Positions 1 through 64,000 of a stretch of DNA of 64,000 nucleotides are shown in pieces; position 1 is the first letter of the stretch; each line of letters opens with the position of its first letter. The stretch covers positions 8,060,001 through 8,124,000 of the forward strand of contig NZ_CP159534.1 in the NCBI RefSeq assembly GCF_040529335.1. Reading direction: 5' to 3'. The notes below the pieces were generated by a model. That model ran no database searches and was not told where the DNA came from. It saw only the letters and a list, made by a program, of their open reading frames with translations. The position numbers were made by a program, and so were the translations under genes. Source of the DNA: Streptomyces sp. HUAS MG91. Lineage in GTDB: Bacteria; Actinomycetota; Actinomycetes; Streptomycetales; Streptomycetaceae.

Positions 1-363
1 GACGGAACTGGGCAGCGCGGCGGCAGCGGCGAAGCCGAGCGACGGCGGGACCGGCGCGTACACCGCCAGAACCGCCCGTTCGGCCTGGGCCGCGCCGTCG
101 GGGCAGAAGCCGAAGACACGGTCGCCGACGGCCACGTCCGTGACGCCCGCGCCCACCTCGTCGACGACGCCCGCCGCCTCGTAGCCCAGGGTCTGCGGAA
201 GTTCCTGGTCCATCAGGCCGCGCCGCTTCTTCCAGTCGCTGGCGTTGACCCCGGCCGCGCGCACCGCGATCCGCACCTCGCCGGGGCCCGGGTGCGGATC
301 GGGCAGGTCGACGATGCCGAGGACGTCGGGGTCCCCGAACGCGCTGAAGCGGGCGGCCTTCAT
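1..363 (-). CDS. Zinc-type alcohol dehydrogenase / quinone oxidoreductase, N-terminal part (truncated by window edge)
   Basis: Reading leftward, the first 121 codons are visible and the rest lies outside the window. The product starts MKAARFSAFGDPDVLGIVDL and shows the GroES-like N-terminal domain of medium-chain dehydrogenases. It has the PGPGEVRI turn, the RAAGVNASDW segment and the GYEAAGVVDEVG strand followed by GDRVFGF. The missing part should carry the NAD(P)-binding Rossmann domain. The structural or catalytic zinc cysteines are not visible, so it is more like an NADPH:quinone oxidoreductase than a zinc alcohol dehydrogenase. It probably reduces a small carbonyl or quinone substrate that cannot be named. 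It diverges from the exopolysaccharide cluster to its right. Confidence 0.85.
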   Translation of the reverse strand, partial: MKAARFSAFGDPDVLGIVDLPDPHPGPGEVRIAVRAAGVNASDWKKRRGLMDQELPQTLGYEAAGVVDEVGAGVTDVAVGDRVFGFCPDGAAQAERAVLAVYAPVPPSLGFAAAAALPSSV

Positions 364-629
364 CCACGGCTCCGATCTCACCCGGGGCCGAACGCGCGGT
401 CGGCGGCGGGGTGCTGTTCCTTGGGTCGTTCCGACGACGACGCTACGGGACGGATCACGCCGGCGCCCCTTCGCCCCGCGCCGGGGGGCGTGCCACGGTC
501 CCGGGCGCCGTCGCGCCCACCCGCACTCCGTCCCCGCGCACCCCGCACCGAACGAATCGAGGCGGCGCGGCCGGGAGTCGACCTCGTCTCCACCACCCTG
601 TCCGGGTACGTCCCGGGATCGCCGCGGCG

Positions 630-788
630 GAACGGCCCTGCGGGTCCATCGCCGAACTCGGCGCGGTCGTCGCCGGTCCGGTCGCCGCCGAGGGCCGGAT
701 CGCCACCCCCGCACGGGCCGCGAGCGTGCTCGTCGGCGCCGCGCCGACCCCGCTGACCCGGCTCTTCGTGGAGGAGCCGGGCGGCTGA
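630..788 (+). pseudogene. Possible coding remnant (C-terminal end of an unidentified protein)
   Basis: One frame reads GSIAELGAVVAGPVAAEG, then ATPARAASVLVGAAPTPLTR, and ends LFVEEPGG-stop. It has the alanine/valine/leucine pattern of a real protein end, while the bases upstream in the same frame look like non-coding arginine/proline translation. There is no start codon with a ribosome binding site. It may be the tail of a decayed gene; it could also be chance in high-GC DNA. No family is recognised. Confidence 0.25.
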
Positions 789-967
789 TCGAATCCGGAC
801 GACTTTCTCCAAGAACGGCCTGATCCGGTGGGTGCGGCCGGAGCCGCTGATTCCCCGGACACGTCACGTCAGCACAGGTCACACGGTGTGCCCGGCCTTC
901 GGGGCAACTGTGGGCGAACATCGGCCAGTTGAGTCGACTTCAAATATCAAGCACAAATTCCACACAT

Positions 968-983
968 CCCCCTCTTCAGGGGG
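968..983. other. Short perfect hairpin (CCCCCT / AGGGGG)
   Basis: Six-base arms with a CTTC loop, inside the AT-rich stretch upstream of the exopolysaccharide operon. It could be a protein-binding dyad or a terminator for an unseen upstream transcript. It is too short to interpret alone. Confidence 0.3.
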
Positions 984-1047
984 GTCCCCATGGTCTAGAT
1001 TGACCGTGCTTCACATGCTGGGACACGAGGCGACAAATGATGATCTA

Positions 1048-1072
1048 TTGATCAGGAGTTACTGCTGATCAA
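1048..1072. promoter_or_regulatory. Inverted repeat TTGATCAG-N9-CTGATCAA, candidate operator
   Basis: Two perfect 8-base arms separated by 9 bases form an exact dyad in the AT-rich part of the region, about 300 bases before the first exopolysaccharide gene. The geometry suits a dimeric regulator. No regulator gene lies in the cluster, so the cognate factor is unknown. Confidence 0.4.
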
Positions 1073-1153
1073 ACAGGCGTCACTCCGGTACCGGCAGTGA
1101 GGTGATCCATTCGTGGAGTCCAGGAGGGGCCCTGGGTGAGGGGAGCACCCAAG

Positions 1154-1237
1154 GTGTCGACGGGTTCTCGTGTGCTGTCGCGGTTTGCGCGGGGCAGACA
1201 GGCGGGTAGTCGTCGTGACGGGCTCGAGCAGCGCTGA
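1154..1237 (+). CDS. Possible 27-codon leader ORF upstream of the exopolysaccharide operon
   Basis: GTG start preceded by GAGGGGAG eight bases upstream, a good ribosome binding site for this genome. The peptide begins MSTGSRVLSRFARGRQAG and ends in TGA, and it is rich in arginine and serine. It is in the same frame as the first exopolysaccharide gene but is separated from it by the stop. Two hairpins with identical GGGG loops follow within about 80 bases. This is the layout of a translated leader with attenuator structures, but conservation has not been tested and it may be fortuitous. Confidence 0.3.
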   Translation: MSTGSRVLSRFARGRQAGSRRDGLEQR

Positions 1238-1256
1238 ACGGCCGAGAGGCCGAGCA

Positions 1257-1313
1257 CGGAAGGCGGGGGCCTTCCGGCGGGAGAACGGCGCGGTGCGGGA
1301 GGCGGGGGCCTCC
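1257..1313 (+). promoter_or_regulatory. Two consecutive GGGG-loop hairpins in the operon leader
   Basis: The first hairpin pairs CGGAAGGC (1257-1264) with GCCTTCCG (1269-1276). The second pairs GGAGGC (1298-1303) with GCCTCC (1308-1313). Both loops are GGGG. They lie between the possible leader ORF and the GTG start at 1367 and could act in attenuation or transcript stability. Confidence 0.4.
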
Positions 1314-1366
1314 TGGGGGATCTGAGTCACCGACCATGCATCACCACTGGGGACCGGGGGGTTTCT

Positions 1367-2845
1367 GTGCGGCAGGGGGGATTAGTCGGCCCTTTTTCGT
1401 CGACGCGAGGGCGTCTGACGGATGAGGCGATCAGCCAGCCGGCGAACGACTGGGAGCAGCGGTACCGCCGCTCCGTCATCACGAGCGACATGGTGGCCAC
1501 CGCCCTGGTGGTCGCGGGCATAGGCAACTTCTTCGGCGCGCGCGACGCGGCCAACTGGCACGAGAAGTGGGGGATCCTGGCCTTCGGCACCGAGCTGCTG
1601 GTGCTGGCCGCCCTCACGGTGAGCCGTGCCTGGGCACCCGCCGTCCTCGGCCAGGGCGCCGAGGAGTTCCGCCGTCTGGGGCGCTCGCTGTTCACGGCGA
1701 CCGTCGTGCTCGCGCTCGGCGGCATAGCGCTCACCTCGCGGAACATCAAACTCTGGATCTTCGTCGCGATACCCGCGATCGGGATCGTCACCATGACCGA
1801 GCGGTATCTGCTCCGCCTCTGGCTGCACAAGCAGCGCAAGGAAGGGCAGTGCCTCAGACCCGTGCTCGCCGCCGGAAGCCCGGCCACGGTGCACGACCTG
1901 ATCACCCGGACCCGCAAGTTCCCGCATCTCGGCTGGCGGATCGAGGCCGTGTGCACGACGGACGGGCTCGGGCCCGACGGCGACCACCTCGACGGGGTGC
2001 CGGTCGTCGGCCAACTCGCCGACCTCGCCGGCCATGTGCACCGCGACGGCTATCGCGTCGTCGCCGTCACCCCCGACCCGCACTGGACCCCGGACCGGCT
2101 GCAGCGACTGGCCTGGAACCTGGAGGGCAGTGACGCCGAGATGGTTGTGGCCCCCGTGCTGATGGAGGTGGCCGGCCCGCGCCTGCACGTCGACGCGGTG
2201 CTCGGGATCCCGCTGCTGCGGGTCAGCCTGCCGACCTTCACCGGGGCCCGCCGGGCCATCAAGGCGGCCGTCGACCGGCTGGGCGCGGCACTGCTGCTGG
2301 TGCTGTTCGCACCGCTGATGGCGTTCGTCGGACTGTCCGTCCTGCTGGACAGCCGCGGCGGGGTGTTCTACCGCCAGCGCCGAGTCGGCAAGGACGGCCA
2401 GGAGTTCACCATTCTCAAGTTCCGCACCATGGTCGCCGGAGCCCACGCGGCACGCGCCGAGCTGGCCGACCGCGACGAGGGCGCGGGACTGCTGTTCAAG
2501 ATGCGCCGGGACCCGCGGGTGACCCGGGTGGGAACCGTGCTGCGCCGGTACTCGCTCGACGAGCTCCCGCAGCTGTTCAACGTACTCACCGGGGCGATGT
2601 CGCTCGTCGGCCCGCGGCCTCCGCTGCCGGAGGAGTCCGCCGCGTACGGACCGGACATAAGGCGCCGGCTGCTGGTCAAGCCCGGACTCACCGGGCTGTG
2701 GCAGATCAGCGGGCGCAGCGACCTGCCGTGGGAGGAGGCCGTCCGCCTCGACCTGCGGTACGTGGAGGACTGGTCACTCGCCCTGGACACAGTGATCTTG
2801 TGGAAGACGCTGCGAGCGGTGATCCATGGACAGGGGGCGTACTGA
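1367..2845 (+). CDS. Exopolysaccharide initiating glycosyl-1-phosphate transferase (WcaJ/WbaP-like)
   Basis: It transfers a sugar-1-phosphate from a nucleotide sugar to undecaprenyl phosphate, the first membrane step of repeat-unit assembly. The 492-residue protein has four or five N-terminal membrane segments (about residues 38-150), a CoA-binding-like middle region and a C-terminal bacterial sugar-transferase domain from about residue 300. Visible motifs are YRQRRVGKDGQEFTILKFRT, SLDELPQLFNVLTG, SLVGPRPPLPEE and KPGLTGLWQISGRS. The GTG start is preceded by a G-rich stretch. No later in-frame start keeps the conserved DWEQRYRR region, so the start is fairly secure. Codon 6 is TTA. It heads a 21-gene co-directional cluster. 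Confidence 0.95.
   Translation: MRQGGLVGPFSSTRGRLTDEAISQPANDWEQRYRRSVITSDMVATALVVAGIGNFFGARDAANWHEKWGILAFGTELLVLAALTVSRAWAPAVLGQGAEEFRRLGRSLFTATVVLALGGIALTSRNIKLWIFVAIPAIGIVTMTERYLLRLWLHKQRKEGQCLRPVLAAGSPATVHDLITRTRKFPHLGWRIEAVCTTDGLGPDGDHLDGVPVVGQLADLAGHVHRDGYRVVAVTPDPHWTPDRLQRLAWNLEGSDAEMVVAPVLMEVAGPRLHVDAVLGIPLLRVSLPTFTGARRAIKAAVDRLGAALLLVLFAPLMAFVGLSVLLDSRGGVFYRQRRVGKDGQEFTILKFRTMVAGAHAARAELADRDEGAGLLFKMRRDPRVTRVGTVLRRYSLDELPQLFNVLTGAMSLVGPRPPLPEESAAYGPDIRRRLLVKPGLTGLWQISGRSDLPWEEAVRLDLRYVEDWSLALDTVILWKTLRAVIHGQGAY
1382..1384 (+). promoter_or_regulatory. TTA codon (codon 6) in the first exopolysaccharide gene
   Basis: TTA is the rarest codon in Streptomyces and is read by the developmentally timed bldA tRNA. 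At codon 6 of the lead gene of a coupled operon it would gate translation of the initiating enzyme on bldA. Confidence 0.7.
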
Positions 2846-2918
2846 TGCGTGGGGACCGCCGGACCGGCGGCACGCGGACCGCAGGCCACAAGGGCCTGCC
2901 TGGGGGGAGCAACAAGTC

Positions 2919-4224
<1,306 letters not shown>

Positions 4225-4235
<11 letters not shown>

Positions 4236-5490
4236 CGCGACCGGCGGCGACGGCACGGGCCGGCGCGCGCTGATCCTGGTGGAGAACCTGTCCGTGCCGT
4301 TCGACCGGCGGGTGTGGCAGGAGTGCACGACCCTGCGCGAAGCGGGCTGGCAGGTGGACGTCATCTGCCCCCGCGGCGAGAAGCGGGACACGGAACCGGA
4401 GGCGGTGATCGACGGGGTGCGGATCCACCGCTACCCGCTGCGCGCCGCCACCGGCGGCCCGGCCGGCTACCTGCGCGAGTACGGCTCGGCCCTGTGGCAC
4501 ACGGCCCGCCTGGCCCGCAAGGTCGGCCCGGTCCACGTGGTCCACGCCTGCAACCCGCCCGACCTGCTGTTCCTCGCCGCACGGCGGCTCAGGCGGCGCG
4601 GCGCGCGGTTCGTCTTCGACCAGCACGACCTGGTGCCCGAGCTGTACCTGTCCCGGTTCGGCCGCGGCAAGGACCTGCTCTACCGCGCCGTGTGCGCGCT
4701 GGAGCGGCGCACCTACCGGGCCGCGGACATCGTGATCGCCACGAACGAGAGCTACCGGGACGTCGCCGTGCGCCGCGGCGGCAAGCGGCCGGAGGACGTC
4801 TTCGTGGTGCGCAGCGCGCCCGCGGTCGAGCGGTTCCAACCGGTCCCGCCCGACCCGGAGTTGAAGCGCGGCAAGCCTCATCTGCTGTGCTATCTCGGCG
4901 TGATGGGCCCCCAGGACGGCGTCGACTACGCACTGCGGGCCCTCGCGAAGCTGCGCGACGAGTTCGGGCGGACCGACTGGAACGCGGTGTTCGTCGGCTC
5001 GGGTGACGCCTTCGACGCGATGGTGGAGCTGTCCCGGTCGCTCGGACTCGACGACCAGGTCCGGTTCACCGGCCGCATCCCGGACGCCGACCTGGTGCGC
5101 CACCTGTCCACGGCCGACGTCTGCCTCTCGCCGGACCCGCTCAATCCGCTCAACGACGTGTCGACCATGAACAAGGTCCTGGAGTACATGGCGATGGGCA
5201 AGCCGCTCGTCTCCTTCGAGCTCCGGGAGGCACGCGTCTCCGCCGGCGACGCCGCCGTCTACGCGCCGGCCAACGACGAGGCCGAGTTCGCCAAGCTCAT
5301 CACCGTGCTGCTCGACGATCCGGAGAAGCGGGCCCGGATGGGCCGGATCGGCCAGGAGCGGGTCAGCGGGCCGCTCTCGTGGAGCAACTCGCAGGCCTCA
5401 CTGCTCGCCGCCTACGCCGCGGCGTGCGGCGATCGCGCACCGGCCGCGTCGGCCACGACGGCACGGACAAGGAAGAGGCTGCGTCGTTGA
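4225..5490 (+). CDS. GT4-family glycosyltransferase
   Basis: Cytoplasmic GT-B glycosyltransferase of about 421 residues, expected to add one sugar to the lipid-linked repeat. The N-terminal domain has ALILVENLSVPFDRRVWQE, typical of GT4 enzymes. The C-terminal domain has GVMGPQDGVDYALRAL and EYMAMGKPLVSFELREAR, the nucleotide-sugar binding region. The TTG start overlaps the dehydrogenase stop by 11 bases and has a GGGAT site before it. A GTG 78 bases earlier is possible but would overlap the upstream gene extensively. The donor sugar is unknown; given the upstream AlgD-type gene, a uronate donor is conceivable. Confidence 0.88.
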
Positions 5491-6887
5491 ACGAAGACAC
5501 GATCCGTCTGGTCGTCATCGGACGGATGCTCCGACGGCGGTGGCGGCTGCTCGCCGCCCTCGCCGTGGTGGGCGCGCTCGTCGGCTACGGCGCCTCACTG
5601 GTGGTGTTCCCGCCGCGCTACACGACCACGGCCTCGGTCCTGCTGCCCGGCCAGTGGGAGGAGCGTGAACTGCTCACCGAGGTGGACATCGCGACCAGTT
5701 CGACGGTGCTCGACCTCGCGGCCGACAAGCTGCGCTGGGCGGGCGTCAGCGGCACCGACCTCAAGGACCAGGTCGTCGCCAAGGCGGCGGACGGGAACAT
5801 CATCAAGATCTCCGGCACGGCCGACACACCCAAGCACTCCCAGCAGCTCTCCGACCGGACGGCGGAACAGTTCGTCGGCTTCGCCAAGCAGATCGCGGGC
5901 GGCAGCGCCGACAGCGAGGCGGCCACCCAGCGCGCGGCGCTGCGCAAGCAGGTGGAGGCGGCCAACCGCCGCATCAGCGACCTGGCCCAGGCCGCCGACC
6001 CCGGGCAGACCGTGGAGGGCGTCGAGGCCCGCACCTCGCTGGAGAAGCTGCGCACCTCGCTGGAAGAGGCGATGACGAAGCTCGACCAGGCCGCCCCGGC
6101 GAGCAACACGGCCGGCATGGTCGTCATGGGTCCGGCGGTCCGGCCCACCGGCGAAGCGGCCCCGACCCGGGTCCAGCTCATCGCCGGGGGAGCCCTGGTG
6201 TTCTTCCTGCTCGCGGTCATCGGCCACCTCGCCGCGGCCCGGATGAACCGGCGTCCTCGTACCGAGCGGGAGATCGCCACCGCGCTGGGCGCGGACCTCA
6301 TCGGCACCGTCGACGTCCCCGACGACCGGCACGCGCACCGGGCGGAGGGCGGCGGCGCCCGGACCCGGATCGGCCGGCTCCTCGGCACCGACGTCCGATG
6401 GGACACCCCGGCCCCGCAGAGATCGGGCGACGAGGCCGGCAGACGCGTCCGCTACCGGCGCGTGTGCGCCCGCCTGCGCGACCGCTCGCCGGGACCCCAG
6501 CGGCTGCTGGCGATCGTCCCCGAGGGCGATCACGTCGCCCACCGGGCGGCCGGACAGCTCGTCGCCGAGGCCACGAGCGGCGCGTCCACCGGCTCCGCGA
6601 GCGGGGGACACCCCTTGCTGCGGCTGCTGCCGGTGTCCGTGGACCGGCCGATGGTGCCGGACCGCGCGACCGAGTCCGGAGCCCTGATCGTGGTCAGCGC
6701 GGGCAACTGGACCACCGCCGAACTCAGCGGCATCGCCCGGGCCTGCGCGGACGGCGGGCACGAGGTCGTCGGCCTCGTCGTCGCCGACCCGGTCCTGGCC
6801 CGGCCCGCGTCACCGGCCGACCACCCTCCGCACCACGCCGCACCGGCGCCGGCGGTACACAGCCACGCCACGGGAGGCTCAGCGTGA
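5487..6887 (+). CDS. Wzz-like polysaccharide chain-length / co-polymerase protein
   Basis: Inner-membrane protein of about 466 residues. It has an N-terminal membrane helix (LLAALAVVGALVGYGASLV), an extracytoplasmic alpha-rich region with coiled-coil character (about 130-225), and a second helix (LIAGGALVFFLLAVIGHLAA) followed by a cytoplasmic tail. This is the topology of polysaccharide co-polymerases that set polymer length with Wzy. The tail lacks Walker motifs, so it is not a tyrosine autokinase. The TTG start overlaps the preceding stop (TTGA) and has GGAAGAGG at good spacing. A second protein of the same kind follows immediately. Confidence 0.8.
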   Translation: MNEDTIRLVVIGRMLRRRWRLLAALAVVGALVGYGASLVVFPPRYTTTASVLLPGQWEERELLTEVDIATSSTVLDLAADKLRWAGVSGTDLKDQVVAKAADGNIIKISGTADTPKHSQQLSDRTAEQFVGFAKQIAGGSADSEAATQRAALRKQVEAANRRISDLAQAADPGQTVEGVEARTSLEKLRTSLEEAMTKLDQAAPASNTAGMVVMGPAVRPTGEAAPTRVQLIAGGALVFFLLAVIGHLAAARMNRRPRTEREIATALGADLIGTVDVPDDRHAHRAEGGGARTRIGRLLGTDVRWDTPAPQRSGDEAGRRVRYRRVCARLRDRSPGPQRLLAIVPEGDHVAHRAAGQLVAEATSGASTGSASGGHPLLRLLPVSVDRPMVPDRATESGALIVVSAGNWTTAELSGIARACADGGHEVVGLVVADPVLARPASPADHPPHHAAPAPAVHSHATGGSA

Positions 6888-8401
6888 CGACGAGCACGAC
6901 AGCGGAGTCGTCGGCGGCCACTCCGCTCCTCGACCTCCAGGGACTGGTGGTCGCGGTGCGCAGGCGCCGTCGCCTCTGGTCGGCCATGGCCCTGCTCGGA
7001 CTGCTGGCCGGCGCTGCGGTGGCGATCCTGCTGCCGCCACCGCCGAGCGCGGTGACCAAGATCCTGGTCGCCCACGCCGACGACCAGCCGAACGACACCG
7101 GGACACTCATCCGCACCGACGTCCAGGTGCTGGAGACCACCCGGATCGCCGAACTGGCCCTGAACTCGCTGAAGTCCACCGAGAAGCCCGAGGACCTCAT
7201 GCGGGACTACCAGGGGACCGGCCTGACCAACAACCTGCTCCAGATCGACGTCAGCGGCGACACCAAGGCACAGGCGGTCGACCGCGCCCAGGCGCTGGCC
7301 GACGCGTTCGTCGCCGACCACGTACGGCGGATGCGGGCCACCGCGAAGGCCGAATCGGACGCCCTGCTCGAACAGCGCGACCGGATGCGCGACGAACTCG
7401 CCCAGGTCAACAAGGAGATCGGCAACCGCTCACCGAACACCGACCCGCAGGCGTCGGCGAGCCTGGAGACGCTCTTCGCCCGCCGGGCCGAACTCAACTC
7501 GCGCATCGCCGACTTCGACGAGCGCGCCGCGGACGCCCGCACCGGCACGCCCCAGGTCGTCTCCGGCACCGAGATCGTGGACGCCCCGCGCGCCGTGCCC
7601 TACTCGATGCCGAAGGCCGCCGCCACCGACGCCGCGATCGGGCTCGTCCTCGGCCTCGTGGTCGGCCTCGCCCTGGCCGCCGTCGGCGTGGTGGTGAAGG
7701 ACCGCCCGGTGCTGCGCCGGGACATCGCCTCCCACCTGGGCGCCTCGGTCATCACCGATCTGCCCCGCCGGTCCGTCCTGCCCTGGCGGCGGCGCCGGGC
7801 CCGGGTGGCCCAGGAGCGGCTCACCACGAGCCTCACCCGCACCGTGCGCGGCTCCGCCGAAGCGGTGTCCCTGCTGGAACTGGGCGCGGCCCACACCGCC
7901 GGCGTGCTCGCCGTGGCCGTCGCCAGGAACCTCGCGGCGGAAGGACCCGTGGTCGTGGTCGACGGACTGCCGGGCTCGGAGCTCTCCGGCCGCCGCGCCA
8001 AGCCCGGCGACCCGGCCGTGATCAGCGGCGAACGGGCCGCGGCCGAACCGCAGCAGGGGCTCCGGCTCGGCGTCGGCTCGGTGGCGCCCGGCACCGCCTG
8101 GACCGACCTGCAGTACCTCGGCACCCAGACCGTGCTCGTCGTCCGGGCCGGACACGGCAGCGCCGCCTGGCTGCACACCGTCGCCCGGCAGCTCGCGGAC
8201 CAGCGCATACCCGTGATCGGGGTGGTGCTGACCGACCCCGATCCCAAGGACCGCACCGACGGCACGCTGTGGGACGGACTGCACACCGCACTGCGCGGAC
8301 GCAGCGAACGACAGGCACAGCCGGGCGGGACCGCGCGGCGCGCGGAGCGGCAGCCGATGTGGGCCGCACACGGCGCGGACAACGAGCAGGAGGCGCGGTA
8401 A
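6884..8401 (+). CDS. Second Wzz-like co-polymerase protein
   Basis: About 505 residues. It has an N-terminal helix (WSAMALLGLLAGAAVAILLP), an extracytoplasmic segment with helix-rich EQRDRMRDELAQVNKEIGN, a second helix (AAIGLVLGLVVGLALAAVGV), and a long C-terminal cytoplasmic domain with Rossmann-like strands (VVVVDGLPGSE, TVLVVRAGHGS). That domain resembles the tyrosine-kinase half of Wzc-type proteins, but no intact Walker A is visible, so it looks catalytically dead. The GTG start overlaps the previous stop (GTGA). Two adjacent Wzz-like proteins suggest a hetero-oligomeric length regulator. Confidence 0.8.
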   Translation: MTTSTTAESSAATPLLDLQGLVVAVRRRRRLWSAMALLGLLAGAAVAILLPPPPSAVTKILVAHADDQPNDTGTLIRTDVQVLETTRIAELALNSLKSTEKPEDLMRDYQGTGLTNNLLQIDVSGDTKAQAVDRAQALADAFVADHVRRMRATAKAESDALLEQRDRMRDELAQVNKEIGNRSPNTDPQASASLETLFARRAELNSRIADFDERAADARTGTPQVVSGTEIVDAPRAVPYSMPKAAATDAAIGLVLGLVVGLALAAVGVVVKDRPVLRRDIASHLGASVITDLPRRSVLPWRRRRARVAQERLTTSLTRTVRGSAEAVSLLELGAAHTAGVLAVAVARNLAAEGPVVVVDGLPGSELSGRRAKPGDPAVISGERAAAEPQQGLRLGVGSVAPGTAWTDLQYLGTQTVLVVRAGHGSAAWLHTVARQLADQRIPVIGVVLTDPDPKDRTDGTLWDGLHTALRGRSERQAQPGGTARRAERQPMWAAHGADNEQEAR

Positions 8402-8404
8402 CCC

Positions 8405-10339
8405 ATGTGTGGCATCGCAGGCACGTACCGATGGCCGGACGGGAAGATCGTCACCGACCGGCTCACGGACATCCTCGCCCACCGCGGCCCCGACGGAGCC
8501 GGCCGGTACGGGCACCCCGTCGCCGACGGCGAGGTGCAGCTCGGACACCGGCGGCTGTCCATCGTCGACCTGTCCGAGACCGGCGCCCAGCCGATGGTCT
8601 CGGACGGCCTCGCCCTGACGTACAACGGCGAGCTGTACAACGCGCCGGAACTGCGCGCCGAACTGGAGTCCAAGGGCGTCCGCTTCCGCGGCACCTCCGA
8701 CACCGAGGTGGTCCTGGAGGCCTGGCGGCGCTGGGGCACCGACTGCCTGCCCCGGCTGCGCGGCATGTTCGCGTTCGGCATCTTCGACGAGCGCACCGGC
8801 GAACTGGTGCTCGCCCGTGACCAGTTGGGCATCAAGCCGCTGTTCCTGCTGCGGCGCGGCACGGGCCTGGTGTTCGCCTCCGAGCTGAAGGCGCTCGCCG
8901 CCGCGACCGGCGGCAGGCTGGAGGTGGACCACGCGGCGCTGGTCGCCTCGCTGCTCTACTACTGGGTGCCGGACTCCCGCTGCGCGTTCCGCGAGGCGGA
9001 GAAGCTGCCGCCGGGCAGCTGGCTGCGCGTCCGCCCCGACGGCCGGGTCGAGCGGGGCACGTACTGGAGCCTGAAGCAGGTCGCCGCGGAGGGCCAGGAC
9101 CGCGCCCGCAGCGGCGAACTGCCCGACCTCGCGGCGATCGTCGAGGAGTCCACCCGGCGCCATCTGCTCGCCGACGTGCCGGTGGCGACCTTCCTCTCCG
9201 GCGGCCTCGACTCCAGCTATCTCACCGCGCTCGCCGCCCGCCACCAGCCCGGGATCTCCGCCTACACGATCGGATTCCGCGCCGAGGACGCCAAGTTCGA
9301 GGCGATGCCCGACGACCTGCGCTACGCCCGGCAGGTCGCCGAGCGGTTCGGCGTCGACCTGCACGAGATCGAGATCGCCCCCAACGTGCTCGACCTGCTG
9401 CCGCAGATGACGTACGCCCTGGACGAGCCGATCGGCGACCCCGCCGCGATCAACACCTTCCTGATCTGCACGGCAGCCCGTGAGGCCGGGGTCAAGGTGA
9501 TGCTGTCCGGGATGGGCGCCGACGAACTGTTCGCCGGCTACCGCAAGCACCTCGCCAACACGATCGCGACGCGCTACCAGCGCGTGCCCCGGCCGCTGCG
9601 CCGCGGAGTGTCCGCGGCCGTCGGCCGGCTGCCGGTCGCCACCTCCCGCAGGGGACTGCGCTCGGTGCGCTTCGCCAAGCGGTTCCTGTCCTTCGCCGAA
9701 CTGCCGGAGGAGACCGCGTTCCGGCGCAGCTACACCATGTACGACCGGACGGAACTGCTCGACCTCATCGACCCCGACCTGGCCGGAACGGTCGACGACG
9801 TCCTGACCGAGCACGCGGACACCTACGCGGACAACAACCTCGACGACTTCGTCAACCGCATGTGCCTGACCGACGCCCGGATGTTCCTGCCGGGCCTCAA
9901 CCTCACGTACACCGACCGCTCCAGCATGGCCGCGTCGACCGAGGTCCGGGTGCCCTACGTGGACGTCGAGGTGGTGAAGGCCGCGTTCGCCCTGCCCGGG
10001 GACCGCAAGATCGCCGGCAGGCAGGGTAAGGCCGTCCTCAAGGAGGCGGCCACCTCGATCCTGCCCCGGGAGATCGTCTACCGGCCCAAGGGCCTGTTCA
10101 GCGCCCCGCTGCGGGCCTGGATGAGCCGGGACCTGGCACCCCTGGTGCGCGAGGTGGTCAACGACGGAGAGCTGGTCCGCTCCGGTTTCCTGCGCCGCGA
10201 CGCGCTGCGCCGCCTGGTCGCCGAGGACGCCGCCGGACAGCAGGACTACTCCAAGCATCTGTGGCACGTACTGACTCTCGAGCACTGGTACCGCGACGCG
10301 ACCTCCGGGTCCGGCCAGAGCGCTCGCTTGACGGCTTAG
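8405..10339 (+). CDS. asnB: Asparagine synthetase-type glutamine amidotransferase
   Basis: 644-residue two-domain enzyme. The class II glutaminase domain begins with catalytic Cys2 (MCGIAGTYRW) and has GHRRLSIVDLSETGAQP and LTYNGELYN. The synthetase domain has the PP-loop FLSGGLDSS at residues 263-271 and SGMGADELFAGY. The fold hydrolyses glutamine and amidates an adenylated carboxylate. In a cluster with an AlgD-type dehydrogenase, the likely substrate is the carboxylate of a uronic acid or a sugar-attached acid rather than free aspartate, as proposed for such enzymes in O-antigen loci. That role is inference. It sits 3 bases after the Wzz-like gene. Confidence 0.9.
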   Translation: MCGIAGTYRWPDGKIVTDRLTDILAHRGPDGAGRYGHPVADGEVQLGHRRLSIVDLSETGAQPMVSDGLALTYNGELYNAPELRAELESKGVRFRGTSDTEVVLEAWRRWGTDCLPRLRGMFAFGIFDERTGELVLARDQLGIKPLFLLRRGTGLVFASELKALAAATGGRLEVDHAALVASLLYYWVPDSRCAFREAEKLPPGSWLRVRPDGRVERGTYWSLKQVAAEGQDRARSGELPDLAAIVEESTRRHLLADVPVATFLSGGLDSSYLTALAARHQPGISAYTIGFRAEDAKFEAMPDDLRYARQVAERFGVDLHEIEIAPNVLDLLPQMTYALDEPIGDPAAINTFLICTAAREAGVKVMLSGMGADELFAGYRKHLANTIATRYQRVPRPLRRGVSAAVGRLPVATSRRGLRSVRFAKRFLSFAELPEETAFRRSYTMYDRTELLDLIDPDLAGTVDDVLTEHADTYADNNLDDFVNRMCLTDARMFLPGLNLTYTDRSSMAASTEVRVPYVDVEVVKAAFALPGDRKIAGRQGKAVLKEAATSILPREIVYRPKGLFSAPLRAWMSRDLAPLVREVVNDGELVRSGFLRRDALRRLVAEDAAGQQDYSKHLWHVLTLEHWYRDATSGSGQSARLTA

Positions 10340-10356
10340 GAAATAGAGGAGTTCGG

Positions 10357-12540
10357 GTGAAGCAGGTCGTACAGAACTACAAGAGCGGCGAGCTGGCGGT
10401 GCTCGACGTGCCGGTACCGGGGTGCAAGCCGGGTGGGGTGCTGGTCCGCAGCGCCTACTCGCTGATCTCCACCGGGACCGAGATGATGAAGGTGTCCGAG
10501 GCCGGCATGTCGATGCTGGGCAAGGCCCGTTCCCGCCCCGACCAGGTGGCCAAGGTCATGCAGAGCGTCGCCACCAACGGGGTGCCCGCCACCTATCGCA
10601 AGGTGATGGGCAAGCTCGACTCCTACACACCGCTCGGCTACTCGCTGTGCGGGATCGTCGAGCAGGTCGGCGCAGGCGTCGACGACGTGAAGGTCGGCGA
10701 CCTCGTGGCCTGCGCGGGCAACGAGCACGCGCTGCACGCCGAGCTGAACTGGGTGCCGAAGAACCTCTACAGCCCGGTGCCCGAGGGCCTCGCGCCCCGG
10801 CACGCGGCCTTCGGCACCGTCGGGTCGATCGCGCTCCAGGGCGTCCGCCAGGGCGAGCCGCAGCTCGGTGAGGTCGCCCTGGTCATCGGCCTCGGCCTGA
10901 TCGGCCAGCTGGTGACACAGCTCCTGACCGCAGCGGGCGTCCGCGTCGTCGGCGTCGATCCCGACCCGAGCCGCTGCGAACTCGCCGAGCGCCTCGGCGC
11001 CGCGGCGAGCGGCGACCCCGCCTCCGCCGCCGTGGAGGCCGCCGTCGCCGAACTCACCGGCGGACACGGCGTGGACCAGGTGTATCTGGCCGCCGGCGGC
11101 TCCAGCAACCAGCCCGTCGAACTGGCCGCCCGGCTCTGCCGGGACCGCGGCCGCGTCGTCGACATCGGCAAGTGCCGGCTCGACCTGCCCTGGAACGCGT
11201 ACTACGAGAAGGAACTCGACGTCCGCTTCTCGCGCAGCTACGGTCCCGGGCGCTACGACCCGGAGTACGAGCTGGAGGGGCGCGACTACCCGATCGGCTA
11301 TGTGCGCTGGACCGAGCGCCGCAACCTGGCCTGCTTCCTCGACCTCGTCGCCCGCGGCCGCGTCGACGTGGACCCGCTGGTCTCCCACATCGCCGACTTC
11401 GACGACGCGGTGGACACCTACCAGCGCCTGAAGGACGGCGAACTCAAGGCCGTGGCCGTGCTGTTCCGCTACGCCGACCAGGAGCCGGAGGCCGAGAAGG
11501 AGACGCCGGCCCCGACGGTGACCGTGCCCGCCGTGACCGTGCGGCCGGGTCAGGCGCGGGCCGTCTCGTCCCCGGTGCGGATCGCGTTCGTCGGCGCGGG
11601 CAACTACGCCACCTCGATGCTGCTGCCCCACCTCGCGCGGCGCGACGGCGTCGAGCTGTCCACCGTCGTCACCACGACCGCGCTGTCGGGGGCCAACGCC
11701 CAGCGCAAGTTCGGCTTCGCCGAGGCGACCACCGACCTCGACGCCGTCCTCGGCGACACCTCGATCGACGCGGTGTTCGTCGTCACCCGGCACAGCTCGC
11801 ACGCCGAACTGACCCGGCAGGCCCTCCTCGCCGGCAAGGCCGTCTTCGTGGAGAAGCCCCTGGCGCTCACCGAGGACGAACTGGCCGGCGTGCTCGCGGC
11901 GGTCGAGGAGTCCGGCAACGACCGGCTCCAAGTCGGCTTCAACCGCCGCTTCGCCCCGCTGCTGCGCGAGGCCAAGGGACGGTTCGGCGTCCGCACCGGA
12001 CCGGCGAGCCTGCGCTACCTGGTCAACGCCGGCCGGCTGCAGCACGGCAGCTGGTACCTCCAGCAGGGCACCGAGGGCTCCCGGTTCGCCGGTGAGGGCG
12101 GCCACTTCATCGACACCGCGAGCTGGCTCCTCGACGCCGACCCCGTCTCGGTCTACGCGACCGGCTCGGCCGGCAACGAGGACCTCCAGGTCGTCCTGCG
12201 CTACGCGGACGACTCCACCGCCACCATCAGCTACGTGACCACCGGCGCCCCCGGCTACCCCAAGGAGACGCTGGACCTGGTCGCGGACGGCAAGGTGCTC
12301 CGCCTCGACGACTTCGTCCGCGCCTCGGTCTACGGCCGCAAGCGGTGGGTCAGCTCGCGGCTGCCCAAGGCCCGGGACAAGGGCCAGAACGCCGAGCTGG
12401 CCGCGTTCGTCAAGGCCGTGCGCACCGGCGGACCGATGCCCGTGCCGCTGGAGTCGCTGGCCGCCACCACCGCGGCCACCCTCGCCGTGCAGACCGGCCT
12501 GGCCGGCGGCGCGCCGGTGACGTTGGCGGGGCCGCGATGA
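10357..12540 (+). CDS. Bi-domain oxidoreductase: medium-chain dehydrogenase fused to Gfo/Idh/MocA dehydrogenase
   Basis: 727 residues with two complete redox domains. Residues about 1-365 are a medium-chain dehydrogenase (SAYSLISTGTE, TPLGYSLCGIVEQVG, GLGLIGQLVTQLL). From about residue 409 there is a Gfo/Idh/MocA domain with IAFVGAGNYATSMLLPHL, the FVEKPLAL motif (Lys500 region) and GGHFIDTASWLLD. Such fusions occur beside heparinase-like genes in polysaccharide loci, and the two halves may perform successive oxidation and reduction on a nucleotide sugar. The GTG start has AGAGGA six bases upstream. The gene overlaps the next by four bases (ATGA). Confidence 0.88.
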   Translation: MKQVVQNYKSGELAVLDVPVPGCKPGGVLVRSAYSLISTGTEMMKVSEAGMSMLGKARSRPDQVAKVMQSVATNGVPATYRKVMGKLDSYTPLGYSLCGIVEQVGAGVDDVKVGDLVACAGNEHALHAELNWVPKNLYSPVPEGLAPRHAAFGTVGSIALQGVRQGEPQLGEVALVIGLGLIGQLVTQLLTAAGVRVVGVDPDPSRCELAERLGAAASGDPASAAVEAAVAELTGGHGVDQVYLAAGGSSNQPVELAARLCRDRGRVVDIGKCRLDLPWNAYYEKELDVRFSRSYGPGRYDPEYELEGRDYPIGYVRWTERRNLACFLDLVARGRVDVDPLVSHIADFDDAVDTYQRLKDGELKAVAVLFRYADQEPEAEKETPAPTVTVPAVTVRPGQARAVSSPVRIAFVGAGNYATSMLLPHLARRDGVELSTVVTTTALSGANAQRKFGFAEATTDLDAVLGDTSIDAVFVVTRHSSHAELTRQALLAGKAVFVEKPLALTEDELAGVLAAVEESGNDRLQVGFNRRFAPLLREAKGRFGVRTGPASLRYLVNAGRLQHGSWYLQQGTEGSRFAGEGGHFIDTASWLLDADPVSVYATGSAGNEDLQVVLRYADDSTATISYVTTGAPGYPKETLDLVADGKVLRLDDFVRASVYGRKRWVSSRLPKARDKGQNAELAAFVKAVRTGGPMPVPLESLAATTAATLAVQTGLAGGAPVTLAGPR

Positions 12541-14477
12541 CCATGAGCGCGGGCTGGTACCTGCGGCGCCTCTCCGCGATGGGGCCGCAGGAGATCGCGG
12601 GCCGGGCCGGCGACGCCGTGCGCCGTCGCCGGTGGCGGTCGGTGCGCCCCGACGGCCCGGGCGCGACCGGCGCCCGGTTCACGGCGGTGCTGCCCGCCGG
12701 GACGGTCGCCGCGATCCCGCCGGATGCCGCCAAGCGGCTCGTCGCCGAGGCGGACCGGCTGATGTACGGGCACGTCGAGTACTTCGGGGTGGTCCGCGAC
12801 GACCTGGCCGACCCGGACTGGTGGTGCGACCCGAAGACCGGCCGCCGCGCCCCGTGGGGCTACGCCTTCGACGTGCCGTACCGCGACGAGGACGCGGTCG
12901 GCGACATCAAGCAGATCTGGGAGCTGTCCCGGCACCAGTACCTCACCCAGCTCGCCGCCGCCTACGCGATCACCGGCGACGAGCGGTACGCCGAGCGGAC
13001 CGCCGACCACCTGCGCTCGTGGTGGGCGGCCAACCCGCCGCTGCGCGGCGTGCACTGGATCAGCGGCATCGAGCTGGGCATCCGGCTGCTCTCCTGGGTG
13101 TGGGTCCGGCGGCTGCTCGACGGCTGGTCCGGCGCCGCCGCCCTGTTCGAGGACAACCCCGTCGCGGTGAACCAGATCTGGCACCACCAGCGCTGGCTGG
13201 CCGCCTTCCCCAGCCGGGGCTCGTCGGCGAACAACCACGTCATCGCCGAGGCCGCGGGACAGTACGCCGCGGCCTGCGCGTTCGACTGGTTCCCGGCCTC
13301 GGCACGCTGGCGCGACGGCGCGCTGCGCTCGCTCGACCGGAACCTGCGCGCCAACACCTTCCCCTCGGGGCTCAATCGCGAACTGGCCTCCGAGTACCAC
13401 GGCCTCGTCCTCGAACTCGGCCTGGCCGCGCTCGCCGAGGCCGACGCGGCGGGCCGACCGGTCCCCGCGACGCTGCGGCTCGTCCTGCTGCGGATGACCG
13501 ACGCGCTCGCCGCCGTCGTGGACAACCGGCTCAGACCGCCGCGCCAGGGCGACGCCGACGACGGCCACGGCCTGGTCGTGGACGGCGGCGGCACCGACCG
13601 CTGGGCCTCGCTGCTCGCCACCGGCGCGGCCGTGTTCGGCCGGCTCGACTGGTGGCCCGAGGTGACCGGCACCGATGTGCGCACCCCGCTCCTCGCCGCG
13701 CTCATCAAGCCCGTACCCCCGTCCGCGGCCCGCCCGAAGACCCGCCCGGCCCACTTCGCCGACGCGGGGATGACCGTCCTGCGCGGCCCGGAGAAGATCT
13801 GGTGCCGCTGCGACGGCGGCCCGCACGGCTTCCTGTCCATCGCCGCGCACGCCCACGCCGACGCGCTGTCCGTGGAGGTCCGGCACGACGGGGTCGACGT
13901 CCTCGCCGACCCCGGGACGTTCTGCTACCACGGGCAGCCCGAGTGGCGGCGGTACTTCCGCTCCACCCTCGGCCACAACACCCTGGAACTGGACGGCACC
14001 GACCAGTCCGGTTCCGGCGGCCCGTTCCTGTGGACCCGGCACGCCCGCACCCGCGTCCTGGCGGTGGAGACGTCCGGGGACGTGGCCCGGTGGAGCGCCG
14101 AGCACGACGGCTACCAGCCGTCCGTGCACCGCCGCCGGGTGGAGCTGACCGCCGAGAGCGAGGAACTGCGTCTCGTCGACGAGGTGCGCGGACCGCGCCG
14201 GGATCTCCGGCTCGCGTTCCACCTCGGCCCGACGGTCGCCGCCGACCTGGTGGGCAACCGCGCCGTCCTCACCTGGATCCACGAGGGCGAGGGCCGTTCC
14301 GCGGTGCTCGACCTGCCCGCGCAGCTGAGCTGGCGGGCGCACCGCGGGGAGACCGAACCGCCACTGGGCTGGTACTCCCCGGGATTCGGACGCAAGGAAC
14401 CCACCACCACGCTGGTCGGGACCGGCAGCGCCGACGGCGCCGCCGACTTCACGACCGTGCTCAGGTTCCGCGGGTAG
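12537..14477 (+). CDS. Heparinase II/III-like (alginate-lyase-like) protein
   Basis: 646 residues. The N-terminal half is an alpha/alpha toroid with SSANNHVIAEAAG and RELASEYHGLVLELG, the conserved Asn/His/Tyr region of heparinase II/III enzymes. The C-terminal half is a beta-sandwich with AAHAHADALSVEVRHDGVD, DPGTFCYHG and LGHNTLELDG. Relatives cleave uronate-containing polysaccharides by beta-elimination. No signal peptide is visible, so it may be cytoplasmic or exported by another route. In a biosynthetic operon it may trim or edit polymer, as AlgL does in alginate synthesis. ATG overlaps the previous stop. Confidence 0.85.
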   Translation: MTMSAGWYLRRLSAMGPQEIAGRAGDAVRRRRWRSVRPDGPGATGARFTAVLPAGTVAAIPPDAAKRLVAEADRLMYGHVEYFGVVRDDLADPDWWCDPKTGRRAPWGYAFDVPYRDEDAVGDIKQIWELSRHQYLTQLAAAYAITGDERYAERTADHLRSWWAANPPLRGVHWISGIELGIRLLSWVWVRRLLDGWSGAAALFEDNPVAVNQIWHHQRWLAAFPSRGSSANNHVIAEAAGQYAAACAFDWFPASARWRDGALRSLDRNLRANTFPSGLNRELASEYHGLVLELGLAALAEADAAGRPVPATLRLVLLRMTDALAAVVDNRLRPPRQGDADDGHGLVVDGGGTDRWASLLATGAAVFGRLDWWPEVTGTDVRTPLLAALIKPVPPSAARPKTRPAHFADAGMTVLRGPEKIWCRCDGGPHGFLSIAAHAHADALSVEVRHDGVDVLADPGTFCYHGQPEWRRYFRSTLGHNTLELDGTDQSGSGGPFLWTRHARTRVLAVETSGDVARWSAEHDGYQPSVHRRRVELTAESEELRLVDEVRGPRRDLRLAFHLGPTVAADLVGNRAVLTWIHEGEGRSAVLDLPAQLSWRAHRGETEPPLGWYSPGFGRKEPTTTLVGTGSADGAADFTTVLRFRG

Positions 14478-14485
14478 GGGGGCAC

Positions 14486-16033
14486 GTGGGCTACAAGAGA
14501 CGGCACTGGGCGCTGGCGGTGGCACCGCTGGCGCTGGCCCTGCTGGCGACGGCCGGCTGCGACAGCGGCACGCCGACGTCGGACGCCGGGTCGAAGCCGA
14601 AGAGCACACCGCCGTCCACCGCGTCGTCGAAGACGCCGGTGGCCCGGGTGTGCGCCGCGTCGCCCGCCGGGCCGGAGAAGGCACCGGCCGGCGCGGTCAC
14701 GGTCGACCCCAAGAAGGTCGGTGACCTGGCGGCGAAGACCAAGAGCAGCCCCGCGCACACCACGTTCTGGCTGCGCCCGGGCAAGCACCGCCTCGAATCG
14801 GACCGCTACGCCCAGGTCATCCCGAAGAAGGGCGACCGCTACCTCGGGGCGCCGGGCGCGGTGCTCGACGGCCACCGGAAGAACCAGTACGCCTTCGGCG
14901 GGACCGCGAGCGGCGTCACCATCAGCCACCTGACCGTGCAGGGGTTCGTGGCACCGCCGGACGAGGGCGTGGTCAACCACGACTCGGCCGACGGCTGGGT
15001 CATCGAGCACAGCACGATCCAGAACAACTCCGGTGCCGGGCTGATGGCCGGCGCCCGCCAGCAGGTCCGGGACAACTGCCTGCGCGACAACGGCCAGTAC
15101 GGCATGAACGCGTACAAGTCGTCGGGCCGGGTCACCGGCCTCGTGGTCGAGGGCAACGAGATCGTCGGCAACAACACCGGCGACTGGGAGCGCAAGCGCA
15201 AGGGCTGCGGCTGCACCGGAGGCATCAAGTTCTGGGCCGTCGACGGCGCCGACGTGCGCGGCAACTGGGTGCACGACAACCGCGGCACGGGCCTGTGGGC
15301 GGACACCAACAACAACGACTTCCGCATCGAGAAGAACGTCCTGGAGAGCAACGACGGTGCCGCGCTGATCTACGAGACCAGCTACAACGCGGTCATCCGC
15401 AACAACGTCATCCGGCGCAACAACTGGGTCGAGGGCCGCAAGGCGGCGGAGGGGGGCGACACCTTCCCGTTCGCCACCGTCTACCTGTCCGAGTCCGGCG
15501 GCGAACCACGGATCAAGGCCCGTACCGACAAGATCGACATCTACGGGAACCTGCTGGAGGACAACTGGTCCGGCATCACCCTCTGGGAGAACGCCGACCG
15601 GTTCTGCAACAGCCCCGCCAACACCTCGTCCGGTGACTGCACCCTGCTGGTGAAGAAGACCAAGCGCTGCGCCGAACCCGCCATAGGGAAGGCGCCGCTC
15701 TACGCCGACTGCCGGTGGAAGACCCAGCGGGTGGACATCCACGACAACCGCTTCGTGCTCGACAAGTCCGTCGTCAAGTGCACGGTGAAGTGCGACCGGA
15801 TGGCGGTCCTCGCCAACTACGGCACCTATCCCGACTGGTCGCCGTACCAGGGCGAGAAGGTCGCCGAGGCGATCACCCACAAGCAGGACAACCGCTGGCA
15901 CGACAACGTCTACCGCGGTCCGTGGAAGTTCGTCGTCCAGGACCAGAGCAAGGTGATCGACTTCACGCAGTGGAAGAGCCAGAGCTTCCGGCAGGACAAG
16001 GGCAGCACCATCGACCCGCGGGCCGGTGGTTGA
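14486..16033 (+). CDS. Lipoprotein with right-handed parallel beta-helix
   Basis: 515 residues. The signal sequence ends in the lipobox LLATAGC, so the mature protein is probably lipid-anchored outside the membrane, followed by a Thr/Ser/Pro/Lys linker. The remainder is a pectate-lyase-like parallel beta-helix with repeated N-rich turns (EHSTIQNNSGAGLM, VVEGNEIVGNN, RIEKNVLESNDG, AVIRNNVIRRNN). Such folds act as lyases or C5-epimerases on uronate polymers (AlgG type), but the catalytic residues cannot be assigned by eye. Cysteine pairs near the C-terminus may form disulfides. The GTG start has GGTAGGGGGG upstream. It follows the heparinase-like gene by 8 bases. Confidence 0.82.
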   Translation: MGYKRRHWALAVAPLALALLATAGCDSGTPTSDAGSKPKSTPPSTASSKTPVARVCAASPAGPEKAPAGAVTVDPKKVGDLAAKTKSSPAHTTFWLRPGKHRLESDRYAQVIPKKGDRYLGAPGAVLDGHRKNQYAFGGTASGVTISHLTVQGFVAPPDEGVVNHDSADGWVIEHSTIQNNSGAGLMAGARQQVRDNCLRDNGQYGMNAYKSSGRVTGLVVEGNEIVGNNTGDWERKRKGCGCTGGIKFWAVDGADVRGNWVHDNRGTGLWADTNNNDFRIEKNVLESNDGAALIYETSYNAVIRNNVIRRNNWVEGRKAAEGGDTFPFATVYLSESGGEPRIKARTDKIDIYGNLLEDNWSGITLWENADRFCNSPANTSSGDCTLLVKKTKRCAEPAIGKAPLYADCRWKTQRVDIHDNRFVLDKSVVKCTVKCDRMAVLANYGTYPDWSPYQGEKVAEAITHKQDNRWHDNVYRGPWKFVVQDQSKVIDFTQWKSQSFRQDKGSTIDPRAGG

Positions 16034-16034
16034 G

Positions 16035-17330
16035 ATGACGACATCGCTCCACGCCCCGGCGCCCGTCACCGGACCGCGCCCGGCGGGCACCCCGAAGCTC
16101 GCCGGGATCGCCTGGGGACTGCTGATCCTCAACACGCTCGGCTCGGCCGGCGCGAAGACCATCGTTCCGCTGCCCCGCTCGCTCATCCAGATGGTCACCA
16201 TGGGCTCGCTCGTCGCCGCGTTCGCCCTCGCGCTCGCGGTCAACCTCCGGCTGCGGTTCCGGCCCAGCGCCTACGTGCTCCTGCTCAGCCTGCTGCTGGT
16301 CCCGAGCGTGCTCTCCAGCGTCCACCTGGAGGCCGGGTTCGGCGCGCTGTTCCGCTGTACCCGGCTCGCCCTCTTCGTCGCCACGCTGTGGCTCCTCACC
16401 CGCTGGTGGGACGGGGGCCTGACGTTCGTCCGGCACCACATCCGGATGTACTTCGCCGTGCTCGGGACGGTGGCCGCGGGCCTGGTCGTCTCGCCCGGCG
16501 CGGCGCTGCCCGACACCTACGGAGGACGGCTCGTCGGCGCGCTGTGGCCGCTCACCCCGCCGCAGATCGGACAGTACGCGGCAGTGATCATCGGGCTTAC
16601 CGTGCTGCTGCTCCTGGGCCGGCGGACCGACCGCAGGAGCGCGGCGGTGATCATCGTGCCCTCGCTCGTCCTGCTGATGTTCACGCACACCAGGACGGCC
16701 ACGCTCGGCCTGCTCGTCGGACTGGTCCTCGCGATCGGCTCGCTCCTGCTCACCAGCGCCGCCGCCCGCCGGTTCTTCACCTGGACCGTGGTGATCGCCA
16801 CGACCGTCGCCGTGGTCTTCGCGGGCGCGCTCCAGTCGTGGTTCCTGCGCGGCCAGAGCCAGGAGAACTTCTCCAACCTCACCGGCCGCGCCAAGGTCTG
16901 GGACGCCCTGCTGGCCGAGCCGCGGTCGGTCTCGGAGATGCTGTTCGGCGTGGGCCTGGGCGACAAGTCGTTCGGCGGGCTGCCCATCGACAACAGCTGG
17001 CTGGCCGTCTACAACGAACAGGGCCTGGTCGGCGTCACCATCGTCGCGGCGTTCATCGTGGCCCTGGCCGCGGTCGCCCTGCTGCGACCGCCGTCGCTCC
17101 AGCGGGCCTGCGCGATCTTCCTGATCAGCTACTGCGCGATCGCCTCGTACACCGAGGCCGGGCTCGGTGACGCCTCGCCGTACCTGCTCCATCTCGCCCT
17201 GGCCGCGGCCCTGTTGGCCACACCCGTCGCGCAGCCGCAGCCACTGCCGCCGCCCGCGCTCCCGGCGCAGGCACGGGCGAAGGACCGCCCCTACATCCCG
17301 CGCTGGGCCCGTCGTCCGGAGGTGACCTGA
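16035..17330 (+). CDS. Wzy/O-antigen ligase-like polysaccharide polymerase
   Basis: About 431 residues with ten to twelve predicted membrane helices. A large periplasmic loop contains WFLRGQSQENFSNLTGRAKV and FGVGLGDKSFGGLPIDNSW, the conserved block of Wzy/WaaL proteins. Its role is polymerisation of lipid-linked repeats on the outer face of the membrane, with the Wzx protein and the Wzz-like pair. The C-terminal tail is Pro/Ala-rich. ATG was chosen; a GTG nine bases earlier is possible because the gene lies one base after the preceding stop. Confidence 0.85.
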   Translation: MTTSLHAPAPVTGPRPAGTPKLAGIAWGLLILNTLGSAGAKTIVPLPRSLIQMVTMGSLVAAFALALAVNLRLRFRPSAYVLLLSLLLVPSVLSSVHLEAGFGALFRCTRLALFVATLWLLTRWWDGGLTFVRHHIRMYFAVLGTVAAGLVVSPGAALPDTYGGRLVGALWPLTPPQIGQYAAVIIGLTVLLLLGRRTDRRSAAVIIVPSLVLLMFTHTRTATLGLLVGLVLAIGSLLLTSAAARRFFTWTVVIATTVAVVFAGALQSWFLRGQSQENFSNLTGRAKVWDALLAEPRSVSEMLFGVGLGDKSFGGLPIDNSWLAVYNEQGLVGVTIVAAFIVALAAVALLRPPSLQRACAIFLISYCAIASYTEAGLGDASPYLLHLALAAALLATPVAQPQPLPPPALPAQARAKDRPYIPRWARRPEVT

Positions 17331-17332
17331 GC

Positions 17333-18574
17333 ATGCACGTCCTCGTGGTGCACAACCGCTATGCCTCGGCGCAGCCGAGCGGCGAGAACAAGGTCGTCGA
17401 CCAGGAGGTGGAGCTGCTGCGCTCCGCCGGTCACCGGGTCGAGCTGTTCGAGCGGCGCAGTGACGACATCGGCGCCAAGTCCCTGCTGGGCAAGGCCGCG
17501 CTGCCGCTTCTCGTGCCGTGGAACCCGTCGGTCCGCACGGAGCTCGCGGCCCGGCTGCGTGCCGACCGGCCGGACGTCGTCCACGTCCACAACGTCTTCC
17601 CGCTGCTGTCGCCCGCGGTCCTCGCCGCCTGCGCCGACGCCGATGTGCCCGCCGTCGCCACCCTGCACAACTACACCCAGGTCTGCCCGCCCGGCACGCT
17701 CCAGCGGGACGGCGCCGCGTGCACCGAGTGCGTGGGGGGCTCGGCGCTGCCCGCCGTCCGGCACGGCTGCTACCGGAACTCCCGGCTCGCCACCGTCCCG
17801 CTCGCGGTCAGCCTGACGGTCAACCGGCGGCGCTGGTGGTCCGGCGTGGAGCGCTTCCTGTGCATCTCCGCGGCGCAGCGCGACGTGCTGGCCGAAGCGG
17901 GCATGCCGGCCGAGCGGCTGGCGGTGAAGCACAACTTCGTCCCGGACCCGGGCAGTTGCCGGGCGGGGGAGGGCGAGCACCTGCTCTTCCTCGGCCGGCT
18001 CGCCGAGGCGAAGGGCCTGCGGCTGCTCATGGCCGCCTGGGACGAACTCGCGGCCGACGGCGGACCGGGGGTACCGCTCGTCATCGCCGGCACCGGTCCG
18101 CTGGAGCGCGAGGTGGCCGACTGGGCGGCGGGCCGGGACGACGTGCGCTACGCCGGTCTGCTGGACACGGCGGAGTGCCGCAAGGCCATCGCGAGCGCGA
18201 TCGCCGTGGTGGCTCCCTCGACATGGCTGGAGGCCTTCGGGCTGGTGGCCGTCGAGGCGATGGCGGCCGGGGTGCCGGTCGTCGCCGCCGGGCACGGCGC
18301 GTTCGTCGAACTCGTCGAGGACGGCGTCACCGGGCTGCTGCACCGGCCCGGCGATGCCGCCTCGCTCGCGACCTGCCTGCGGCGGATCGCGGCCGACCCG
18401 GCCCGCAACCAGGAGATGGGCCGGGCGGCCCGGGGCCGGTACGAGCGGGGCTTCAGCCCGGCCGTCGGCCTGGCGCGCCTGGAGGAGGAGTACCGCACCG
18501 CGATCGCGGGGCGGTCGGCAATGACTCGCGGCGGGGACACCCGCGCGAGCAGGGGGGATGGGGAAAGTACATGA
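17333..18574 (+). CDS. GT4-family glycosyltransferase
   Basis: 413-residue GT-B enzyme. The N-terminal domain shows VLVVHNRYASAQPSGENKVV, VVHVHNVFPLLSP and ATLHNYTQVCP. The C-terminal domain shows LLFLGRLAEAKGLRLLM and PSTWLEAFGLVAVEAMAAGVP, with the GT4 EAFGLVAVEA nucleotide-binding signature. It is expected to act in the cytoplasm on the lipid-linked repeat. Several cysteines (QVCPPGTLQRDGAACTEC) resemble a small metal-binding insert seen in some GT4 enzymes. It starts 2 bases after the polymerase stop and overlaps the next gene by four bases. Confidence 0.88.
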   Translation: MHVLVVHNRYASAQPSGENKVVDQEVELLRSAGHRVELFERRSDDIGAKSLLGKAALPLLVPWNPSVRTELAARLRADRPDVVHVHNVFPLLSPAVLAACADADVPAVATLHNYTQVCPPGTLQRDGAACTECVGGSALPAVRHGCYRNSRLATVPLAVSLTVNRRRWWSGVERFLCISAAQRDVLAEAGMPAERLAVKHNFVPDPGSCRAGEGEHLLFLGRLAEAKGLRLLMAAWDELAADGGPGVPLVIAGTGPLEREVADWAAGRDDVRYAGLLDTAECRKAIASAIAVVAPSTWLEAFGLVAVEAMAAGVPVVAAGHGAFVELVEDGVTGLLHRPGDAASLATCLRRIAADPARNQEMGRAARGRYERGFSPAVGLARLEEEYRTAIAGRSAMTRGGDTRASRGDGEST

Positions 18575-19824
18575 CACGATGCCGACTCTGCGGCTCGGAA
18601 GCCATGGCGAGCGTCGTCGACCTTGGGGCGACACCGCCGTGCGAGAGCTTCCTCGCCGCTGACCGACTGGACCAGCCGGAGCCGGCGTACCCGCTCCACC
18701 TGCGGGTCTGCACCGATTGCTGGCTGGCGCAGATCCCGCCGCTCATCACACCCGAGGAGACGTTCAAGGAGTACGCGTACTTCTCCTCGTTCTCCACCTC
18801 CTGGGTGGAGCACGCGCGCACCTTCGTCGCCGACGCCGTGGAGCGGGCGGAACTCGGCGCCGACGCCTTCGTGGTCGAGGTGGCGAGCAACGACGGCTAC
18901 CTGCTGAAGCATGTCGTGGACCGCGACATCCGCTGCCTGGGCATCGAGCCGTCGGTGAACGTCGGCGCGGCCGCCCGGGACGCGGGCGTGCCCACGCTCA
19001 CCGAGTTCCTCAGCCCGGAGACCGGGGCGGCCGTGCGCGCCGAACACGGCCCGGCGAACCTCGTCGTGGCGAACAACGTGTACGCGCACATCCCCGACGT
19101 CATCGGGTTCACCCAGGGCCTGCGCGCGCTCGTCGCCGACGACGGCTGGGTCTCCATCGAGGTGCAGCACCTGCTGACCCTGATCGAGGAGAACCAGTAC
19201 GACACGATCTACCACGAGCACTTCCAGTACTACACGGTCGCCTCCGCGATCCGGGCCCTGGCCAGCGGCGGACTCACCCTCGTGGACGTCGAGCTGCTGC
19301 CCACCCACGGCGGCTCCATCCGGCTGTGGGCCCGCCCCGCCGAGACGGCCGGCGAGCCCTCGCAGGCGGTGACCGACGTCCTGGCCCGCGAGAAGGCCGC
19401 CGGGCTCCAGGAGCTGTCCGGGTACACCGAGTTCTCCGCCCGCGTCGCCAAGGTCCGCCGCGACCTGCTGCGGTTCCTCATCGAGGCCGCCGACCGCGGC
19501 GAGACCGTCGTCGGCTACGGCGCCCCCGGCAAGGGCAACACCCTGCTCAACCACTGCGGCATCCGGCCCGACCTGCTCGCCTACACGGTCGACCGCAACC
19601 CGTACAAGCACGGCCGGTACACCCCGGGCACCCGGATCCCGATCCTCGCGCCCGAGCAGATCGCCGCCGACAAGCCCGACTACGTCCTCGTCCTCCCCTG
19701 GAACCTGCGGGCCGAACTGGTCGAGCAGCTCGCCTTCGTCCACGAGTGGGGCGGCCGACTCGTCTTCCCCATTCCCGAACTGAGCGTCGTCGAGGCCGCG
19801 TCGTCGAAGGAGGTCACAGCATGA
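18571..19824 (+). CDS. SAM-dependent NDP-sugar C-methyltransferase
   Basis: 417 residues with the three-part layout of deoxysugar C-3 methyltransferases (TylC3/CloU-like). The N-terminal zinc-binding domain has Cys4, Cys7, Cys47 and Cys50. The SAM-binding domain has VVEVASNDGYLLKHV. The C-terminal domain has GYGAPGKGNTLLNHC and YTVDRNPYKHGRYTPGT. The motif TIYHEHFQYYT fits the substrate site of this family. It would add a methyl branch to an NDP-4-keto-6-deoxysugar. It is the first of a run of sugar-modifying genes and is coupled to the cytidylyltransferase gene (ATGA-type overlap). Confidence 0.88.
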   Translation: MTRCRLCGSEAMASVVDLGATPPCESFLAADRLDQPEPAYPLHLRVCTDCWLAQIPPLITPEETFKEYAYFSSFSTSWVEHARTFVADAVERAELGADAFVVEVASNDGYLLKHVVDRDIRCLGIEPSVNVGAAARDAGVPTLTEFLSPETGAAVRAEHGPANLVVANNVYAHIPDVIGFTQGLRALVADDGWVSIEVQHLLTLIEENQYDTIYHEHFQYYTVASAIRALASGGLTLVDVELLPTHGGSIRLWARPAETAGEPSQAVTDVLAREKAAGLQELSGYTEFSARVAKVRRDLLRFLIEAADRGETVVGYGAPGKGNTLLNHCGIRPDLLAYTVDRNPYKHGRYTPGTRIPILAPEQIAADKPDYVLVLPWNLRAELVEQLAFVHEWGGRLVFPIPELSVVEAASSKEVTA

Positions 19825-20615
19825 AGGTCGTTCTCTTCTGCGGCGGTTACGGGATGCGGATGCGCAGCGGCGCCACCGACGACGTCCCCAAGCCGATGGC
19901 GATGGTCGGACCCCGGCCGCTGATCTGGCACGTCATGCGCTACTACGCGCACTTCGGCCACACCGAGTTCATCCTGTGCCTGGGCTACGGCGCCCACCAC
20001 ATCAAGGAGTTCTTCCTCAACTACGAGGAGACGACGTCCAACGACTTCGTGCTCCGCGGCGGCCGAACCGAGCTGCTGTCCACCGACATCTCCGACTGGA
20101 CGATCACCTTCGCCCAGACCGGCATCGAGTCGCCCATCGGTGAGCGGCTGCGCCGGGTGCGCCACCACCTCGACGGTGACGAGATGTTCCTCGCCAACTA
20201 CGCCGACGTGCTCACTGACGCCCCGCTGCCGGAGATGATCGACCGGTTCGCCGAGCGCGACGCGGGCGCCTCCATGATGGTCGTGCCGCCCCAGTCCTCC
20301 TTCCACTGCGTGGAGCTGGCCGAGGACGGCCTCGTCGGCGGCATCACCGCGGTGAGCGACATGCCGCTGTGGGAGAACGGCGGCTACTTCGTGCTCCGCC
20401 AGGAGGTCTTCGACCACATACCGGAGAACGGCGACCTCGTCGCCGACGGCTGCGGAGCGCTCGCCAAGCAGGGACGGCTCGTGGCGCACCGGCACCGCGG
20501 CTTCTGGAAGCCGACCGACACGGTCAAGGAGCGCGCCGCCCTCGACGCCGCCTACGCGCGGGGCGACCGCCCCTGGGCCGTGTGGGAGCAGGACACCGCG
20601 GGGGTACGCGCGTGA
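19821..20615 (+). CDS. Glucose-1-phosphate cytidylyltransferase-like nucleotidyltransferase
   Basis: 264 residues, the usual RfbF length. The N-terminal nucleotide-binding loop FCGGYGMRMRSG is followed by VPKPMAMVGPRPLIWHVM, then FILCLGYGAHHIKEFF. FLANYADVLTD carries the metal-binding acidic residue and YFVLRQEVFDHI lies near the end. It should make CDP-glucose or a related NDP-sugar from the sugar-1-phosphate. A clear CDP-glucose 4,6-dehydratase is not obvious in the cluster, so the later step may be done by the epimerase gene downstream or elsewhere. It overlaps both neighbours by four bases. Confidence 0.85.
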   Translation: MKVVLFCGGYGMRMRSGATDDVPKPMAMVGPRPLIWHVMRYYAHFGHTEFILCLGYGAHHIKEFFLNYEETTSNDFVLRGGRTELLSTDISDWTITFAQTGIESPIGERLRRVRHHLDGDEMFLANYADVLTDAPLPEMIDRFAERDAGASMMVVPPQSSFHCVELAEDGLVGGITAVSDMPLWENGGYFVLRQEVFDHIPENGDLVADGCGALAKQGRLVAHRHRGFWKPTDTVKERAALDAAYARGDRPWAVWEQDTAGVRA

Positions 20616-21259
20616 TCCGGCTCGGAGCCGGTCCCCTCGACCGGATCGTCGCCGTCGGCGCCCACTGCGACGACATCGCCATCGGCGCCGGCGGCACCCT
20701 GCTCGCGCTGTGCAGCGCGCGGCCCGGCCTGCGGGTCGACGCGCTGGTGCTCTCCGGCGGCGGCACCGACCGCGAGCAGGAGGAGCGGGCCGCGCTCGCC
20801 GCCTTCTGCCCCGGCGCCGATCTGCGGCTGACCGTCGACAAGATGCCCGACGGCCGGTTCCCTGCGCACTGGTCGGACGCCAAGGCCGCGGTCGAGGAGC
20901 TGCGCGAGCGCTCCGAACCCGACCTGGTCCTCGCCCCGCGCACCGACGACGCCCACCAGGACCACCGCGGCCTGGCACGGCTGATGACCACGGCCTTCCG
21001 CGACCACCTCGTGCTCGGCTACGAGATCGTCAAATGGGACGGCGATCTCGGCCGCCCGAACACGTACCAGCCGCTGTCGCCGGAGACCGCCGAACAGAAG
21101 ATCGCGCTGCTGCAGGAGCACTACCCCTCGCAGCGGCACCGGCCCTGGTACGACCGCGAGGCCTTCCTCGGCCTCGCCCGCATTCGCGGTATCGAATGCC
21201 ACGCGCGCTACGCCGAGGCGTTCACCGTCACCAAACTCACGCTCGACCTGGGGGATTGA
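20612..21259 (+). CDS. PIG-L/LmbE-family N-deacetylase
   Basis: 215 residues. The zinc motif AHCDD (17-21) lies in VGAHCDDIAIGAGGTLL, and the second metal-binding segment DAHQDHRG supplies His115 and His118. These enzymes remove acetyl from N-acetylglucosamine-type sugars. Here it probably exposes an amine on a nucleotide sugar or on the growing repeat. The GTG start overlaps the previous stop. Confidence 0.88.
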   Translation: MIRLGAGPLDRIVAVGAHCDDIAIGAGGTLLALCSARPGLRVDALVLSGGGTDREQEERAALAAFCPGADLRLTVDKMPDGRFPAHWSDAKAAVEELRERSEPDLVLAPRTDDAHQDHRGLARLMTTAFRDHLVLGYEIVKWDGDLGRPNTYQPLSPETAEQKIALLQEHYPSQRHRPWYDREAFLGLARIRGIECHARYAEAFTVTKLTLDLGD

Positions 21260-21262
21260 ACC

Positions 21263-22288
21263 TTGCGCGTACTGCTGACCGGACACCAGGGCTACCTGGG
21301 CACCGTGATGGCCCCGGTCCTCACGGCCGCCGGACACGACGTCGTCGGCCTCGACGCCGGACTGTTCGCCGACTGCGTCCTCGGCCCCGTGCCCGCCGAC
21401 CCGCAGGGGCACCGGGTGGACCTGCGCGACGTCACCGCCGAGCACCTGGCCGGTGTCGACGCCGTCATCCACCTGGCCGCGCTGTCCAACGACCCGCTCG
21501 GCTCCCTGGCACCCGAACTCACCTACGACATCAACCACCACGCGTCCGTACAGCTGGCCCGGCTCGCCCGCGAGGCGGGGGTGCGGCGCTTCCTGTACGC
21601 GTCGACCTGCTCCGTCTACGGCGCCGCGGGCGGTGACGGCCTGGTCGCCGAGGACGCCCCGCTGCGCCCGGTGACGCCGTACGCCGAGTCCAAGGTGCGG
21701 GTCGAGGACGACCTGCACGCGCTCGCCGACGACGACTTCACCCCGGTGTACATGCGCAACGCCACCGCGTTCGGCTACTCGCCCCGGCTGCGCGCCGACA
21801 TCGTCCTCAACAACCTGGTCGGGCACGCGCTGCTGTCCGGCGAGGTCCTCGTCCTCTCCGACGGTTCGCCCTGGCGCCCGCTGGTGCACGCCGCCGACAT
21901 CGCGCGGGCCTTCACCGCCGCGCTGACCGCGCCCCGGGAGGCGGTGCACGACCGGGCGTTCAACATCGGCACCGAGGCCAACAACGTCACCGTCGCCGAG
22001 ATCGCCGAGCAGGTCGCCAAGGCGGTCCCCGGGGTGAAGGTGCGGATCACCGGGGAACACGGCGCCGACCCGCGCTCGTACCGCGTGGACTTCTCGCGCT
22101 TCCGCGCCGCGATCCCCGGGTTCGACTGCGAGTGGACCGTCCAGCAGGGCGCCCTGGACCTGGCCGAGAAGTACCGCGAGCACGGCCTGACCCGGGAGGA
22201 CTTCGAGCAGCGCTTCACCCGGCTCGCCGTGCTACGCGCGGCGTCCGAGGCCGGCGCGGTCGACGACACCCTGCGGTGGCGCCGATGA
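21263..22288 (+). CDS. NAD-dependent epimerase/dehydratase (extended SDR)
   Basis: 341 residues. The NAD motif TGHQGYLG lies at the N-terminus, a serine in ASTCSVYG, and the catalytic Tyr/Lys in PYAESK. Nucleotide-sugar binding is suggested by RNATAFGYSPRLR and the C-terminal RSYRVDFSRF. It acts on an NDP-sugar as epimerase, dehydratase or reductase. With the cytidylyltransferase and C-methyltransferase next door, it probably belongs to the branched-sugar pathway. The TTG start lies seven bases after CTGGGGGA. It overlaps the next gene by four bases. Confidence 0.86.
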   Translation: MRVLLTGHQGYLGTVMAPVLTAAGHDVVGLDAGLFADCVLGPVPADPQGHRVDLRDVTAEHLAGVDAVIHLAALSNDPLGSLAPELTYDINHHASVQLARLAREAGVRRFLYASTCSVYGAAGGDGLVAEDAPLRPVTPYAESKVRVEDDLHALADDDFTPVYMRNATAFGYSPRLRADIVLNNLVGHALLSGEVLVLSDGSPWRPLVHAADIARAFTAALTAPREAVHDRAFNIGTEANNVTVAEIAEQVAKAVPGVKVRITGEHGADPRSYRVDFSRFRAAIPGFDCEWTVQQGALDLAEKYREHGLTREDFEQRFTRLAVLRAASEAGAVDDTLRWRR

Positions 22289-23559
22289 CCTCGCCCGGCG
22301 AGGAGATGCATGCTCTGGTGGAGCGGATGTACCCGCTCTGCCGGAGCATCACCGGCGACGGCGTGCGCGCCACCCTGGACATCGTCGGGGAGTACGTCCC
22401 GCTCCAGGTCCACGAGGTGCCCACGGGCACGCAGGTGCTCGACTGGACGGTGCCGCAGGAGTGGAACATCCGGGACGCGTACGTCGCCGACAGCTCCGGC
22501 AGGAGGGTCGTCGACTTCGCCGCGTCCAGCCTGCACGTGCTCGGCTACAGCGTCCCGGTGGCCCGGACCATGCCGCTCGCCGAACTGCGCGAACACCTGC
22601 ACACCCTGCCGGACCGGCCGAGCTGGGTCCCGTACCGCACCAGTTACTACAAGCCCGAGTGGGGGTTCTGCCTGTCCCAGGACACGCTGGACGCGCTGCC
22701 CGACGGCGACTACGAGGTGCGGATCGACTCCACGCTCGCCGACGGGCACCTCACCTACGCCGAGCACGTGGTCCCCGGCCAGGTGCCCGACGAGGTGATC
22801 GTCTCCTGCCACGTCTGCCACCCGTCGCTGGCCAACGACAACCTGGCCGGCATCGCCGTGGCGACGTTCGTGGCACGGGAGCTGGCGGAGCGGAACCCGT
22901 ACTACACCTACCGGTTCATCTACGCGCCCGGCACCATCGGAGCCATCACCTGGCTCGCCCGCAACGCCGAGCGGATCGAGCGGGTCAGGCACGGGATCGT
23001 ACTGGCCTGCGCGGGGGACAGGGGGCAGCTCACGTACAAGCAGAGCCGACGCGGCGACGCCGAGATCGACCGCGTCCTGCGGCACGTGCTGCGCACCTCC
23101 GAACGCCCGCACCAGGTCAACGAGTTCACGCCGTACGGATACGACGAGCGGCAGTACTGCTCGCCCGGGTTCGACCTCGGCGTGGGCTCGCTCACCCGCA
23201 CCCCGTACGCCGGGTATCCCGAGTACCACACCTCCGCCGACAACCCGGACTTCGTCTCCCCGGAGGCGATGACGGACACCCTCGCGGTGCTCCGCGAGGC
23301 GTTCGCCGTGCTCGACCGCAACCGTGCCTACGTCAACCTCAGCCCGTACGGGGAACCGCAGTTGGGCCGCCGCGGGCTGTACGACGCGCTCGGCGGCCGC
23401 AGCGACACCAAACAGGCGCAGATGGCCATGCTCTGGGTGCTCAACATGTCCGACGGCGAACACAGCCTGCTGGACGTCGCCGAGCGCTCCGGGCTGCCCT
23501 TCGACACCGTCGCCGCCGCGGCCGACGCCCTGCACGGCGCCGGGCTGGTCAAGCCATGA
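22285..23559 (+). CDS. DUF4910-type, M28 aminopeptidase-like protein
   Basis: 424 residues. Metallopeptidase-like features are CHVCHPSLANDNLAGI, matching the M28 His/Asp metal site, and EYHTSADNPDF, matching the late metal histidine. A C-terminal winged-helix-like region (VLNMSDGEHSLLDVAERSGL) ends the protein. Proteins of this kind occur in polysaccharide and sugar-antibiotic clusters, but their substrate is not established. A deacylase or amidase acting on an N-acylated sugar would fit the PIG-L and aminotransferase neighbours; that is inference. The gene is coupled by four-base overlaps on both sides. Confidence 0.75.
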   Translation: MTSPGEEMHALVERMYPLCRSITGDGVRATLDIVGEYVPLQVHEVPTGTQVLDWTVPQEWNIRDAYVADSSGRRVVDFAASSLHVLGYSVPVARTMPLAELREHLHTLPDRPSWVPYRTSYYKPEWGFCLSQDTLDALPDGDYEVRIDSTLADGHLTYAEHVVPGQVPDEVIVSCHVCHPSLANDNLAGIAVATFVARELAERNPYYTYRFIYAPGTIGAITWLARNAERIERVRHGIVLACAGDRGQLTYKQSRRGDAEIDRVLRHVLRTSERPHQVNEFTPYGYDERQYCSPGFDLGVGSLTRTPYAGYPEYHTSADNPDFVSPEAMTDTLAVLREAFAVLDRNRAYVNLSPYGEPQLGRRGLYDALGGRSDTKQAQMAMLWVLNMSDGEHSLLDVAERSGLPFDTVAAAADALHGAGLVKP

Positions 23560-24857
23560 CGCCGATGACCACCGAGGGGGAGAACGCGAAGACCACACCG
23601 CAACCGGCGGGTTCGGCGAAGCGGGCACTCCTGGGACGGCTGTCCTGGGGCCTCGCCGACCAGGCGGCCTCCAGCATCTCCAACTTCGTGGTCGGCATCT
23701 ACGTGGCGCGCTCGCTCGGCGTGACCGCGTTCGGCGTGTTCAGCCTCGCCTGGGTCACCTACGGAGTGGTGCTGAACATCTCGCGCGGCCTCGCCACCGA
23801 CCCGCTCGTCGTCCGCTTCAGCGGCGTGTCCGAGGACTCCTGGCGCGGGGCGGTGGCCCGCTCCACGGGCACCGCGCTCGTCGTCGGCTCCGCCATCGGC
23901 GTGGCCTGCCTGGCCGCCGGGCTCGGCCTCGGCGGCCGGGTCGGACCGGCGTTCGCCTGCCTCGGCGTCATGCTCCCCGGTCTGCTGCTGCAGGACGCCT
24001 GGCGGTACTCGTTCTTCGCCGCGGGCGTCGGACGCAAGGCGTTCCTCAACGACGTCGTGTGGGGCGTGGCCCTCGTCCCGGCCATGATCGTGGCGGCCCG
24101 CGTCGGCACGGTGGCCGCCTTCGTCCTCGCGTGGGGCGCGTCGGCCACCGTGGCGGGCGCCTACGGCTACCTCCAGTCCGGCATCCTGCCCCGGGTCGCC
24201 CGGGCCCGCGGCTGGCTGCGCGAACAGCGCGACCTCGGCTACCGCTACCTCGTCGAGAACACCTGCCTGAGCGGCGCCAGCCAGGTGCGCGCCTACGGGC
24301 TCGGAGCGATCGTCGGGGTCAGCGCGGTCGGCGCGGTACGCGGCGCGGAACTCCTGATGGGCCCGTTCCTCGCCGTCCTGATGGGCCTCTCCCTCGTCAC
24401 CGTCCCCGAGGCGGCCCGGGTACTGCGGCAGGCCCCGCAGCGCCTCTACCGGTTCTGCCTCCTCCTCGGCGGCGGGCAGGCCGCCGGAGCGCTGCTGTGG
24501 GGCTCGGCGCTGCTGCTGATGCCGGACCGGGCGGGCGAACTCGTCCTCGGCGACGTCTGGGACTCCGCCTCCCGGCTCATCGTGCCGATCACCCTCGGCG
24601 TCGCGGGCGCCGGCCTCGGCACCGGCGCGGCGGCCGGCCTCCGGGCGCTCGGCGCCGCCCGCCTCAGCCTGCGCTCCCAGCTGTTCGCCTCCGCCTGCTA
24701 CGTCGGCGGCGGACTCGGCGGAGCGGCCGCCGGCGGCACGGTCGGCTCGGCCTGGGGCGTCGCCGCGGCGACGCTGATCGGCTCCGCCGTGTGGTGGCTG
24801 TCCCTGCGGTCGGGCCTGCGCCATCACCACCCCATTCCCGAAGTGAGGACCACATGA
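23556..24857 (+). CDS. Wzx-like polysaccharide flippase (MOP superfamily)
   Basis: 433 residues with about twelve hydrophobic segments and the N-terminal pattern LSWGLADQAASSISNFVVGI found in polysaccharide exporters, followed by ARSLGVTAFGVFSLAW. It should flip undecaprenyl-linked repeats to the outer face for the Wzy-like polymerase. The first 30 residues are hydrophilic. With the Wzy-like protein at 16035 and the two Wzz-like proteins this completes a Wzx/Wzy assembly route. Confidence 0.82.
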   Translation: MTPMTTEGENAKTTPQPAGSAKRALLGRLSWGLADQAASSISNFVVGIYVARSLGVTAFGVFSLAWVTYGVVLNISRGLATDPLVVRFSGVSEDSWRGAVARSTGTALVVGSAIGVACLAAGLGLGGRVGPAFACLGVMLPGLLLQDAWRYSFFAAGVGRKAFLNDVVWGVALVPAMIVAARVGTVAAFVLAWGASATVAGAYGYLQSGILPRVARARGWLREQRDLGYRYLVENTCLSGASQVRAYGLGAIVGVSAVGAVRGAELLMGPFLAVLMGLSLVTVPEAARVLRQAPQRLYRFCLLLGGGQAAGALLWGSALLLMPDRAGELVLGDVWDSASRLIVPITLGVAGAGLGTGAAAGLRALGAARLSLRSQLFASACYVGGGLGGAAAGGTVGSAWGVAAATLIGSAVWWLSLRSGLRHHHPIPEVRTT

Positions 24858-25801
24858 CCCCCCACCCCAGGCTGAGCGTCGGCCTGCCCGTCTACAACGG
24901 CGAGGAGTATCTGGCCGAGTCCCTCGACGCCCTGCTCGGCCAGACCTACGAGGACTTCGAGCTGATCATCTCGGACAACGCCTCGACCGACGGCACCCAG
25001 GACATCTGCCGCCTGTACGCGGCCAAGGACTCCCGGATCCGCTACCAGCGGCTGCCCCGCAACGTCGGCGCCACCCCGAACCACAACCGGCTGCTCGACG
25101 AGGCGCGCGGCGAACTGTTCAAGTGGGCCTCGCACGACGACCTGTACGGCCGCGACCTGCTGCGCCTGTGCGTGGCGGCGCTCGACGAGCATCCCGACGT
25201 GATCCTCGCCCACACCGACCAGGCGGTCATCGACGGCGACGGCAGGGTGACCGTTCCCTACGACTACACGCTCGCCACCGGCTCGCCGCACGCGCCGGAG
25301 CGCTTCCGCAGCCTGCTCTTCGAACCCGGCGGCGACGACTTCTACGGCGTGATGCGCACCGACGTGCTGCGCCGCGTGAAGGCCATGGACAGCTACCACC
25401 ACGCCGACCGCACCTACGTCGCCGAGATCACCCTGCACGGCCGCTTCCACCAGGTGCCCGAACTGCTGTACTTCCGCCGCGACCACCCGGGCCGCGCCGA
25501 GCGGGCCAACCCCTCCAAGCGCTCCCGCTGCGTCAACCTCGACCCGCGCCGGGCCGGCCCGCTGCACCCGACGCCCCGGCTGCTCGCCGAATACATCTGG
25601 GGCTTCGCCTCCTCGATCCGCCGCGCCCCGCTGTCCCCGGCCGACCGGCGCGCCTGCCGCCGCCACCTGGCCGCCTGGATGACCAGCCGCGTGCGGCCCG
25701 GCGCCGGCGAACGCGTGGAGGACCGCGCCCCCGTCGACCCGGCCCATCTCACCGTCTCCGTCGACGACCTCGTCGCAGGACGCGAGGGGAAGCAGCCGTG
25801 A
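24854..25801 (+). CDS. GT2-family glycosyltransferase
   Basis: 315 residues, GT-A fold. The N-terminus LSVGLPVYNGEEYLAESLDA and the motif IISDNASTDGTQDIC are classical GT2 features. The metal-binding acidic motif is probably ASHDDLYG, and HADRTYVAEITLHG lies further on. It adds one sugar to the repeat in the cytoplasm; donor unknown. Both ends overlap neighbours by four bases. Confidence 0.88.
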   Translation: MTPHPRLSVGLPVYNGEEYLAESLDALLGQTYEDFELIISDNASTDGTQDICRLYAAKDSRIRYQRLPRNVGATPNHNRLLDEARGELFKWASHDDLYGRDLLRLCVAALDEHPDVILAHTDQAVIDGDGRVTVPYDYTLATGSPHAPERFRSLLFEPGGDDFYGVMRTDVLRRVKAMDSYHHADRTYVAEITLHGRFHQVPELLYFRRDHPGRAERANPSKRSRCVNLDPRRAGPLHPTPRLLAEYIWGFASSIRRAPLSPADRRACRRHLAAWMTSRVRPGAGERVEDRAPVDPAHLTVSVDDLVAGREGKQP

Positions 25802-27030
25802 CCACCACACCTCACAAGCCCCTGCGCGTAGGGGTGTTCGGACTGCTCGGCTCCGGCAACCTCGGCAACGACGGATCGCTCGAGGCCGTCCTCGGCTACC
25901 TCCGCACCGACCACCCCGACGCCGAGGTGGACGCGCTGTGCGGCGGCCCCGAGGCCGTGACGGAACGCTTCAGGATCCCCGCGACCCGGCTGCACTGGAA
26001 CCGCTCGGAGTACCGCACCGCCTCCCGCGCGGGATCCGTCGCGGCGAAGGGACTCGGCAAACTCGTCGACGTCTTCCGCACCGCGTCCTGGGTGCGCCGG
26101 CACGACGTGGTGATCGTCCCGGGCATGGGCGTCCTGGAGGCCACCCTCCCGCTGCGGCCGTGGGGATTCCCGTACTCCCTGTTCCTGCTCTGCGCGAGCG
26201 GCCGGCTGCTGCGCACCCCGGTCGCGCTCGTCAGCGTCGGCGCCGCCGAGATCCGCAGCCGCCCCACCCGCGCCCTGGTGCGCTGGTCCGCGCGGTGCGC
26301 CGCCTACCGCTCCTACCGGGACGCGCCGTCCCGCGACGCGATGCGGGCCATGGGCGTGGACACCGCCCGCGACGAGGTCTACCCGGATCTCGCGTTCTCC
26401 CTGCCGGCGCCACGGGCGGGCACGCCCGCCGGCCCGCCCGGCACGGTCTGCCTCGGCGTCATGGACTTCCACGGCGGCAACGACGACCGGGCCCGGGCCG
26501 ACGAGATCCACCGGCGCTACCTCGACGGCACCATCCGCTTCGTGCGCACCCTGACCGACGAGGGCCGGCCCGTCCGCATCCTCACCGGCGACCAGTGCGA
26601 CACGGCGGTGGTCGACGCGATCCTCGACGCCGTCGACTCGCCCCTGGTCAGCGCGGCCGAACCGGCCTCCCTGGCCGACCTGATGGACGAGATGGCCGCC
26701 GCCGACACCGTCGTCGCGGTCCGCTACCACAACCTGATCTGCGCCCTGAAGACCGGCGTCCCCGTCCTCGCCCTCTGCTACGCCACGAAGAGCGAGGCGC
26801 TCATGGAGCGGATGGGCCTCGGCGCGTACTGCCACCCGGCGCGCGAGGTCGACGCCGACCGGCTGCTCGAACAGTTCCGCGCACTGGAGAAGCGATCGGC
26901 GGAACTGCGGCGGACACTCATCGAGAGCAACCGCACCGCGGCGGAGCAACTCGCCGCCCAGTTCACCGCGTTGACCACCACCCTCTTCCCGGCGAACCCC
27001 CACGCCAAGGCCCTGCGGGAGACAGCATGA
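25798..27030 (+). CDS. Polysaccharide pyruvyl transferase
   Basis: 410 residues. The N-terminal GVFGLLGSGNLGNDGSLEAV and the C-terminal VAVRYHNLICALKTGVPVLAL are signatures of the family that transfers pyruvate from phosphoenolpyruvate to form ketals on sugars. This adds negative charge to the polymer. The HDVVIVPGMGVLE segment is also typical. The GTG start overlaps the preceding stop, and the end overlaps the RmlC-like gene. Confidence 0.88.
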   Translation: MTTTPHKPLRVGVFGLLGSGNLGNDGSLEAVLGYLRTDHPDAEVDALCGGPEAVTERFRIPATRLHWNRSEYRTASRAGSVAAKGLGKLVDVFRTASWVRRHDVVIVPGMGVLEATLPLRPWGFPYSLFLLCASGRLLRTPVALVSVGAAEIRSRPTRALVRWSARCAAYRSYRDAPSRDAMRAMGVDTARDEVYPDLAFSLPAPRAGTPAGPPGTVCLGVMDFHGGNDDRARADEIHRRYLDGTIRFVRTLTDEGRPVRILTGDQCDTAVVDAILDAVDSPLVSAAEPASLADLMDEMAAADTVVAVRYHNLICALKTGVPVLALCYATKSEALMERMGLGAYCHPAREVDADRLLEQFRALEKRSAELRRTLIESNRTAAEQLAAQFTALTTTLFPANPHAKALRETA

Positions 27031-27578
27031 AGGCGATCGAAGTCCCCGAGATCGACGGGGCGTTCCTGCTCGAACCGACACCGCACGCCGACGAACGCGG
27101 CTTCTTCTGCCGCACCTTCGACGCCGAGGTGATCCGCTCGGTGGGCCTCGACCCGAACGCCTTCGTGCAGGACAGCGTGTCCCGCACGGCGCGCGGCGTG
27201 GTGCGCGGCCTGCACCTGCGCTCCGGCGCCGGCGAGGCCAAGCTGGTGCGCTGCTCGCACGGGAAGATCTTCGACGTCGTCGTCGACCTGCGCCCCGCGT
27301 CGGCCACCTACCGCAACCGGGCCTTCTTCGAACTGTCCGGCGACACCCAGAAGACCCTCTACATCCCGGCGGGGTGCGCGCACGGCTTCCAGTCGCTCAC
27401 CGAGACCGCCGACACGTCGTACCGGATCGACCGCCCGCACGATCCGTCCGAGGACGTGACGATCGCCTTCGACGACCCGGAGTTCGCCATTCCATGGCCG
27501 CTGCCGGTCACATCGATGTCCCAACGGGACCGGGAGGCACCCCGCCTCGCCGAGATCCTGAAACTCCAGAGAGGATGA
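27027..27578 (+). CDS. dTDP-4-dehydrorhamnose 3,5-epimerase-like protein (RmlC family)
   Basis: 183-residue cupin, the normal RmlC length. It has ADERGFFCRTFD, QDSVSRTARGVVRGLHLR with the catalytic histidine, GKIFDVVVDLR and YIPAGCAHGFQSL. The family epimerises C3 and/or C5 of 4-keto-6-deoxy NDP-sugars. No rmlA, rmlB or rmlD is in the cluster, so it may act on the CDP-sugar branch here or draw on dTDP intermediates made elsewhere. Confidence 0.88.
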   Translation: MKAIEVPEIDGAFLLEPTPHADERGFFCRTFDAEVIRSVGLDPNAFVQDSVSRTARGVVRGLHLRSGAGEAKLVRCSHGKIFDVVVDLRPASATYRNRAFFELSGDTQKTLYIPAGCAHGFQSLTETADTSYRIDRPHDPSEDVTIAFDDPEFAIPWPLPVTSMSQRDREAPRLAEILKLQRG

Positions 27579-27585
27579 CGACGGC

Positions 27586-28911
27586 TTGCACCAAAACAAC
27601 ATGTCGCTGCCCCGATCCCTGGCGGCGAACGAACGACTGCACGAACTGATCCCCGGAGGCGCGCACACCTACGCCAAGGGCGACGACCAGTACCCCGAGG
27701 ACCTGGCCCCGGTCATCAGCCACGGGCAGGGCGCGCAGGTGTGGGACGTCGACGGCAACCGCTACGTCGAGTACGGCTCCGGCCTGCGCTCGGTCAGCCT
27801 CGGCCACGCCCATCCGAAGGTGCTGGAGGCGGTGCGCCGCGAACTGGACCGGGGGAGCAACTTCGTCCGGCCGTCCATCCTGGAGGTCGAGGCCGCCGAG
27901 CGCTTCCTCGCCACCGTGCCGACGGCCGACATGGTGAAGTTCGCGAAGAACGGCTCCGACGTGACCACCGCCGCGGTCCGCCTGGCCCGCGCCGTCACCG
28001 GGCGCGCACGGGTGGCGATCTGCGCCGACCAGCCGTTCTTCTCGGTCGACGACTGGTTCATCGGGACCACACCGATGTCCTCCGGCATCCCCGATGCGAT
28101 CAACGAACTCACCGTGACGTTCCCGTACGGAGACCTGGCCGCCACCGAAGAACTGCTGACCCGGTACCGGGACGAGATCGCCTGCCTGATCCTCGAACCC
28201 GCGGGCCACACCGAGCCGCCCGCCGGCTACCTCGCGGGCCTGCGCGAACTGGCCGACCGGTACGGCTGCCTCCTGGTGTTCGACGAGATGATCACTGGTC
28301 TGCGCTGGTCCGAGGCCGGCGCCCAGGGCCTCTACGGTGTCGTCCCCGACCTGTCCACGTTCGGCAAGGCGCTCGGCAACGGGTTCGCGGTCTCCGCGCT
28401 GGCCGGCCGCCGCGACCTGATGGAGCGCGGCGGTCTGCGGCACGCACACGAGCGGGTCTTCCTGCTGTCCACCACCCATGGCGCGGAGACACACTCCCTG
28501 GCGGCCGCGACCGCCGTCCTCACCACCTATGTGGAGGAAGGCATCACGGCCCGGCTGCACACACTCGGCGAGCGGCTGGCGGCAGGTGTGCGCGAGGCCG
28601 CGGCGACGGCGGGCGTCGCGGACCACGTCGTCGTCCGCGGCCGGGCCAGCAACCTCGTCTTCGGCACCCTCGACGAGAAACAGCGGCCCTCACAGGAGTA
28701 CCGCACGCTCTTCCTGCGGCACCTCCTCGCGGGCGGAGTGCTGGCGCCGTCGTTCGTGGTGAGCAGCGCACTCACCGACGCCGACATCGAGCAGACCGTC
28801 GACGCGGTCGGCCGGGCGTGCGAGGTGTACCGCAAGGCGCTGGACGTGGGCGACCCCGCTCCCTGGCTCGGCGGGCGGCCGGTCAAGCCCGTCTTCCGCA
28901 GCCTGGCGTGA
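27586..28911 (+). CDS. Class III aminotransferase, glutamate-1-semialdehyde aminomutase-like
   Basis: 441 residues. PLP-fold motifs are IPGGAHTYAKGDDQYP at the N-terminus, MVKFAKNGSDVTTAAVRLAR, LLVFDEMITGLRWSE and the PLP lysine Lys261 in TFGKALGNGF. In this setting it more likely aminates a sugar or sugar-like ketone, or makes an amino-acid substituent, than acts in haem synthesis. The TTG start is preferred because AGAGAGGA ends ten bases upstream; an ATG five codons later is too far from it. Last gene of the cluster, converging on the PAP2 gene with 7 bases between the stops. Confidence 0.88.
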   Translation: MHQNNMSLPRSLAANERLHELIPGGAHTYAKGDDQYPEDLAPVISHGQGAQVWDVDGNRYVEYGSGLRSVSLGHAHPKVLEAVRRELDRGSNFVRPSILEVEAAERFLATVPTADMVKFAKNGSDVTTAAVRLARAVTGRARVAICADQPFFSVDDWFIGTTPMSSGIPDAINELTVTFPYGDLAATEELLTRYRDEIACLILEPAGHTEPPAGYLAGLRELADRYGCLLVFDEMITGLRWSEAGAQGLYGVVPDLSTFGKALGNGFAVSALAGRRDLMERGGLRHAHERVFLLSTTHGAETHSLAAATAVLTTYVEEGITARLHTLGERLAAGVREAAATAGVADHVVVRGRASNLVFGTLDEKQRPSQEYRTLFLRHLLAGGVLAPSFVVSSALTDADIEQTVDAVGRACEVYRKALDVGDPAPWLGGRPVKPVFRSLA

Positions 28912-28918
28912 CGGGACG

Positions 28919-29701
28919 TCAGCGACGCACCGGCAGGCCGGCCCCGGACATCCGGCCGGCCGTCCGGTCCACCACCCAGCCGCTCGCCGTGACCACGGCG
29001 AGCGCGGTGCACCAGCCGCCGAGGACGTCCGTCGGATAGTGGGCGCCCAGGGCGACCTGGGCCCACCCCATCGCGGCCCCGCCGACCAGCGCCGCGCCGA
29101 GCACCAGCGCGAGCCCCGCACTCCTGCCGAGACCCAGCAGACCGGCCACGAACAGCGCCATCGCGACCGCGAGCGCCGTGGCGAAGGCGGTGTGCCCGCT
29201 CGGGTACGACAGGTTCCCGGGGCCGTGAATGGTGCGTCCCACCACCTGCTTGAGCAGCGTCGTCGTCACCACGGACGCCACGGCACCCGTGACGACGAGC
29301 AGCGCCGCGCGCGGTCGGCGCAGCAGCACACAGCACGCCATGAGGGCCGAGACCAGCGCCACCGAGCCCACGGGCTCCCCGAGGAAGTCGAGGGCCAGGG
29401 CGACGCGCCGCCACGGCTGCCCCACGCTGTCCGCCGTCGGATCGACGAACCACCTGTCGACGGTGCCGGGTTCGGTGTGCCCCGCGTACAGGACGGCGAG
29501 AGCGGTGACCACCAGCGTGGCGAGCACGGCGACGAGGCCGAGCCACGCGCGCGAGGGCCGGTGGAGCGCCGGGGGCGCCGGCTCGGGCCCGCCGGGTCCC
29601 GCACCGCGGGGGTGGCCTTCGTGTCCGCCGTCCAGCTCCGCTTCTGCCAGGCGATCCAACGCGAGCTCCCTGTCGTGTCCGGCCGACCGTCCAGCGACCA
29701 T
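28919..29701 (-). CDS. PAP2-family membrane phosphatase
   Basis: About 260 residues with five or six membrane helices. The phosphatase signature is complete: KQVVGRTIHGPG, then YPSGHTAFATA, then ALGAHYPTDVLGGW. This matches KxxxxxxRP / PSGH / SRxxxxxHxxxD with a methionine-rich substitution pattern. It may recycle undecaprenyl pyrophosphate or hydrolyse phosphatidate or a prenyl phosphate; the convergent polysaccharide operon makes lipid-carrier recycling attractive, but this is inference. Two adjacent ATG codons are possible starts; the second has better spacing to GAGGGG. The 40-residue N-terminus is hydrophilic. Confidence 0.82.
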   Translation of the reverse strand: MVAGRSAGHDRELALDRLAEAELDGGHEGHPRGAGPGGPEPAPPALHRPSRAWLGLVAVLATLVVTALAVLYAGHTEPGTVDRWFVDPTADSVGQPWRRVALALDFLGEPVGSVALVSALMACCVLLRRPRAALLVVTGAVASVVTTTLLKQVVGRTIHGPGNLSYPSGHTAFATALAVAMALFVAGLLGLGRSAGLALVLGAALVGGAAMGWAQVALGAHYPTDVLGGWCTALAVVTASGWVVDRTAGRMSGAGLPVRR

Positions 29702-29906
29702 CATCACCCCTCGGACGCCGTTCTCGTGCCGGAAACCGGATGATTCGTCAGCTGATGCGCAGCGGTCGCGCGCCTCAACTCGTCGCAACCCCGCGCGAGT
29801 GTTACGAGTCGGTCCGAGTCTGCGACAAACAGACATCCACAAGCGCTTGCTGGCGTCATGATGTCTGCCCCGCGTGTACAGAGCGCGGGAGGACCTTGGG
29901 GGACCG

Positions 29907-31673
29907 GTGGCGGGAATACAGGCGGTCGGTGCGGGCGATCCGGAACAGATCGGACCGTATCGGGTGGTGGGCCGGCTGGGTGCCGGCGGCATGGGCCGGG
30001 TGTATCTGGCGCGGTCCAAGGGCGGCCGCGCGGTCGCGGTGAAAGTGGTGCGCCCGGAGCTGGCGGAGGACCGGGAGTTCCGGGCGCGGTTCGCGCGGGA
30101 GGTCGCCGCGGCGCGCCGGGTGAACGGGGTGTTCACGGCGGGGGTGGTGGACGCGGACGCCGAGGCGGACCCGCCCTGGCTGGCCACCGCCTACGTGCCG
30201 GGTCTCTCGCTCGACACCGCGGTGGCCCGGCACGGAGCGTGGGAGGCCGCCCCGGTGGCGACGCTGGCGGCGGGCCTCGCCGAGGCGCTGGAGGCGATCC
30301 ACGCGGCGGGGCTCGTGCACCGCGACCTGAAACCGTCGAACGTGCTGCTGGCGGCCGACGGACCGCGGGTCATCGACTTCGGCATCTCGACGGCCACCGA
30401 GGCGAGCGCCATCACCCGGACCGGAGTGGTGATCGGGACGCCCGGCTTCATGTCGCCCGAGCAGCTGACGGGGGAGCGGGTCGGACCGGCCAGCGACGTG
30501 TTCGCGCTGGGCGCGGTCCTCGCGTTCACCGCGTCCGGCTCGGGCCCGTTCGGTACGGGATCGGCGCAGGGCCTCATGTACCGGATCGTGCACGGCGAGC
30601 CCGACCTGACCCCCGTGCCCGCCGGGCTGCGGCCCCTGCTCGCGCGCTGCCTGGCCAAGAACCCGGCGGCCCGGCCGCGGGTCGGGGAGCTGCTGGCGGA
30701 GCTGACCGACGCGGCGGGCGCGGCCCGTACGACGCTGCTGTTCACCAGCGCGGACTGGCTCCCGGCCGCGGTCGCCGCCGGGGTGCGGGAGGTGCGCGAC
30801 GGCGTGTCGGAGAGCCGCACCGGCGACACGCCGCCCCCGCCGCGGACACCGCCGCCGTACGGAGCGTCGACCGTCACCGGACCGCGTCCGCAGGCGCCGC
30901 CGGTGCCCGCGACGCCCCCGCCCGCCTACACCCCCACGGCGTTTGCCGGGGGACCGACGGGCGGCTTCGGCCCGCCGACGGTGACGCGTCCCGCGCCGCT
31001 GCCCGGCGATCCCGGCGGGCCCCCGCGGAACACGTCGCGGGGCCGGCGCGCGGGCGTGGTCGCCGCGGCCCTCGCCGGCGTGCTGGCCATCGGGCTGGTC
31101 GCCTGGCAGGCCGATGCCGTCTTCGGCGGGGCGTCCGACGCGGGTTCGAGTGCGAGCCCGTCACCGAGCTACTCCGACTCCTCGCCGTCGTACTCCGACA
31201 CGCCGTCGCCCTCGGACTCCTCGCTCGTGGTGCCCGCGTCGGACAGCCCGTCCTACAGCCCCTCGCCCAGTGCGTCGGACACCACCCCGTACGAGAGTCC
31301 TTCCGACAGCGCTTCGCCCTCCGACTCCACCGAGACGGAGGACCTGTCGGGCCAGTGGGACGGCAGCTACCTCTGCAACCAGGGCATCACCGGCCTGTCG
31401 CTCACCATCGAACAGCACGGCGACGGCACCGCCGACGCGGTGTTCTCGTTCTACCCCGCCCCGTCCAACCCGGGGGTTCCCCGCGGCTCGTTCGCGATGG
31501 AAGGGACGTACGCGGGCGGTGTCCTGACCCTCCGGGCCAGCCGCTGGATCAACCAGCCGCCCGACTACGCCGCGGTGAACCTGTCGGCGACGTACGACAC
31601 GTCGACCCCCGACCACCTCGACGGCCTCGTCTACGGGGCGAACTGCACGACCTTCTCGACGGAGCGTTCCTGA
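29907..31673 (+). CDS. Membrane Ser/Thr protein kinase with extracytoplasmic beta-rich domain
   Basis: About 588 residues. The kinase domain has the glycine loop GRLGAGGMGRVYLA, catalytic Lys in VAVKVV, catalytic loop VHRDLKPSNV, DFGIS and GTPGFMSPEQ. A Pro-rich juxtamembrane region follows, then one membrane helix (VVAAALAGVLAIGLVAW) and a Ser/Pro/Asp/Tyr-rich stalk (SPSYSDSSPSYSDTPSPSD). The C-terminal domain of about 105 residues begins at SGQWDGSYLCNQGITGL and has two cysteines. This tail is not PASTA and is a likely ligand sensor. The GTG chosen has GGGGGA and GGGAGGA upstream; a GTG 33 bases earlier lacks a site. Confidence 0.88.
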   Translation: MAGIQAVGAGDPEQIGPYRVVGRLGAGGMGRVYLARSKGGRAVAVKVVRPELAEDREFRARFAREVAAARRVNGVFTAGVVDADAEADPPWLATAYVPGLSLDTAVARHGAWEAAPVATLAAGLAEALEAIHAAGLVHRDLKPSNVLLAADGPRVIDFGISTATEASAITRTGVVIGTPGFMSPEQLTGERVGPASDVFALGAVLAFTASGSGPFGTGSAQGLMYRIVHGEPDLTPVPAGLRPLLARCLAKNPAARPRVGELLAELTDAAGAARTTLLFTSADWLPAAVAAGVREVRDGVSESRTGDTPPPPRTPPPYGASTVTGPRPQAPPVPATPPPAYTPTAFAGGPTGGFGPPTVTRPAPLPGDPGGPPRNTSRGRRAGVVAAALAGVLAIGLVAWQADAVFGGASDAGSSASPSPSYSDSSPSYSDTPSPSDSSLVVPASDSPSYSPSPSASDTTPYESPSDSASPSDSTETEDLSGQWDGSYLCNQGITGLSLTIEQHGDGTADAVFSFYPAPSNPGVPRGSFAMEGTYAGGVLTLRASRWINQPPDYAAVNLSATYDTSTPDHLDGLVYGANCTTFSTERS

Positions 31674-31713
31674 CCATCGGGGGCGGGGCCCTCCCGGGCC
31701 CCGCCCCCGATGG
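31674..31713 (+). terminator. Strong intrinsic terminator hairpin after the kinase gene
   Basis: A perfect 18-base-pair stem (left arm begins CCATCGGGGGCGGGG) with a TCCC loop starts immediately after the kinase stop codon. No U-tract follows, as is usual in Streptomyces terminators. Confidence 0.85.
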
Positions 31714-31767
31714 CCGGACGGCGACACGGGCTGCGCACGGGCCCGGCGCTGCATAGAATCTGCGGCC

Positions 31768-32130
31768 ATGTCCAAGCCTGACGCACTGCTCGTGGATCTC
31801 GCCGCCACGGTCGAGTCCGAGCAGACTCATCGCATGTCCCTGACCGTGGTCGTCGGCGGCGCCGTCATCACGGGTCTGCTGGCCCCCGAGGCCGTCTGGC
31901 GGGAGCGCGTGTCCGAGGTGTTGACGGACTCCTCGGAACTCGGCCCGTTCGCCCGCGTGTTCCCGCTGCCCGCCGACAAGCCCGACGCGGGCCCCACACA
32001 CCTGCACTTCCACCGCGCCCGCATCCTCCAGGGGACCATGGGCATCCCCGAGACGGGCGGGATGTACCGCGTCCCCATCGAGGACGTGACCGCCTGGACG
32101 GTGGGTGACTTCGCCTACTCCGAGCACTGA
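31768..32130 (+). CDS. GvpU-like gas-vesicle accessory protein (tentative)
   Basis: 120 residues, no signal or membrane segment. The order SLTVVVGGAVITGLL, then WRERVSEVL, then THLHFHRARIL, ending YRVPIEDVTAWTVGDFAYS, parallels the pattern of GvpU (a beta-strand pair, a helix, a histidine-containing strand and a final strand). Similarity is judged by eye, so the name is tentative. A TAGAAT hexamer lies 8 bases before the ATG and no ribosome binding site is visible, suggesting a leaderless or nearly leaderless transcript. A terminator isolates it from the kinase gene, and no gas-vesicle cluster surrounds it. Confidence 0.6.
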   Translation: MSKPDALLVDLAATVESEQTHRMSLTVVVGGAVITGLLAPEAVWRERVSEVLTDSSELGPFARVFPLPADKPDAGPTHLHFHRARILQGTMGIPETGGMYRVPIEDVTAWTVGDFAYSEH

Positions 32131-32160
32131 CCGCTGATCGACGCAGGCCGCGAAAGAGAT

Positions 32161-32196
32161 GAGGGGCTCCGCCGGTGGGTACCGGCGGAGCCCCTC
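32161..32196. terminator. Bidirectional terminator between the GvpU-like and cold-shock genes
   Basis: A perfect 16-base-pair stem (arm GAGGGGCTCCGCCGGT) with a GGGT loop lies between two convergent genes and can serve both. Confidence 0.85.
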
Positions 32197-32209
32197 GTCC
32201 GTTCGGGTG

Positions 32210-32413
32210 TCAGGCGGTGACGATGTTCTCCGCCGTCGGACCCTTCTGGCCCTGCGCGATGTCGAAGTTCACCTTCTGGCCCTCGACGAGCTCACGGAAG
32301 CCCTGCGCGGCGATGTTCGAGTAGTGGGCGAAGACGTCCGGGCCGCCGCCGTCCTGCTCGATGAAGCCGAATCCCTTTTCGGAGTTGAACCACTTCACGG
32401 TGCCAGTAGCCAT
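32210..32413 (-). CDS. Cold-shock domain protein (CspA family)
   Basis: 67 residues, the standard length. RNP1 KGFGFIEQ and RNP2 VFAHYS are intact, with the N-terminus [14 protein letters not shown] and the end [11 protein letters not shown]. It binds single-stranded RNA and DNA in the cytoplasm, melting mRNA structure; Streptomyces carry several such genes, some expressed constitutively. GAAGGAG lies 6 bases upstream of the ATG. The region above it (32414 upward) is long enough for the extended 5' leader usual in cold-shock genes. Confidence 0.96.
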
Positions 32414-32717
32414 GTCTTGTCTCCTTCGGAGCAGTGATCGGAGCGTGCACTGTGCGCGCTCCGAGTCGCCGCGATGATTGCCCACCCGGAGAAAAACACC
32501 GGAAAAACAAAGTTTCGGGAACCACAACTGCAACGCCGCCGACACTAGCAGCCTGTGCCGAATTGTGTGGCTATTTCCTTTCTGCCGAATCGCGGCGGGA
32601 GCCACCGGCGCTCGGGTTGCTGCCCGGATCCGGGTGAGTGAGCTTGGTGGAAGAGGTGGGGACCCGGGGTGCGCAGCGGCGCCCTCCGGCCCGACCGCCA
32701 TTTCCCAAGGAGGACAC
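32414..32717. other. Divergent intergenic region: cold-shock leader and repeat-peptide promoter
   Basis: About 300 bases with less GC than its surroundings around 32500-32590. Reading leftward it should contain the cold-shock promoter and a long 5' untranslated leader. Reading rightward it contains the promoter for the repeat-peptide operon. No sigma-factor site is clear enough to mark. The rightward part ends with AAGGAGG, the ribosome binding site of the repeat peptide. Confidence 0.5.
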
Positions 32718-33050
32718 ATGACGAACCCCGGACAGGACCCGAACCAGGCCGAAGGCCCCGCGGACGGCGGTGCGGCGGGCACGCCCGGCGTGCACGACGG
32801 CGGCGCGGACGGCGGCGCCGAGGGTCCCGCGGACGGCGGCGCGTCCGGCACCCCGGGTGTGCACGACGGCGGCGCGGACGGCGGCGCGGAGGGTCCCGCG
32901 GACGGCGGTGCGGCGGGTACGCCCGGCGTGCACGACGGCGGCGCGGACGGCGGCGCGGAGGGTCCTGCGGACGGCGGCGCGTCCGGCACCCCGGGTGTGC
33001 ACGACGGCGGAGCCGACGGGGCCGCCGACGAGTCCGGCAGTGGCGCTTGA
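32718..33050 (+). CDS. Small repeat protein, four 23-residue His/Asp/Gly-rich repeats
   Basis: 110 residues with no Cys, Lys, aromatic residue or signal peptide. After an 11-residue leader ([11 protein letters not shown]) come four nearly identical 23-residue units of the form EGPADGGA(A/S)GT followed by [12 protein letters not shown]. The A/S position alternates A, S, A, S. Each unit has one histidine (residues 26, 49, 72, 95) in VHDGG. The start has AAGGAGG, the best ribosome site in the window, and the stop overlaps the TTG of the oxygenase gene, so the two are translated together. It could be a modified peptide precursor, a metal-binding peptide or a structural spacer; no function is established. 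Confidence 0.75.
32751..33026 (+). repeat. Four tandem 69-base repeats inside the repeat-protein gene
   Basis: Units start at 32751, 32820, 32889 and 32958. Units 1 and 3, and 2 and 4, are more alike, indicating an internal 138-base duplication. The period is a multiple of three, so the reading frame is kept. Confidence 0.9.
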
Positions 33051-34255
33051 GCATCACCTCCCTCACGTCCCAGGACGCCGGCGCCCGGCCGGGCACCGGC
33101 GTCCTGGACACCCGCCTCACGCGCCTGAGCCGGGAGGACTTCGCCCGGGACCACTGGGCACGCAAGCCCCTGCTCACCCGCTCGGCCGGTGATTTCACCG
33201 ACCTGTTCTCCGCCGACGCCGTCGACGAACTGGTCTCCCGGCGCGGTCTGCGGACGCCGTTCCTCCGCATGGCCAAGGACGGCGGCACCCTGCCCGACGC
33301 GGCGTTCACCTCACCGGCGGGGGTCGGCGCCACGATCGGGGACCAGCTCGACGACACGGCCCTGTGGCGCGGCTTCGCCGACGGCGCGACGCTCGTCCTC
33401 CAGGCCCTGCAACGCACCTGGGAGCCGGTGGCCGACCTCGTCGCCGCGCTCGGCACGGAGCTGGGCCACCCGGTGCAGGCCAACGCCTACGTGACCCCGC
33501 CGCAGAACCGCGGGTTCGACGACCACTACGACGTGCACGACGTCTTCGTGCTCCAGGTCGCGGGCACCAAACGCTGGATCGTCCACGAGCCGGTCCACCC
33601 CGACCCGCTGCGGGACCAGCCGTGGACCGACCGCCGCGCCGCCGTCGCGGAGGCGGCGCGGGGCGAGGCGTACCTCGACACGGTCCTCGCCCCGGGCGAC
33701 GTGCTCTATCTGCCGAGGGGCTGGCTGCACGCCGCGCAGGCGCAGGGCGCCGTCTCCATCCACCTGACCCTCGGCGTCCACAACTGGACCCGCCACGCGC
33801 TGGCCGAGCAGCTGACCCGCTCCGCGCTGGAACTGCTGCGGGACGACCCCGAGATGCGCGGATCCCTGCCCCTGGGCACCGACGGACCGGCCGACGACCT
33901 CGCCCTGGTCCGCGAACGCCTCGTCGCGGCCCTCGCACGGACGGACCCGGCTCCCCTCTTCCACCGGACCCGGCGCGGCCAGGCCCGCCCTGCACCACTG
34001 GGCCCGCTGGCCCAGCTGCGGGCCGTCGACAACCTCACCCCCGACACACGGGTACGGCTCCGCGAGTCCTTGGAGGCACGCCTGGAGGGCCGCCGCCTGA
34101 ACACCCGCGCCGGTTGGCTCGACCTCCCCGACGCGGACCTCCCGGCCGTGCGCCGCCTCCTGACCGGCGACCGGGCCCACACCGCCGACGACCTGGGCGT
34201 CGCACTCGTCGAACGGCTTCTGCGCGCGGGCGTCCTGCTGCCTGCCGGACGATGA
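33047..34255 (+). CDS. JmjC/cupin-type 2-oxoglutarate Fe(II) oxygenase (ribosomal-oxygenase-like)
   Basis: 402 residues. The iron facial triad is visible: His160 and Asp162 in [14 protein letters not shown], and His228 in [12 protein letters not shown]. The spacing matches the NO66/MINA53/YcfD family, whose members hydroxylate His or Arg side chains of ribosomal proteins. KRWIVHEP carries a candidate 2-oxoglutarate-binding lysine/arginine. The C-terminal region (from about 265) resembles the dimerisation and winged-helix part of these enzymes. The TTG start overlaps the stop of the repeat-peptide gene (TTGA), so the peptide is the obvious candidate substrate. Confidence 0.88.
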
Positions 34256-34265
34256 CGGGGCAGCG

Positions 34266-35156
34266 GTGACACCGGCGTCCAGGTTCTTCTGCTCCGACGC
34301 CGCCCGCTCCCGCGCGGACCCCCTGGCGGGCACCGCTCCGTACGGCTCGATCTGGATCCTCGTCGAGTACCGGGGCGGCTGGCCGCCGAACGGCTTCGAC
34401 GGCCTGCCCCTGGAGCCCGACACCAAACGCCTCGTGTTCTCCGCCGCCCAGGCGCTGCGGGCCCGCATCCTGCTGGTCCGGCGCCACGGGCGCCGCCCGG
34501 CACAGGGCCCACAGCGCTGGGCGGTCCTGCGCTACGGCCCCGACGGCGCCCACCGGCAGACCTGGGGCACCTGGACGCGCGACGAGGATCTCCTGGGCAT
34601 CGCCGCCGCCCTGGCCGCCCCCGGCGACCCCGGCGGCCCGCCGGTCGTCCTCGTCTGCGCCCACGGACTGCACGACGCCTGCTGCGCCGTCCGCGGACGG
34701 CCCGTGGGGCGGGCGCTGAGCGAGCGCTGGCCGGACCTGGTGTGGGAGTGCACGCACGTCGGCGGGGACAGATTCGCCGCCAACGTCGTGGTCGTCCCCG
34801 ACGGCGTCTACTACGGCAACCTCGACGCCACGTCGTCAGTCCGGGTTGTCGAGGACCATCTGGCCGACCGCCTGCACGCCGACCACCTGCGGGGCTACAC
34901 GAACCTCTTCCCGCCCCAGCAGACGGCGATCGCCGCCGTCCTCGCACGCTTCGGCCCGGCCGGCCGGCATCACTACGTGATCGGGGAGACGGTCCGCGAC
35001 GGCGACCGCTGGCTCGTCCGCGTCACCGGCCGCACGCCCCGCTCGCCGGTCCACGACGTCGACGTACGGTCCCACCGGACCCCACCGCGCCAGCTCACCT
35101 GCCGGGGCCGGTCCATGAGTTCCACCGTCGTCTACGAGGCCGTGTTCCGGCAGTGA
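34266..35156 (+). CDS. Sucrase/ferredoxin-like (thioredoxin-fold [2Fe-2S]) protein
   Basis: 296 residues. Conserved family features are FFCSDAARSRADPLAGTAP at the N-terminus, WILVEYRGGWP, VLVCAHGLHDACCAVRGRPV and the cluster-binding ECTHVGGDRFAANVVVVPDG. The Cys/His set in CAHGLHDACC and CTH suggests an Fe-S or metal site. The function of these proteins is unclear; electron transfer is possible. It follows the oxygenase by 10 bases with GTG preceded by ACGGGGC, so it is probably in the same operon. Confidence 0.82.
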   Translation: MTPASRFFCSDAARSRADPLAGTAPYGSIWILVEYRGGWPPNGFDGLPLEPDTKRLVFSAAQALRARILLVRRHGRRPAQGPQRWAVLRYGPDGAHRQTWGTWTRDEDLLGIAAALAAPGDPGGPPVVLVCAHGLHDACCAVRGRPVGRALSERWPDLVWECTHVGGDRFAANVVVVPDGVYYGNLDATSSVRVVEDHLADRLHADHLRGYTNLFPPQQTAIAAVLARFGPAGRHHYVIGETVRDGDRWLVRVTGRTPRSPVHDVDVRSHRTPPRQLTCRGRSMSSTVVYEAVFRQ

Positions 35157-35223
35157 TGTTTGTACGGCCGGGGGAGTGGTCAAGTGGAGGCGGAAGGACA
35201 CTGGCCGCCCACCGGAGGTGCAC

Positions 35224-35574
35224 ATGTTCGAGGCGGAGAACATCCGTGACTGGAGAGACCACGACGTCGTCGACGTCGAGGGACGCAAGATCGGTTCGCT
35301 GGAGTCCGTCTACGTGGACACGGCCACCGACCGGCCGGCCTTCGCCGCGGTGACCGTGGGGCTGCCGACACGGAAGCGGCTCACCTTCGTACCGCTGGAG
35401 AAGGCGGTCGTCGCACCCGCCCACGTGAAGGTGGCCTGGTCCCGGCAGCAGGTGAAGGACGCCCCGTCCATCGACACCGACGGCGAACTCCTGGCCGAGC
35501 TGGAACGAGAGGTGTTCGCCCACTACGGCCTGGACTACGGCCAGGGCGGCACCCGGCGCCTGGCGCGGCGCTGA
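35224..35574 (+). CDS. PRC-barrel domain protein
   Basis: 116 residues. MFEAENIRDWRDHDVVDVEG followed by GRKIGSLESVYVDTATDRPAF is a PRC-barrel domain (about 5-80), a small beta-barrel found in photosynthetic reaction centres, RimM and many stress proteins. The C-terminal 35 residues are helical and acidic. Its role here is unknown. ATG was chosen because CCGGAGGTG lies just upstream; a longer form has no support. Confidence 0.85.
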   Translation: MFEAENIRDWRDHDVVDVEGRKIGSLESVYVDTATDRPAFAAVTVGLPTRKRLTFVPLEKAVVAPAHVKVAWSRQQVKDAPSIDTDGELLAELEREVFAHYGLDYGQGGTRRLARR

Positions 35575-35626
35575 CCGCGCCGGTCCGCGGGAGGTTGGGA
35601 GCCCGCACGCGGGGCAGGGAGGATCC

Positions 35627-36316
35627 ATGGACTGGCGGGACTTCGCCGTGCGGCTGGCGGCGACGGCGCGGGAGCTGTTGGCGGAGGACTCCGTGGAGGG
35701 CACCCTCGACAAAGTGACCCACTCCGCCCTGGACCTCATCGAGGGCTGCACCGCGGCGGGCGTCCTCCTGCTGCGCCGGGGCACGGCGCGGACTCTCGCG
35801 CCCACGGAGCAGCTCGTCAACGACAGCGACGCGCTCCAGGCCGAGCTGGGCGAGGGGCCCTGCTTCGACGCGGCACGCACCGGCCACCCCGTCTTCCGCA
35901 TCAAGGACCTCACCGAGGAGCGGGTCCGGTGGCCGGCCTACGCGCCCCGGGCACAGGCCCTCGGCATCGGCAGCATGATGGGGTTCCTGCTCTACACCGA
36001 GGACGAGGACCTGGGCGCCCTCAACCTCTACTCCGCGGTGCCCGGCGCGTTCACCGAGGACAGCGAGACGGCCGGCTGGGCGCTGGCCGCACACGCCGCC
36101 GTGGCGTTCGCCAGCGCCCGGGAGCACGCACAACTGGAGCAGGCGGTCGCCAGCCGGCACACCATCGGCGAGGCCATGGGCATCCTCATGGCCGGCCACC
36201 AGCTCTCCGAGCGGGAAGCCTTCGACGTGCTGCGCCGCTACTCGCAGGAGAAGAACGTCAAACTCCGCGAGGTCGCCGCCCTCGTCTGCGAGCGGGGCGG
36301 CCTGCAAGAGGAGTGA
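35627..36316 (+). CDS. GAF-ANTAR transcription antiterminator-type regulator
   Basis: 229 residues. The GAF sensor domain (about 20-160) has GVLLLRRGTARTLAPTEQ and ELGEGPCFDAAR. The ANTAR RNA-binding domain (about 165-225) has ASRHTIGEAMGILMAGHQLS and AFDVLRRYSQEKNVKLREVA. ANTAR proteins bind paired hexaloop hairpins in target leaders to prevent termination. Its target is unknown. GGGAGGAT lies upstream of the ATG. Confidence 0.92.
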   Translation: MDWRDFAVRLAATARELLAEDSVEGTLDKVTHSALDLIEGCTAAGVLLLRRGTARTLAPTEQLVNDSDALQAELGEGPCFDAARTGHPVFRIKDLTEERVRWPAYAPRAQALGIGSMMGFLLYTEDEDLGALNLYSAVPGAFTEDSETAGWALAAHAAVAFASAREHAQLEQAVASRHTIGEAMGILMAGHQLSEREAFDVLRRYSQEKNVKLREVAALVCERGGLQEE

Positions 36317-36342
36317 CGGGCAGGCCCCGAGGGAGGGGGGTC

Positions 36343-36376
36343 GGTTCTCCTGGCTACAGCCTGAACCAGGAGAACC
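36343..36376 (+). terminator. Inverted repeat after the GAF-ANTAR gene, possible terminator
   Basis: Perfect 11-base arms GGTTCTCCTGG and CCAGGAGAACC with a 12-base loop, starting 26 bases after the stop codon. It may terminate the regulator transcript or be part of an RNA leader. Confidence 0.5.
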
Positions 36377-36730
36377 TCGGAGCGGCAGACCCCCGGAGGG
36401 ATTTCACTGCTGCGCGCACCGTCCTGCTGGAGTAACCCGCCACACGCGTTCCACACCTGACGGGAACCTCCGACTCCCCGAAAATCGCCGCGCCGCCCCC
36501 TTCGGCTGTGAGCCCACCCATATGAGCCACGGCACATGCGAACGACGGTAGTAGTCGTGCGGCACCCGAAAGCAACCGGCGCCCACGCGCCCCGCGTGTC
36601 GCTTCTGCGTACCCCGGTAGTAGGTCACATCTTTGCCCCCGGCAGCCCGCACCGCTAACCCTGACTGAAGTTCCGGGACGGCCCGCATCGGCCCGCCCCG
36701 ATCCCCTCACCTCATGGAGATTCAGTCAGC
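36377..36730 (+). other. Long leader region upstream of the lytic transglycosylase gene
   Basis: No gene is convincing over about 350 bases. A small hairpin (ACGAC-GGTAGTA-GTCGT) lies near 36543-36559, and GGTAGTAG recurs near 36616. Lytic transglycosylase genes in Streptomyces often have regulatory leaders such as the cyclic-di-AMP (ydaO) riboswitch, but its hallmark blocks are not visible here. The end carries CATGGAGATTCAGTCAGC before the ATG. Confidence 0.4.
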
Positions 36731-37288
36731 ATGTCCATCACCCCGACGCTGTCGCGCACCGGCCGCATCGCCCGATTCCGCCGGTTCTCCGGGGCCGGGG
36801 CCGCCACGGTGGGCGCCGCCGCCATGGCGCTGACGCTGGTCCCCGGGTCCGCCCAGGCCGCCGAGCCCGCCGCCGCGAGCGCCCCGGCCGCGAAGACCGC
36901 GGCCCCGGCGAAGGCCGCGGCTCCCGCGAAGCCCGCCGCTCCGGCCAAGGCGCCCGCCAAGACCTACCCCGACAACCTCGACGGCTGGATCCGCGAGTCC
37001 CTCGACATCATGAAGGCCAAGGGCATACCCGGCTCGTACGAGGGCCTGCACCGCAACATCATGCGGGAGTCCTCCGGCAACCCGAACGCCGAGAACGGCT
37101 GGGACGTCAACGCGCAGAACGGCATCCCGTCCAAGGGCCTGCTCCAGGTGATCCAGCCCACCTTCGACGCGTACCACGTGGCCGGAACCGCGAACAACCT
37201 GACCGACCCGGTCGCCAACATCACCGCCGCCGCGAACTACGCGGCCGACAAGTACGGCTCGATCGACAACGTCGACTCCGCGTACTGA
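36731..37288 (+). CDS. Secreted lytic transglycosylase (SLT domain)
   Basis: 185 residues. A signal peptide with an arginine-rich start and AMALTLVPGSAQA cleavage region is followed by an Ala/Lys/Pro repeat linker (AAPAKAAAPAKPAAPAK) and a compact C-terminal SLT domain. The catalytic glutamate is in RNIMRESSGNPNA, and KGLLQVIQPTFDAYH is the second motif. It cleaves peptidoglycan glycan strands with anhydro-muramate formation. The Lys/Ala linker may bind teichoic acid or wall. It lies 50 bases before the LCP gene. Confidence 0.92.
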   Translation: MSITPTLSRTGRIARFRRFSGAGAATVGAAAMALTLVPGSAQAAEPAAASAPAAKTAAPAKAAAPAKPAAPAKAPAKTYPDNLDGWIRESLDIMKAKGIPGSYEGLHRNIMRESSGNPNAENGWDVNAQNGIPSKGLLQVIQPTFDAYHVAGTANNLTDPVANITAAANYAADKYGSIDNVDSAY

Positions 37289-37338
37289 GCCGCCGGTCAC
37301 CGATCCACGGGCCACCGGTCACCGAAGAAGGGCAGGAC

Positions 37339-38475
37339 ATGCCGCACGAGAGCGGGTACGAGCACCAGGCGCACCCGGCCGACCAGCCCGCGGCGCCCGC
37401 CTACGGGCCCGCGCGGGTACGCCGCTCCCGGCACAGGAGGCGCAAGAGCGCCCTGCGCTGGATCGCCTGGGGCACCCTGGGCGTGGCCCTGGTCGGCGGC
37501 GGAGGCGTGGCCTACGCCTGGCAGCACCTCAACGGCAACATCAAGGGCACCGACGTCGACGCGGCCCTCGGCAGCGACCGGCCGGGCGAGCAGCGCGGCG
37601 GCGCCATGAACATCCTCCTGCTCGGCTCCGACTCCCGGGCCGGAACCCACGGCCAGTACGGCAGCGGCGTCCTCGGCGCCCGCGCCGACACGGCCATGGT
37701 CCTGCACGTCGACAAGACCCACAAGAAGGCGTCGGTCGTCAGCATCCCCCGCGACACCCTCGTCGAACGCCCCTCCTGCGACAAGACCGGTGGCGGCACC
37801 GTCCCGGCGGCGCACGAGGCCATGTTCAACTCGTCCTACTCGCTGGGCGGCCCCGCCTGCACCGTGAAGACCGTCGAGAAGATGACGGACCTCCGCATGG
37901 ACCACTACCTGGAGGTCGACTTCAAGGGCTTCCGGAAGCTCATCGACGAGCTGGGCGGCGTGGACATCACCACCAGCAGCGCCATCCGCGACCACAACAG
38001 CGGCCTCTCCCTGAACGCCGGGAAGCACCGGCTCGAAGGCAAGGACGCGCTGGCGCTCGTAAGGACCCGGCACGGCGTCGGCGACGGCAGCGACCTGGGC
38101 CGCATCCAGCTCCAGCAGGCCTTCGTCAAGGCCCTGATCCACCGCGCCGACACGGTCGACCCGCTCGGCAGCCCCGCCAAGTCCTACGCCCTGGCGGACA
38201 CGGCGACCAAGAGCATCAGTGCGGACTCGGACCTGGCCTCCGCGGACAAGCTGCTCGGACTCGCCAAGGAGCTGAAGGGCATCAGCCCCGACCGCACCAG
38301 CATGGTCACGATGCCGGTCACCTACGACCCGCAGGACGCGGGCCGGGTGCTGCCCCTCGACAAGGCGTCGCACCGCGTGTGGACGGCCCTGCGCCACGAC
38401 CGGCCCGTCCCGAAGTCGGCGACCCACGGCTCGGTGGGGGACAGGACCGACTCGCCGGTCGTCTCGGGAACGTAG
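37339..38475 (+). CDS. LytR-CpsA-Psr (LCP) family glycopolymer transferase
   Basis: 378 residues. A basic, Pro-rich cytoplasmic N-terminus is followed by one membrane helix (ALRWIAWGTLGVALVGGGGVAYAW) and an extracytoplasmic LCP domain with MNILLLGSDSRAG, ADTAMVLHVD, SIPRDTLVE and the Arg/Asp block TRHGVGDGSDLGRIQLQQ. It ligates undecaprenyl-linked glycopolymers such as teichoic acid or capsule to peptidoglycan. It might attach the polymer from the upstream exopolysaccharide locus, but distance makes this speculative. GAAGAAGGGCAGG precedes the ATG. Confidence 0.93.
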   Translation: MPHESGYEHQAHPADQPAAPAYGPARVRRSRHRRRKSALRWIAWGTLGVALVGGGGVAYAWQHLNGNIKGTDVDAALGSDRPGEQRGGAMNILLLGSDSRAGTHGQYGSGVLGARADTAMVLHVDKTHKKASVVSIPRDTLVERPSCDKTGGGTVPAAHEAMFNSSYSLGGPACTVKTVEKMTDLRMDHYLEVDFKGFRKLIDELGGVDITTSSAIRDHNSGLSLNAGKHRLEGKDALALVRTRHGVGDGSDLGRIQLQQAFVKALIHRADTVDPLGSPAKSYALADTATKSISADSDLASADKLLGLAKELKGISPDRTSMVTMPVTYDPQDAGRVLPLDKASHRVWTALRHDRPVPKSATHGSVGDRTDSPVVSGT

Positions 38476-38476
38476 G

Positions 38477-38517
38477 ACGGTCCTGTGGCCCCCGTGGGGG
38501 CGGGGCCACAGGACCGT
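38477..38517. terminator. Bidirectional terminator between LCP and GH92 genes
   Basis: Perfect 16-base arms (ACGGTCCTGTGGCCCC and its complement) around a 9-base loop, between two convergent stop codons. Confidence 0.88.
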
Positions 38518-38524
38518 GGTCGGG

Positions 38525-40876
38525 TCAGCCCTTCGTCAGGGCCGGCGGGGCCGCGTCCACGCCCCAGTCCGTCGGCGTACCGGACAGCTCGATCTTGATC
38601 GTGCCCGAGCGCAGCAGGTCCTCGTGGGACAGCCAGCTCTGGCGCAACGTGCCCCGGCGCGTGTGCACGGAGGACACGTACTGGAGCTTCGACGCACTGG
38701 CGCCGGGCGCCTCGACGGCGATCGTGCGGCCGTGTTCGGGACGGATCTCGACCTTCTCGAACATGGGCGCGGAGACGAGGTAGTTCGCGGATCCGGGCTG
38801 CGCCTCGAAGACGCCCGCCATGGCGAAGACGAGCAGCGACGAGGTGGCACCGAGGTCGTCGTTGCCGGGCATGCCGTACGCGTCGTCGGTGAACAGCGTG
38901 CGCAGCGCCCGCAGGACGGCCGAGGTCTTCCACGGCGCCCCGGTCCACGCGTACATCCACGGGGCGTGGAAGTCGGGCTCGTTGTTCGGGTTGAACGCGA
39001 AGTTGTTGTGGTAGTCGTACGCGCCCGTCACCCACGAGTCCGAGGCCGCCTTGGCCGGGTCGGTGAGTACGGTCGGCATGTCGAAGAACGTGTCGAGCCG
39101 TCGCTCGGCGTCCGACCGGCCGCCCATCAGACCGAAGAGGGTCTGCGGGTCCTGCTGGGCGAGCCACTGGTACTGCCAGGCCGTGCCCTCGTGGAAGGCG
39201 CCGGACTGGGTGGGATCGGGATCGCCCGCGACGCTGCCGTCCGCGTTCCTGGTGACCGGGAATCCGGTGAAGCCCTGGGACGTGACGCCGGAGTCCCACA
39301 GCTTGGTGAAGTTGTCGCACCGCGAGGCGAGTTCGGCCGCCTTGTCGCGGTGGCCGAGACCGCTCGCCATCGTGGACAGCGAGCAGTCGGCGAGCGCGTA
39401 CTCGAGCGTCGCCGAACCCGCCTGCCGGCTGTCGCCGAACGTGTAGCCCGGCAGGTTCTGGTAGCCCACCCAGCCGTTCTTCACGTACGTCGGATTGCCG
39501 TCACGGCCGCGGAAGACCGACTGGTCCGCGGGGACCTCGTTGACGTTCTTCCAGAGCGCGTCGAACAGGCCGCGCGAGGTGCGGTCGTCGAGCAGTCCGC
39601 GGTTGTACAGGTCGACGATCCACGGGGTGACGGGGTCGCCGCTCATCACGTTCGTCTCGCCGCCGCCGAGACCCCAGCGCGGCAGCCACCCGGCGTCCTC
39701 GTAGATCCGCAGCACGGACCTGGCCATGTCGGCGGCCTTGTCCGGGTGCAGCAGGGCCACCAGCTGGTTCTGCGAGCGGTACGTGTCCCAGAGCGAGAAC
39801 ATCTGGTAGTACGTGGAGTCCGAGCGGTGCACCTTGTCGTCGAAGCCGCGGTAGCGGCGGTCGACGTCGGAGCCGATCGACGGGTGCAGCAGCGAGTGGT
39901 AGAGCGCGGTGTAGTACGTGCGCTGGTCGGCGCGGCTCCCACCGGCGACCCGCATCCGGTTCAACTCGCCCTTCCAGTCGTCGTGCGCCGCGGACTTCGC
40001 CGCACCGAACGACTTCGGCTGCTCGGCCCTGCGGTTCAGGCGGGCGCCGTCGACCGAGGTGTAGGAGATCCCCACCGACGAACCGACCTGACGGCCCCCG
40101 GCCCGGTCGAACGTCAGCCAGGCACCGGCCCGCTTGCTGCCGCGCGACGCCTCCCGCTGACCTGCCGTCAGCGTGCCGTCGGTCCAGGTGCCGAACGACG
40201 AGAACGTCCGGTCGAACTTGGCGCTGAAGAAGACCCGGTAGCGCTCCTTGCCCGTCTCGCCGCAGAAGTTGCCGCCCTGGACCCAGCCCTCCACGGTGTC
40301 GTTCCCGACCACCTTGATGTCGCCCGCGTAGGTGCTGCCGTTGCTCTCCCCGGCCTCGATCAGCACGCTCTCGGGACCGGATCCGGCGGGATAGGTGTAG
40401 CGGTGCTGGCCGGTCCGCTCGGTCGCGGTCAACTCGGCCTGGATGCCGTTGTCGAACGTGACGCCGTAATAGCCGGGCGCGCGCGTCTCGTTGTCGTGGC
40501 TGAACCTCGCGGCGTACTGCGCCGGATCCGACGAAGTGACCGCGCCGGTCGTCGGCATGAACCGGATGTTGCCCATCGTCTGACAGCCGACACCCGACAG
40601 GTGCGTGTGGCTGAAGCCGAGGATGGTGTTCTGCGCGTAGTCGTACGAGGCGTACTTGTTCAGCTGCGTGTCGGGGCTCAACTGCACCATGCCGAACGGA
40701 GCCGCCGCGCCGGGGAACGTGGTCCCGTCGCCGTTGTTGCCGACCGACGTGTCGACCAGTGTGGTCGGATCGGCGGCGAACGCCGGGCCCTTCGCCGCGG
40801 CGTTCGCGACCCCCGCGGAGGTCGCCATGGTGGTGACGACCAGCAAGGCGGTGAAGACGCGTCTCAGCGCTCCCAT
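38525..40876 (-). CDS. Secreted GH92-family alpha-mannosidase
   Basis: About 783 residues. The signal peptide (FTALLVVTTMATSAGVANA) is followed by the GH92 N-terminal beta-domain (TTFPGAAAPFGMVQLSPDTQ, GFSHTHLSGVGCQ) and the catalytic (alpha/alpha)6 barrel with MFSLWDTYRSQNQLVAL, WGLGGGETNVMSGDP and FHEGTAWQYQWLAQ. The family comprises calcium-dependent exo-alpha-mannosidases acting on mannans or N-glycans. Substrate specificity is not readable. ATG with GAGAGGA upstream was chosen over an ATG ten codons earlier, which would place the operator inside the gene. An operator-like palindrome lies just before the start. Confidence 0.92.
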   Translation of the reverse strand: MGALRRVFTALLVVTTMATSAGVANAAAKGPAFAADPTTLVDTSVGNNGDGTTFPGAAAPFGMVQLSPDTQLNKYASYDYAQNTILGFSHTHLSGVGCQTMGNIRFMPTTGAVTSSDPAQYAARFSHDNETRAPGYYGVTFDNGIQAELTATERTGQHRYTYPAGSGPESVLIEAGESNGSTYAGDIKVVGNDTVEGWVQGGNFCGETGKERYRVFFSAKFDRTFSSFGTWTDGTLTAGQREASRGSKRAGAWLTFDRAGGRQVGSSVGISYTSVDGARLNRRAEQPKSFGAAKSAAHDDWKGELNRMRVAGGSRADQRTYYTALYHSLLHPSIGSDVDRRYRGFDDKVHRSDSTYYQMFSLWDTYRSQNQLVALLHPDKAADMARSVLRIYEDAGWLPRWGLGGGETNVMSGDPVTPWIVDLYNRGLLDDRTSRGLFDALWKNVNEVPADQSVFRGRDGNPTYVKNGWVGYQNLPGYTFGDSRQAGSATLEYALADCSLSTMASGLGHRDKAAELASRCDNFTKLWDSGVTSQGFTGFPVTRNADGSVAGDPDPTQSGAFHEGTAWQYQWLAQQDPQTLFGLMGGRSDAERRLDTFFDMPTVLTDPAKAASDSWVTGAYDYHNNFAFNPNNEPDFHAPWMYAWTGAPWKTSAVLRALRTLFTDDAYGMPGNDDLGATSSLLVFAMAGVFEAQPGSANYLVSAPMFEKVEIRPEHGRTIAVEAPGASASKLQYVSSVHTRRGTLRQSWLSHEDLLRSGTIKIELSGTPTDWGVDAAPPALTKG

Positions 40877-40892
40877 CGTGATCCTCTCGTGC

Positions 40893-40904
40893 GACAACGT
40901 TGTC
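40893..40904. promoter_or_regulatory. LacI-type operator palindrome before the mannosidase gene
   Basis: GACAACGTTGTC is a perfect 12-base palindrome with a central CG. It matches the style of operators bound by LacI-family sugar repressors in actinobacteria. It lies 17 bases before the mannosidase start codon, so binding would block transcription. No LacI gene is in the window. Confidence 0.65.
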
Positions 40905-40956
40905 AACTCGTGCCCGCTGATCTTTCCTCTCCGAGTGGTGATCCGTCAATGAGCGT

Positions 40957-42195
40957 TCACGAGGCGGTCGTTGGTGCCTCTCCGGGGCGTCGGTCCGGAG
41001 AGCGGAGCACGAGCAGGGTGATCTCGCTCGGGGCGAAGACACGGAAGGGCGGGCCCCAGAAGCCGGTGCCGCGGCTGGTGTAGAGGAGGGTGCGGGCACC
41101 GTGCCGGGTCAGTCCGGCGAGCGCGGGCTGGTCGAGGCGGACCAGGTGGTGGAAGGGCCAGATCTGGCCGCCGTGGGTGTGCCCGGAGAGCTGGAGGTCG
41201 ATGCCGGCGGCTGCCGCCCGGTCGATGAACTTGGGCTGGTGGGCGAGGAGCAGGACGGGCGAGTCGGGGTCGGCGCCGTCCAGCGCCCCGTCGAGGTGGG
41301 CGCGGTGTCCGGCCAGACCGGAGGACTCGGCGGTGACATCGTCCACACCGGCGACCACGAGGGTGTCGCCGCCGCGTTCGACCAACAGATGGCGGTTGCG
41401 CAGCGGCTCCCAGCCCAGTTCGTCCATCAGGTCGACCCAGCCCTGGGCCTCGCTGTAGTACTCGTGGTTGCCGGTGACGTACACGCGGGCCTCGGTGGCC
41501 CGCACGGTGCCGAGCGGGGCGGCCTGGGCGCGGCGGCGTTCGGCCGTGCCGTCCGCGATGTCCCCGGTGTGGCAGACCAGATCGGCCTCCAGGGTGTTCA
41601 CCGTGTCGCACACCCGTGCCGACCAGCGGGCGCGGTCGAGCGGCCCGTAGTGGGTGTCGGTGATGAGCGCGACGCGCAGCCCGTCCAGTCCGGCACCCAG
41701 GCGGGGGAGTTCCACGTCGAGGCGGCGCACGCGCGGCACCCGGCGGGCCTCGACGTATCCCCAGGCGAGCAGCACGGCGGCCACGCCGAGGACCGCCCAG
41801 GTGACGATCCGCGCCCGGTCCTGCCCGTCACCGACACCGGCCACGACCAGGGCGAGCCGGAGCAGGACGCCGAGCAGCACCGACCAGGTGAACAGGACCC
41901 AGCTGGAGCCGAGGAGGGAGTCTCCGACGATCGCCGCCCCGTCCTGCTGCCGTCGGCCGTGGCCGCGCATGATGGCCAACGGCATCCCGATCAGGCCGAG
42001 GACGAACACGACGGTGCCGGTGAGCGTGACAGTGAACGGCCAGTGCTGACCGGCGTACAGCAGGACCCAGCAGGGCACGGCCCACAACAGGACGGGCGCG
42101 ATCAGCGGAATGTAGCGCATCAACCGGCGCAGTCCGCCGGGCCGGGGCGGCTCCGCCGCACCGTCGGTGGGCCGGGTCTCGCTGGTGTCGGTCAC
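40957..42195 (-). CDS. Membrane-anchored metallophosphoesterase
   Basis: 412 residues. Four or five N-terminal membrane helices (about 25-165) are followed by a calcineurin-like domain with ITDTHYG, HTGDIADG, VTGNHEYY, LLAHQP and LSGHTHGGQIW, the full dimetal set. It resembles YkuE-type phosphohydrolases. The substrate may be a phospholipid or UDP-sugar head group. GTG has GGAGGGG upstream. It is transcribed toward the mannosidase but separated by about 80 bases containing the operator. Confidence 0.9.
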   Translation of the reverse strand: MTDTSETRPTDGAAEPPRPGGLRRLMRYIPLIAPVLLWAVPCWVLLYAGQHWPFTVTLTGTVVFVLGLIGMPLAIMRGHGRRQQDGAAIVGDSLLGSSWVLFTWSVLLGVLLRLALVVAGVGDGQDRARIVTWAVLGVAAVLLAWGYVEARRVPRVRRLDVELPRLGAGLDGLRVALITDTHYGPLDRARWSARVCDTVNTLEADLVCHTGDIADGTAERRRAQAAPLGTVRATEARVYVTGNHEYYSEAQGWVDLMDELGWEPLRNRHLLVERGGDTLVVAGVDDVTAESSGLAGHRAHLDGALDGADPDSPVLLLAHQPKFIDRAAAAGIDLQLSGHTHGGQIWPFHHLVRLDQPALAGLTRHGARTLLYTSRGTGFWGPPFRVFAPSEITLLVLRSPDRRPGEAPTTAS

Positions 42196-42377
42196 GTTTC
42201 CCCTCCTCGGGCGACCGGGCTGCCGCCGCGCGCACTGTATCCGGTAACTCGGTGGCGATCGGAAGGCTTCCGTCTGCCAGGGCCGCGGTGCGCGGGCCCA
42301 CGGCACCCGCTCCCGGACGTGGCTGGATCCGTGCTAGCTTTCGGGAGGCCGTGCGAGAGAACGAGGAGGTGGTACCC

Positions 42378-42428
42378 GTGAACGTATTCACTTGGGTGCT
42401 CTCCTCCGGAGCCACGGTCGGGCGATAG
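42378..42428 (+). CDS. 16-residue leader peptide upstream of the hydrolase
   Basis: A GTG start has a near-perfect ribosome site (GAGGAGGT) nine bases upstream. The peptide is MNVFTWVLSSGATVGR and it ends 47 bases before the hydrolase ATG. The intervening RNA can form GGGAG/CTCCC pairing just before the hydrolase ribosome site, and the ORF itself holds CTCCGGAG. This is the layout of ribosome-mediated attenuation, as in actinobacterial antibiotic-response genes. Too short for ordinary gene finders; conservation untested. Confidence 0.6.
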   Translation: MNVFTWVLSSGATVGR

Positions 42429-42475
42429 GTCGTCCGGGAGCGCCGCTTCTTGCAGCACTCCCGAAAGGCACGACC

Positions 42476-43222
42476 ATGCACTTCACCTCTGAACGACACC
42501 TCGACGACGGCGTCGTCGAGCGCTCCTTCACCCTCGGCGAGATCCCCGGCATCCTGTGGACGCCCGCCTCCGCCCCGGCACCCACGCCGGTCATCCTGCT
42601 CGGCCACCCCGGCGGTCTGGACACGATGTACCCCCGGCTCGTGGCCCGGGCCCGGCAGTCCGCGGCGCAGGGCTTCGCCGCGGCCACCGTCGAACTCCCG
42701 GGAAGCGGGGACCGGCCCCGGTCTGCCGTCACCGACGAGGCCCGTGCCGATCTGCGCCGGGCCCTGGCGGCGGGCGAGCCGGTCACCGACGACATCGTGG
42801 ACCGGCTCGTCCTGCCCCTGGTCGACCAGGCGGTTCCGGAATGGCAGGCCACCCTGGACGCGCTCCTGGCACTGCCCGGGATCGGCGGCCCGGTCGGCTA
42901 CTCGGGGGGAGTGATCTCCATCGGTACGCGGTTGGCGGTGGCCGAGCCGCGCGTCGAGGCCGCCGTGCTCTTCGCCGGCAGCTTCGTCCCTCGCGCCATC
43001 TACGAGGAGGCCCGCCACGTCACCATTCCGCTCCACGTCCTGCTCCAGTGGGACGACAAGGGGAACGACCGCCAGGCGGCCCTGGATCTGTTCGACGCCT
43101 TCGGCTCGCGGGAGAAGACACTCAACGCCAACATGGGCGGGCACACCGGCGTCCCCCAGCACGCGGGTGACGCGGCGGCGGCGTTCTTCGAGCGCCATCT
43201 GAAGCGGGGAGGCGTCTCCTAG
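42476..43222 (+). CDS. Alpha/beta hydrolase (dienelactone hydrolase-like)
   Basis: 248 residues. The oxyanion segment LLGHPGGLD, nucleophile Ser143 in VGYSGGVIS and a late histidine in NMGGHTGVPQHAG support a serine hydrolase. No signal peptide. Substrate unknown; its leader-peptide arrangement would fit a gene induced by ribosome-targeting compounds, for example an esterase that inactivates a macrolide, but this is inference. ATG follows CGAAAGGCACGACC. It converges with and overlaps the next small gene by 4 bases. Confidence 0.85.
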   Translation: MHFTSERHLDDGVVERSFTLGEIPGILWTPASAPAPTPVILLGHPGGLDTMYPRLVARARQSAAQGFAAATVELPGSGDRPRSAVTDEARADLRRALAAGEPVTDDIVDRLVLPLVDQAVPEWQATLDALLALPGIGGPVGYSGGVISIGTRLAVAEPRVEAAVLFAGSFVPRAIYEEARHVTIPLHVLLQWDDKGNDRQAALDLFDAFGSREKTLNANMGGHTGVPQHAGDAAAAFFERHLKRGGVS

Positions 43223-43464
43223 CGGTCACCTCGCGGGCCGGGCGGGGCGGATCGGTCCTGTCGGTAGGCGTCCCCGTGCTCGTTGAGGAGGACGTACGCG
43301 GAGTAAATGGCGGCGGCCTCGCGGGCGCGGGCCAGCAGGTCGGTGAGGGGAGGCGGGGTCAGCCCGAGGCGGTCGAGGAACTCCGCCCTGCGCTCGGGCA
43401 GGTCGTCCATGCCGGCCGCCTCGCCGAGCTCGTCGTCCTCCTCCTGCCGCAGTGAGGACGTCAT
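43219..43464 (-). CDS. Small acidic hypothetical protein
   Basis: 81 residues, not recognised. The N-terminal half is acidic (RQEEDDELGEAAGMDDLPE), and the C-terminal half has a helix (LLARAREAAAIYSAYVLLNE). It lies 27 bases after the TetR gene stop in the same direction and may be co-transcribed. The ribosome site is weak. The protein-like helix pattern supports a real gene. Confidence 0.6.
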   Translation of the reverse strand: MTSSLRQEEDDELGEAAGMDDLPERRAEFLDRLGLTPPPLTDLLARAREAAAIYSAYVLLNEHGDAYRQDRSAPPGPRGDR

Positions 43465-43491
43465 GCGGGCAACCGTACGTCCCCTTGCGGA

Positions 43492-44100
43492 TCAGGAGGC
43501 GGAGTCGGCCGGTGTCGTCAGGGTGCGCAGCAGCAGGGGCGTGAAGTTCTTCGTCAGGCTGCTGTTGCCGTGGATGACCTGGTGGGCGGTGACCCCTTCG
43601 AACAGGGCGATGAGCAGGCGCGCGAGTTCGTCGGCCGGGAGCGAGGGCTCTCTCCCCGCTCCGTCGAGGGCCGCGGCGAGTACGTTCGTCAGCCCCTGGG
43701 CGAGGCGGTCCTCGTGGGCGGCCAACTGCTCGGCGACGGCAGGGGTGCGGGCCGCGTGCAGGGTGAACTCCATGGAGACCAGGAACCATTGACGTTCCTC
43801 GGCCGTGCGCCCCGCGATGCGTTCACCGAGCTGCGCGACCGGATCGCTGTCCGGGGCCGCTTCGGCGCCCGCGGCCTCCAGACCGGCCAGCAGCCGGTCG
43901 GTGTGCTCGTCGTACAGGGCGAGGAACAGCTCTTCCTTGTCCCGGTAGTTGGAGTAGAAGGCGCCCCGGGTCAGCCCCGCCCGTTCGACGATGTCGCTGA
44001 TGGTGGTGGCGTGGAAGCCCTTCTCCCGGAACAGGGCCCAGGCGCTCTCCGAGAGGGCGGCACGGGTCAGAGGCCGGCGTTTGGTCGGTGACTTCGGCAC
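43492..44100 (-). CDS. TetR/AcrR-family repressor
   Basis: 202 residues. The N-terminal helix-turn-helix is clear: ALSESAWALFREKGFHATT, ISDIVERAGLTRGAFYSNY and KEELFLALYDEH. The C-terminal ligand domain has the usual helices. GTG start with GAAAGAG upstream. It follows the hydroxyacyl-CoA dehydrogenase gene in the same direction and is the leading candidate to bind the double operator at 45138-45168 in front of that gene. Confidence 0.93.
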   Translation of the reverse strand: MPKSPTKRRPLTRAALSESAWALFREKGFHATTISDIVERAGLTRGAFYSNYRDKEELFLALYDEHTDRLLAGLEAAGAEAAPDSDPVAQLGERIAGRTAEERQWFLVSMEFTLHAARTPAVAEQLAAHEDRLAQGLTNVLAAALDGAGREPSLPADELARLLIALFEGVTAHQVIHGNSSLTKNFTPLLLRTLTTPADSAS

Positions 44101-44189
44101 GTCGGGGCTCTTTCGGGAGACTTCGCAGGCGGGGCGCGGTGCGTGGCCAGCCTAAGCGACGGCCGGTCACGCCCGGGAACCCGCCACGA

Positions 44190-45062
44190 TCAGCTCGCGC
44201 GGTCGTAGTCGTCGTAGAAGCCGCGGCCGCTCTTCACGCCGAGGTGGCCGGCCTCCACATAGCCGCGCAGGAGCTCGCGGGGGCCGCTCGGCAGGTGCGG
44301 GTTCTCGGCCGCGTAGTGGTTCTCGATGTCCAGGACGACGTCCAGGCCGACCCGGTCCATCATGCGGAACGGTCCGGCGACGCCGCCCATGTTGATCATC
44401 CACATCGCGTCGACGTCCTGCGGGGTCGAGACGCCTTCGGCGACCACGCTCAGGGCCTCGCGCTTGATGGCCGCCCAGACGCGGTTGAAGATGAAGCCGG
44501 TGCTCTCGCGGCGTGCCTCGAAGGGGAAGACGCCGTAGTGCGGCAGCTCGCCCAGGAGCAGGTCGAGCACGGCCCGGTCGGTGTGGCCGCTCGACATCAG
44601 GTCGACGGCGCTCTGCGCGGGCGGCATGTAGAAGTGCATGTTGAGCACGCGCTCGGGGTGCGCGACGTGGTCGATGAACGCGCTCGTGGGGTACGACGAC
44701 GAGTTGCTCGCCAGGATCGCGTCGGCGTCCGCGGCCTTGTCCAGGTCGGCGAAGATCTGCTTCTTCAGGTCCAGGCGCTCGGGGACGGCCTCCACGACCA
44801 GCCAGGCGCCGGCCAGCGCCTCGGCGAGATCGGTGGTCGTGCTCACGGTGCCGGGCGTACCGCCCTCGATGCCTGCGGCGACCTCGGCCACGTGCTCCTC
44901 GACGTACGCGCACGCCGCCTGCCCGGCCTCGCGCACCGGGTCGTACACGCGGACCGAACCGCCACGGGTGGCGAACATCAGGGCGATGCGGCGTCCGAGG
45001 GTGCCGGCGCCGATGACGGTGACCGGCCGGGACGCCGGATCGGTGGGGAGGGTGAAAGGCAT
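44190..45062 (-). CDS. 3-hydroxyacyl-CoA dehydrogenase
   Basis: 290 residues. The NAD loop VIGAGTLGRRIALMFATRGG and LVVEAVPERLDLKKQIFADL with SNSSSYPTS match the family N-terminal domain. The catalytic-site HPERVLNMHFYMPP has the conserved histidine/asparagine region, and the C-terminal domain starts at GFIFNRVWAAIKREAL. It oxidises or reduces 3-hydroxyacyl-CoA, probably 3-hydroxybutyryl-CoA. GGAAGAAG lies upstream of the ATG. It is divergent from the acetoacetate-decarboxylase-like gene, suggesting a shared C4-acid theme. Confidence 0.9.
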   Translation of the reverse strand: MPFTLPTDPASRPVTVIGAGTLGRRIALMFATRGGSVRVYDPVREAGQAACAYVEEHVAEVAAGIEGGTPGTVSTTTDLAEALAGAWLVVEAVPERLDLKKQIFADLDKAADADAILASNSSSYPTSAFIDHVAHPERVLNMHFYMPPAQSAVDLMSSGHTDRAVLDLLLGELPHYGVFPFEARRESTGFIFNRVWAAIKREALSVVAEGVSTPQDVDAMWMINMGGVAGPFRMMDRVGLDVVLDIENHYAAENPHLPSGPRELLRGYVEAGHLGVKSGRGFYDDYDRAS

Positions 45063-45137
45063 GACGATCTTCTTCCAGTGGTGCGGGGGCGGTGCCGCGG
45101 GGCGCGTCGGCGCGGATTTGCGGAGAACCACCCATCG

Positions 45138-45168
45138 GATACATGGTGTATCCGATACATACTGTATC
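45138..45168. promoter_or_regulatory. Two tandem 15-base dyads, shared operator
   Basis: GATACATGGTGTATC (45138-45152) and GATACATACTGTATC (45154-45168) are both perfect ATACA-N3-TGTAT type dyads, 16 bases centre to centre (about 1.5 helical turns). They sit between divergent genes and are the natural target of the TetR protein encoded at 43492-44100. Confidence 0.8.
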
Positions 45169-45246
45169 GCATGTGGCGCCGACGCTTCCCTGCCGACGCC
45201 TCCATGCCGATGCCGACAGCCCGACGAGTCGCCCAGGAGACCGCCC

Positions 45247-45984
45247 ATGCGCGCCGAAGAGGTCCGCCGCCACGTCACCACCCCGCTGACCACCCCCGTC
45301 TATCCGCCCCGCGCCACCCGCTTCACCGACCGCGAGTACTTCAACGTCCTGTACCGGACCGACCCCGAAGCGCTGCGCGCCGTCGTCCCCGAACCGCTCG
45401 AGATCGACGAGCCCCTGGTCCGCTTCGAGATCATGAAGATGGGGGACGTCGAGGGCTACGGCCCCTACCTGGAGTGCGGCCAGGTCGTCCCCGTACGCCT
45501 CGGCGACGAGCACGGGGAGTACCTGCACGCCATGCACCTGGACAACTTCGGCGCCACCGCGGCCGGCCGGGAGCTGAGCGCGTACCCGAAGACGATCGGC
45601 TCCCCGGCCCTGTTCGCCGATCACGGCGCGCTCGTCGGCACCCTGGACTACGGGACCCAGCGCGTCGCCACCGCCACGATGCCCTACAAGTGGGAACCCC
45701 TGGACACGGCCGCGGCCCGGGAGCAGATCACGGTGCCGACCTACGCCGTCAAGATCGTCCCGAGCCTCGACTGGCAGCTCCGGTCCAGCCGCCTGGTCCG
45801 CACCCGCATCACCGACGTCACGGTCAAGGCGGCCTACCAGGGACCGGCCCGCCTCCAGCTGTCCGCACACGTCATGGCGCCGCTCGCGGACCTGCCGGTC
45901 CTGGAGATTGTCTCCGCCAGCCACATCCTCACGGACCTGACGCTGGCCCCGATGGAGCCGGTGCACGACTACCTCGCGGCGTAG
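45247..45984 (+). CDS. Acetoacetate decarboxylase-like protein
   Basis: 245 residues, normal family length. It has the acetoacetate-decarboxylase fold pattern: VRFEIMKMGDVEGYGPY, HLDNFGATAAGRELSAYPK, and a Schiff-base lysine at Lys115, the same position as in the clostridial enzyme. The adjacent Lys116 of that enzyme is Thr116 here, so activity may differ; members of this superfamily include other decarboxylases and aldolases. CAGGAGACCGCCC precedes the ATG. Divergent from the hydroxyacyl-CoA dehydrogenase across the double operator. Confidence 0.82.
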   Translation: MRAEEVRRHVTTPLTTPVYPPRATRFTDREYFNVLYRTDPEALRAVVPEPLEIDEPLVRFEIMKMGDVEGYGPYLECGQVVPVRLGDEHGEYLHAMHLDNFGATAAGRELSAYPKTIGSPALFADHGALVGTLDYGTQRVATATMPYKWEPLDTAAAREQITVPTYAVKIVPSLDWQLRSSRLVRTRITDVTVKAAYQGPARLQLSAHVMAPLADLPVLEIVSASHILTDLTLAPMEPVHDYLAA

Positions 45985-46061
45985 GGCATCCTCGAACCCC
46001 GCGCCGGGGCCGCCACGGCCGCCGCGGCCGACACCCGCCGACCGGATCCGAAGGGGCGCGC

Positions 46062-47240
46062 ATGGCACAGGACGAGGCCCGACTCCGCCGCCACCTGGCG
46101 TCCTCCCTGCTGGACGACATCGACGGCATCACCGGACGACTGGTGTCCGACATCTGCGCCCACAGCGCGCTCTACGCCTCCGGGCGCCCGGTCCCCCTCG
46201 CCGACCTGCGCGCGATCTGCCGCGACAATCTCGTCCTGGTCGTCAAGGACTTCGGCCGGATGCCCGCGGGCGCCGACGACTTCACGGCCGCGGCCACCGA
46301 GACCGGACGGCGCAGAGCCGGACAGGGGATGCCGCTGGACACCGTGCTGATGGCGTACCGGCGCGGCGGCCGCGTCCTGTGGCAGGCCATGACGGAACCG
46401 CTCAGGGGCCGCCCGGCGGGCGAACAGGACCTCGCGCTCGACGTCGCCGGAGCGCTGTGGGAGACCATCGACCGGTTCTCGACCGTGATGTCCGACGCCT
46501 ACCGCCTCGCCCAACTCGAACTCCAGCACCGCAGGGAGTCCCGCCGCGGCGCCTTCCTCGAAGCCCTCCTGGAGGGGCGCGGCAGCGACCCCGCCGTGGC
46601 CGCGGCGGCGTCCGCCGCACTGGGGATCCCGGTCACCGACAGCTACGTGGTCGTGGTCATCGACCAGAACCCCGCCGACCCCGCCGCCCCCGAGCCCGTA
46701 CTGAAGGAGGCGGACCTGTGGTCGTTCTGGCGCACACGGGCCGCACGCAGTACGGGACTTGTGCGCCTCGCGTCGCTGGAGCCGGCGAAGCTCGCCGCCG
46801 TGCTCCGCACCGCACGCCTGGGCGCCGTCGGCATGTCACCCGCGTTCCGGAGCCTCGCGGACGCCGACACCGCGCTGCGCCTGGCGGAGCGCGCGCTCGG
46901 GACGCTGTCCCCCCACAGCGGCGAGGTGGCGGAGCTCGACGAGCGCCTTGTCGAGGCGATGCTCACCGGCGACGCCGAGATGGCCGACCGGATCGTCGCC
47001 CGCTATCTGGGAGGCGTCCCGGAGTGCGGACCGGACGCCGTGCTGCTGATGGACACCCTGAACACGTGGCTGGCCATGGGGTGCTCGGCGCCGCGCACGG
47101 CGGAACGCCTGTACTGCCATCGCAACACCATCCTGAACCGTCTGGAGCGGATCTCCGAGATCACGGGCTGGTCCATCGAGTCCGGCGAGGCGCGCCTGGG
47201 CTGGGCACTGGCCCTGCGCGCGGCGCGCGTGCCGCGCTGA
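46062..47240 (+). CDS. PucR/CdaR-type helix-turn-helix regulator
   Basis: 392 residues. The C-terminal DNA-binding domain has TLNTWLAMGCSAPRTAERLYCHRNTILNRLERI, here broken as TLNTWLAMGCS and RTAERLYCHRNTILNRLERI, the PucR-type HTH. The middle region (about 185-300) is a GGDEF-like sensor domain, and the N-terminal 160 residues are helical, of RsbR-like type (LVSDICAHSALYASG). It regulates an unknown target, perhaps the neighbouring decarboxylase-like gene. GAAGGGGCG precedes the ATG. Confidence 0.88.
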   Translation: MAQDEARLRRHLASSLLDDIDGITGRLVSDICAHSALYASGRPVPLADLRAICRDNLVLVVKDFGRMPAGADDFTAAATETGRRRAGQGMPLDTVLMAYRRGGRVLWQAMTEPLRGRPAGEQDLALDVAGALWETIDRFSTVMSDAYRLAQLELQHRRESRRGAFLEALLEGRGSDPAVAAAASAALGIPVTDSYVVVVIDQNPADPAAPEPVLKEADLWSFWRTRAARSTGLVRLASLEPAKLAAVLRTARLGAVGMSPAFRSLADADTALRLAERALGTLSPHSGEVAELDERLVEAMLTGDAEMADRIVARYLGGVPECGPDAVLLMDTLNTWLAMGCSAPRTAERLYCHRNTILNRLERISEITGWSIESGEARLGWALALRAARVPR

Positions 47241-47361
47241 CGTCCGACGATGTGAAACCGCACAGGGGCCGGGCGCCACGGTTGGGCGACTGCCACTGGC
47301 CGGTCACGGAGCGGGGCACCCAGGATGTGCGGGACCTGATCACATCCACGGGAGGTCTGTG

Positions 47362-48351
47362 ATGGGAGAGCGGTTCCGGCGCGCGACGGTCATCGCCGCC
47401 ACGATGGGCATGGCGCTGACGTTCCTGACGCACGGGGCGGTCGCCGCCCCGGGACACGACGAGCGCGGCACCTACGTCAACGCCGCGGGCAAGGTGGACT
47501 ACGAGGTGCACCTGCCGCCCGCGTACCGGCCGGGCAAGAAGCTGCCGGTGGTGGTCGCCCTGCACGGCTGCGGCATGACCGGCTTCGCGGACAACTCGAT
47601 GAAGGACATGACCCGGTTCAACCGGACCGCCGACACCGAGGGGTTCATCGTCGTCTATCCGTCGCAGGATCCGCTGCGCAATCTGCTCCGCTGCTGGAAC
47701 GCGATCGAACCCGCGCACCAGCACCGGGACAGCGGCGAGCCCTCCCTGATCGCGGGCCTCACACGCGAAGTGGTGCGAAGCCATCACGCCGACGCCACGC
47801 GGGTGCACGTCGCCGGAGCCTCGTCGGGCGCCGGTCTCGCCGTCGTCATGGCGGTCACCTACCCGGACGTGTACGCGTCGGCGGCCTCCCTGGCCGGCGG
47901 CGAGTACGCCTTCGACAGGGTCAAGCCCGAGCCGGACGCGGTCAGCCCGGTGGACACCGCGAAGCTGGCCCATGCCGAGATGGGACGGCGCGCCCGCCAG
48001 GTGCCGCTGCTGATCGAACAGGGGAGCGCCGACACGACGGTGCCGCCGTGGATGGCCGAACGGCTGGCCTCGCAGTGGGCCGCCGTCGACGACCTGGCCC
48101 CGGACGGCAGGCTCGACGGAGACGTGGACGACATGCCCGACGCCACCCGCCGCGTGGACGCGCCGGGGGAGCGGCCCTACACCCGCACCCGGTACACGGC
48201 ACGCGGCGGCGGACCGGTGTTGATCGAGAAGTACGAGGTGGAAGGCCTCGCGCACAAGTGGCCGGGCGGCGGCAGCGGTCCGTTCGCGGATCCGCTGGGC
48301 CCGGACATGACCTCGATCATGTGGGACTTCTTCGCCGATCGGCACCTGTGA
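47362..48351 (+). CDS. Secreted PHB depolymerase / feruloyl esterase-like hydrolase
   Basis: 329 residues. A signal peptide (VIAATMGMALTFLTHGAVAA) precedes an esterase domain of the PhaZ/LpqC type: VHLPPAYRPGKKLPVVVAL, HGCGMTGFADNS, nucleophile Ser154 in GASSGAG, aspartate in QGSADTTVPP and histidine in GLAHKWPGG. It hydrolyses extracellular polyesters or hydroxycinnamoyl esters. ATG was preferred to the adjoining GTG because GGGAGGT is then five bases away. The 3' end overlaps the convergent ion-channel gene by 35 bases. Confidence 0.9.
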   Translation: MGERFRRATVIAATMGMALTFLTHGAVAAPGHDERGTYVNAAGKVDYEVHLPPAYRPGKKLPVVVALHGCGMTGFADNSMKDMTRFNRTADTEGFIVVYPSQDPLRNLLRCWNAIEPAHQHRDSGEPSLIAGLTREVVRSHHADATRVHVAGASSGAGLAVVMAVTYPDVYASAASLAGGEYAFDRVKPEPDAVSPVDTAKLAHAEMGRRARQVPLLIEQGSADTTVPPWMAERLASQWAAVDDLAPDGRLDGDVDDMPDATRRVDAPGERPYTRTRYTARGGGPVLIEKYEVEGLAHKWPGGGSGPFADPLGPDMTSIMWDFFADRHL

Positions 48352-49225
48352 GGGACTGCCGCGGCGCCGGCAGGGCCGCCAGGCTCGCCTCCAGGTCGTC
48401 GAGGGCCCGGCGCGCCGTGGCGATCCGGGCGCGTACGTCGTCCTCGGAACCCGTCGCCGCGGCGGGTTCCCCGGCCCGGGGCTCCTCCATCGCGCGGGCC
48501 TCGTCCAGCGAGGTGATCACGACTCCGATGAGGACGTTGACCAGGACGAAGGAGGCCATGAGGACGTAGGAGGCGTAGTAGAAGATGCTCCAGCGCGAGA
48601 TCTCCAGACCGCCGTGCACCGCGTCGCCGAGACCGTCCAGTGTCATGAGCAGGAACAGGGTGAGGATCGCGCGGCCGATCGACCCGAAGTGTTCGGGGTT
48701 GTCGTCGGCGAAGAAGACCCAGCCCACCATCGCGTACACGTACAGCAGCAGCCCTCCCACCAGCAGGAAACTGACCGTGCCGGGCAGGCTGCGGCCGACC
48801 GCGACCAGCACGATGCGGAGCTGGGGGAGGAAGCGGGCGGTGCGCAGCACGCGGGCCAGGCGCAGCAGCCGCAGCACGGTGGCGTTCTCGCGGACGAGGG
48901 GCAGGAACGCGCACAGCACCACGGCGAGGTCGAACACGTTCCACCGGTCGCGCCAGAAGTCGCGCGGCCGGTCGAGGTGGGCGGCGATCCGCAGCGCGAT
49001 CTCGGCGGTGAAGACGGCGAGGAAGGCGTGCTCGACCACCTTCAGCTCGTCGTCGAACCGGTCGGTGACCCCGCTGTAGGTCTCGACACCGAGGACGGCG
49101 GCGTTGCCGAGGATCACCACGAAGACGGTGACGGCGAACCAGCGTGCCTCTGTCACGGCACGACAGCGGGCGGCCAGGGCCGCGCGGCGGGAGGGCCCGC
49201 TTAAGGGGATCGGGTTGCTGCTCAC
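48317..49225 (-). CDS. NavBac-type voltage-gated ion channel
   Basis: 302 residues with six membrane segments: S1 VFVVILGNAAVLGVE, S4 with regularly spaced arginines (VLRLLRLARVLRTARFLPQL), pore helix and filter LMTLDGLGDA, and S6 SYVLMASFVLVNVLIGVVI. A cytoplasmic helix with coiled-coil character follows. The filter TLDGLGD differs from the sodium-selective TLESWAS, so ion preference is uncertain. GTG is chosen; a TAAGAT hexamer lies 9 bases upstream and no ribosome site is visible, suggesting a leaderless message. Codon 8 is TTA. The end overlaps the esterase gene. Confidence 0.87.
   Translation of the reverse strand: MSSNPIPLSGPSRRAALAARCRAVTEARWFAVTVFVVILGNAAVLGVETYSGVTDRFDDELKVVEHAFLAVFTAEIALRIAAHLDRPRDFWRDRWNVFDLAVVLCAFLPLVRENATVLRLLRLARVLRTARFLPQLRIVLVAVGRSLPGTVSFLLVGGLLLYVYAMVGWVFFADDNPEHFGSIGRAILTLFLLMTLDGLGDAVHGGLEISRWSIFYYASYVLMASFVLVNVLIGVVITSLDEARAMEEPRAGEPAAATGSEDDVRARIATARRALDDLEASLAALPAPRQSLTGADRRRSPT
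49202..49204 (-). promoter_or_regulatory. TTA codon (codon 8) in the ion-channel gene
   Basis: In-frame TTA near the start makes the channel a candidate bldA-dependent gene. If translation began after it the codon would be irrelevant, but the next in-frame start would cut into S1. Confidence 0.6.
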
Positions 49226-49252
49226 AGGAATTGGATCTTACGCGGCCCTCGC

Positions 49253-49378
49253 GTGCGTGAGGCGTGCGAGCAGGTCGTCCAGGGCGCCGAGCGCGTCGCC
49301 GCCGTCGACGGGGAACTCAATACGCGCGAGAAGGAACTCGTCGCCGAACTGCGCAACCGCTGCCGGCTACGCCCCTAG
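49253..49378 (+). pseudogene. Short coding-like fragment, possibly TerB-like
   Basis: One frame reads REACEQVVQGAERVAAVDG, then ELNTREKELVAELRNRC, and then a stop. The helix pattern and the acidic AVDGELNTREKEL recall TerB-type proteins. There is no ribosome site or room for a full gene between the channel start and the stop. Likely the tail of a decayed gene. Confidence 0.3.
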
Positions 49379-49620
49379 GACACACCTACGTTCCCTCCGC
49401 CGGCGCCGCGTGACAGCTCCCCGCCGGCGACGGGAGCCCGCTCCGTGCCCATGGATCCACGCCGGCCGCCACTGACCCGTCGGCGGCGTCACCCGTTCTG
49501 CCCAACGGGACCCCGGTTGCCTCCAGGTGCCCGTCCGAGCAGGCGCGACGCGGCCGATCGTCGGAACATGGGAGAACGCGGGAGAAGGCAGAACGGGCCG
49601 AGCAGACGGGAGTGCCGCAG

Positions 49621-51405
49621 GTGGCCGATGGGCACGAGCACGGCAGTTCCGGCGAGCGCGACGCCGAGGTGCGCCAGGTCGAGGCCCTCAACCGGCTGGC
49701 AGGCCCCGCCGACGACGGATCTATTGAGGCGCCGGAGCGCGGGCGACACCGCGCATCCGACCTGCTCGTCGCGGGGCACTCGCTGGCGCGGGCCGAATCG
49801 CTCGCGGAGGCGCTCGCCCTGATCTCCCAGCTGTCCGGCACCGAGCTGCCGCTGCGCGGACAGGCGGTGTTCCGCGCGGACCGCGCCTTCCTGCACTGCG
49901 TCGGACACTTCGGTCTGTGCGACGCGGGGGACGAGGCGTTCCGGCTGCCGCTGGACATCGACCACCCCGCCACGCAGGTGACCCGCACCGGACGCCCCGT
50001 GTTCCTGTCCTCCCCGCAGGAGTACCGCGACCGGTTCCCGACCGCCTGGCCGCTCTCCGACCGGGCGGGATCCGAGGCCTGGGCATATCTGCCGCTGGTC
50101 ACCTACGGCCAGCTCACGGGCGTGTGGCTGGCCGCGTTCGACGCCCCCGTACCCATGACCGACGGCCTCGGCACCTTCCTGATGACCCTCGCCCGCCTGC
50201 TCGGCGAGAGCATCGAACAGACCTACAACGGCCGCGCCGACCACGCGCTGTCCCAGAACCTGCGCAGCAGCATGGACCGCGTCGGCCCGGGCGTCGAAGG
50301 CCTCACCGTGGCCGCCCGATACGTCCCCACCGGCGGCGGACTGATGATCGGCGGCGACTGGTTCGACAGCATCGCCCTGCCCGGCGGGCGCCTCGGCCTC
50401 GTGATCGGCGATGTCCAGGGCCACGACGTCCAGGCCGCTGGACTGATGTCCCAGCTGCGCACCGCGATCCACGCCTACGCCGTCGAGGGCCACGGCCCCG
50501 ACGCCGTCATGGTGCGCGCGTCCCACTTCCTGGCGTCGCTGGACGAGGACCGCTTCGCCACCTGCATCTACCTGGAGGCCGACCCGGCCACCGGCATCCT
50601 GCGCATCGCCCGGGCCGGGCATCCGCACCCCGTCCTGCGGCTCCCGGACGGTACCTGTCTCCTCAAGCACGTGCGCGGCGGGCTGCCCCTCGGCCTCGAC
50701 CTGGGAGAGGACGACTACCCGGTCAGCGTCATCACCCTGCGTGCGAACGAGATCCTCATGCTGTGCACCGACGGACTGATCGAGAACGGCGGCCACGACA
50801 TGTACTCCGGCTGGCTCCGCGTCCGCAACGCCCTGACCCCGGGCGCCGCCGAGAACATCGACGGGCTGGCGGACCGGCTCCTGAACGCCGTCGTCGCCCC
50901 GCACACCGCGCAGCCAGGCACCCGCCCCACCTCCTTCACGGAGGACGACATCGCCCTGCTGCTCCTGCGCCGCGATCCGTCCGACCCGTCCGCGGACCAC
51001 CCGGGACGCCATCTGCGGCTGACCCTCGAACAGGACCAGGCCCAGGGGCTCGCCGACGCGCGGATCGAACTCCAGGGACTGCTCCACGACTGGGCGCGCC
51101 CCGAGCACGTCGACACGGTGGTCCTGCTCGCCTCCGAACTCCTCGGCAACGTGCTGGTCCACACCGAATGCGCCGCCGTACTCGGCGCGGAGATCAGCGG
51201 CGTTCAGGGGCGGCGCCACCTGCGGGTCGAGGTCACCGACCGCAGCGACGAGGTCCCGCACCGCCGTGCCCCCGGCGAACTCTCCTCCTCCGGCCGCGGT
51301 CTCGTCCTCCTCGACCTCCTCGCGCATCGCTGGAACATCCGCCCCGAGCCGGAGGGCAAGACCGTGTGGTTCGAACTCGACGAGGACGGGCCGGAGGAAC
51401 CGTGA
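49621..51405 (+). CDS. PP2C/SpoIIE phosphatase with GAF and ATPase domains
   Basis: About 594 residues. The GAF domain (about 45-200) precedes the SpoIIE domain (about 225-430) with MIGGDWFDSIALPGGRLG, VIGDVQGHDVQAAGLM and LCTDGLIENGG, the metal-binding aspartates. A C-terminal RsbW-like ATPase domain has LASELLGNVLVHTE and SGRGLVLLDLLAHRW. It combines anti-anti-sigma phosphatase and anti-sigma kinase functions in one protein, a common Streptomyces layout for stress or developmental sigma control. GTG with ACGGGAG eight bases upstream was preferred over a GTG nine bases earlier. Confidence 0.9.
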   Translation: MADGHEHGSSGERDAEVRQVEALNRLAGPADDGSIEAPERGRHRASDLLVAGHSLARAESLAEALALISQLSGTELPLRGQAVFRADRAFLHCVGHFGLCDAGDEAFRLPLDIDHPATQVTRTGRPVFLSSPQEYRDRFPTAWPLSDRAGSEAWAYLPLVTYGQLTGVWLAAFDAPVPMTDGLGTFLMTLARLLGESIEQTYNGRADHALSQNLRSSMDRVGPGVEGLTVAARYVPTGGGLMIGGDWFDSIALPGGRLGLVIGDVQGHDVQAAGLMSQLRTAIHAYAVEGHGPDAVMVRASHFLASLDEDRFATCIYLEADPATGILRIARAGHPHPVLRLPDGTCLLKHVRGGLPLGLDLGEDDYPVSVITLRANEILMLCTDGLIENGGHDMYSGWLRVRNALTPGAAENIDGLADRLLNAVVAPHTAQPGTRPTSFTEDDIALLLLRRDPSDPSADHPGRHLRLTLEQDQAQGLADARIELQGLLHDWARPEHVDTVVLLASELLGNVLVHTECAAVLGAEISGVQGRRHLRVEVTDRSDEVPHRRAPGELSSSGRGLVLLDLLAHRWNIRPEPEGKTVWFELDEDGPEEP

Positions 51406-51425
51406 CCTTCTGATCGCGGTCCGGG

Positions 51426-52103
51426 TCAGCGCCCGTTGGCGGAGAAGTGCTGGTAGTCCGGGTGCGCCCAGCGGCCGCCCCACTGCCAGCCGACCTTGCG
51501 CATCGCGGTCGTGATCACATCCCCGCGCCGGATCATTCCCTTCACCGGCCGGTCCCGGCGCAGGTAGCGGCGGCCGGCCGGCGGGTAGACGCGGCCCGCG
51601 GTGTCGACGTAGGGGTTCTCCAGCGTGTTGATGTCGATCGCGTCGCCGTAGGAGTGCTGGGACCGCTTTCCCGGACTCCCGGTCACGGCGCGGCAGTTGA
51701 AGGCCGAGGTGTTGTCCTGCTTCATGGCGGCGGTGTCGCTGCCCCGGTACGCGGCCATGACCTTCATCCGCCGGACGGGGAACTTCGCGGCGAAGGCGCG
51801 CCCGAACACGTACAGCATCGGGCTCACGGCCCGGCGGCTGACGATCAGTTCGCCGCGGTGCACCTTGCCGTCGAAGCCCCAGTGGTTCATCCGGATCAGG
51901 CGGAGGTCCTTCGGCGGGACGGGGCAGCCGCGGCGATAGGTGTGCGCCAGTTTCGCGCCGGGAACGGCGGAGACCACGGCGTTCAGGCCGGGCGCGGTCG
52001 CGGGATGGGCGGTGGGGGGCGGCTGTGCCTGCGCGGGCGGAGTGGCCAGCAGGACTGCGGTGACGACGAGAGCGGCCAGCGCGGGACGCGGAGCTTTTTG
52101 CAC
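51426..52103 (-). CDS. Secreted M15-family peptidase (D-Ala-D-Ala carboxypeptidase-like)
   Basis: About 225 residues. A signal peptide (ALAALVVTAVLLATPPAQA) precedes the M15 domain. The zinc motif region RSQHSYGDAIDINTLENPYV gives SxHxxGxAxD, and HPDYQHFS gives the second histidine. Arg/Cys residues around NCRAVTGSPG match VanX/VanY-like enzymes. It trims peptidoglycan stem peptides. The GTG start chosen gives a proper signal peptide; the ribosome site is weak. Divergent from the L,D-transpeptidase gene. Confidence 0.85.
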   Translation of the reverse strand: MQKAPRPALAALVVTAVLLATPPAQAQPPPTAHPATAPGLNAVVSAVPGAKLAHTYRRGCPVPPKDLRLIRMNHWGFDGKVHRGELIVSRRAVSPMLYVFGRAFAAKFPVRRMKVMAAYRGSDTAAMKQDNTSAFNCRAVTGSPGKRSQHSYGDAIDINTLENPYVDTAGRVYPPAGRRYLRRDRPVKGMIRRGDVITTAMRKVGWQWGGRWAHPDYQHFSANGR

Positions 52104-52277
52104 CTTATGACCGTAAATGCGGCTCTCTGGGATGTTCGGCAGGACGGTGCCGCGTCGCCCCGGTGTTGGCGGTGGTCTGCCGTGATTGTCATCGTTTCGT
52201 ATCAGCCGACAGGTCCGTACAACCCCTGTGCCCCGGGGCTGGTCTAGCCGGGCAGGAATCAAGGGAGAGGATCGGTC

Positions 52278-52976
52278 ATGGGGGACCATCGCAGACGGGT
52301 CGTCGGTGTGGCCGCGGTCGCCGGGCTCGTCGCGCCGCTCGCGCTCGCGCTCGGCGCGGCACCGGCGCAGGCGGCCGGAAGTTGTACGACTCAGACGGGA
52401 CCGCGTCAGAAGCAGGTCGAGAAGTTCCTCGGCCGCCCGGTCGACGGCAGGCAGTCAGCCGCCGACTGCAAGGCCATCAAGGCTTTCCAGACGAAGCACG
52501 GCATCACCCCGAACATCGGCTACGCGGGACCGGTCACCTGGGGCGTGATGGACCTGATGAACAAACAGAAGGCCGTCGGCAGGACCCCGAACAAGGCGGG
52601 CAAGTGCCCGGTGAACAAGGGCCGGATCGCCTGCGTCGACCTCACGCTCCAGCTCAGCTGGATCCAGGACGGCAAGGACCTCGTCTACGGGCCGGTCCCG
52701 GTGCGCACGGGCCGTAACGGGTACGAGACGCGCACCGGACTGAAGAAGATCTACTGGCGGCACATCGACCACGTGTCGAGCATCTACCACGTACCGATGC
52801 CGTACAGCCAGTTCTTCGACGGCGGGGAGGCGTTCCACTCGGTGGGCGTCAGCATGTGGAACCCGCCGGGATCGCACGGTTGCGTCAACATGACGAAGAC
52901 CACCGCGAAGAAGTACTGGTCCCTGCTGAAGACCGGAGACGACGTCTTCGTCTACGGCCGCAAGCCGGGCACCTGA
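52278..52976 (+). CDS. Secreted L,D-transpeptidase with peptidoglycan-binding domain
   Basis: 232 residues. The signal peptide (VAGLVAPLALALGAAPAQA) is followed by a peptidoglycan-binding-1-like domain (QVEKFLGRPVDGRQSAADC, FQTKHGIT) and a YkuD catalytic domain with AFHSVGVSMWNPPGSHGCVN, catalytic Cys202 and His200. It makes 3-3 cross-links in the wall. GGGAGAGG lies before the ATG. With the divergent M15 peptidase it forms a small wall-remodelling pair; its stop is 2 bases from the convergent thioredoxin-fold gene. Confidence 0.93.
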   Translation: MGDHRRRVVGVAAVAGLVAPLALALGAAPAQAAGSCTTQTGPRQKQVEKFLGRPVDGRQSAADCKAIKAFQTKHGITPNIGYAGPVTWGVMDLMNKQKAVGRTPNKAGKCPVNKGRIACVDLTLQLSWIQDGKDLVYGPVPVRTGRNGYETRTGLKKIYWRHIDHVSSIYHVPMPYSQFFDGGEAFHSVGVSMWNPPGSHGCVNMTKTTAKKYWSLLKTGDDVFVYGRKPGT

Positions 52977-52978
52977 CC

Positions 52979-53692
52979 CTACGGGACCCCGGCCGCCCGC
53001 AGAACCCCGGCGAAGGAAGCCTCCCGGTAGAGGTCCGCCTCGCTGCCGCCGGCCTTCTCGCCGTCGATGCGCACGGTCGGGGTCCCCTGGACGCCGTCGT
53101 CCCGGAAGGACTTCATCGCCTCGGCGACCCAGGACGCGTACCGGCCGTTCTCGACCGCGCTGTCGAACGCGGGACCGCGCAGACCGTCCACCTTGTCGGC
53201 GATCCTCAGCAGATACGCCGCCGAGTAGACGTCCTGGCGCTCGTCCTCGGGCTGGTTGGCGAAGACCGCCGCGTGGAAGGCGCTGAACTTCCCCGCGTCG
53301 ACGGAGGACCGCAGCGCGTTAGCCGCGTTCACGGAGCCCGAGCCGCCGAGCCGCGCGTCGAGGAACGACGCGATGGTGTACTCGACCTTGACCCTGCCCT
53401 CGCGCACGGGAGCCGCCAGGGCCCGCGCGCCGCCCTGCTCGAACTCCTTGCAGTACGGGCAGCGGGGATCCTCGTAGACCTGCACGGTGTGCGGCGCGTC
53501 GGCCCGGCCCACCACGATCGTCGCGCCGTCCACCCTCGCACTCGCGCCGGACAGGTCGGCGGCGTCGGAGACCTCGCGCACGGCCGGCGTCCCGCCGCCG
53601 CGCGCCCCGCTGTCCCCTGAGGCGCAGCCGCTCAGGACCAGGCCCGCCCCCAGCACGACCGCCGACGCGGTCAGGATCGCTCGCTGTCGCAC
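52979..53692 (-). CDS. DsbA-like thioredoxin-fold lipoprotein
   Basis: 237 residues. The signal ends in the lipobox VLSGC, followed by a Gly/Ser region and a thioredoxin-4 domain. The active site is DPRCPYCKEFE with Cys78 and Cys81. The cis-proline region is GVQGTPTVRIDG. It is an extracytoplasmic disulfide oxidoreductase. GTG with GAGAGGG six bases upstream was chosen over an earlier ATG. Confidence 0.9.
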   Translation of the reverse strand: MRQRAILTASAVVLGAGLVLSGCASGDSGARGGGTPAVREVSDAADLSGASARVDGATIVVGRADAPHTVQVYEDPRCPYCKEFEQGGARALAAPVREGRVKVEYTIASFLDARLGGSGSVNAANALRSSVDAGKFSAFHAAVFANQPEDERQDVYSAAYLLRIADKVDGLRGPAFDSAVENGRYASWVAEAMKSFRDDGVQGTPTVRIDGEKAGGSEADLYREASFAGVLRAAGVP

Positions 53693-53894
53693 GACGCACC
53701 CTCTCGGCTCTCCGATGGCGCAGGACATCCCCGCACGTCTCCACGCTAGGCGCGCCGTACCGGCCGACCGGACGGCGAAAGCCCGGTCCGACCAGGACTT
53801 TCGGCACCTTCCTGCCGGGAATTCCTCCCCGTCGCACCGGGCGCCCGGCGGCGTGCGGTCGCCGACACCCGCGCACCGCCTTAGCGTTTGGGGC

Positions 53895-54332
53895 ATGAGC
53901 GAAGAATCGGGTGAGAAGTCGCTGGAGCAGGATGTCCTCGACGAGCTCGGCGACGACGGGCTCCAGCAGCTCGCGGAGGTGCTGGGCACGGACGCCCCGG
54001 GCGCGCAGGACGTCGTGGGCAACACGGTGTCGGCCCTCTCCGGGGGCCTGCGCGAGCGTTCCGAGGAAGGGCCCGACGGCGCCCGCGAGGTGCGGGAGGC
54101 CATCGACGAAGCGGCCCAGCCGCCCCTCCAGGGCGTGGCCACGCTCGGCGGCCTGGGCGGGCTGGCGTCCGGCGGGCTGCTGGCCGGACTCCTGTCGAGG
54201 ATGAGCCGCCCGGCGGCCAACGTGATCGCGAAGAAGACGGGCCTGCCCGCGGCGAACGTGGCCCGCGGGATCGAGCTGGTCATCCCCGTGATCCTGGCCG
54301 TGCTCAGCAAGCGGGCCACCCGCAAGAAGTAG
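53895..54332 (+). CDS. DUF937/YidB-like protein
   Basis: 145 residues. MSEESGEKSLEQDVLDELGDD, then GLQQLAEVLGTD with a glycine-rich centre (GGLGGLASGGLLAGLLS) and VIPVILAVLSKRATRKK fits the DUF937 family. Function unknown. TAGCGT lies 7 bases before the ATG, so the message may be leaderless, although GGGG also lies just upstream. It is divergent from the thioredoxin-fold gene. Confidence 0.8.
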   Translation: MSEESGEKSLEQDVLDELGDDGLQQLAEVLGTDAPGAQDVVGNTVSALSGGLRERSEEGPDGAREVREAIDEAAQPPLQGVATLGGLGGLASGGLLAGLLSRMSRPAANVIAKKTGLPAANVARGIELVIPVILAVLSKRATRKK

Positions 54333-54751
54333 CGCTGGGTGCCGCCGGCCGGCGATCCTCCGGACCTTTTCGGGGTCCTGGCACGGCGAACGAGCCGACA
54401 AAGCCCGGCACGGCGTACCGACCCGAGGGGACCCACAGGCGGAGAGCCGGCCCAGTGTGCCGTGGACAGCCGCGCAGGCCACCAGCGAGGCAAGGGCCGC
54501 CACGCCGGGACTCGGCACGCGCTCGCGCCAGGTGCGGGCCGGCGCGAGGGGGAGCGCGCAGGCGATCGCGCCGCCGACCAGCCCTTGCCCCACGTACCCG
54601 AGCGCGCGTCAGGAGTGCGGGCACTCGCTCCCGCAGAGGTCGCCGACCGCGCCCACGGACACCACCCGCTGCCACCCCCGCGGACCGCGCCGCACCAGGC
54701 ACCGGCCGCACCGAACAGCGGCCCGGCGACGCAGGCCGTCCGCGCTCGCCG
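54333..54751. other. Intergenic region with possible leftward gene remnant
   Basis: No intact gene is visible. On the minus strand, about 54420-54593 reads GYVGQGLVGGAIACALPLAP, then VAALASLVACAAVHGTLG, like two membrane segments. An in-frame stop lies just upstream and the frame runs into non-coding sequence downstream. This may be a fragment of a membrane protein. No family can be named. Confidence 0.4.
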
Positions 54752-55201
54752 CTATTGCCCCTCGACCGGTCGGGCCGTGTGCCGCGGGTGGCCGTGCGTG
54801 CGCCGGCGCTCCTTCATCTCCGCCTCGTACAAATGGTCGCGTCCTTGCGCGAGTTCGACCCGTGCCTGCCGCTCCAGCGCCCGGTAGGGCTCATAGAAGT
54901 CGGTGTCGTACTCCTCCACGATCTGAAAGGTCCAGCGCCCTTCGAGCACGTTGCGGCCCACCAGCTCGTGCGCGATGCGGTCCGCCCACGCGGTGTGTCC
55001 CGCTTTCCGCAGCAGATCGACGGCGCGCCCCAGTTCGAGATCGGCCGTGCCGGTCAGCTGATGGAAGGCGTAGAGGTGGCCGCGTGCCTGCTCCACCGTT
55101 TCCAGTGCTTTGGACAGCGATCCCAGTGCGGCGACCGTCTCGTCGCTGACACCGGGCGGGCGCAGATGGCCGGCTTCCGGCCGGTCTTCGTCGGCGTTCA
55201 T
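54752..55201 (-). CDS. Conserved hypothetical helical protein
   Basis: 149 residues, unrecognised family. It is predominantly helical and charged: SKALETVEQARGHLYAFHQL, ELGRAVDLLRKAGHTAWADR and FQIVEEYDTDFYEPYRALER, with a basic C-terminus. No signal or membrane segment. The aromatic and helix periodicity supports a real cytoplasmic protein. ATG with AGCGGGGAACAGAGAG upstream. It is divergent from the gas-vesicle-like gene, with about 190 bases between them. Confidence 0.75.
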   Translation of the reverse strand: MNADEDRPEAGHLRPPGVSDETVAALGSLSKALETVEQARGHLYAFHQLTGTADLELGRAVDLLRKAGHTAWADRIAHELVGRNVLEGRWTFQIVEEYDTDFYEPYRALERQARVELAQGRDHLYEAEMKERRRTHGHPRHTARPVEGQ

Positions 55202-55394
55202 GACTCTCTGTTCCCCGCTCCCTCGCGCCCCATAGCGCGCCGGGACGGATCCCCCACCCATCGAGTGAACCTCGGTGCACCACAGCGTGCGCGGCCGTCG
55301 CCGAGACCGCCGCACCGAAACGGCCCCACCGCTTGTGATGCGGCCGATACGGGGCACGAGGTAGGGGCAGGGGGCGAGAGGAGGAGGCAGGCCC

Positions 55395-55739
55395 ATGAGT
55401 GTGCCGGCGCGGCGACAGGGTGGAGGAGGCACGAGCGGTCTCTACGACGTGCTCGAACTCATTCTGGACAGAGGGCTCGTGATCGACGCGTTCATCCGCG
55501 TCTCGCTGGTCGGAATCGAGATTCTGAAGATCGACGTGCGCATCGTCGTCGCGAGTGTCGACACCTATCTCCGGTTCGCGGAGGCGTGCAACCGGCTCGA
55601 CCTGGAGACGGGGAGCACGAAACCCCCGGGCCTGCCGGAGGTCCTGGACGGGAGCGCGTCCCGGGGCAAGACGGAGAGCGCCCTGTCCGGTGTGGTCAAG
55701 GGAATCTCCGACGTGCTGGGACAGCCGAAGCGCCACTGA
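55395..55739 (+). CDS. Gas-vesicle structural protein, GvpA/GvpJ family
   Basis: 114 residues. The core is diagnostic: [40 protein letters not shown] and [17 protein letters not shown]. The N-terminus is Gly-rich and the C-terminus has a tail of about 40 residues, more like GvpJ or GvpM than the rib protein GvpA. No other clear gas-vesicle assembly genes flank it, so it is an orphan. GGCGAGAGGAGGAGGC lies upstream of the ATG. Confidence 0.9.
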
Positions 55740-55748
55740 ACGGGACGG

Positions 55749-58013
55749 TCACTCCCGCACGGAGGGCAGCGGGCTGAGCCACACCGCCCCCAGTGGCGGG
55801 AGCCGCAGTGTGATCGACGCCGGGAAGCCGCGGTGGGCGGTGGGAGCCGAGGGGAGCGGGTGTTCGTTGAGGACGCCGCTCCCGCCGTAGCGCGGGGCAT
55901 CGGTGTTGAGGACCTCGTGCCAGGCCTCCGGCGCCGTCCCCGGGACACCGATCCGGTAGTCGTCGCGCACCACGGGGGCGAAGTTGACGACGGCGAGCAG
56001 TGGGGCGCCGTCGCGGGCATGGCGGACGAAAGCGAGGACGTTGTCGTCGGCGGCGTCCGGCTCGGCCCAGGAGAAACCCGCGGGATCACCGTCCTGTTCC
56101 CAGAGCGCGGGACGCGACGTGTACAGGCGGTTGAGGTCGCCCACCAGGCGCTGGACGCCACGGTGGTCCTCGTGCGCGGGATGATCCGCGCCGAGCACCC
56201 ACCACTGGGGCCCCTCGGCCTCCGACCATTCGGCACCCTGGGCGAACTCCTGCCCCATGAACAACAGCTTCTTGCCGGGGTGGGCCCACATGAAGGCCAG
56301 GTAGGCGCGGTGGTTGGCGCGCTGCTGCCACCAGTCGCCCGGCATCTTCGACACGAGCGACCGCTTCCCGTGGACGACCTCGTCGTGCGAGACCGGCAGG
56401 ACGTAGCTCTCGCTGTACGCGTACACCATCGAGAACGTCAACTCGTGGTGGTGGTACCGGCGGTGGACGGGATCGTGGGCCATGTAGGCCAAGGAGTCGT
56501 GGGACCAGCCCATGTTCCACTTGAGGCCGAAGCCCAGACCGCCGAGACCGCCCGCCGCGGGCTGGTCCGTCGGCCGCGTCACACCGTCCCAGGCGGTCGA
56601 CTCCTCCGCGATGGTGACGATGCCCGGACAGCGTCGGTAAAGGGTGGCGTTCATCTCCTGGAGGAAGGCGACGGCATCGAGGTTCTCCCGTCCGCCGTGC
56701 GCGTTCGGCGACCACGCGCCGTCCTCGCGGGAGTAGTCGAGGTAGAGCATGGAGGCGACGGCGTCGACGCGCAGGCCGTCGATGTGGAACTCCTCGCACC
56801 AGTACACGGCGTTGGCGACAAGAAAGTTGCGCACCTCTCGGCGCCCGAAGTCGAAGACGAGCGTGCCCCAGTCGGGGTGGGCGGCCCGCACCGGGTCCTG
56901 CGGTTCGTACAGGGGCCGCCCGTCGAAGTCGGCCAACGCCCACGCGTCGCGCGGGAAGTGCCCCGGCACCCAGTCGAGGAGGACGCCGATGCCCGCCCGG
57001 TGCAGGGTGTCGACGAAGTATCTGAAGTCGTCGGGGGTGCCGAGGCGCGCGGTGGGGGCGTAGAAGCCGGTGACCTGATAGCCCCACGAGCCGCCGAAGG
57101 GGTGCTCGGCCACGGGCAGCAGTTCTACGTGCGTGAATCCCAACTCGGATACGTAGTCGACCAGTTCGTCGGCCAGTTCGCGATAGGTCGCGCCCGGGCG
57201 CCAGGAGGCCGGGTGCAGCTCGTACACGGACAGGGGAGCCGCGTGCGCCGGCCGGTCGCCGCGCCGCCGCATCCAGTCCTCGTCGCCCCAGGCGTAGTCG
57301 CTGTCCGTCACCACCGACGCGGTCGCGGGCGGGACCTGGGTGCGGCGGGCCATCGGGTCCGACCGCTCCAGGCGAGAGCCGTCGGGGCCCGTGATCTCGA
57401 ACTTGTACAGGGCGCCCGCGCCGACACCCGGGACGAACAGCTCCCAGACGCCGGAGCTCCCCAGCGACCTCATCGGCAGCGCCGTCCCGTCCCAGTGGTT
57501 GAAGTCGCCGCGTACGCGCACGCCCCTGGCGTCGGGGGCCCACACCGCGAAACGGGTCCCCCGCACTCCTTGGAGCTCCCGCACATGGGCGCCGAGCACG
57601 GTCCAGAGTTCCTCGTGCCGGCCCTCGGAGATGAGGTGCAGGTCGAACTCGCCCAGGGTCGGCGGGAAACGGTAAGGGTCGTCGACCTCGACGACGGCTT
57701 CGGGGTGGACGACGCGCAGGCGGTACGCGCCCGGTGCGTCGCCCGCGTCCCGATCGCCCGGCACCGTGCCCGCGAAGAGGCCGTCGCCCTCGTCGTGCAG
57801 CACCCAGGAGACGGGTCCGGCGATGACGGAGACGGCGCGCGCGTGCGGACGCAGGCAGCGCACGATCACTCCGTCGGGGCCCGGCCGGGCGCCCAGGACG
57901 GCGTGCGGATCGTGGTGCTCGCCGCGCAGCAGCCGGTCGCGGTCGTCCGGCTCCAGGGTGGGCGCGGGACATGCGCGGTGGACGGTGGTCGGGGCCACGT
58001 CGGCGACGGCCAT
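55749..58013 (-). CDS. glgB: 1,4-alpha-glucan branching enzyme
   Basis: 754 residues. It introduces alpha-1,6 branches into alpha-glucan. Two N-terminal beta-domains include the CBM48 ([20 protein letters not shown]). The GH13 barrel has nucleophile Asp in [17 protein letters not shown], acid/base Glu in [13 protein letters not shown] and Asp in [18 protein letters not shown] precedes the ATG. Last gene of the glgE-treS-mak-glgB operon, 37 bases after mak. It acts on the linear maltosyl chains made by GlgE. Confidence 0.97.
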
Positions 58014-58050
58014 CGGCGGAACTCCCTTGGCGAGGATGAGTGTTGAGTGA

Positions 58051-59418
58051 TCAGGAGGTGCGGCACAGGCGCGCTACGGCCGCCATGGGAACGGTGATCC
58101 AGTCGGGGCGGTGGCCCGCCTCGTAGACGACCTCGTACACGGCCCGGTCCGCTTCGTGGGCGCGCAGCGTCACCGCGATGTCCTGCGGGTCGAACCGGCC
58201 GACCTCGGCGTACCCGGCGCAGAACGTGGCGCTGGTGCGCTCGGCCCATTCCGGTCGCGGCGCGTCGCCTATGTGGGCCGCGTAGTCGAAGGACCGAAGC
58301 ATGCCCGCCACATCGCCGACGGGGGAGTGGTCGCCCCGCCGCTCCGCCAGCGGTTTCGCGGGCTCGCCCTCGAAGTCGACGATGTGCCAGTCGCCGCCGG
58401 CCCGCAGGACCTGCGCCAGATGGAGATCGCCGTGGATGCGCTGCAACGGCAGGTCGCCGTCGGCCTGCGCGAACTCTGCGTAGACGCGGGTGAGTTGCGG
58501 CACGTACGCGTGCAGTGCCGGTACGAGGGAGGCCGCGTGCCGCAGCCGGTGCGTCATCGCCCCCGCCAGCCGTACGGTGTGGTCCGCGGGGGCCGGTGCG
58601 ACGGGGAACGCCTCGGACAGGGCCACGTGCAGTGCGGCCGTCGCGCGGCCCAGATCACGGGCCTCCGCGAGGAAGTCCGTACGCCCCAGGGCCGATTCAC
58701 GGGCCAGCGTCCACCCGTCGGTCGCGTCGGTGAGGTAGGGCTGGACGACTCCCAGCGTCGCGAAGAACGGCGCGAACGTGTGGAACCAGGCCGTGGGAGC
58801 GAGGCCCCGGGCGTAGCCGTGCCGCGCCAGAACGGTCGGCACCTCCAGGTCGGGGTTGATGCCGGGCTGGACCCGCCGGAAGAGCTTCAGGATGAGCCGG
58901 TCGCCGTAGACGATCGAGGTGTTCGACTGCTCGACGTCCAGGACACGGGGTGCGAGGCCGCTCGGGACCGCCGTGCGCGGGAACGACTCGAAGCGCAGGT
59001 TCCCGAGGGTGCCGCCCCTGCGGACGCGGTCCAGGAGCGGCACTGTCGCACGGTGGTCGTGCACGGCGTCGTAGACCAGCAGCCTGTTCCCGGCGGGTCC
59101 CTCGACCTCGCCGATGACGTGGCGGCGCAACCGCGGCGGCACGTGCGTCGCCGCGCCCAGGAGCAACTGATAGTGCACGCAGTGCTGTTCGCCGCGGTGC
59201 CCGACCTCGACCAGCAGGTGGAAGCAGCCGGGCGTGAGTTCCGTGGCCGAGACCACGGCGAGGCTCGTGATCTTCTTGTCGCGGCCGGCGAACCAGCGCT
59301 GGTCGGGCATCCAGCGTGCCAGCAGCGCGGCGAGCCGGCCACGGATGACGGCGGGCTCGCTCAGCACGGCCGTGGCCGGGAGGGACGCGGCAGGGAGGGA
59401 CGTGAGGGAGAGGGCCAT
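58051..59418 (-). CDS. mak: Maltokinase (Pep2 type)
   Basis: 455 residues. It phosphorylates maltose to alpha-maltose-1-phosphate with ATP. The N-terminal cap has [19 protein letters not shown], and the kinase part has the APH-like catalytic segment [12 protein letters not shown] and the metal-binding [14 protein letters not shown]. The operon position directly after treS, with 6 bases between stop and start, matches the GlgE pathway. ATG with a GGTCCAATCG context has only a weak ribosome site, so translation is probably coupled to treS. Confidence 0.96.
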
Positions 59419-59424
59419 GGCGGA

Positions 59425-61149
<1,725 letters not shown>

Positions 61150-61204
61150 GGTGATCTCCCTCCGTTGCCGCTTCCTCGCGGGTTCTGACAGAGCGAGCCG
61201 GTGC

Positions 61205-63178
61205 TCAGCCGACGGTGAAGACGTGTGCGGGCGACTCGCCCGGAACCAGGCGGACGTAGTTGGTGGCGCCCCAGGTGTAGGTGGCGCCGGTCAGCTCGTC
61301 GTGGACGCGGAACGGGGCGTCCGGAGCCACGTTCAGCCGCGCGTGGTCGAGCGACACCGTCGCCTCCTGGGTGTGGTGCGGGTCGAGGTTCACGACCACC
61401 AGAACCGTGTTCGTACCGCTGCGCTTGGAGTACACGATCACCTCGTCCTTGTCGGCGTGGTGGAAGTGCACGTCGCGCAGCTGCCGAAGGGCCGGACTGC
61501 GGCGCCGGACGTCGTTGAGCGCGGTGATCAGCGGAGCGATCGTCCGTCCCTCGCGCGCCGCCGACTCCCAGTCCCGCGGCCGTAGTTCGTACTTCTCGGA
61601 GTGCAGATACTCCTCGCTGCCGGGGCGCAGCGGAGTGTTCTCGCACAGCTCGTACCCGCTGTAGACGCCCCAGACGGGCGAGAGCGTCGCGGCCAGCACC
61701 GCCCGTAGTTCGAAGGCGGGACGGCCCCCGTGCTGCAAGAACTCGGGCAGGATGTCGGGCGTGTTCACGAAGAAGTTCGGCCGCATCACCGCCGCCGTGT
61801 CCCGCGCCAGTTCCCCGACGTAGTCGGTGAGTTCGCGTTTGGTGTTGCGCCAGGTGAAGTACGTGTACGACTGCTGGAAACCGGCCGCGGCGAGGGCCCG
61901 CATCATGGCCGGACGCGTGAACGCCTCCGCCAGGAAGACGACATCGGGGTCCGTGCGGTTGATGTCGGTGACGACCCGCTCCCAGAACACCACCGGCTTG
62001 GTGTGCGGATTGTCCACCCGGAAGATGCGGACTCCGTGCGCCATCCAGTGTCGCAGGATCCGCGTCGTCTCCGCCACGAGGCCGGGCAAATCCCGGTCGA
62101 AGGCGATCGGGTAGATGTCCTGGTACTTCTTCGGCGGGTTCTCCGCGTACGCGATCGATCCGTCGGGACGCTGCCGGAACCACTCCGGACGCTTGTCCAC
62201 CCAGGGGTGATCGGGGGAGCACTGCAACGCGAAGTCGAGGGCGATCTCCAGGCCCAGCCCGCGGGCCCGCGCCACGAACGCGTCGAAGTCCTCCAGCGTC
62301 CCCAGCTCCGGGTGCACCGCGTCGTGCCCGCCCTCCGGCGAACCGACCGCCCAGGGCACCCCCACATCGTGCGGGCCCGCCGACAGCGCGTTGTCGCGAC
62401 CCTTGCGGAACGTGGTCCCGATCGGGTGGATCGGCGGGAGGTACACCACGTCGAAACCCATCTCCGCGATCGCCGGAAGCCGCCGCGCCGCCGTCGCGAA
62501 CGTCCCGCTGACCGGCGGCTTCCCCGGCTCCAGGACCGCACCCTCGGAGCGCGGGAAGAACTCGTACCAGGAGCCGTACAAGGCTCGTTCCCGCTCCACG
62601 AGCAGCGGCAGGGGCGCGCTCTCGGTGAGGCGCTCGCGCACGGGGTGCGACTCCAGGACGGCGCGGACCTCCGGCGCCGTGGTCGCCGACAGCCGGTCCG
62701 CGGCCTCGCGACCGCCGTCGCACAGCGCGGCCAGGGCGGCGCGCAGGACCGCTTCGGCCGGGGCGTCACCGGACACTTCGGCGAGAACCCGTTCCAGGAG
62801 GAGGGCGCCTTCCTCGAGCGTCAGGTCGATGTCGGCTCCTGCCGCCACCTTCAGGGCTGCGTCCCGCTGCCATGTCGCCACGGGATCGCACCACGCCTCC
62901 ACGAGGAAGCTCCACCGGCCGGGCGCGGACGCGGTGACGTCGGCGCTCCACCGGTCCTCGCCCGGCCGGGTCTCGCGCATCGTGCGGCACTGGGCGGCAC
63001 GGCCGTCGGGAGCGCGCAGCACGGCTCGCGCCCGCACGATCGCCGAACCCTCGACGAACACCGTGGCCGTGACCGGGAACGTCTCGCCGGCCACTGCCTT
63101 CGCCGTGCCCAGGCCCCCCTCGACGTGGGGCCCTACCCGCTCGATCGAGACGGGCACCTGCTGCTGCACCGCTGCCAT
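61205..63178 (-). CDS. glgE: Alpha-1,4-glucan:maltose-1-phosphate maltosyltransferase
   Basis: 657 residues. It extends alpha-1,4-glucan with maltosyl units from maltose-1-phosphate. The N-terminal domain (1-115) precedes a GH13_3 barrel with YLPPIHPIGTTFRKGRDN, nucleophile Asp in FRVDNPHTKP and acid/base Glu in FLAEAFTRPAMM. ATG was chosen because AGAGGTGAG lies six bases upstream; a GTG nine bases earlier overlaps that site. It leads the leftward operon glgE-treS-mak-glgB. Streptomyces with two copies use them at different developmental stages. Confidence 0.97.
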   Translation of the reverse strand: MAAVQQQVPVSIERVGPHVEGGLGTAKAVAGETFPVTATVFVEGSAIVRARAVLRAPDGRAAQCRTMRETRPGEDRWSADVTASAPGRWSFLVEAWCDPVATWQRDAALKVAAGADIDLTLEEGALLLERVLAEVSGDAPAEAVLRAALAALCDGGREAADRLSATTAPEVRAVLESHPVRERLTESAPLPLLVERERALYGSWYEFFPRSEGAVLEPGKPPVSGTFATAARRLPAIAEMGFDVVYLPPIHPIGTTFRKGRDNALSAGPHDVGVPWAVGSPEGGHDAVHPELGTLEDFDAFVARARGLGLEIALDFALQCSPDHPWVDKRPEWFRQRPDGSIAYAENPPKKYQDIYPIAFDRDLPGLVAETTRILRHWMAHGVRIFRVDNPHTKPVVFWERVVTDINRTDPDVVFLAEAFTRPAMMRALAAAGFQQSYTYFTWRNTKRELTDYVGELARDTAAVMRPNFFVNTPDILPEFLQHGGRPAFELRAVLAATLSPVWGVYSGYELCENTPLRPGSEEYLHSEKYELRPRDWESAAREGRTIAPLITALNDVRRRSPALRQLRDVHFHHADKDEVIVYSKRSGTNTVLVVVNLDPHHTQEATVSLDHARLNVAPDAPFRVHDELTGATYTWGATNYVRLVPGESPAHVFTVG

Positions 63179-63229
63179 CGGTCTCACCTCTTGCGCTGTG
63201 CGTCCCGGCCGGAGCTGTCCCGGCCTGGA

Positions 63230-63469
63230 TCACACGAGAGTCGTCGCCGCGATCCGCTCGTGCCGTGCCGCCGCCCGCAGTCGACGTTCCGCCGTCGCCG
63301 CGGCCTCCCGGCCGCACCGTTCGCCGGTCACGGCGCACAACGCCGCGACCGCGAGCCCGAACCGCGCGCGGACCGCGGCATCGGCGGGGGCGGCGAGGAA
63401 ACGCCTCTGCCACCGGCGGTAGCGCCGCAGACTCGGCCCGATGTCCACGTCGGAATGCGATGCGTCCAT
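63230..63469 (-). CDS. DUF5133-like small protein
   Basis: 79 residues. DIGPSLRRYRRWQRRFLAAP, then ARFGLAVAALCAVTGERCGR and EAAATAERRL, fits the small DUF5133 family found in Streptomyces (a helix, a cysteine-containing strand/helix and a final helix). Function unknown. AGGAGG lies 12 bases upstream of the ATG. It precedes glgE by about 50 bases in the same direction and may be the first gene of that operon. Confidence 0.65.
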   Translation of the reverse strand: MDASHSDVDIGPSLRRYRRWQRRFLAAPADAAVRARFGLAVAALCAVTGERCGREAAATAERRLRAAARHERIAATTLV

Positions 63470-63756
63470 GGCACCCGTCGACCTCCTGGACCCCGCACCG
63501 GCGGACCCGGAGAGCCCGAACACCGTGTGCGGAGAGGAAGCGGCCGGTCACACCCGGCGGCTCCTCCACCATCGTGCGGGGCGAATCGCCATCCGTCCTG
63601 TTGAGCCGAGTGTCACGGCGCGATCACTCTCGTGTTGCACGAATGGAGTAGCGGGGCGAGGCTGAATGACGACTCTCGAAGAAGCGGTGCTCACGCTCCG
63701 TGCGCACGGCCCCGTCGTGACGACGGGCGCGAGCTCCGCTGTGAGGAGCAGACACC

Positions 63757-64000
63757 ATGAACCGGACAGTGCCCCGCTACTACCACGTAGAGGTCGACGC
63801 AGCGCCGGAACGCGTCGGCCAGGTGCAGCGCATCGTCGGCGCGCACCTTCGGTACTGGGGGCTGGAGAAACTGGCGACGCCCGCGACCCGGGGGCTCGGA
63901 CTGCTGATGGAAGCCGCCGACGGCGAGGCCGTGATGACCGTCGAGACGTGGTGGACCGGTCAGCATCTGATCACCGCCGTCTCGCACCAGGACGCCGTCC
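63757..64000 (+). CDS. ATPase-like protein, N-terminal part (cut by window end)
   Basis: 81 codons are visible before the window ends. The product starts MNRTVPRYYHVEVDAAPERV, then GQVQRIVGAHLRYWGLEKLA and MTVETWWTGQHLITAV. The helix, Trp/Gly turn and strand order resemble the start of the small histidine-kinase-like ATPases of Streptomyces found near glgE loci. The ATP-binding boxes would lie beyond the window. GAGGAGC lies nine bases upstream of the ATG. Divergent from the DUF5133-like gene. Confidence 0.7.
   Translation, partial: MNRTVPRYYHVEVDAAPERVGQVQRIVGAHLRYWGLEKLATPATRGLGLLMEAADGEAVMTVETWWTGQHLITAVSHQDAV

What the first reader, a model, noticed from the sequence alone, without database searches (positions are those of the whole stretch)
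32718..34255. Four-repeat His/Asp/Gly peptide co-translated with a JmjC-type oxygenase
Directly visible: a 110-residue protein made of four 23-residue repeats, each with a single histidine in VHDGG, ends in a TTGA overlap with a gene whose product has an intact His160/Asp162/His228 iron site. Known: the NO66/MINA53/YcfD family hydroxylates single His or Arg residues in ribosomal proteins. Inference: the oxygenase hydroxylates the repeated His or Asp of its own partner peptide, making a multi-core modified peptide (a possible RiPP-like system). The following sucrase/ferredoxin-like gene may belong to it. I know of no described system with this pairing.
Basis: partly seen in the sequence, partly recalled or inferred. 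Interest (0 to 1): 0.85.

Follow-up and report, generated by a model that had tools for sequence, protein, structure and literature searches.

The report
Aspartate-repeat peptide paired with an oxygenase
A small repetitive, aspartate-rich peptide gene sits beside an iron-oxygenase gene and a ferredoxin-like gene, and the same neighbours recur in distant Actinomycetota with different repeats that keep their aspartates, which points to an undescribed peptide-modification system.

Summary
In detail: ORF 32718-33050 encodes four 23-residue repeats, overlaps a TTG-started JmjC_2 gene with an intact His160/Asp162/His228 site, and a Suc_Fer-like gene follows. It is not local. A repeat ORF lies upstream of the oxygenase in 20 of 21 genus orthologues, 79 of 80 named loci and 19 of 20 distant loci; the three misses are cut by contig ends. 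One further relative, L129, lacks a recognisable one. The ferredoxin-like gene follows in 79 of 80 and 18 of 20.

His is not the shared feature: it is absent from the repeats of 10 of 79 close peptides and from 16 of 19 distant ones; Asp occurs at least three times in every one. The 19 distant peptides share a leader like LxDEDIxT.

Best reading: a multi-core RiPP-like system in which an NO66-fold oxygenase beta-hydroxylates repeated aspartates, with a ferredoxin-like helper. Pairing is well supported, Asp likely, chemistry inferred, function open. JmjC enzymes acting on RiPP precursors are already published, so this is a new variant of a known kind; ten paper searches listed no description of it.

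The parts
32707..32713 (+). ribosome-binding site AAGGAGG of the peptide gene
   Evidence: sequence read directly
32718..33050 (+). repeat peptide, 110 residues: short N-terminus [11 protein letters not shown], four 23-residue units, short acidic tail
   Evidence: conserved upstream ORF
32751..33026 (+). the four 69-bp units (32751-32819, 32820-32888, 32889-32957, 32958-33026); three Asp in DG[GA]A context per unit
   Evidence: positions computed from the unit starts
33047..34255 (+). JmjC_2 (PF08007) oxygenase, 402 residues, TTG start overlapping the peptide stop; Fe ligands H160, D162, H228; full NO66-like fold including a C-terminal winged-helix-like part
34266..35156 (+). Suc_Fer-like (PF06999) protein, 296 residues, thioredoxin-like ferredoxin domain near residues 125-211; candidate cluster residues C131, C140, H164, D168

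Best explanation
The three genes form one self-contained cassette. The small gene makes a multi-core precursor whose repeats present regularly spaced Asp residues (three per 23-residue unit here). The JmjC oxygenase, a complete NO66-type fold, captures the precursor and beta-hydroxylates many of these aspartates with Fe(II), O2 and 2-oxoglutarate. In lineages with a leader like LxDEDIxT, that leader is probably the docking site, perhaps for the C-terminal winged-helix-like domain. The Suc_Fer-like protein is a thioredoxin-fold ferredoxin that supplies electrons, either to keep the oxygenase iron reduced or to act on the product. Shown: the cassette, its recurrence across the phylum, purifying selection on the peptide, intact iron ligands, predicted folds. 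Inferred: enzyme-substrate relation (strong), Asp as target (good), beta-hydroxylation (moderate), leader docking (moderate), role of the ferredoxin (weak).
Against: No modification has been measured. Ala also occurs at least three times in all 98 peptides recounted and Gly in 97, so composition alone does not single out Asp; chemistry does. The closest characterised fold relatives hydroxylate His or Arg (titles), and BipG acts on Orn. L129 has an oxygenase without a recognisable repeat peptide. Suc_Fer is missing in L108, L121, L123, L129, L165 and L173, so it is not essential. The window's own clade lacks the LxDEDIxT leader. No protease or exporter was seen to recur, which is unusual for a RiPP.
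Confidence: 0.68

Rival explanations
1. Asp is only the entry point. The oxygenase, perhaps with the ferredoxin-like protein, carries the repeat beyond hydroxylation: keto-Asp, aminomalonate, backbone cleavage, desaturation or a crosslink.
For: Related outcomes are in print for other RiPP oxygenases: Asp to beta-hydroxyAsp and then aminomalonate by SmaO/SmaX (described in PMC13097080, passages), beta-hydroxyAsp by an MNIO (PMC13060819, passages). A conserved redox partner suggests more than a plain 2OG hydroxylation.
Against: Peptides have no Cys and few residues able to crosslink. 2OG oxygenases of this fold are known mainly as hydroxylases (recalled).
Confidence: 0.14
2. One reading: the single His of VHDGG is hydroxylated, as NO66 and MINA53 do on ribosomal proteins.
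For: Best fold matches are the His hydroxylases NO66 and MINA53; His is present in the repeats of 69 of 79 close peptides.
Against: Gln replaces His in whole lineages and 16 of 19 distant peptides have no His at all although the oxygenase active site is unchanged.
Confidence: 0.05
3. The oxygenase modifies a ribosomal or other cellular protein, and the acidic repeat peptide is a regulator, chaperone or competitive decoy for it.
For: Full-length similarity to ribosomal oxygenases. The repeats are disordered-looking and acidic.
Against: Rapid change of repeat number and sequence with Asp retained fits a substrate better than a binding partner; PF08007 relatives with small upstream peptides occur in other contexts too.
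Confidence: 0.1
4. The repeat ORF is a neutral GC-rich satellite that happens to be open.
For: Other frames over the repeat are open too, as is common at this GC content.
Against: Third-position variation, conservation in 79 of 80 loci, 0 of 454 control genes, ribosome site.
Confidence: 0.01

Closest known systems
JmjC tailoring enzymes of RiPPs: BipG / BpmG and the cupin-like PbsQ of biphenomycin-type clusters (PMC12707348 and PMC12257519, passages)
   Same: JmjC-domain or cupin-like 2OG enzyme hydroxylating a residue of a precursor peptide encoded beside it
   Different: They act on one Orn in a short core within a cluster that also has MNIO, B12-rSAM, arginase and protease genes; here there are many Asp repeats and, beyond the peptide, only a Suc_Fer-like partner recurs. 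I did not compare the sequences directly.
PF08007 proteins with RRE-like folds, whose bacterial homologues (~30% identity) are said to occur in RiPP-like contexts (PMC12710340, section 6)
   Same: Same Pfam family and RiPP-like context
   Different: That section, as read, describes no Asp-repeat precursor and 'sucrase' and 'cupin' do not occur in the main text.
Ribosomal oxygenases NO66, MINA53 and YcfD
   Different: Sequence identity 18-26% in those alignments; here the gene is coupled to its own repeat peptide
RiPPs with beta-hydroxyAsp made by other enzymes: PesHI (MNIO), SmaO/SmaX (PMC13060819, PMC13097080, passages)
   Same: Peptidyl Asp beta-hydroxylation
   Different: Different enzyme family for PesHI; SmaO's paper is not held so its family is not compared; no Asp repeats of this kind described in the passages seen
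Corallotide and plesiocin type multi-core graspetides (PMC13097080, passages)
   Same: Repeated motifs in one long precursor, one with a 2OG oxygenase
   Different: Need a graspetide synthetase; none recurs beside this cassette
Thioredoxin-like [2Fe-2S] ferredoxins and Suc_Fer-like proteins such as yeast Apd1 (Apd1 recalled)
   Different: Fourth ligand position is Asp (HxGGD) in 99 of 99 cassette members; the other Suc_Fer protein of this genome has His

Membership tests
JmjC_2 / ribosomal-oxygenase-like Fe(II)/2OG oxygenases (PF08007) | Pfam match over cut-off | tested here: met
   97.2 bits against cut-off 22
JmjC_2 / ribosomal-oxygenase-like Fe(II)/2OG oxygenases (PF08007) | HxD...H iron triad | tested here: met
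   H160, D162, H228 in 106 of 106
JmjC_2 / ribosomal-oxygenase-like Fe(II)/2OG oxygenases (PF08007) | 2OG-dependent hydroxylation activity | not testable with these tools
   needs an assay
Ribosomal His/Arg hydroxylases (NO66, MINA53, YcfD) | substrate is a ribosomal protein | not testable with these tools
   fold met; genomic pairing points to the peptide instead
RiPP system | gene-encoded precursor next to a tailoring enzyme | tested here: met
RiPP system | leader recognised by the enzyme (RRE or similar) | tested here: inconclusive
   LxDEDIxT-like leader in 19 of 19 distant peptides but not in the window's clade; the C-terminal part is winged-helix-like in the model, RRE function untested
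RiPP system | post-translational modification of the core | not testable with these tools
   needs mass spectrometry
RiPP system | leader removal / export genes | tested here: inconclusive
   no such family recurs across loci, but the simple gene caller used recovered the oxygenase in only 89 and Suc_Fer in 70 of 104 loci
Thioredoxin-like [2Fe-2S] ferredoxin / Suc_Fer-like (PF06999) | Pfam match over cut-off | tested here: met
   60.2 bits against 34.9
Thioredoxin-like [2Fe-2S] ferredoxin / Suc_Fer-like (PF06999) | thioredoxin-like ferredoxin fold | tested here: met
Thioredoxin-like [2Fe-2S] ferredoxin / Suc_Fer-like (PF06999) | four cluster ligands (Cys4 or Cys2His2; recalled) | tested here: inconclusive
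   C131, C140, H164 conserved; fourth place Asp in 99 of 99; cluster binding untested
Graspetide | ATP-grasp macrocyclase in the cluster | tested here: inconclusive
   no third enzyme family recurs, same limits as above; no dedicated search for ATP-grasp genes was run

The most novel reading that the evidence does not exclude
A phylum-wide class of genetically encoded poly-(beta-hydroxyaspartyl) peptides that stay in the cell and bind metal: each 23-residue repeat offers three beta-hydroxyAsp groups, enough for one six-coordinate Fe(III) site, and the Suc_Fer-like protein, with an unusual Cys2-His-Asp site, is the dedicated electron donor that loads or releases the metal.
Probability: 0.17. 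Interest if true: 0.92.

Novelty: new variant of a known kind. Interest (0 to 1): 0.77.

Why it matters
If true, JmjC enzymes of the ribosomal-oxygenase fold have been recruited across a phylum to decorate many aspartates of a fast-changing repeat peptide. That would be a new substrate class for JmjC enzymes, a natural many-site peptide hydroxylase, and a compact three-gene system in which substrate, enzyme and redox partner can be expressed and tested together. It would also give a role to peptides that databases name only as hypothetical or, in one case seen, 'BatC protein'.

Tried and rejected
Regulator boxes (consensus strings recalled) upstream of the peptide gene: no excess in 94 target regions over 420 control regions; for the iron box 0 of 94 targets and 3 of 420 controls reached 13 of 19 matches. 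Iron control is not supported. Recurring extra genes: none beyond the trio that I could recognise; clusters of 31, 16, 9 and 9 loci were wrong-frame or antisense readings of the cassette, scattered or lineage-specific, judged by position only. Phages: no match in 50,697 records. Plasmids: 17 of 72,556 records, all 28-31% identical, 16 in S. clavuligerus and 1 in Pseudanabaena. Pfam and NCBIfam for the peptides: no match over cut-off. Protein search with a distant peptide (L161): none at E <= 0.001. Literature: ten searches; none listed a paper that I recognised as this pairing. Most subscription papers are not held.

Corrections made on checking: undercounted His where the start chosen was too far downstream (L071); one search recounts, giving 10 of 79 without His instead of 11. 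One search dropped 6 of 269 unit pairs differing at more than 5 residues; one search gives the counts without that filter. One search read the ferredoxin motif in 79 of 104 loci; with a looser pattern reads 99 of 104, the other five being loci where no Suc_Fer gene was found. The leader pattern was read in 18 of 22 peptides; with the frame extended upstream and Q allowed at one place, in 19 of 19 distant ones.

Rows dropped: one search left out 3 of 104 loci whose oxygenase begins within 300 bases of the locus start. Several loci are the same contig met twice (for example L002/L031, L005/L042, L006/L054, L007/L052, L008/L046, L020/L083, L121/L133, L123/L132), and L155-L174 include wider cuts of most of L138-L154, so the sets overlap and must not be added up. 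Plain Foldseek was not run; only the VIA alignments were used, and families missing from those lists are not excluded; the 20 distant cassette oxygenases form a branch of only moderate support (94/67) inside a group with RiPP-like paralogues, so a single origin of the trio is not shown.

Full report
What is there. The window is part of an 8.6-Mb genome in 2 contigs; that the genus is Streptomyces is inferred from contigs shared between (for example L002 and L031). On the + strand 32718-33050 encodes a 110-residue peptide with four 23-residue units. Its TGA overlaps the TTG start of a 402-residue JmjC_2 protein, 33047-34255. Ten bases further on a 296-residue Suc_Fer-like protein begins, 34266-35156.

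It is coding. Between the four units 41 codon differences are silent and 7 are not. Within the peptides of 63 loci that have two or more full units, 1867 are silent and 323 are not over 269 pairs, mostly at third positions (192/160/2043). The pairs are not independent.

It is a conserved pair and mostly a trio. Of these 21, 20 have the repeat ORF just upstream; the other is cut by its contig end. In named genomes 124 relatives were found and the best 80 kept, 53-89% identical: Streptomyces, Arthrobacter, Kocuria, Brevibacterium, Brachybacterium, Nocardioides, Microlunatus, Flexivirga and others. The repeat ORF is upstream in 79 of 80, the last again at a contig end. Suc_Fer follows in 79 of 80, not in L108. 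The window's neighbours (kinase, PRC-barrel, GAF-ANTAR) accompany the cassette in L031, and the PRC-barrel gene in L032, among these 80.

It reaches across the phylum with different repeats. A profile of the oxygenase matched 56 of 396 Actinomycetota genomes at E <= 1e-30. Of L129-L137, eight have peptides of the kind GEGPADGGSNPEGHDGGADGTA and six have Suc_Fer; L129 has neither, only an acidic ORF without such repeats. For twenty distant loci (L155-L174) nineteen carry an upstream Asp-rich peptide such as TDGDASDASDGDASDA or DADSTDADADSTD; L166 starts at its contig end; Suc_Fer was found in 18. In the reverse direction, a peptide query hit 6 of 396 genomes and each has the oxygenase beside it. 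ORFs of such composition stood upstream of 90 of 101 target oxygenases and 0 of 454 other genes in the same loci; the thresholds were set after seeing the peptides.

Which residue? In the 79 close peptides the residue before DGG is Ala 666 times, His 183 and Gln 38. His is absent from the repeat region in 10 of 79 close and 16 of 19 distant peptides. Over these 98 peptides Asp and Ala occur at least three times in all, Gly in 97, His in 39, Cys never. Ala and Gly are unlikely targets chemically, so I take Asp. The 19 distant peptides share a leader of the form LxDEDIxT, and L121, L123 and database peptides P0014 and P0022 have the similar LNDDDI. The window's own clade has no such leader.

Mechanism, with weight. 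Substrate relation: strong, from co-conservation. Asp as target: good. Beta-hydroxylation: moderate. Ferredoxin as electron donor: weak. Metal binding: a guess prompted by three Asp per unit here and by beta-hydroxyAsp being an iron ligand in siderophores (recalled); no iron box was found, which counts against iron control though not against metal binding.

Against known systems. JmjC enzymes on RiPP precursors are in print: BipG hydroxylates Orn (PMC12707348, passages), PbsQ likewise (PMC12257519, passages), and bacterial JmjC homologues in RiPP-like contexts are mentioned (PMC12710340, section 6). Beta-hydroxyAsp in RiPPs is in print from other enzymes (PMC13060819 and PMC13097080, passages). 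PMC13118837 was seen in passages only and does not bear on this. Ten searches listed no Asp-repeat precursor with JmjC and Suc_Fer. Hence 'new variant of a known kind'; and because no modification is shown and no protease or exporter was seen to recur, I call it RiPP-like rather than a RiPP. On checking, the mended counts did not call for a change of odds.

Noticed in passing
L022 and L026 1311-1457 (loci reverse-complemented), L178 3760-3906 (S. clavuligerus pSCL4): About 31% identical JmjC paralogues follow a 48-residue peptide of another kind, LxPDEIEV leader then DNDPxDPVI, with an S9 peptidase next door in S. clavuligerus. Its leader resembles LxDEDIxT.
   Followed up: partly
L027, L029, L030 and L024 (just upstream of the JmjC gene): Other JmjC paralogues follow short peptides ending in SDGGGTGRSDGND or GGRSDGND, and L024 has two tandem peptides with DDNDSDDSGG / DDNDSNDSGG. 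These look like separate JmjC RiPP-like groups.
   Followed up: no
L173 6205-6672 (oriented with the oxygenase): A variant peptide with leader LGDDDISS and repeats like ADGTDQGVxGGTYGPRDA, no Suc_Fer gene found.
   Followed up: no
window about 34656-34790; L175: Cassette Suc_Fer proteins carry HxGGD in 99 of 99 read, the same genome's other Suc_Fer protein HxGGH: a possible unusual [2Fe-2S] ligand.
   Followed up: partly
upstream of the peptide gene in L031-L035, L037, L041; window about 32540-32690: A conserved block with CTCCGGTTGCC and GGGTGAGTTTGGT in Streptomyces loci; across all 94 upstream regions TGGGAACA occurs in 17 against 0 of 420 controls. Could be promoter or regulator sites, or shared ancestry.
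   Followed up: no
window 32210-32413 (-): Divergent neighbour that reads like a CspA-type cold-shock protein (ORF; name recalled, not searched).
   Followed up: no
P0012 (metagenome protein, 635-base contig): About one and a half repeat units run straight into an acylphosphatase domain PF00708; a fusion or an assembly artefact.
   Followed up: no
G190 C7:69429-69704: An isolated 55%-identical fragment of the oxygenase C-terminus (query 307-401), perhaps a decayed cassette.
   Followed up: no
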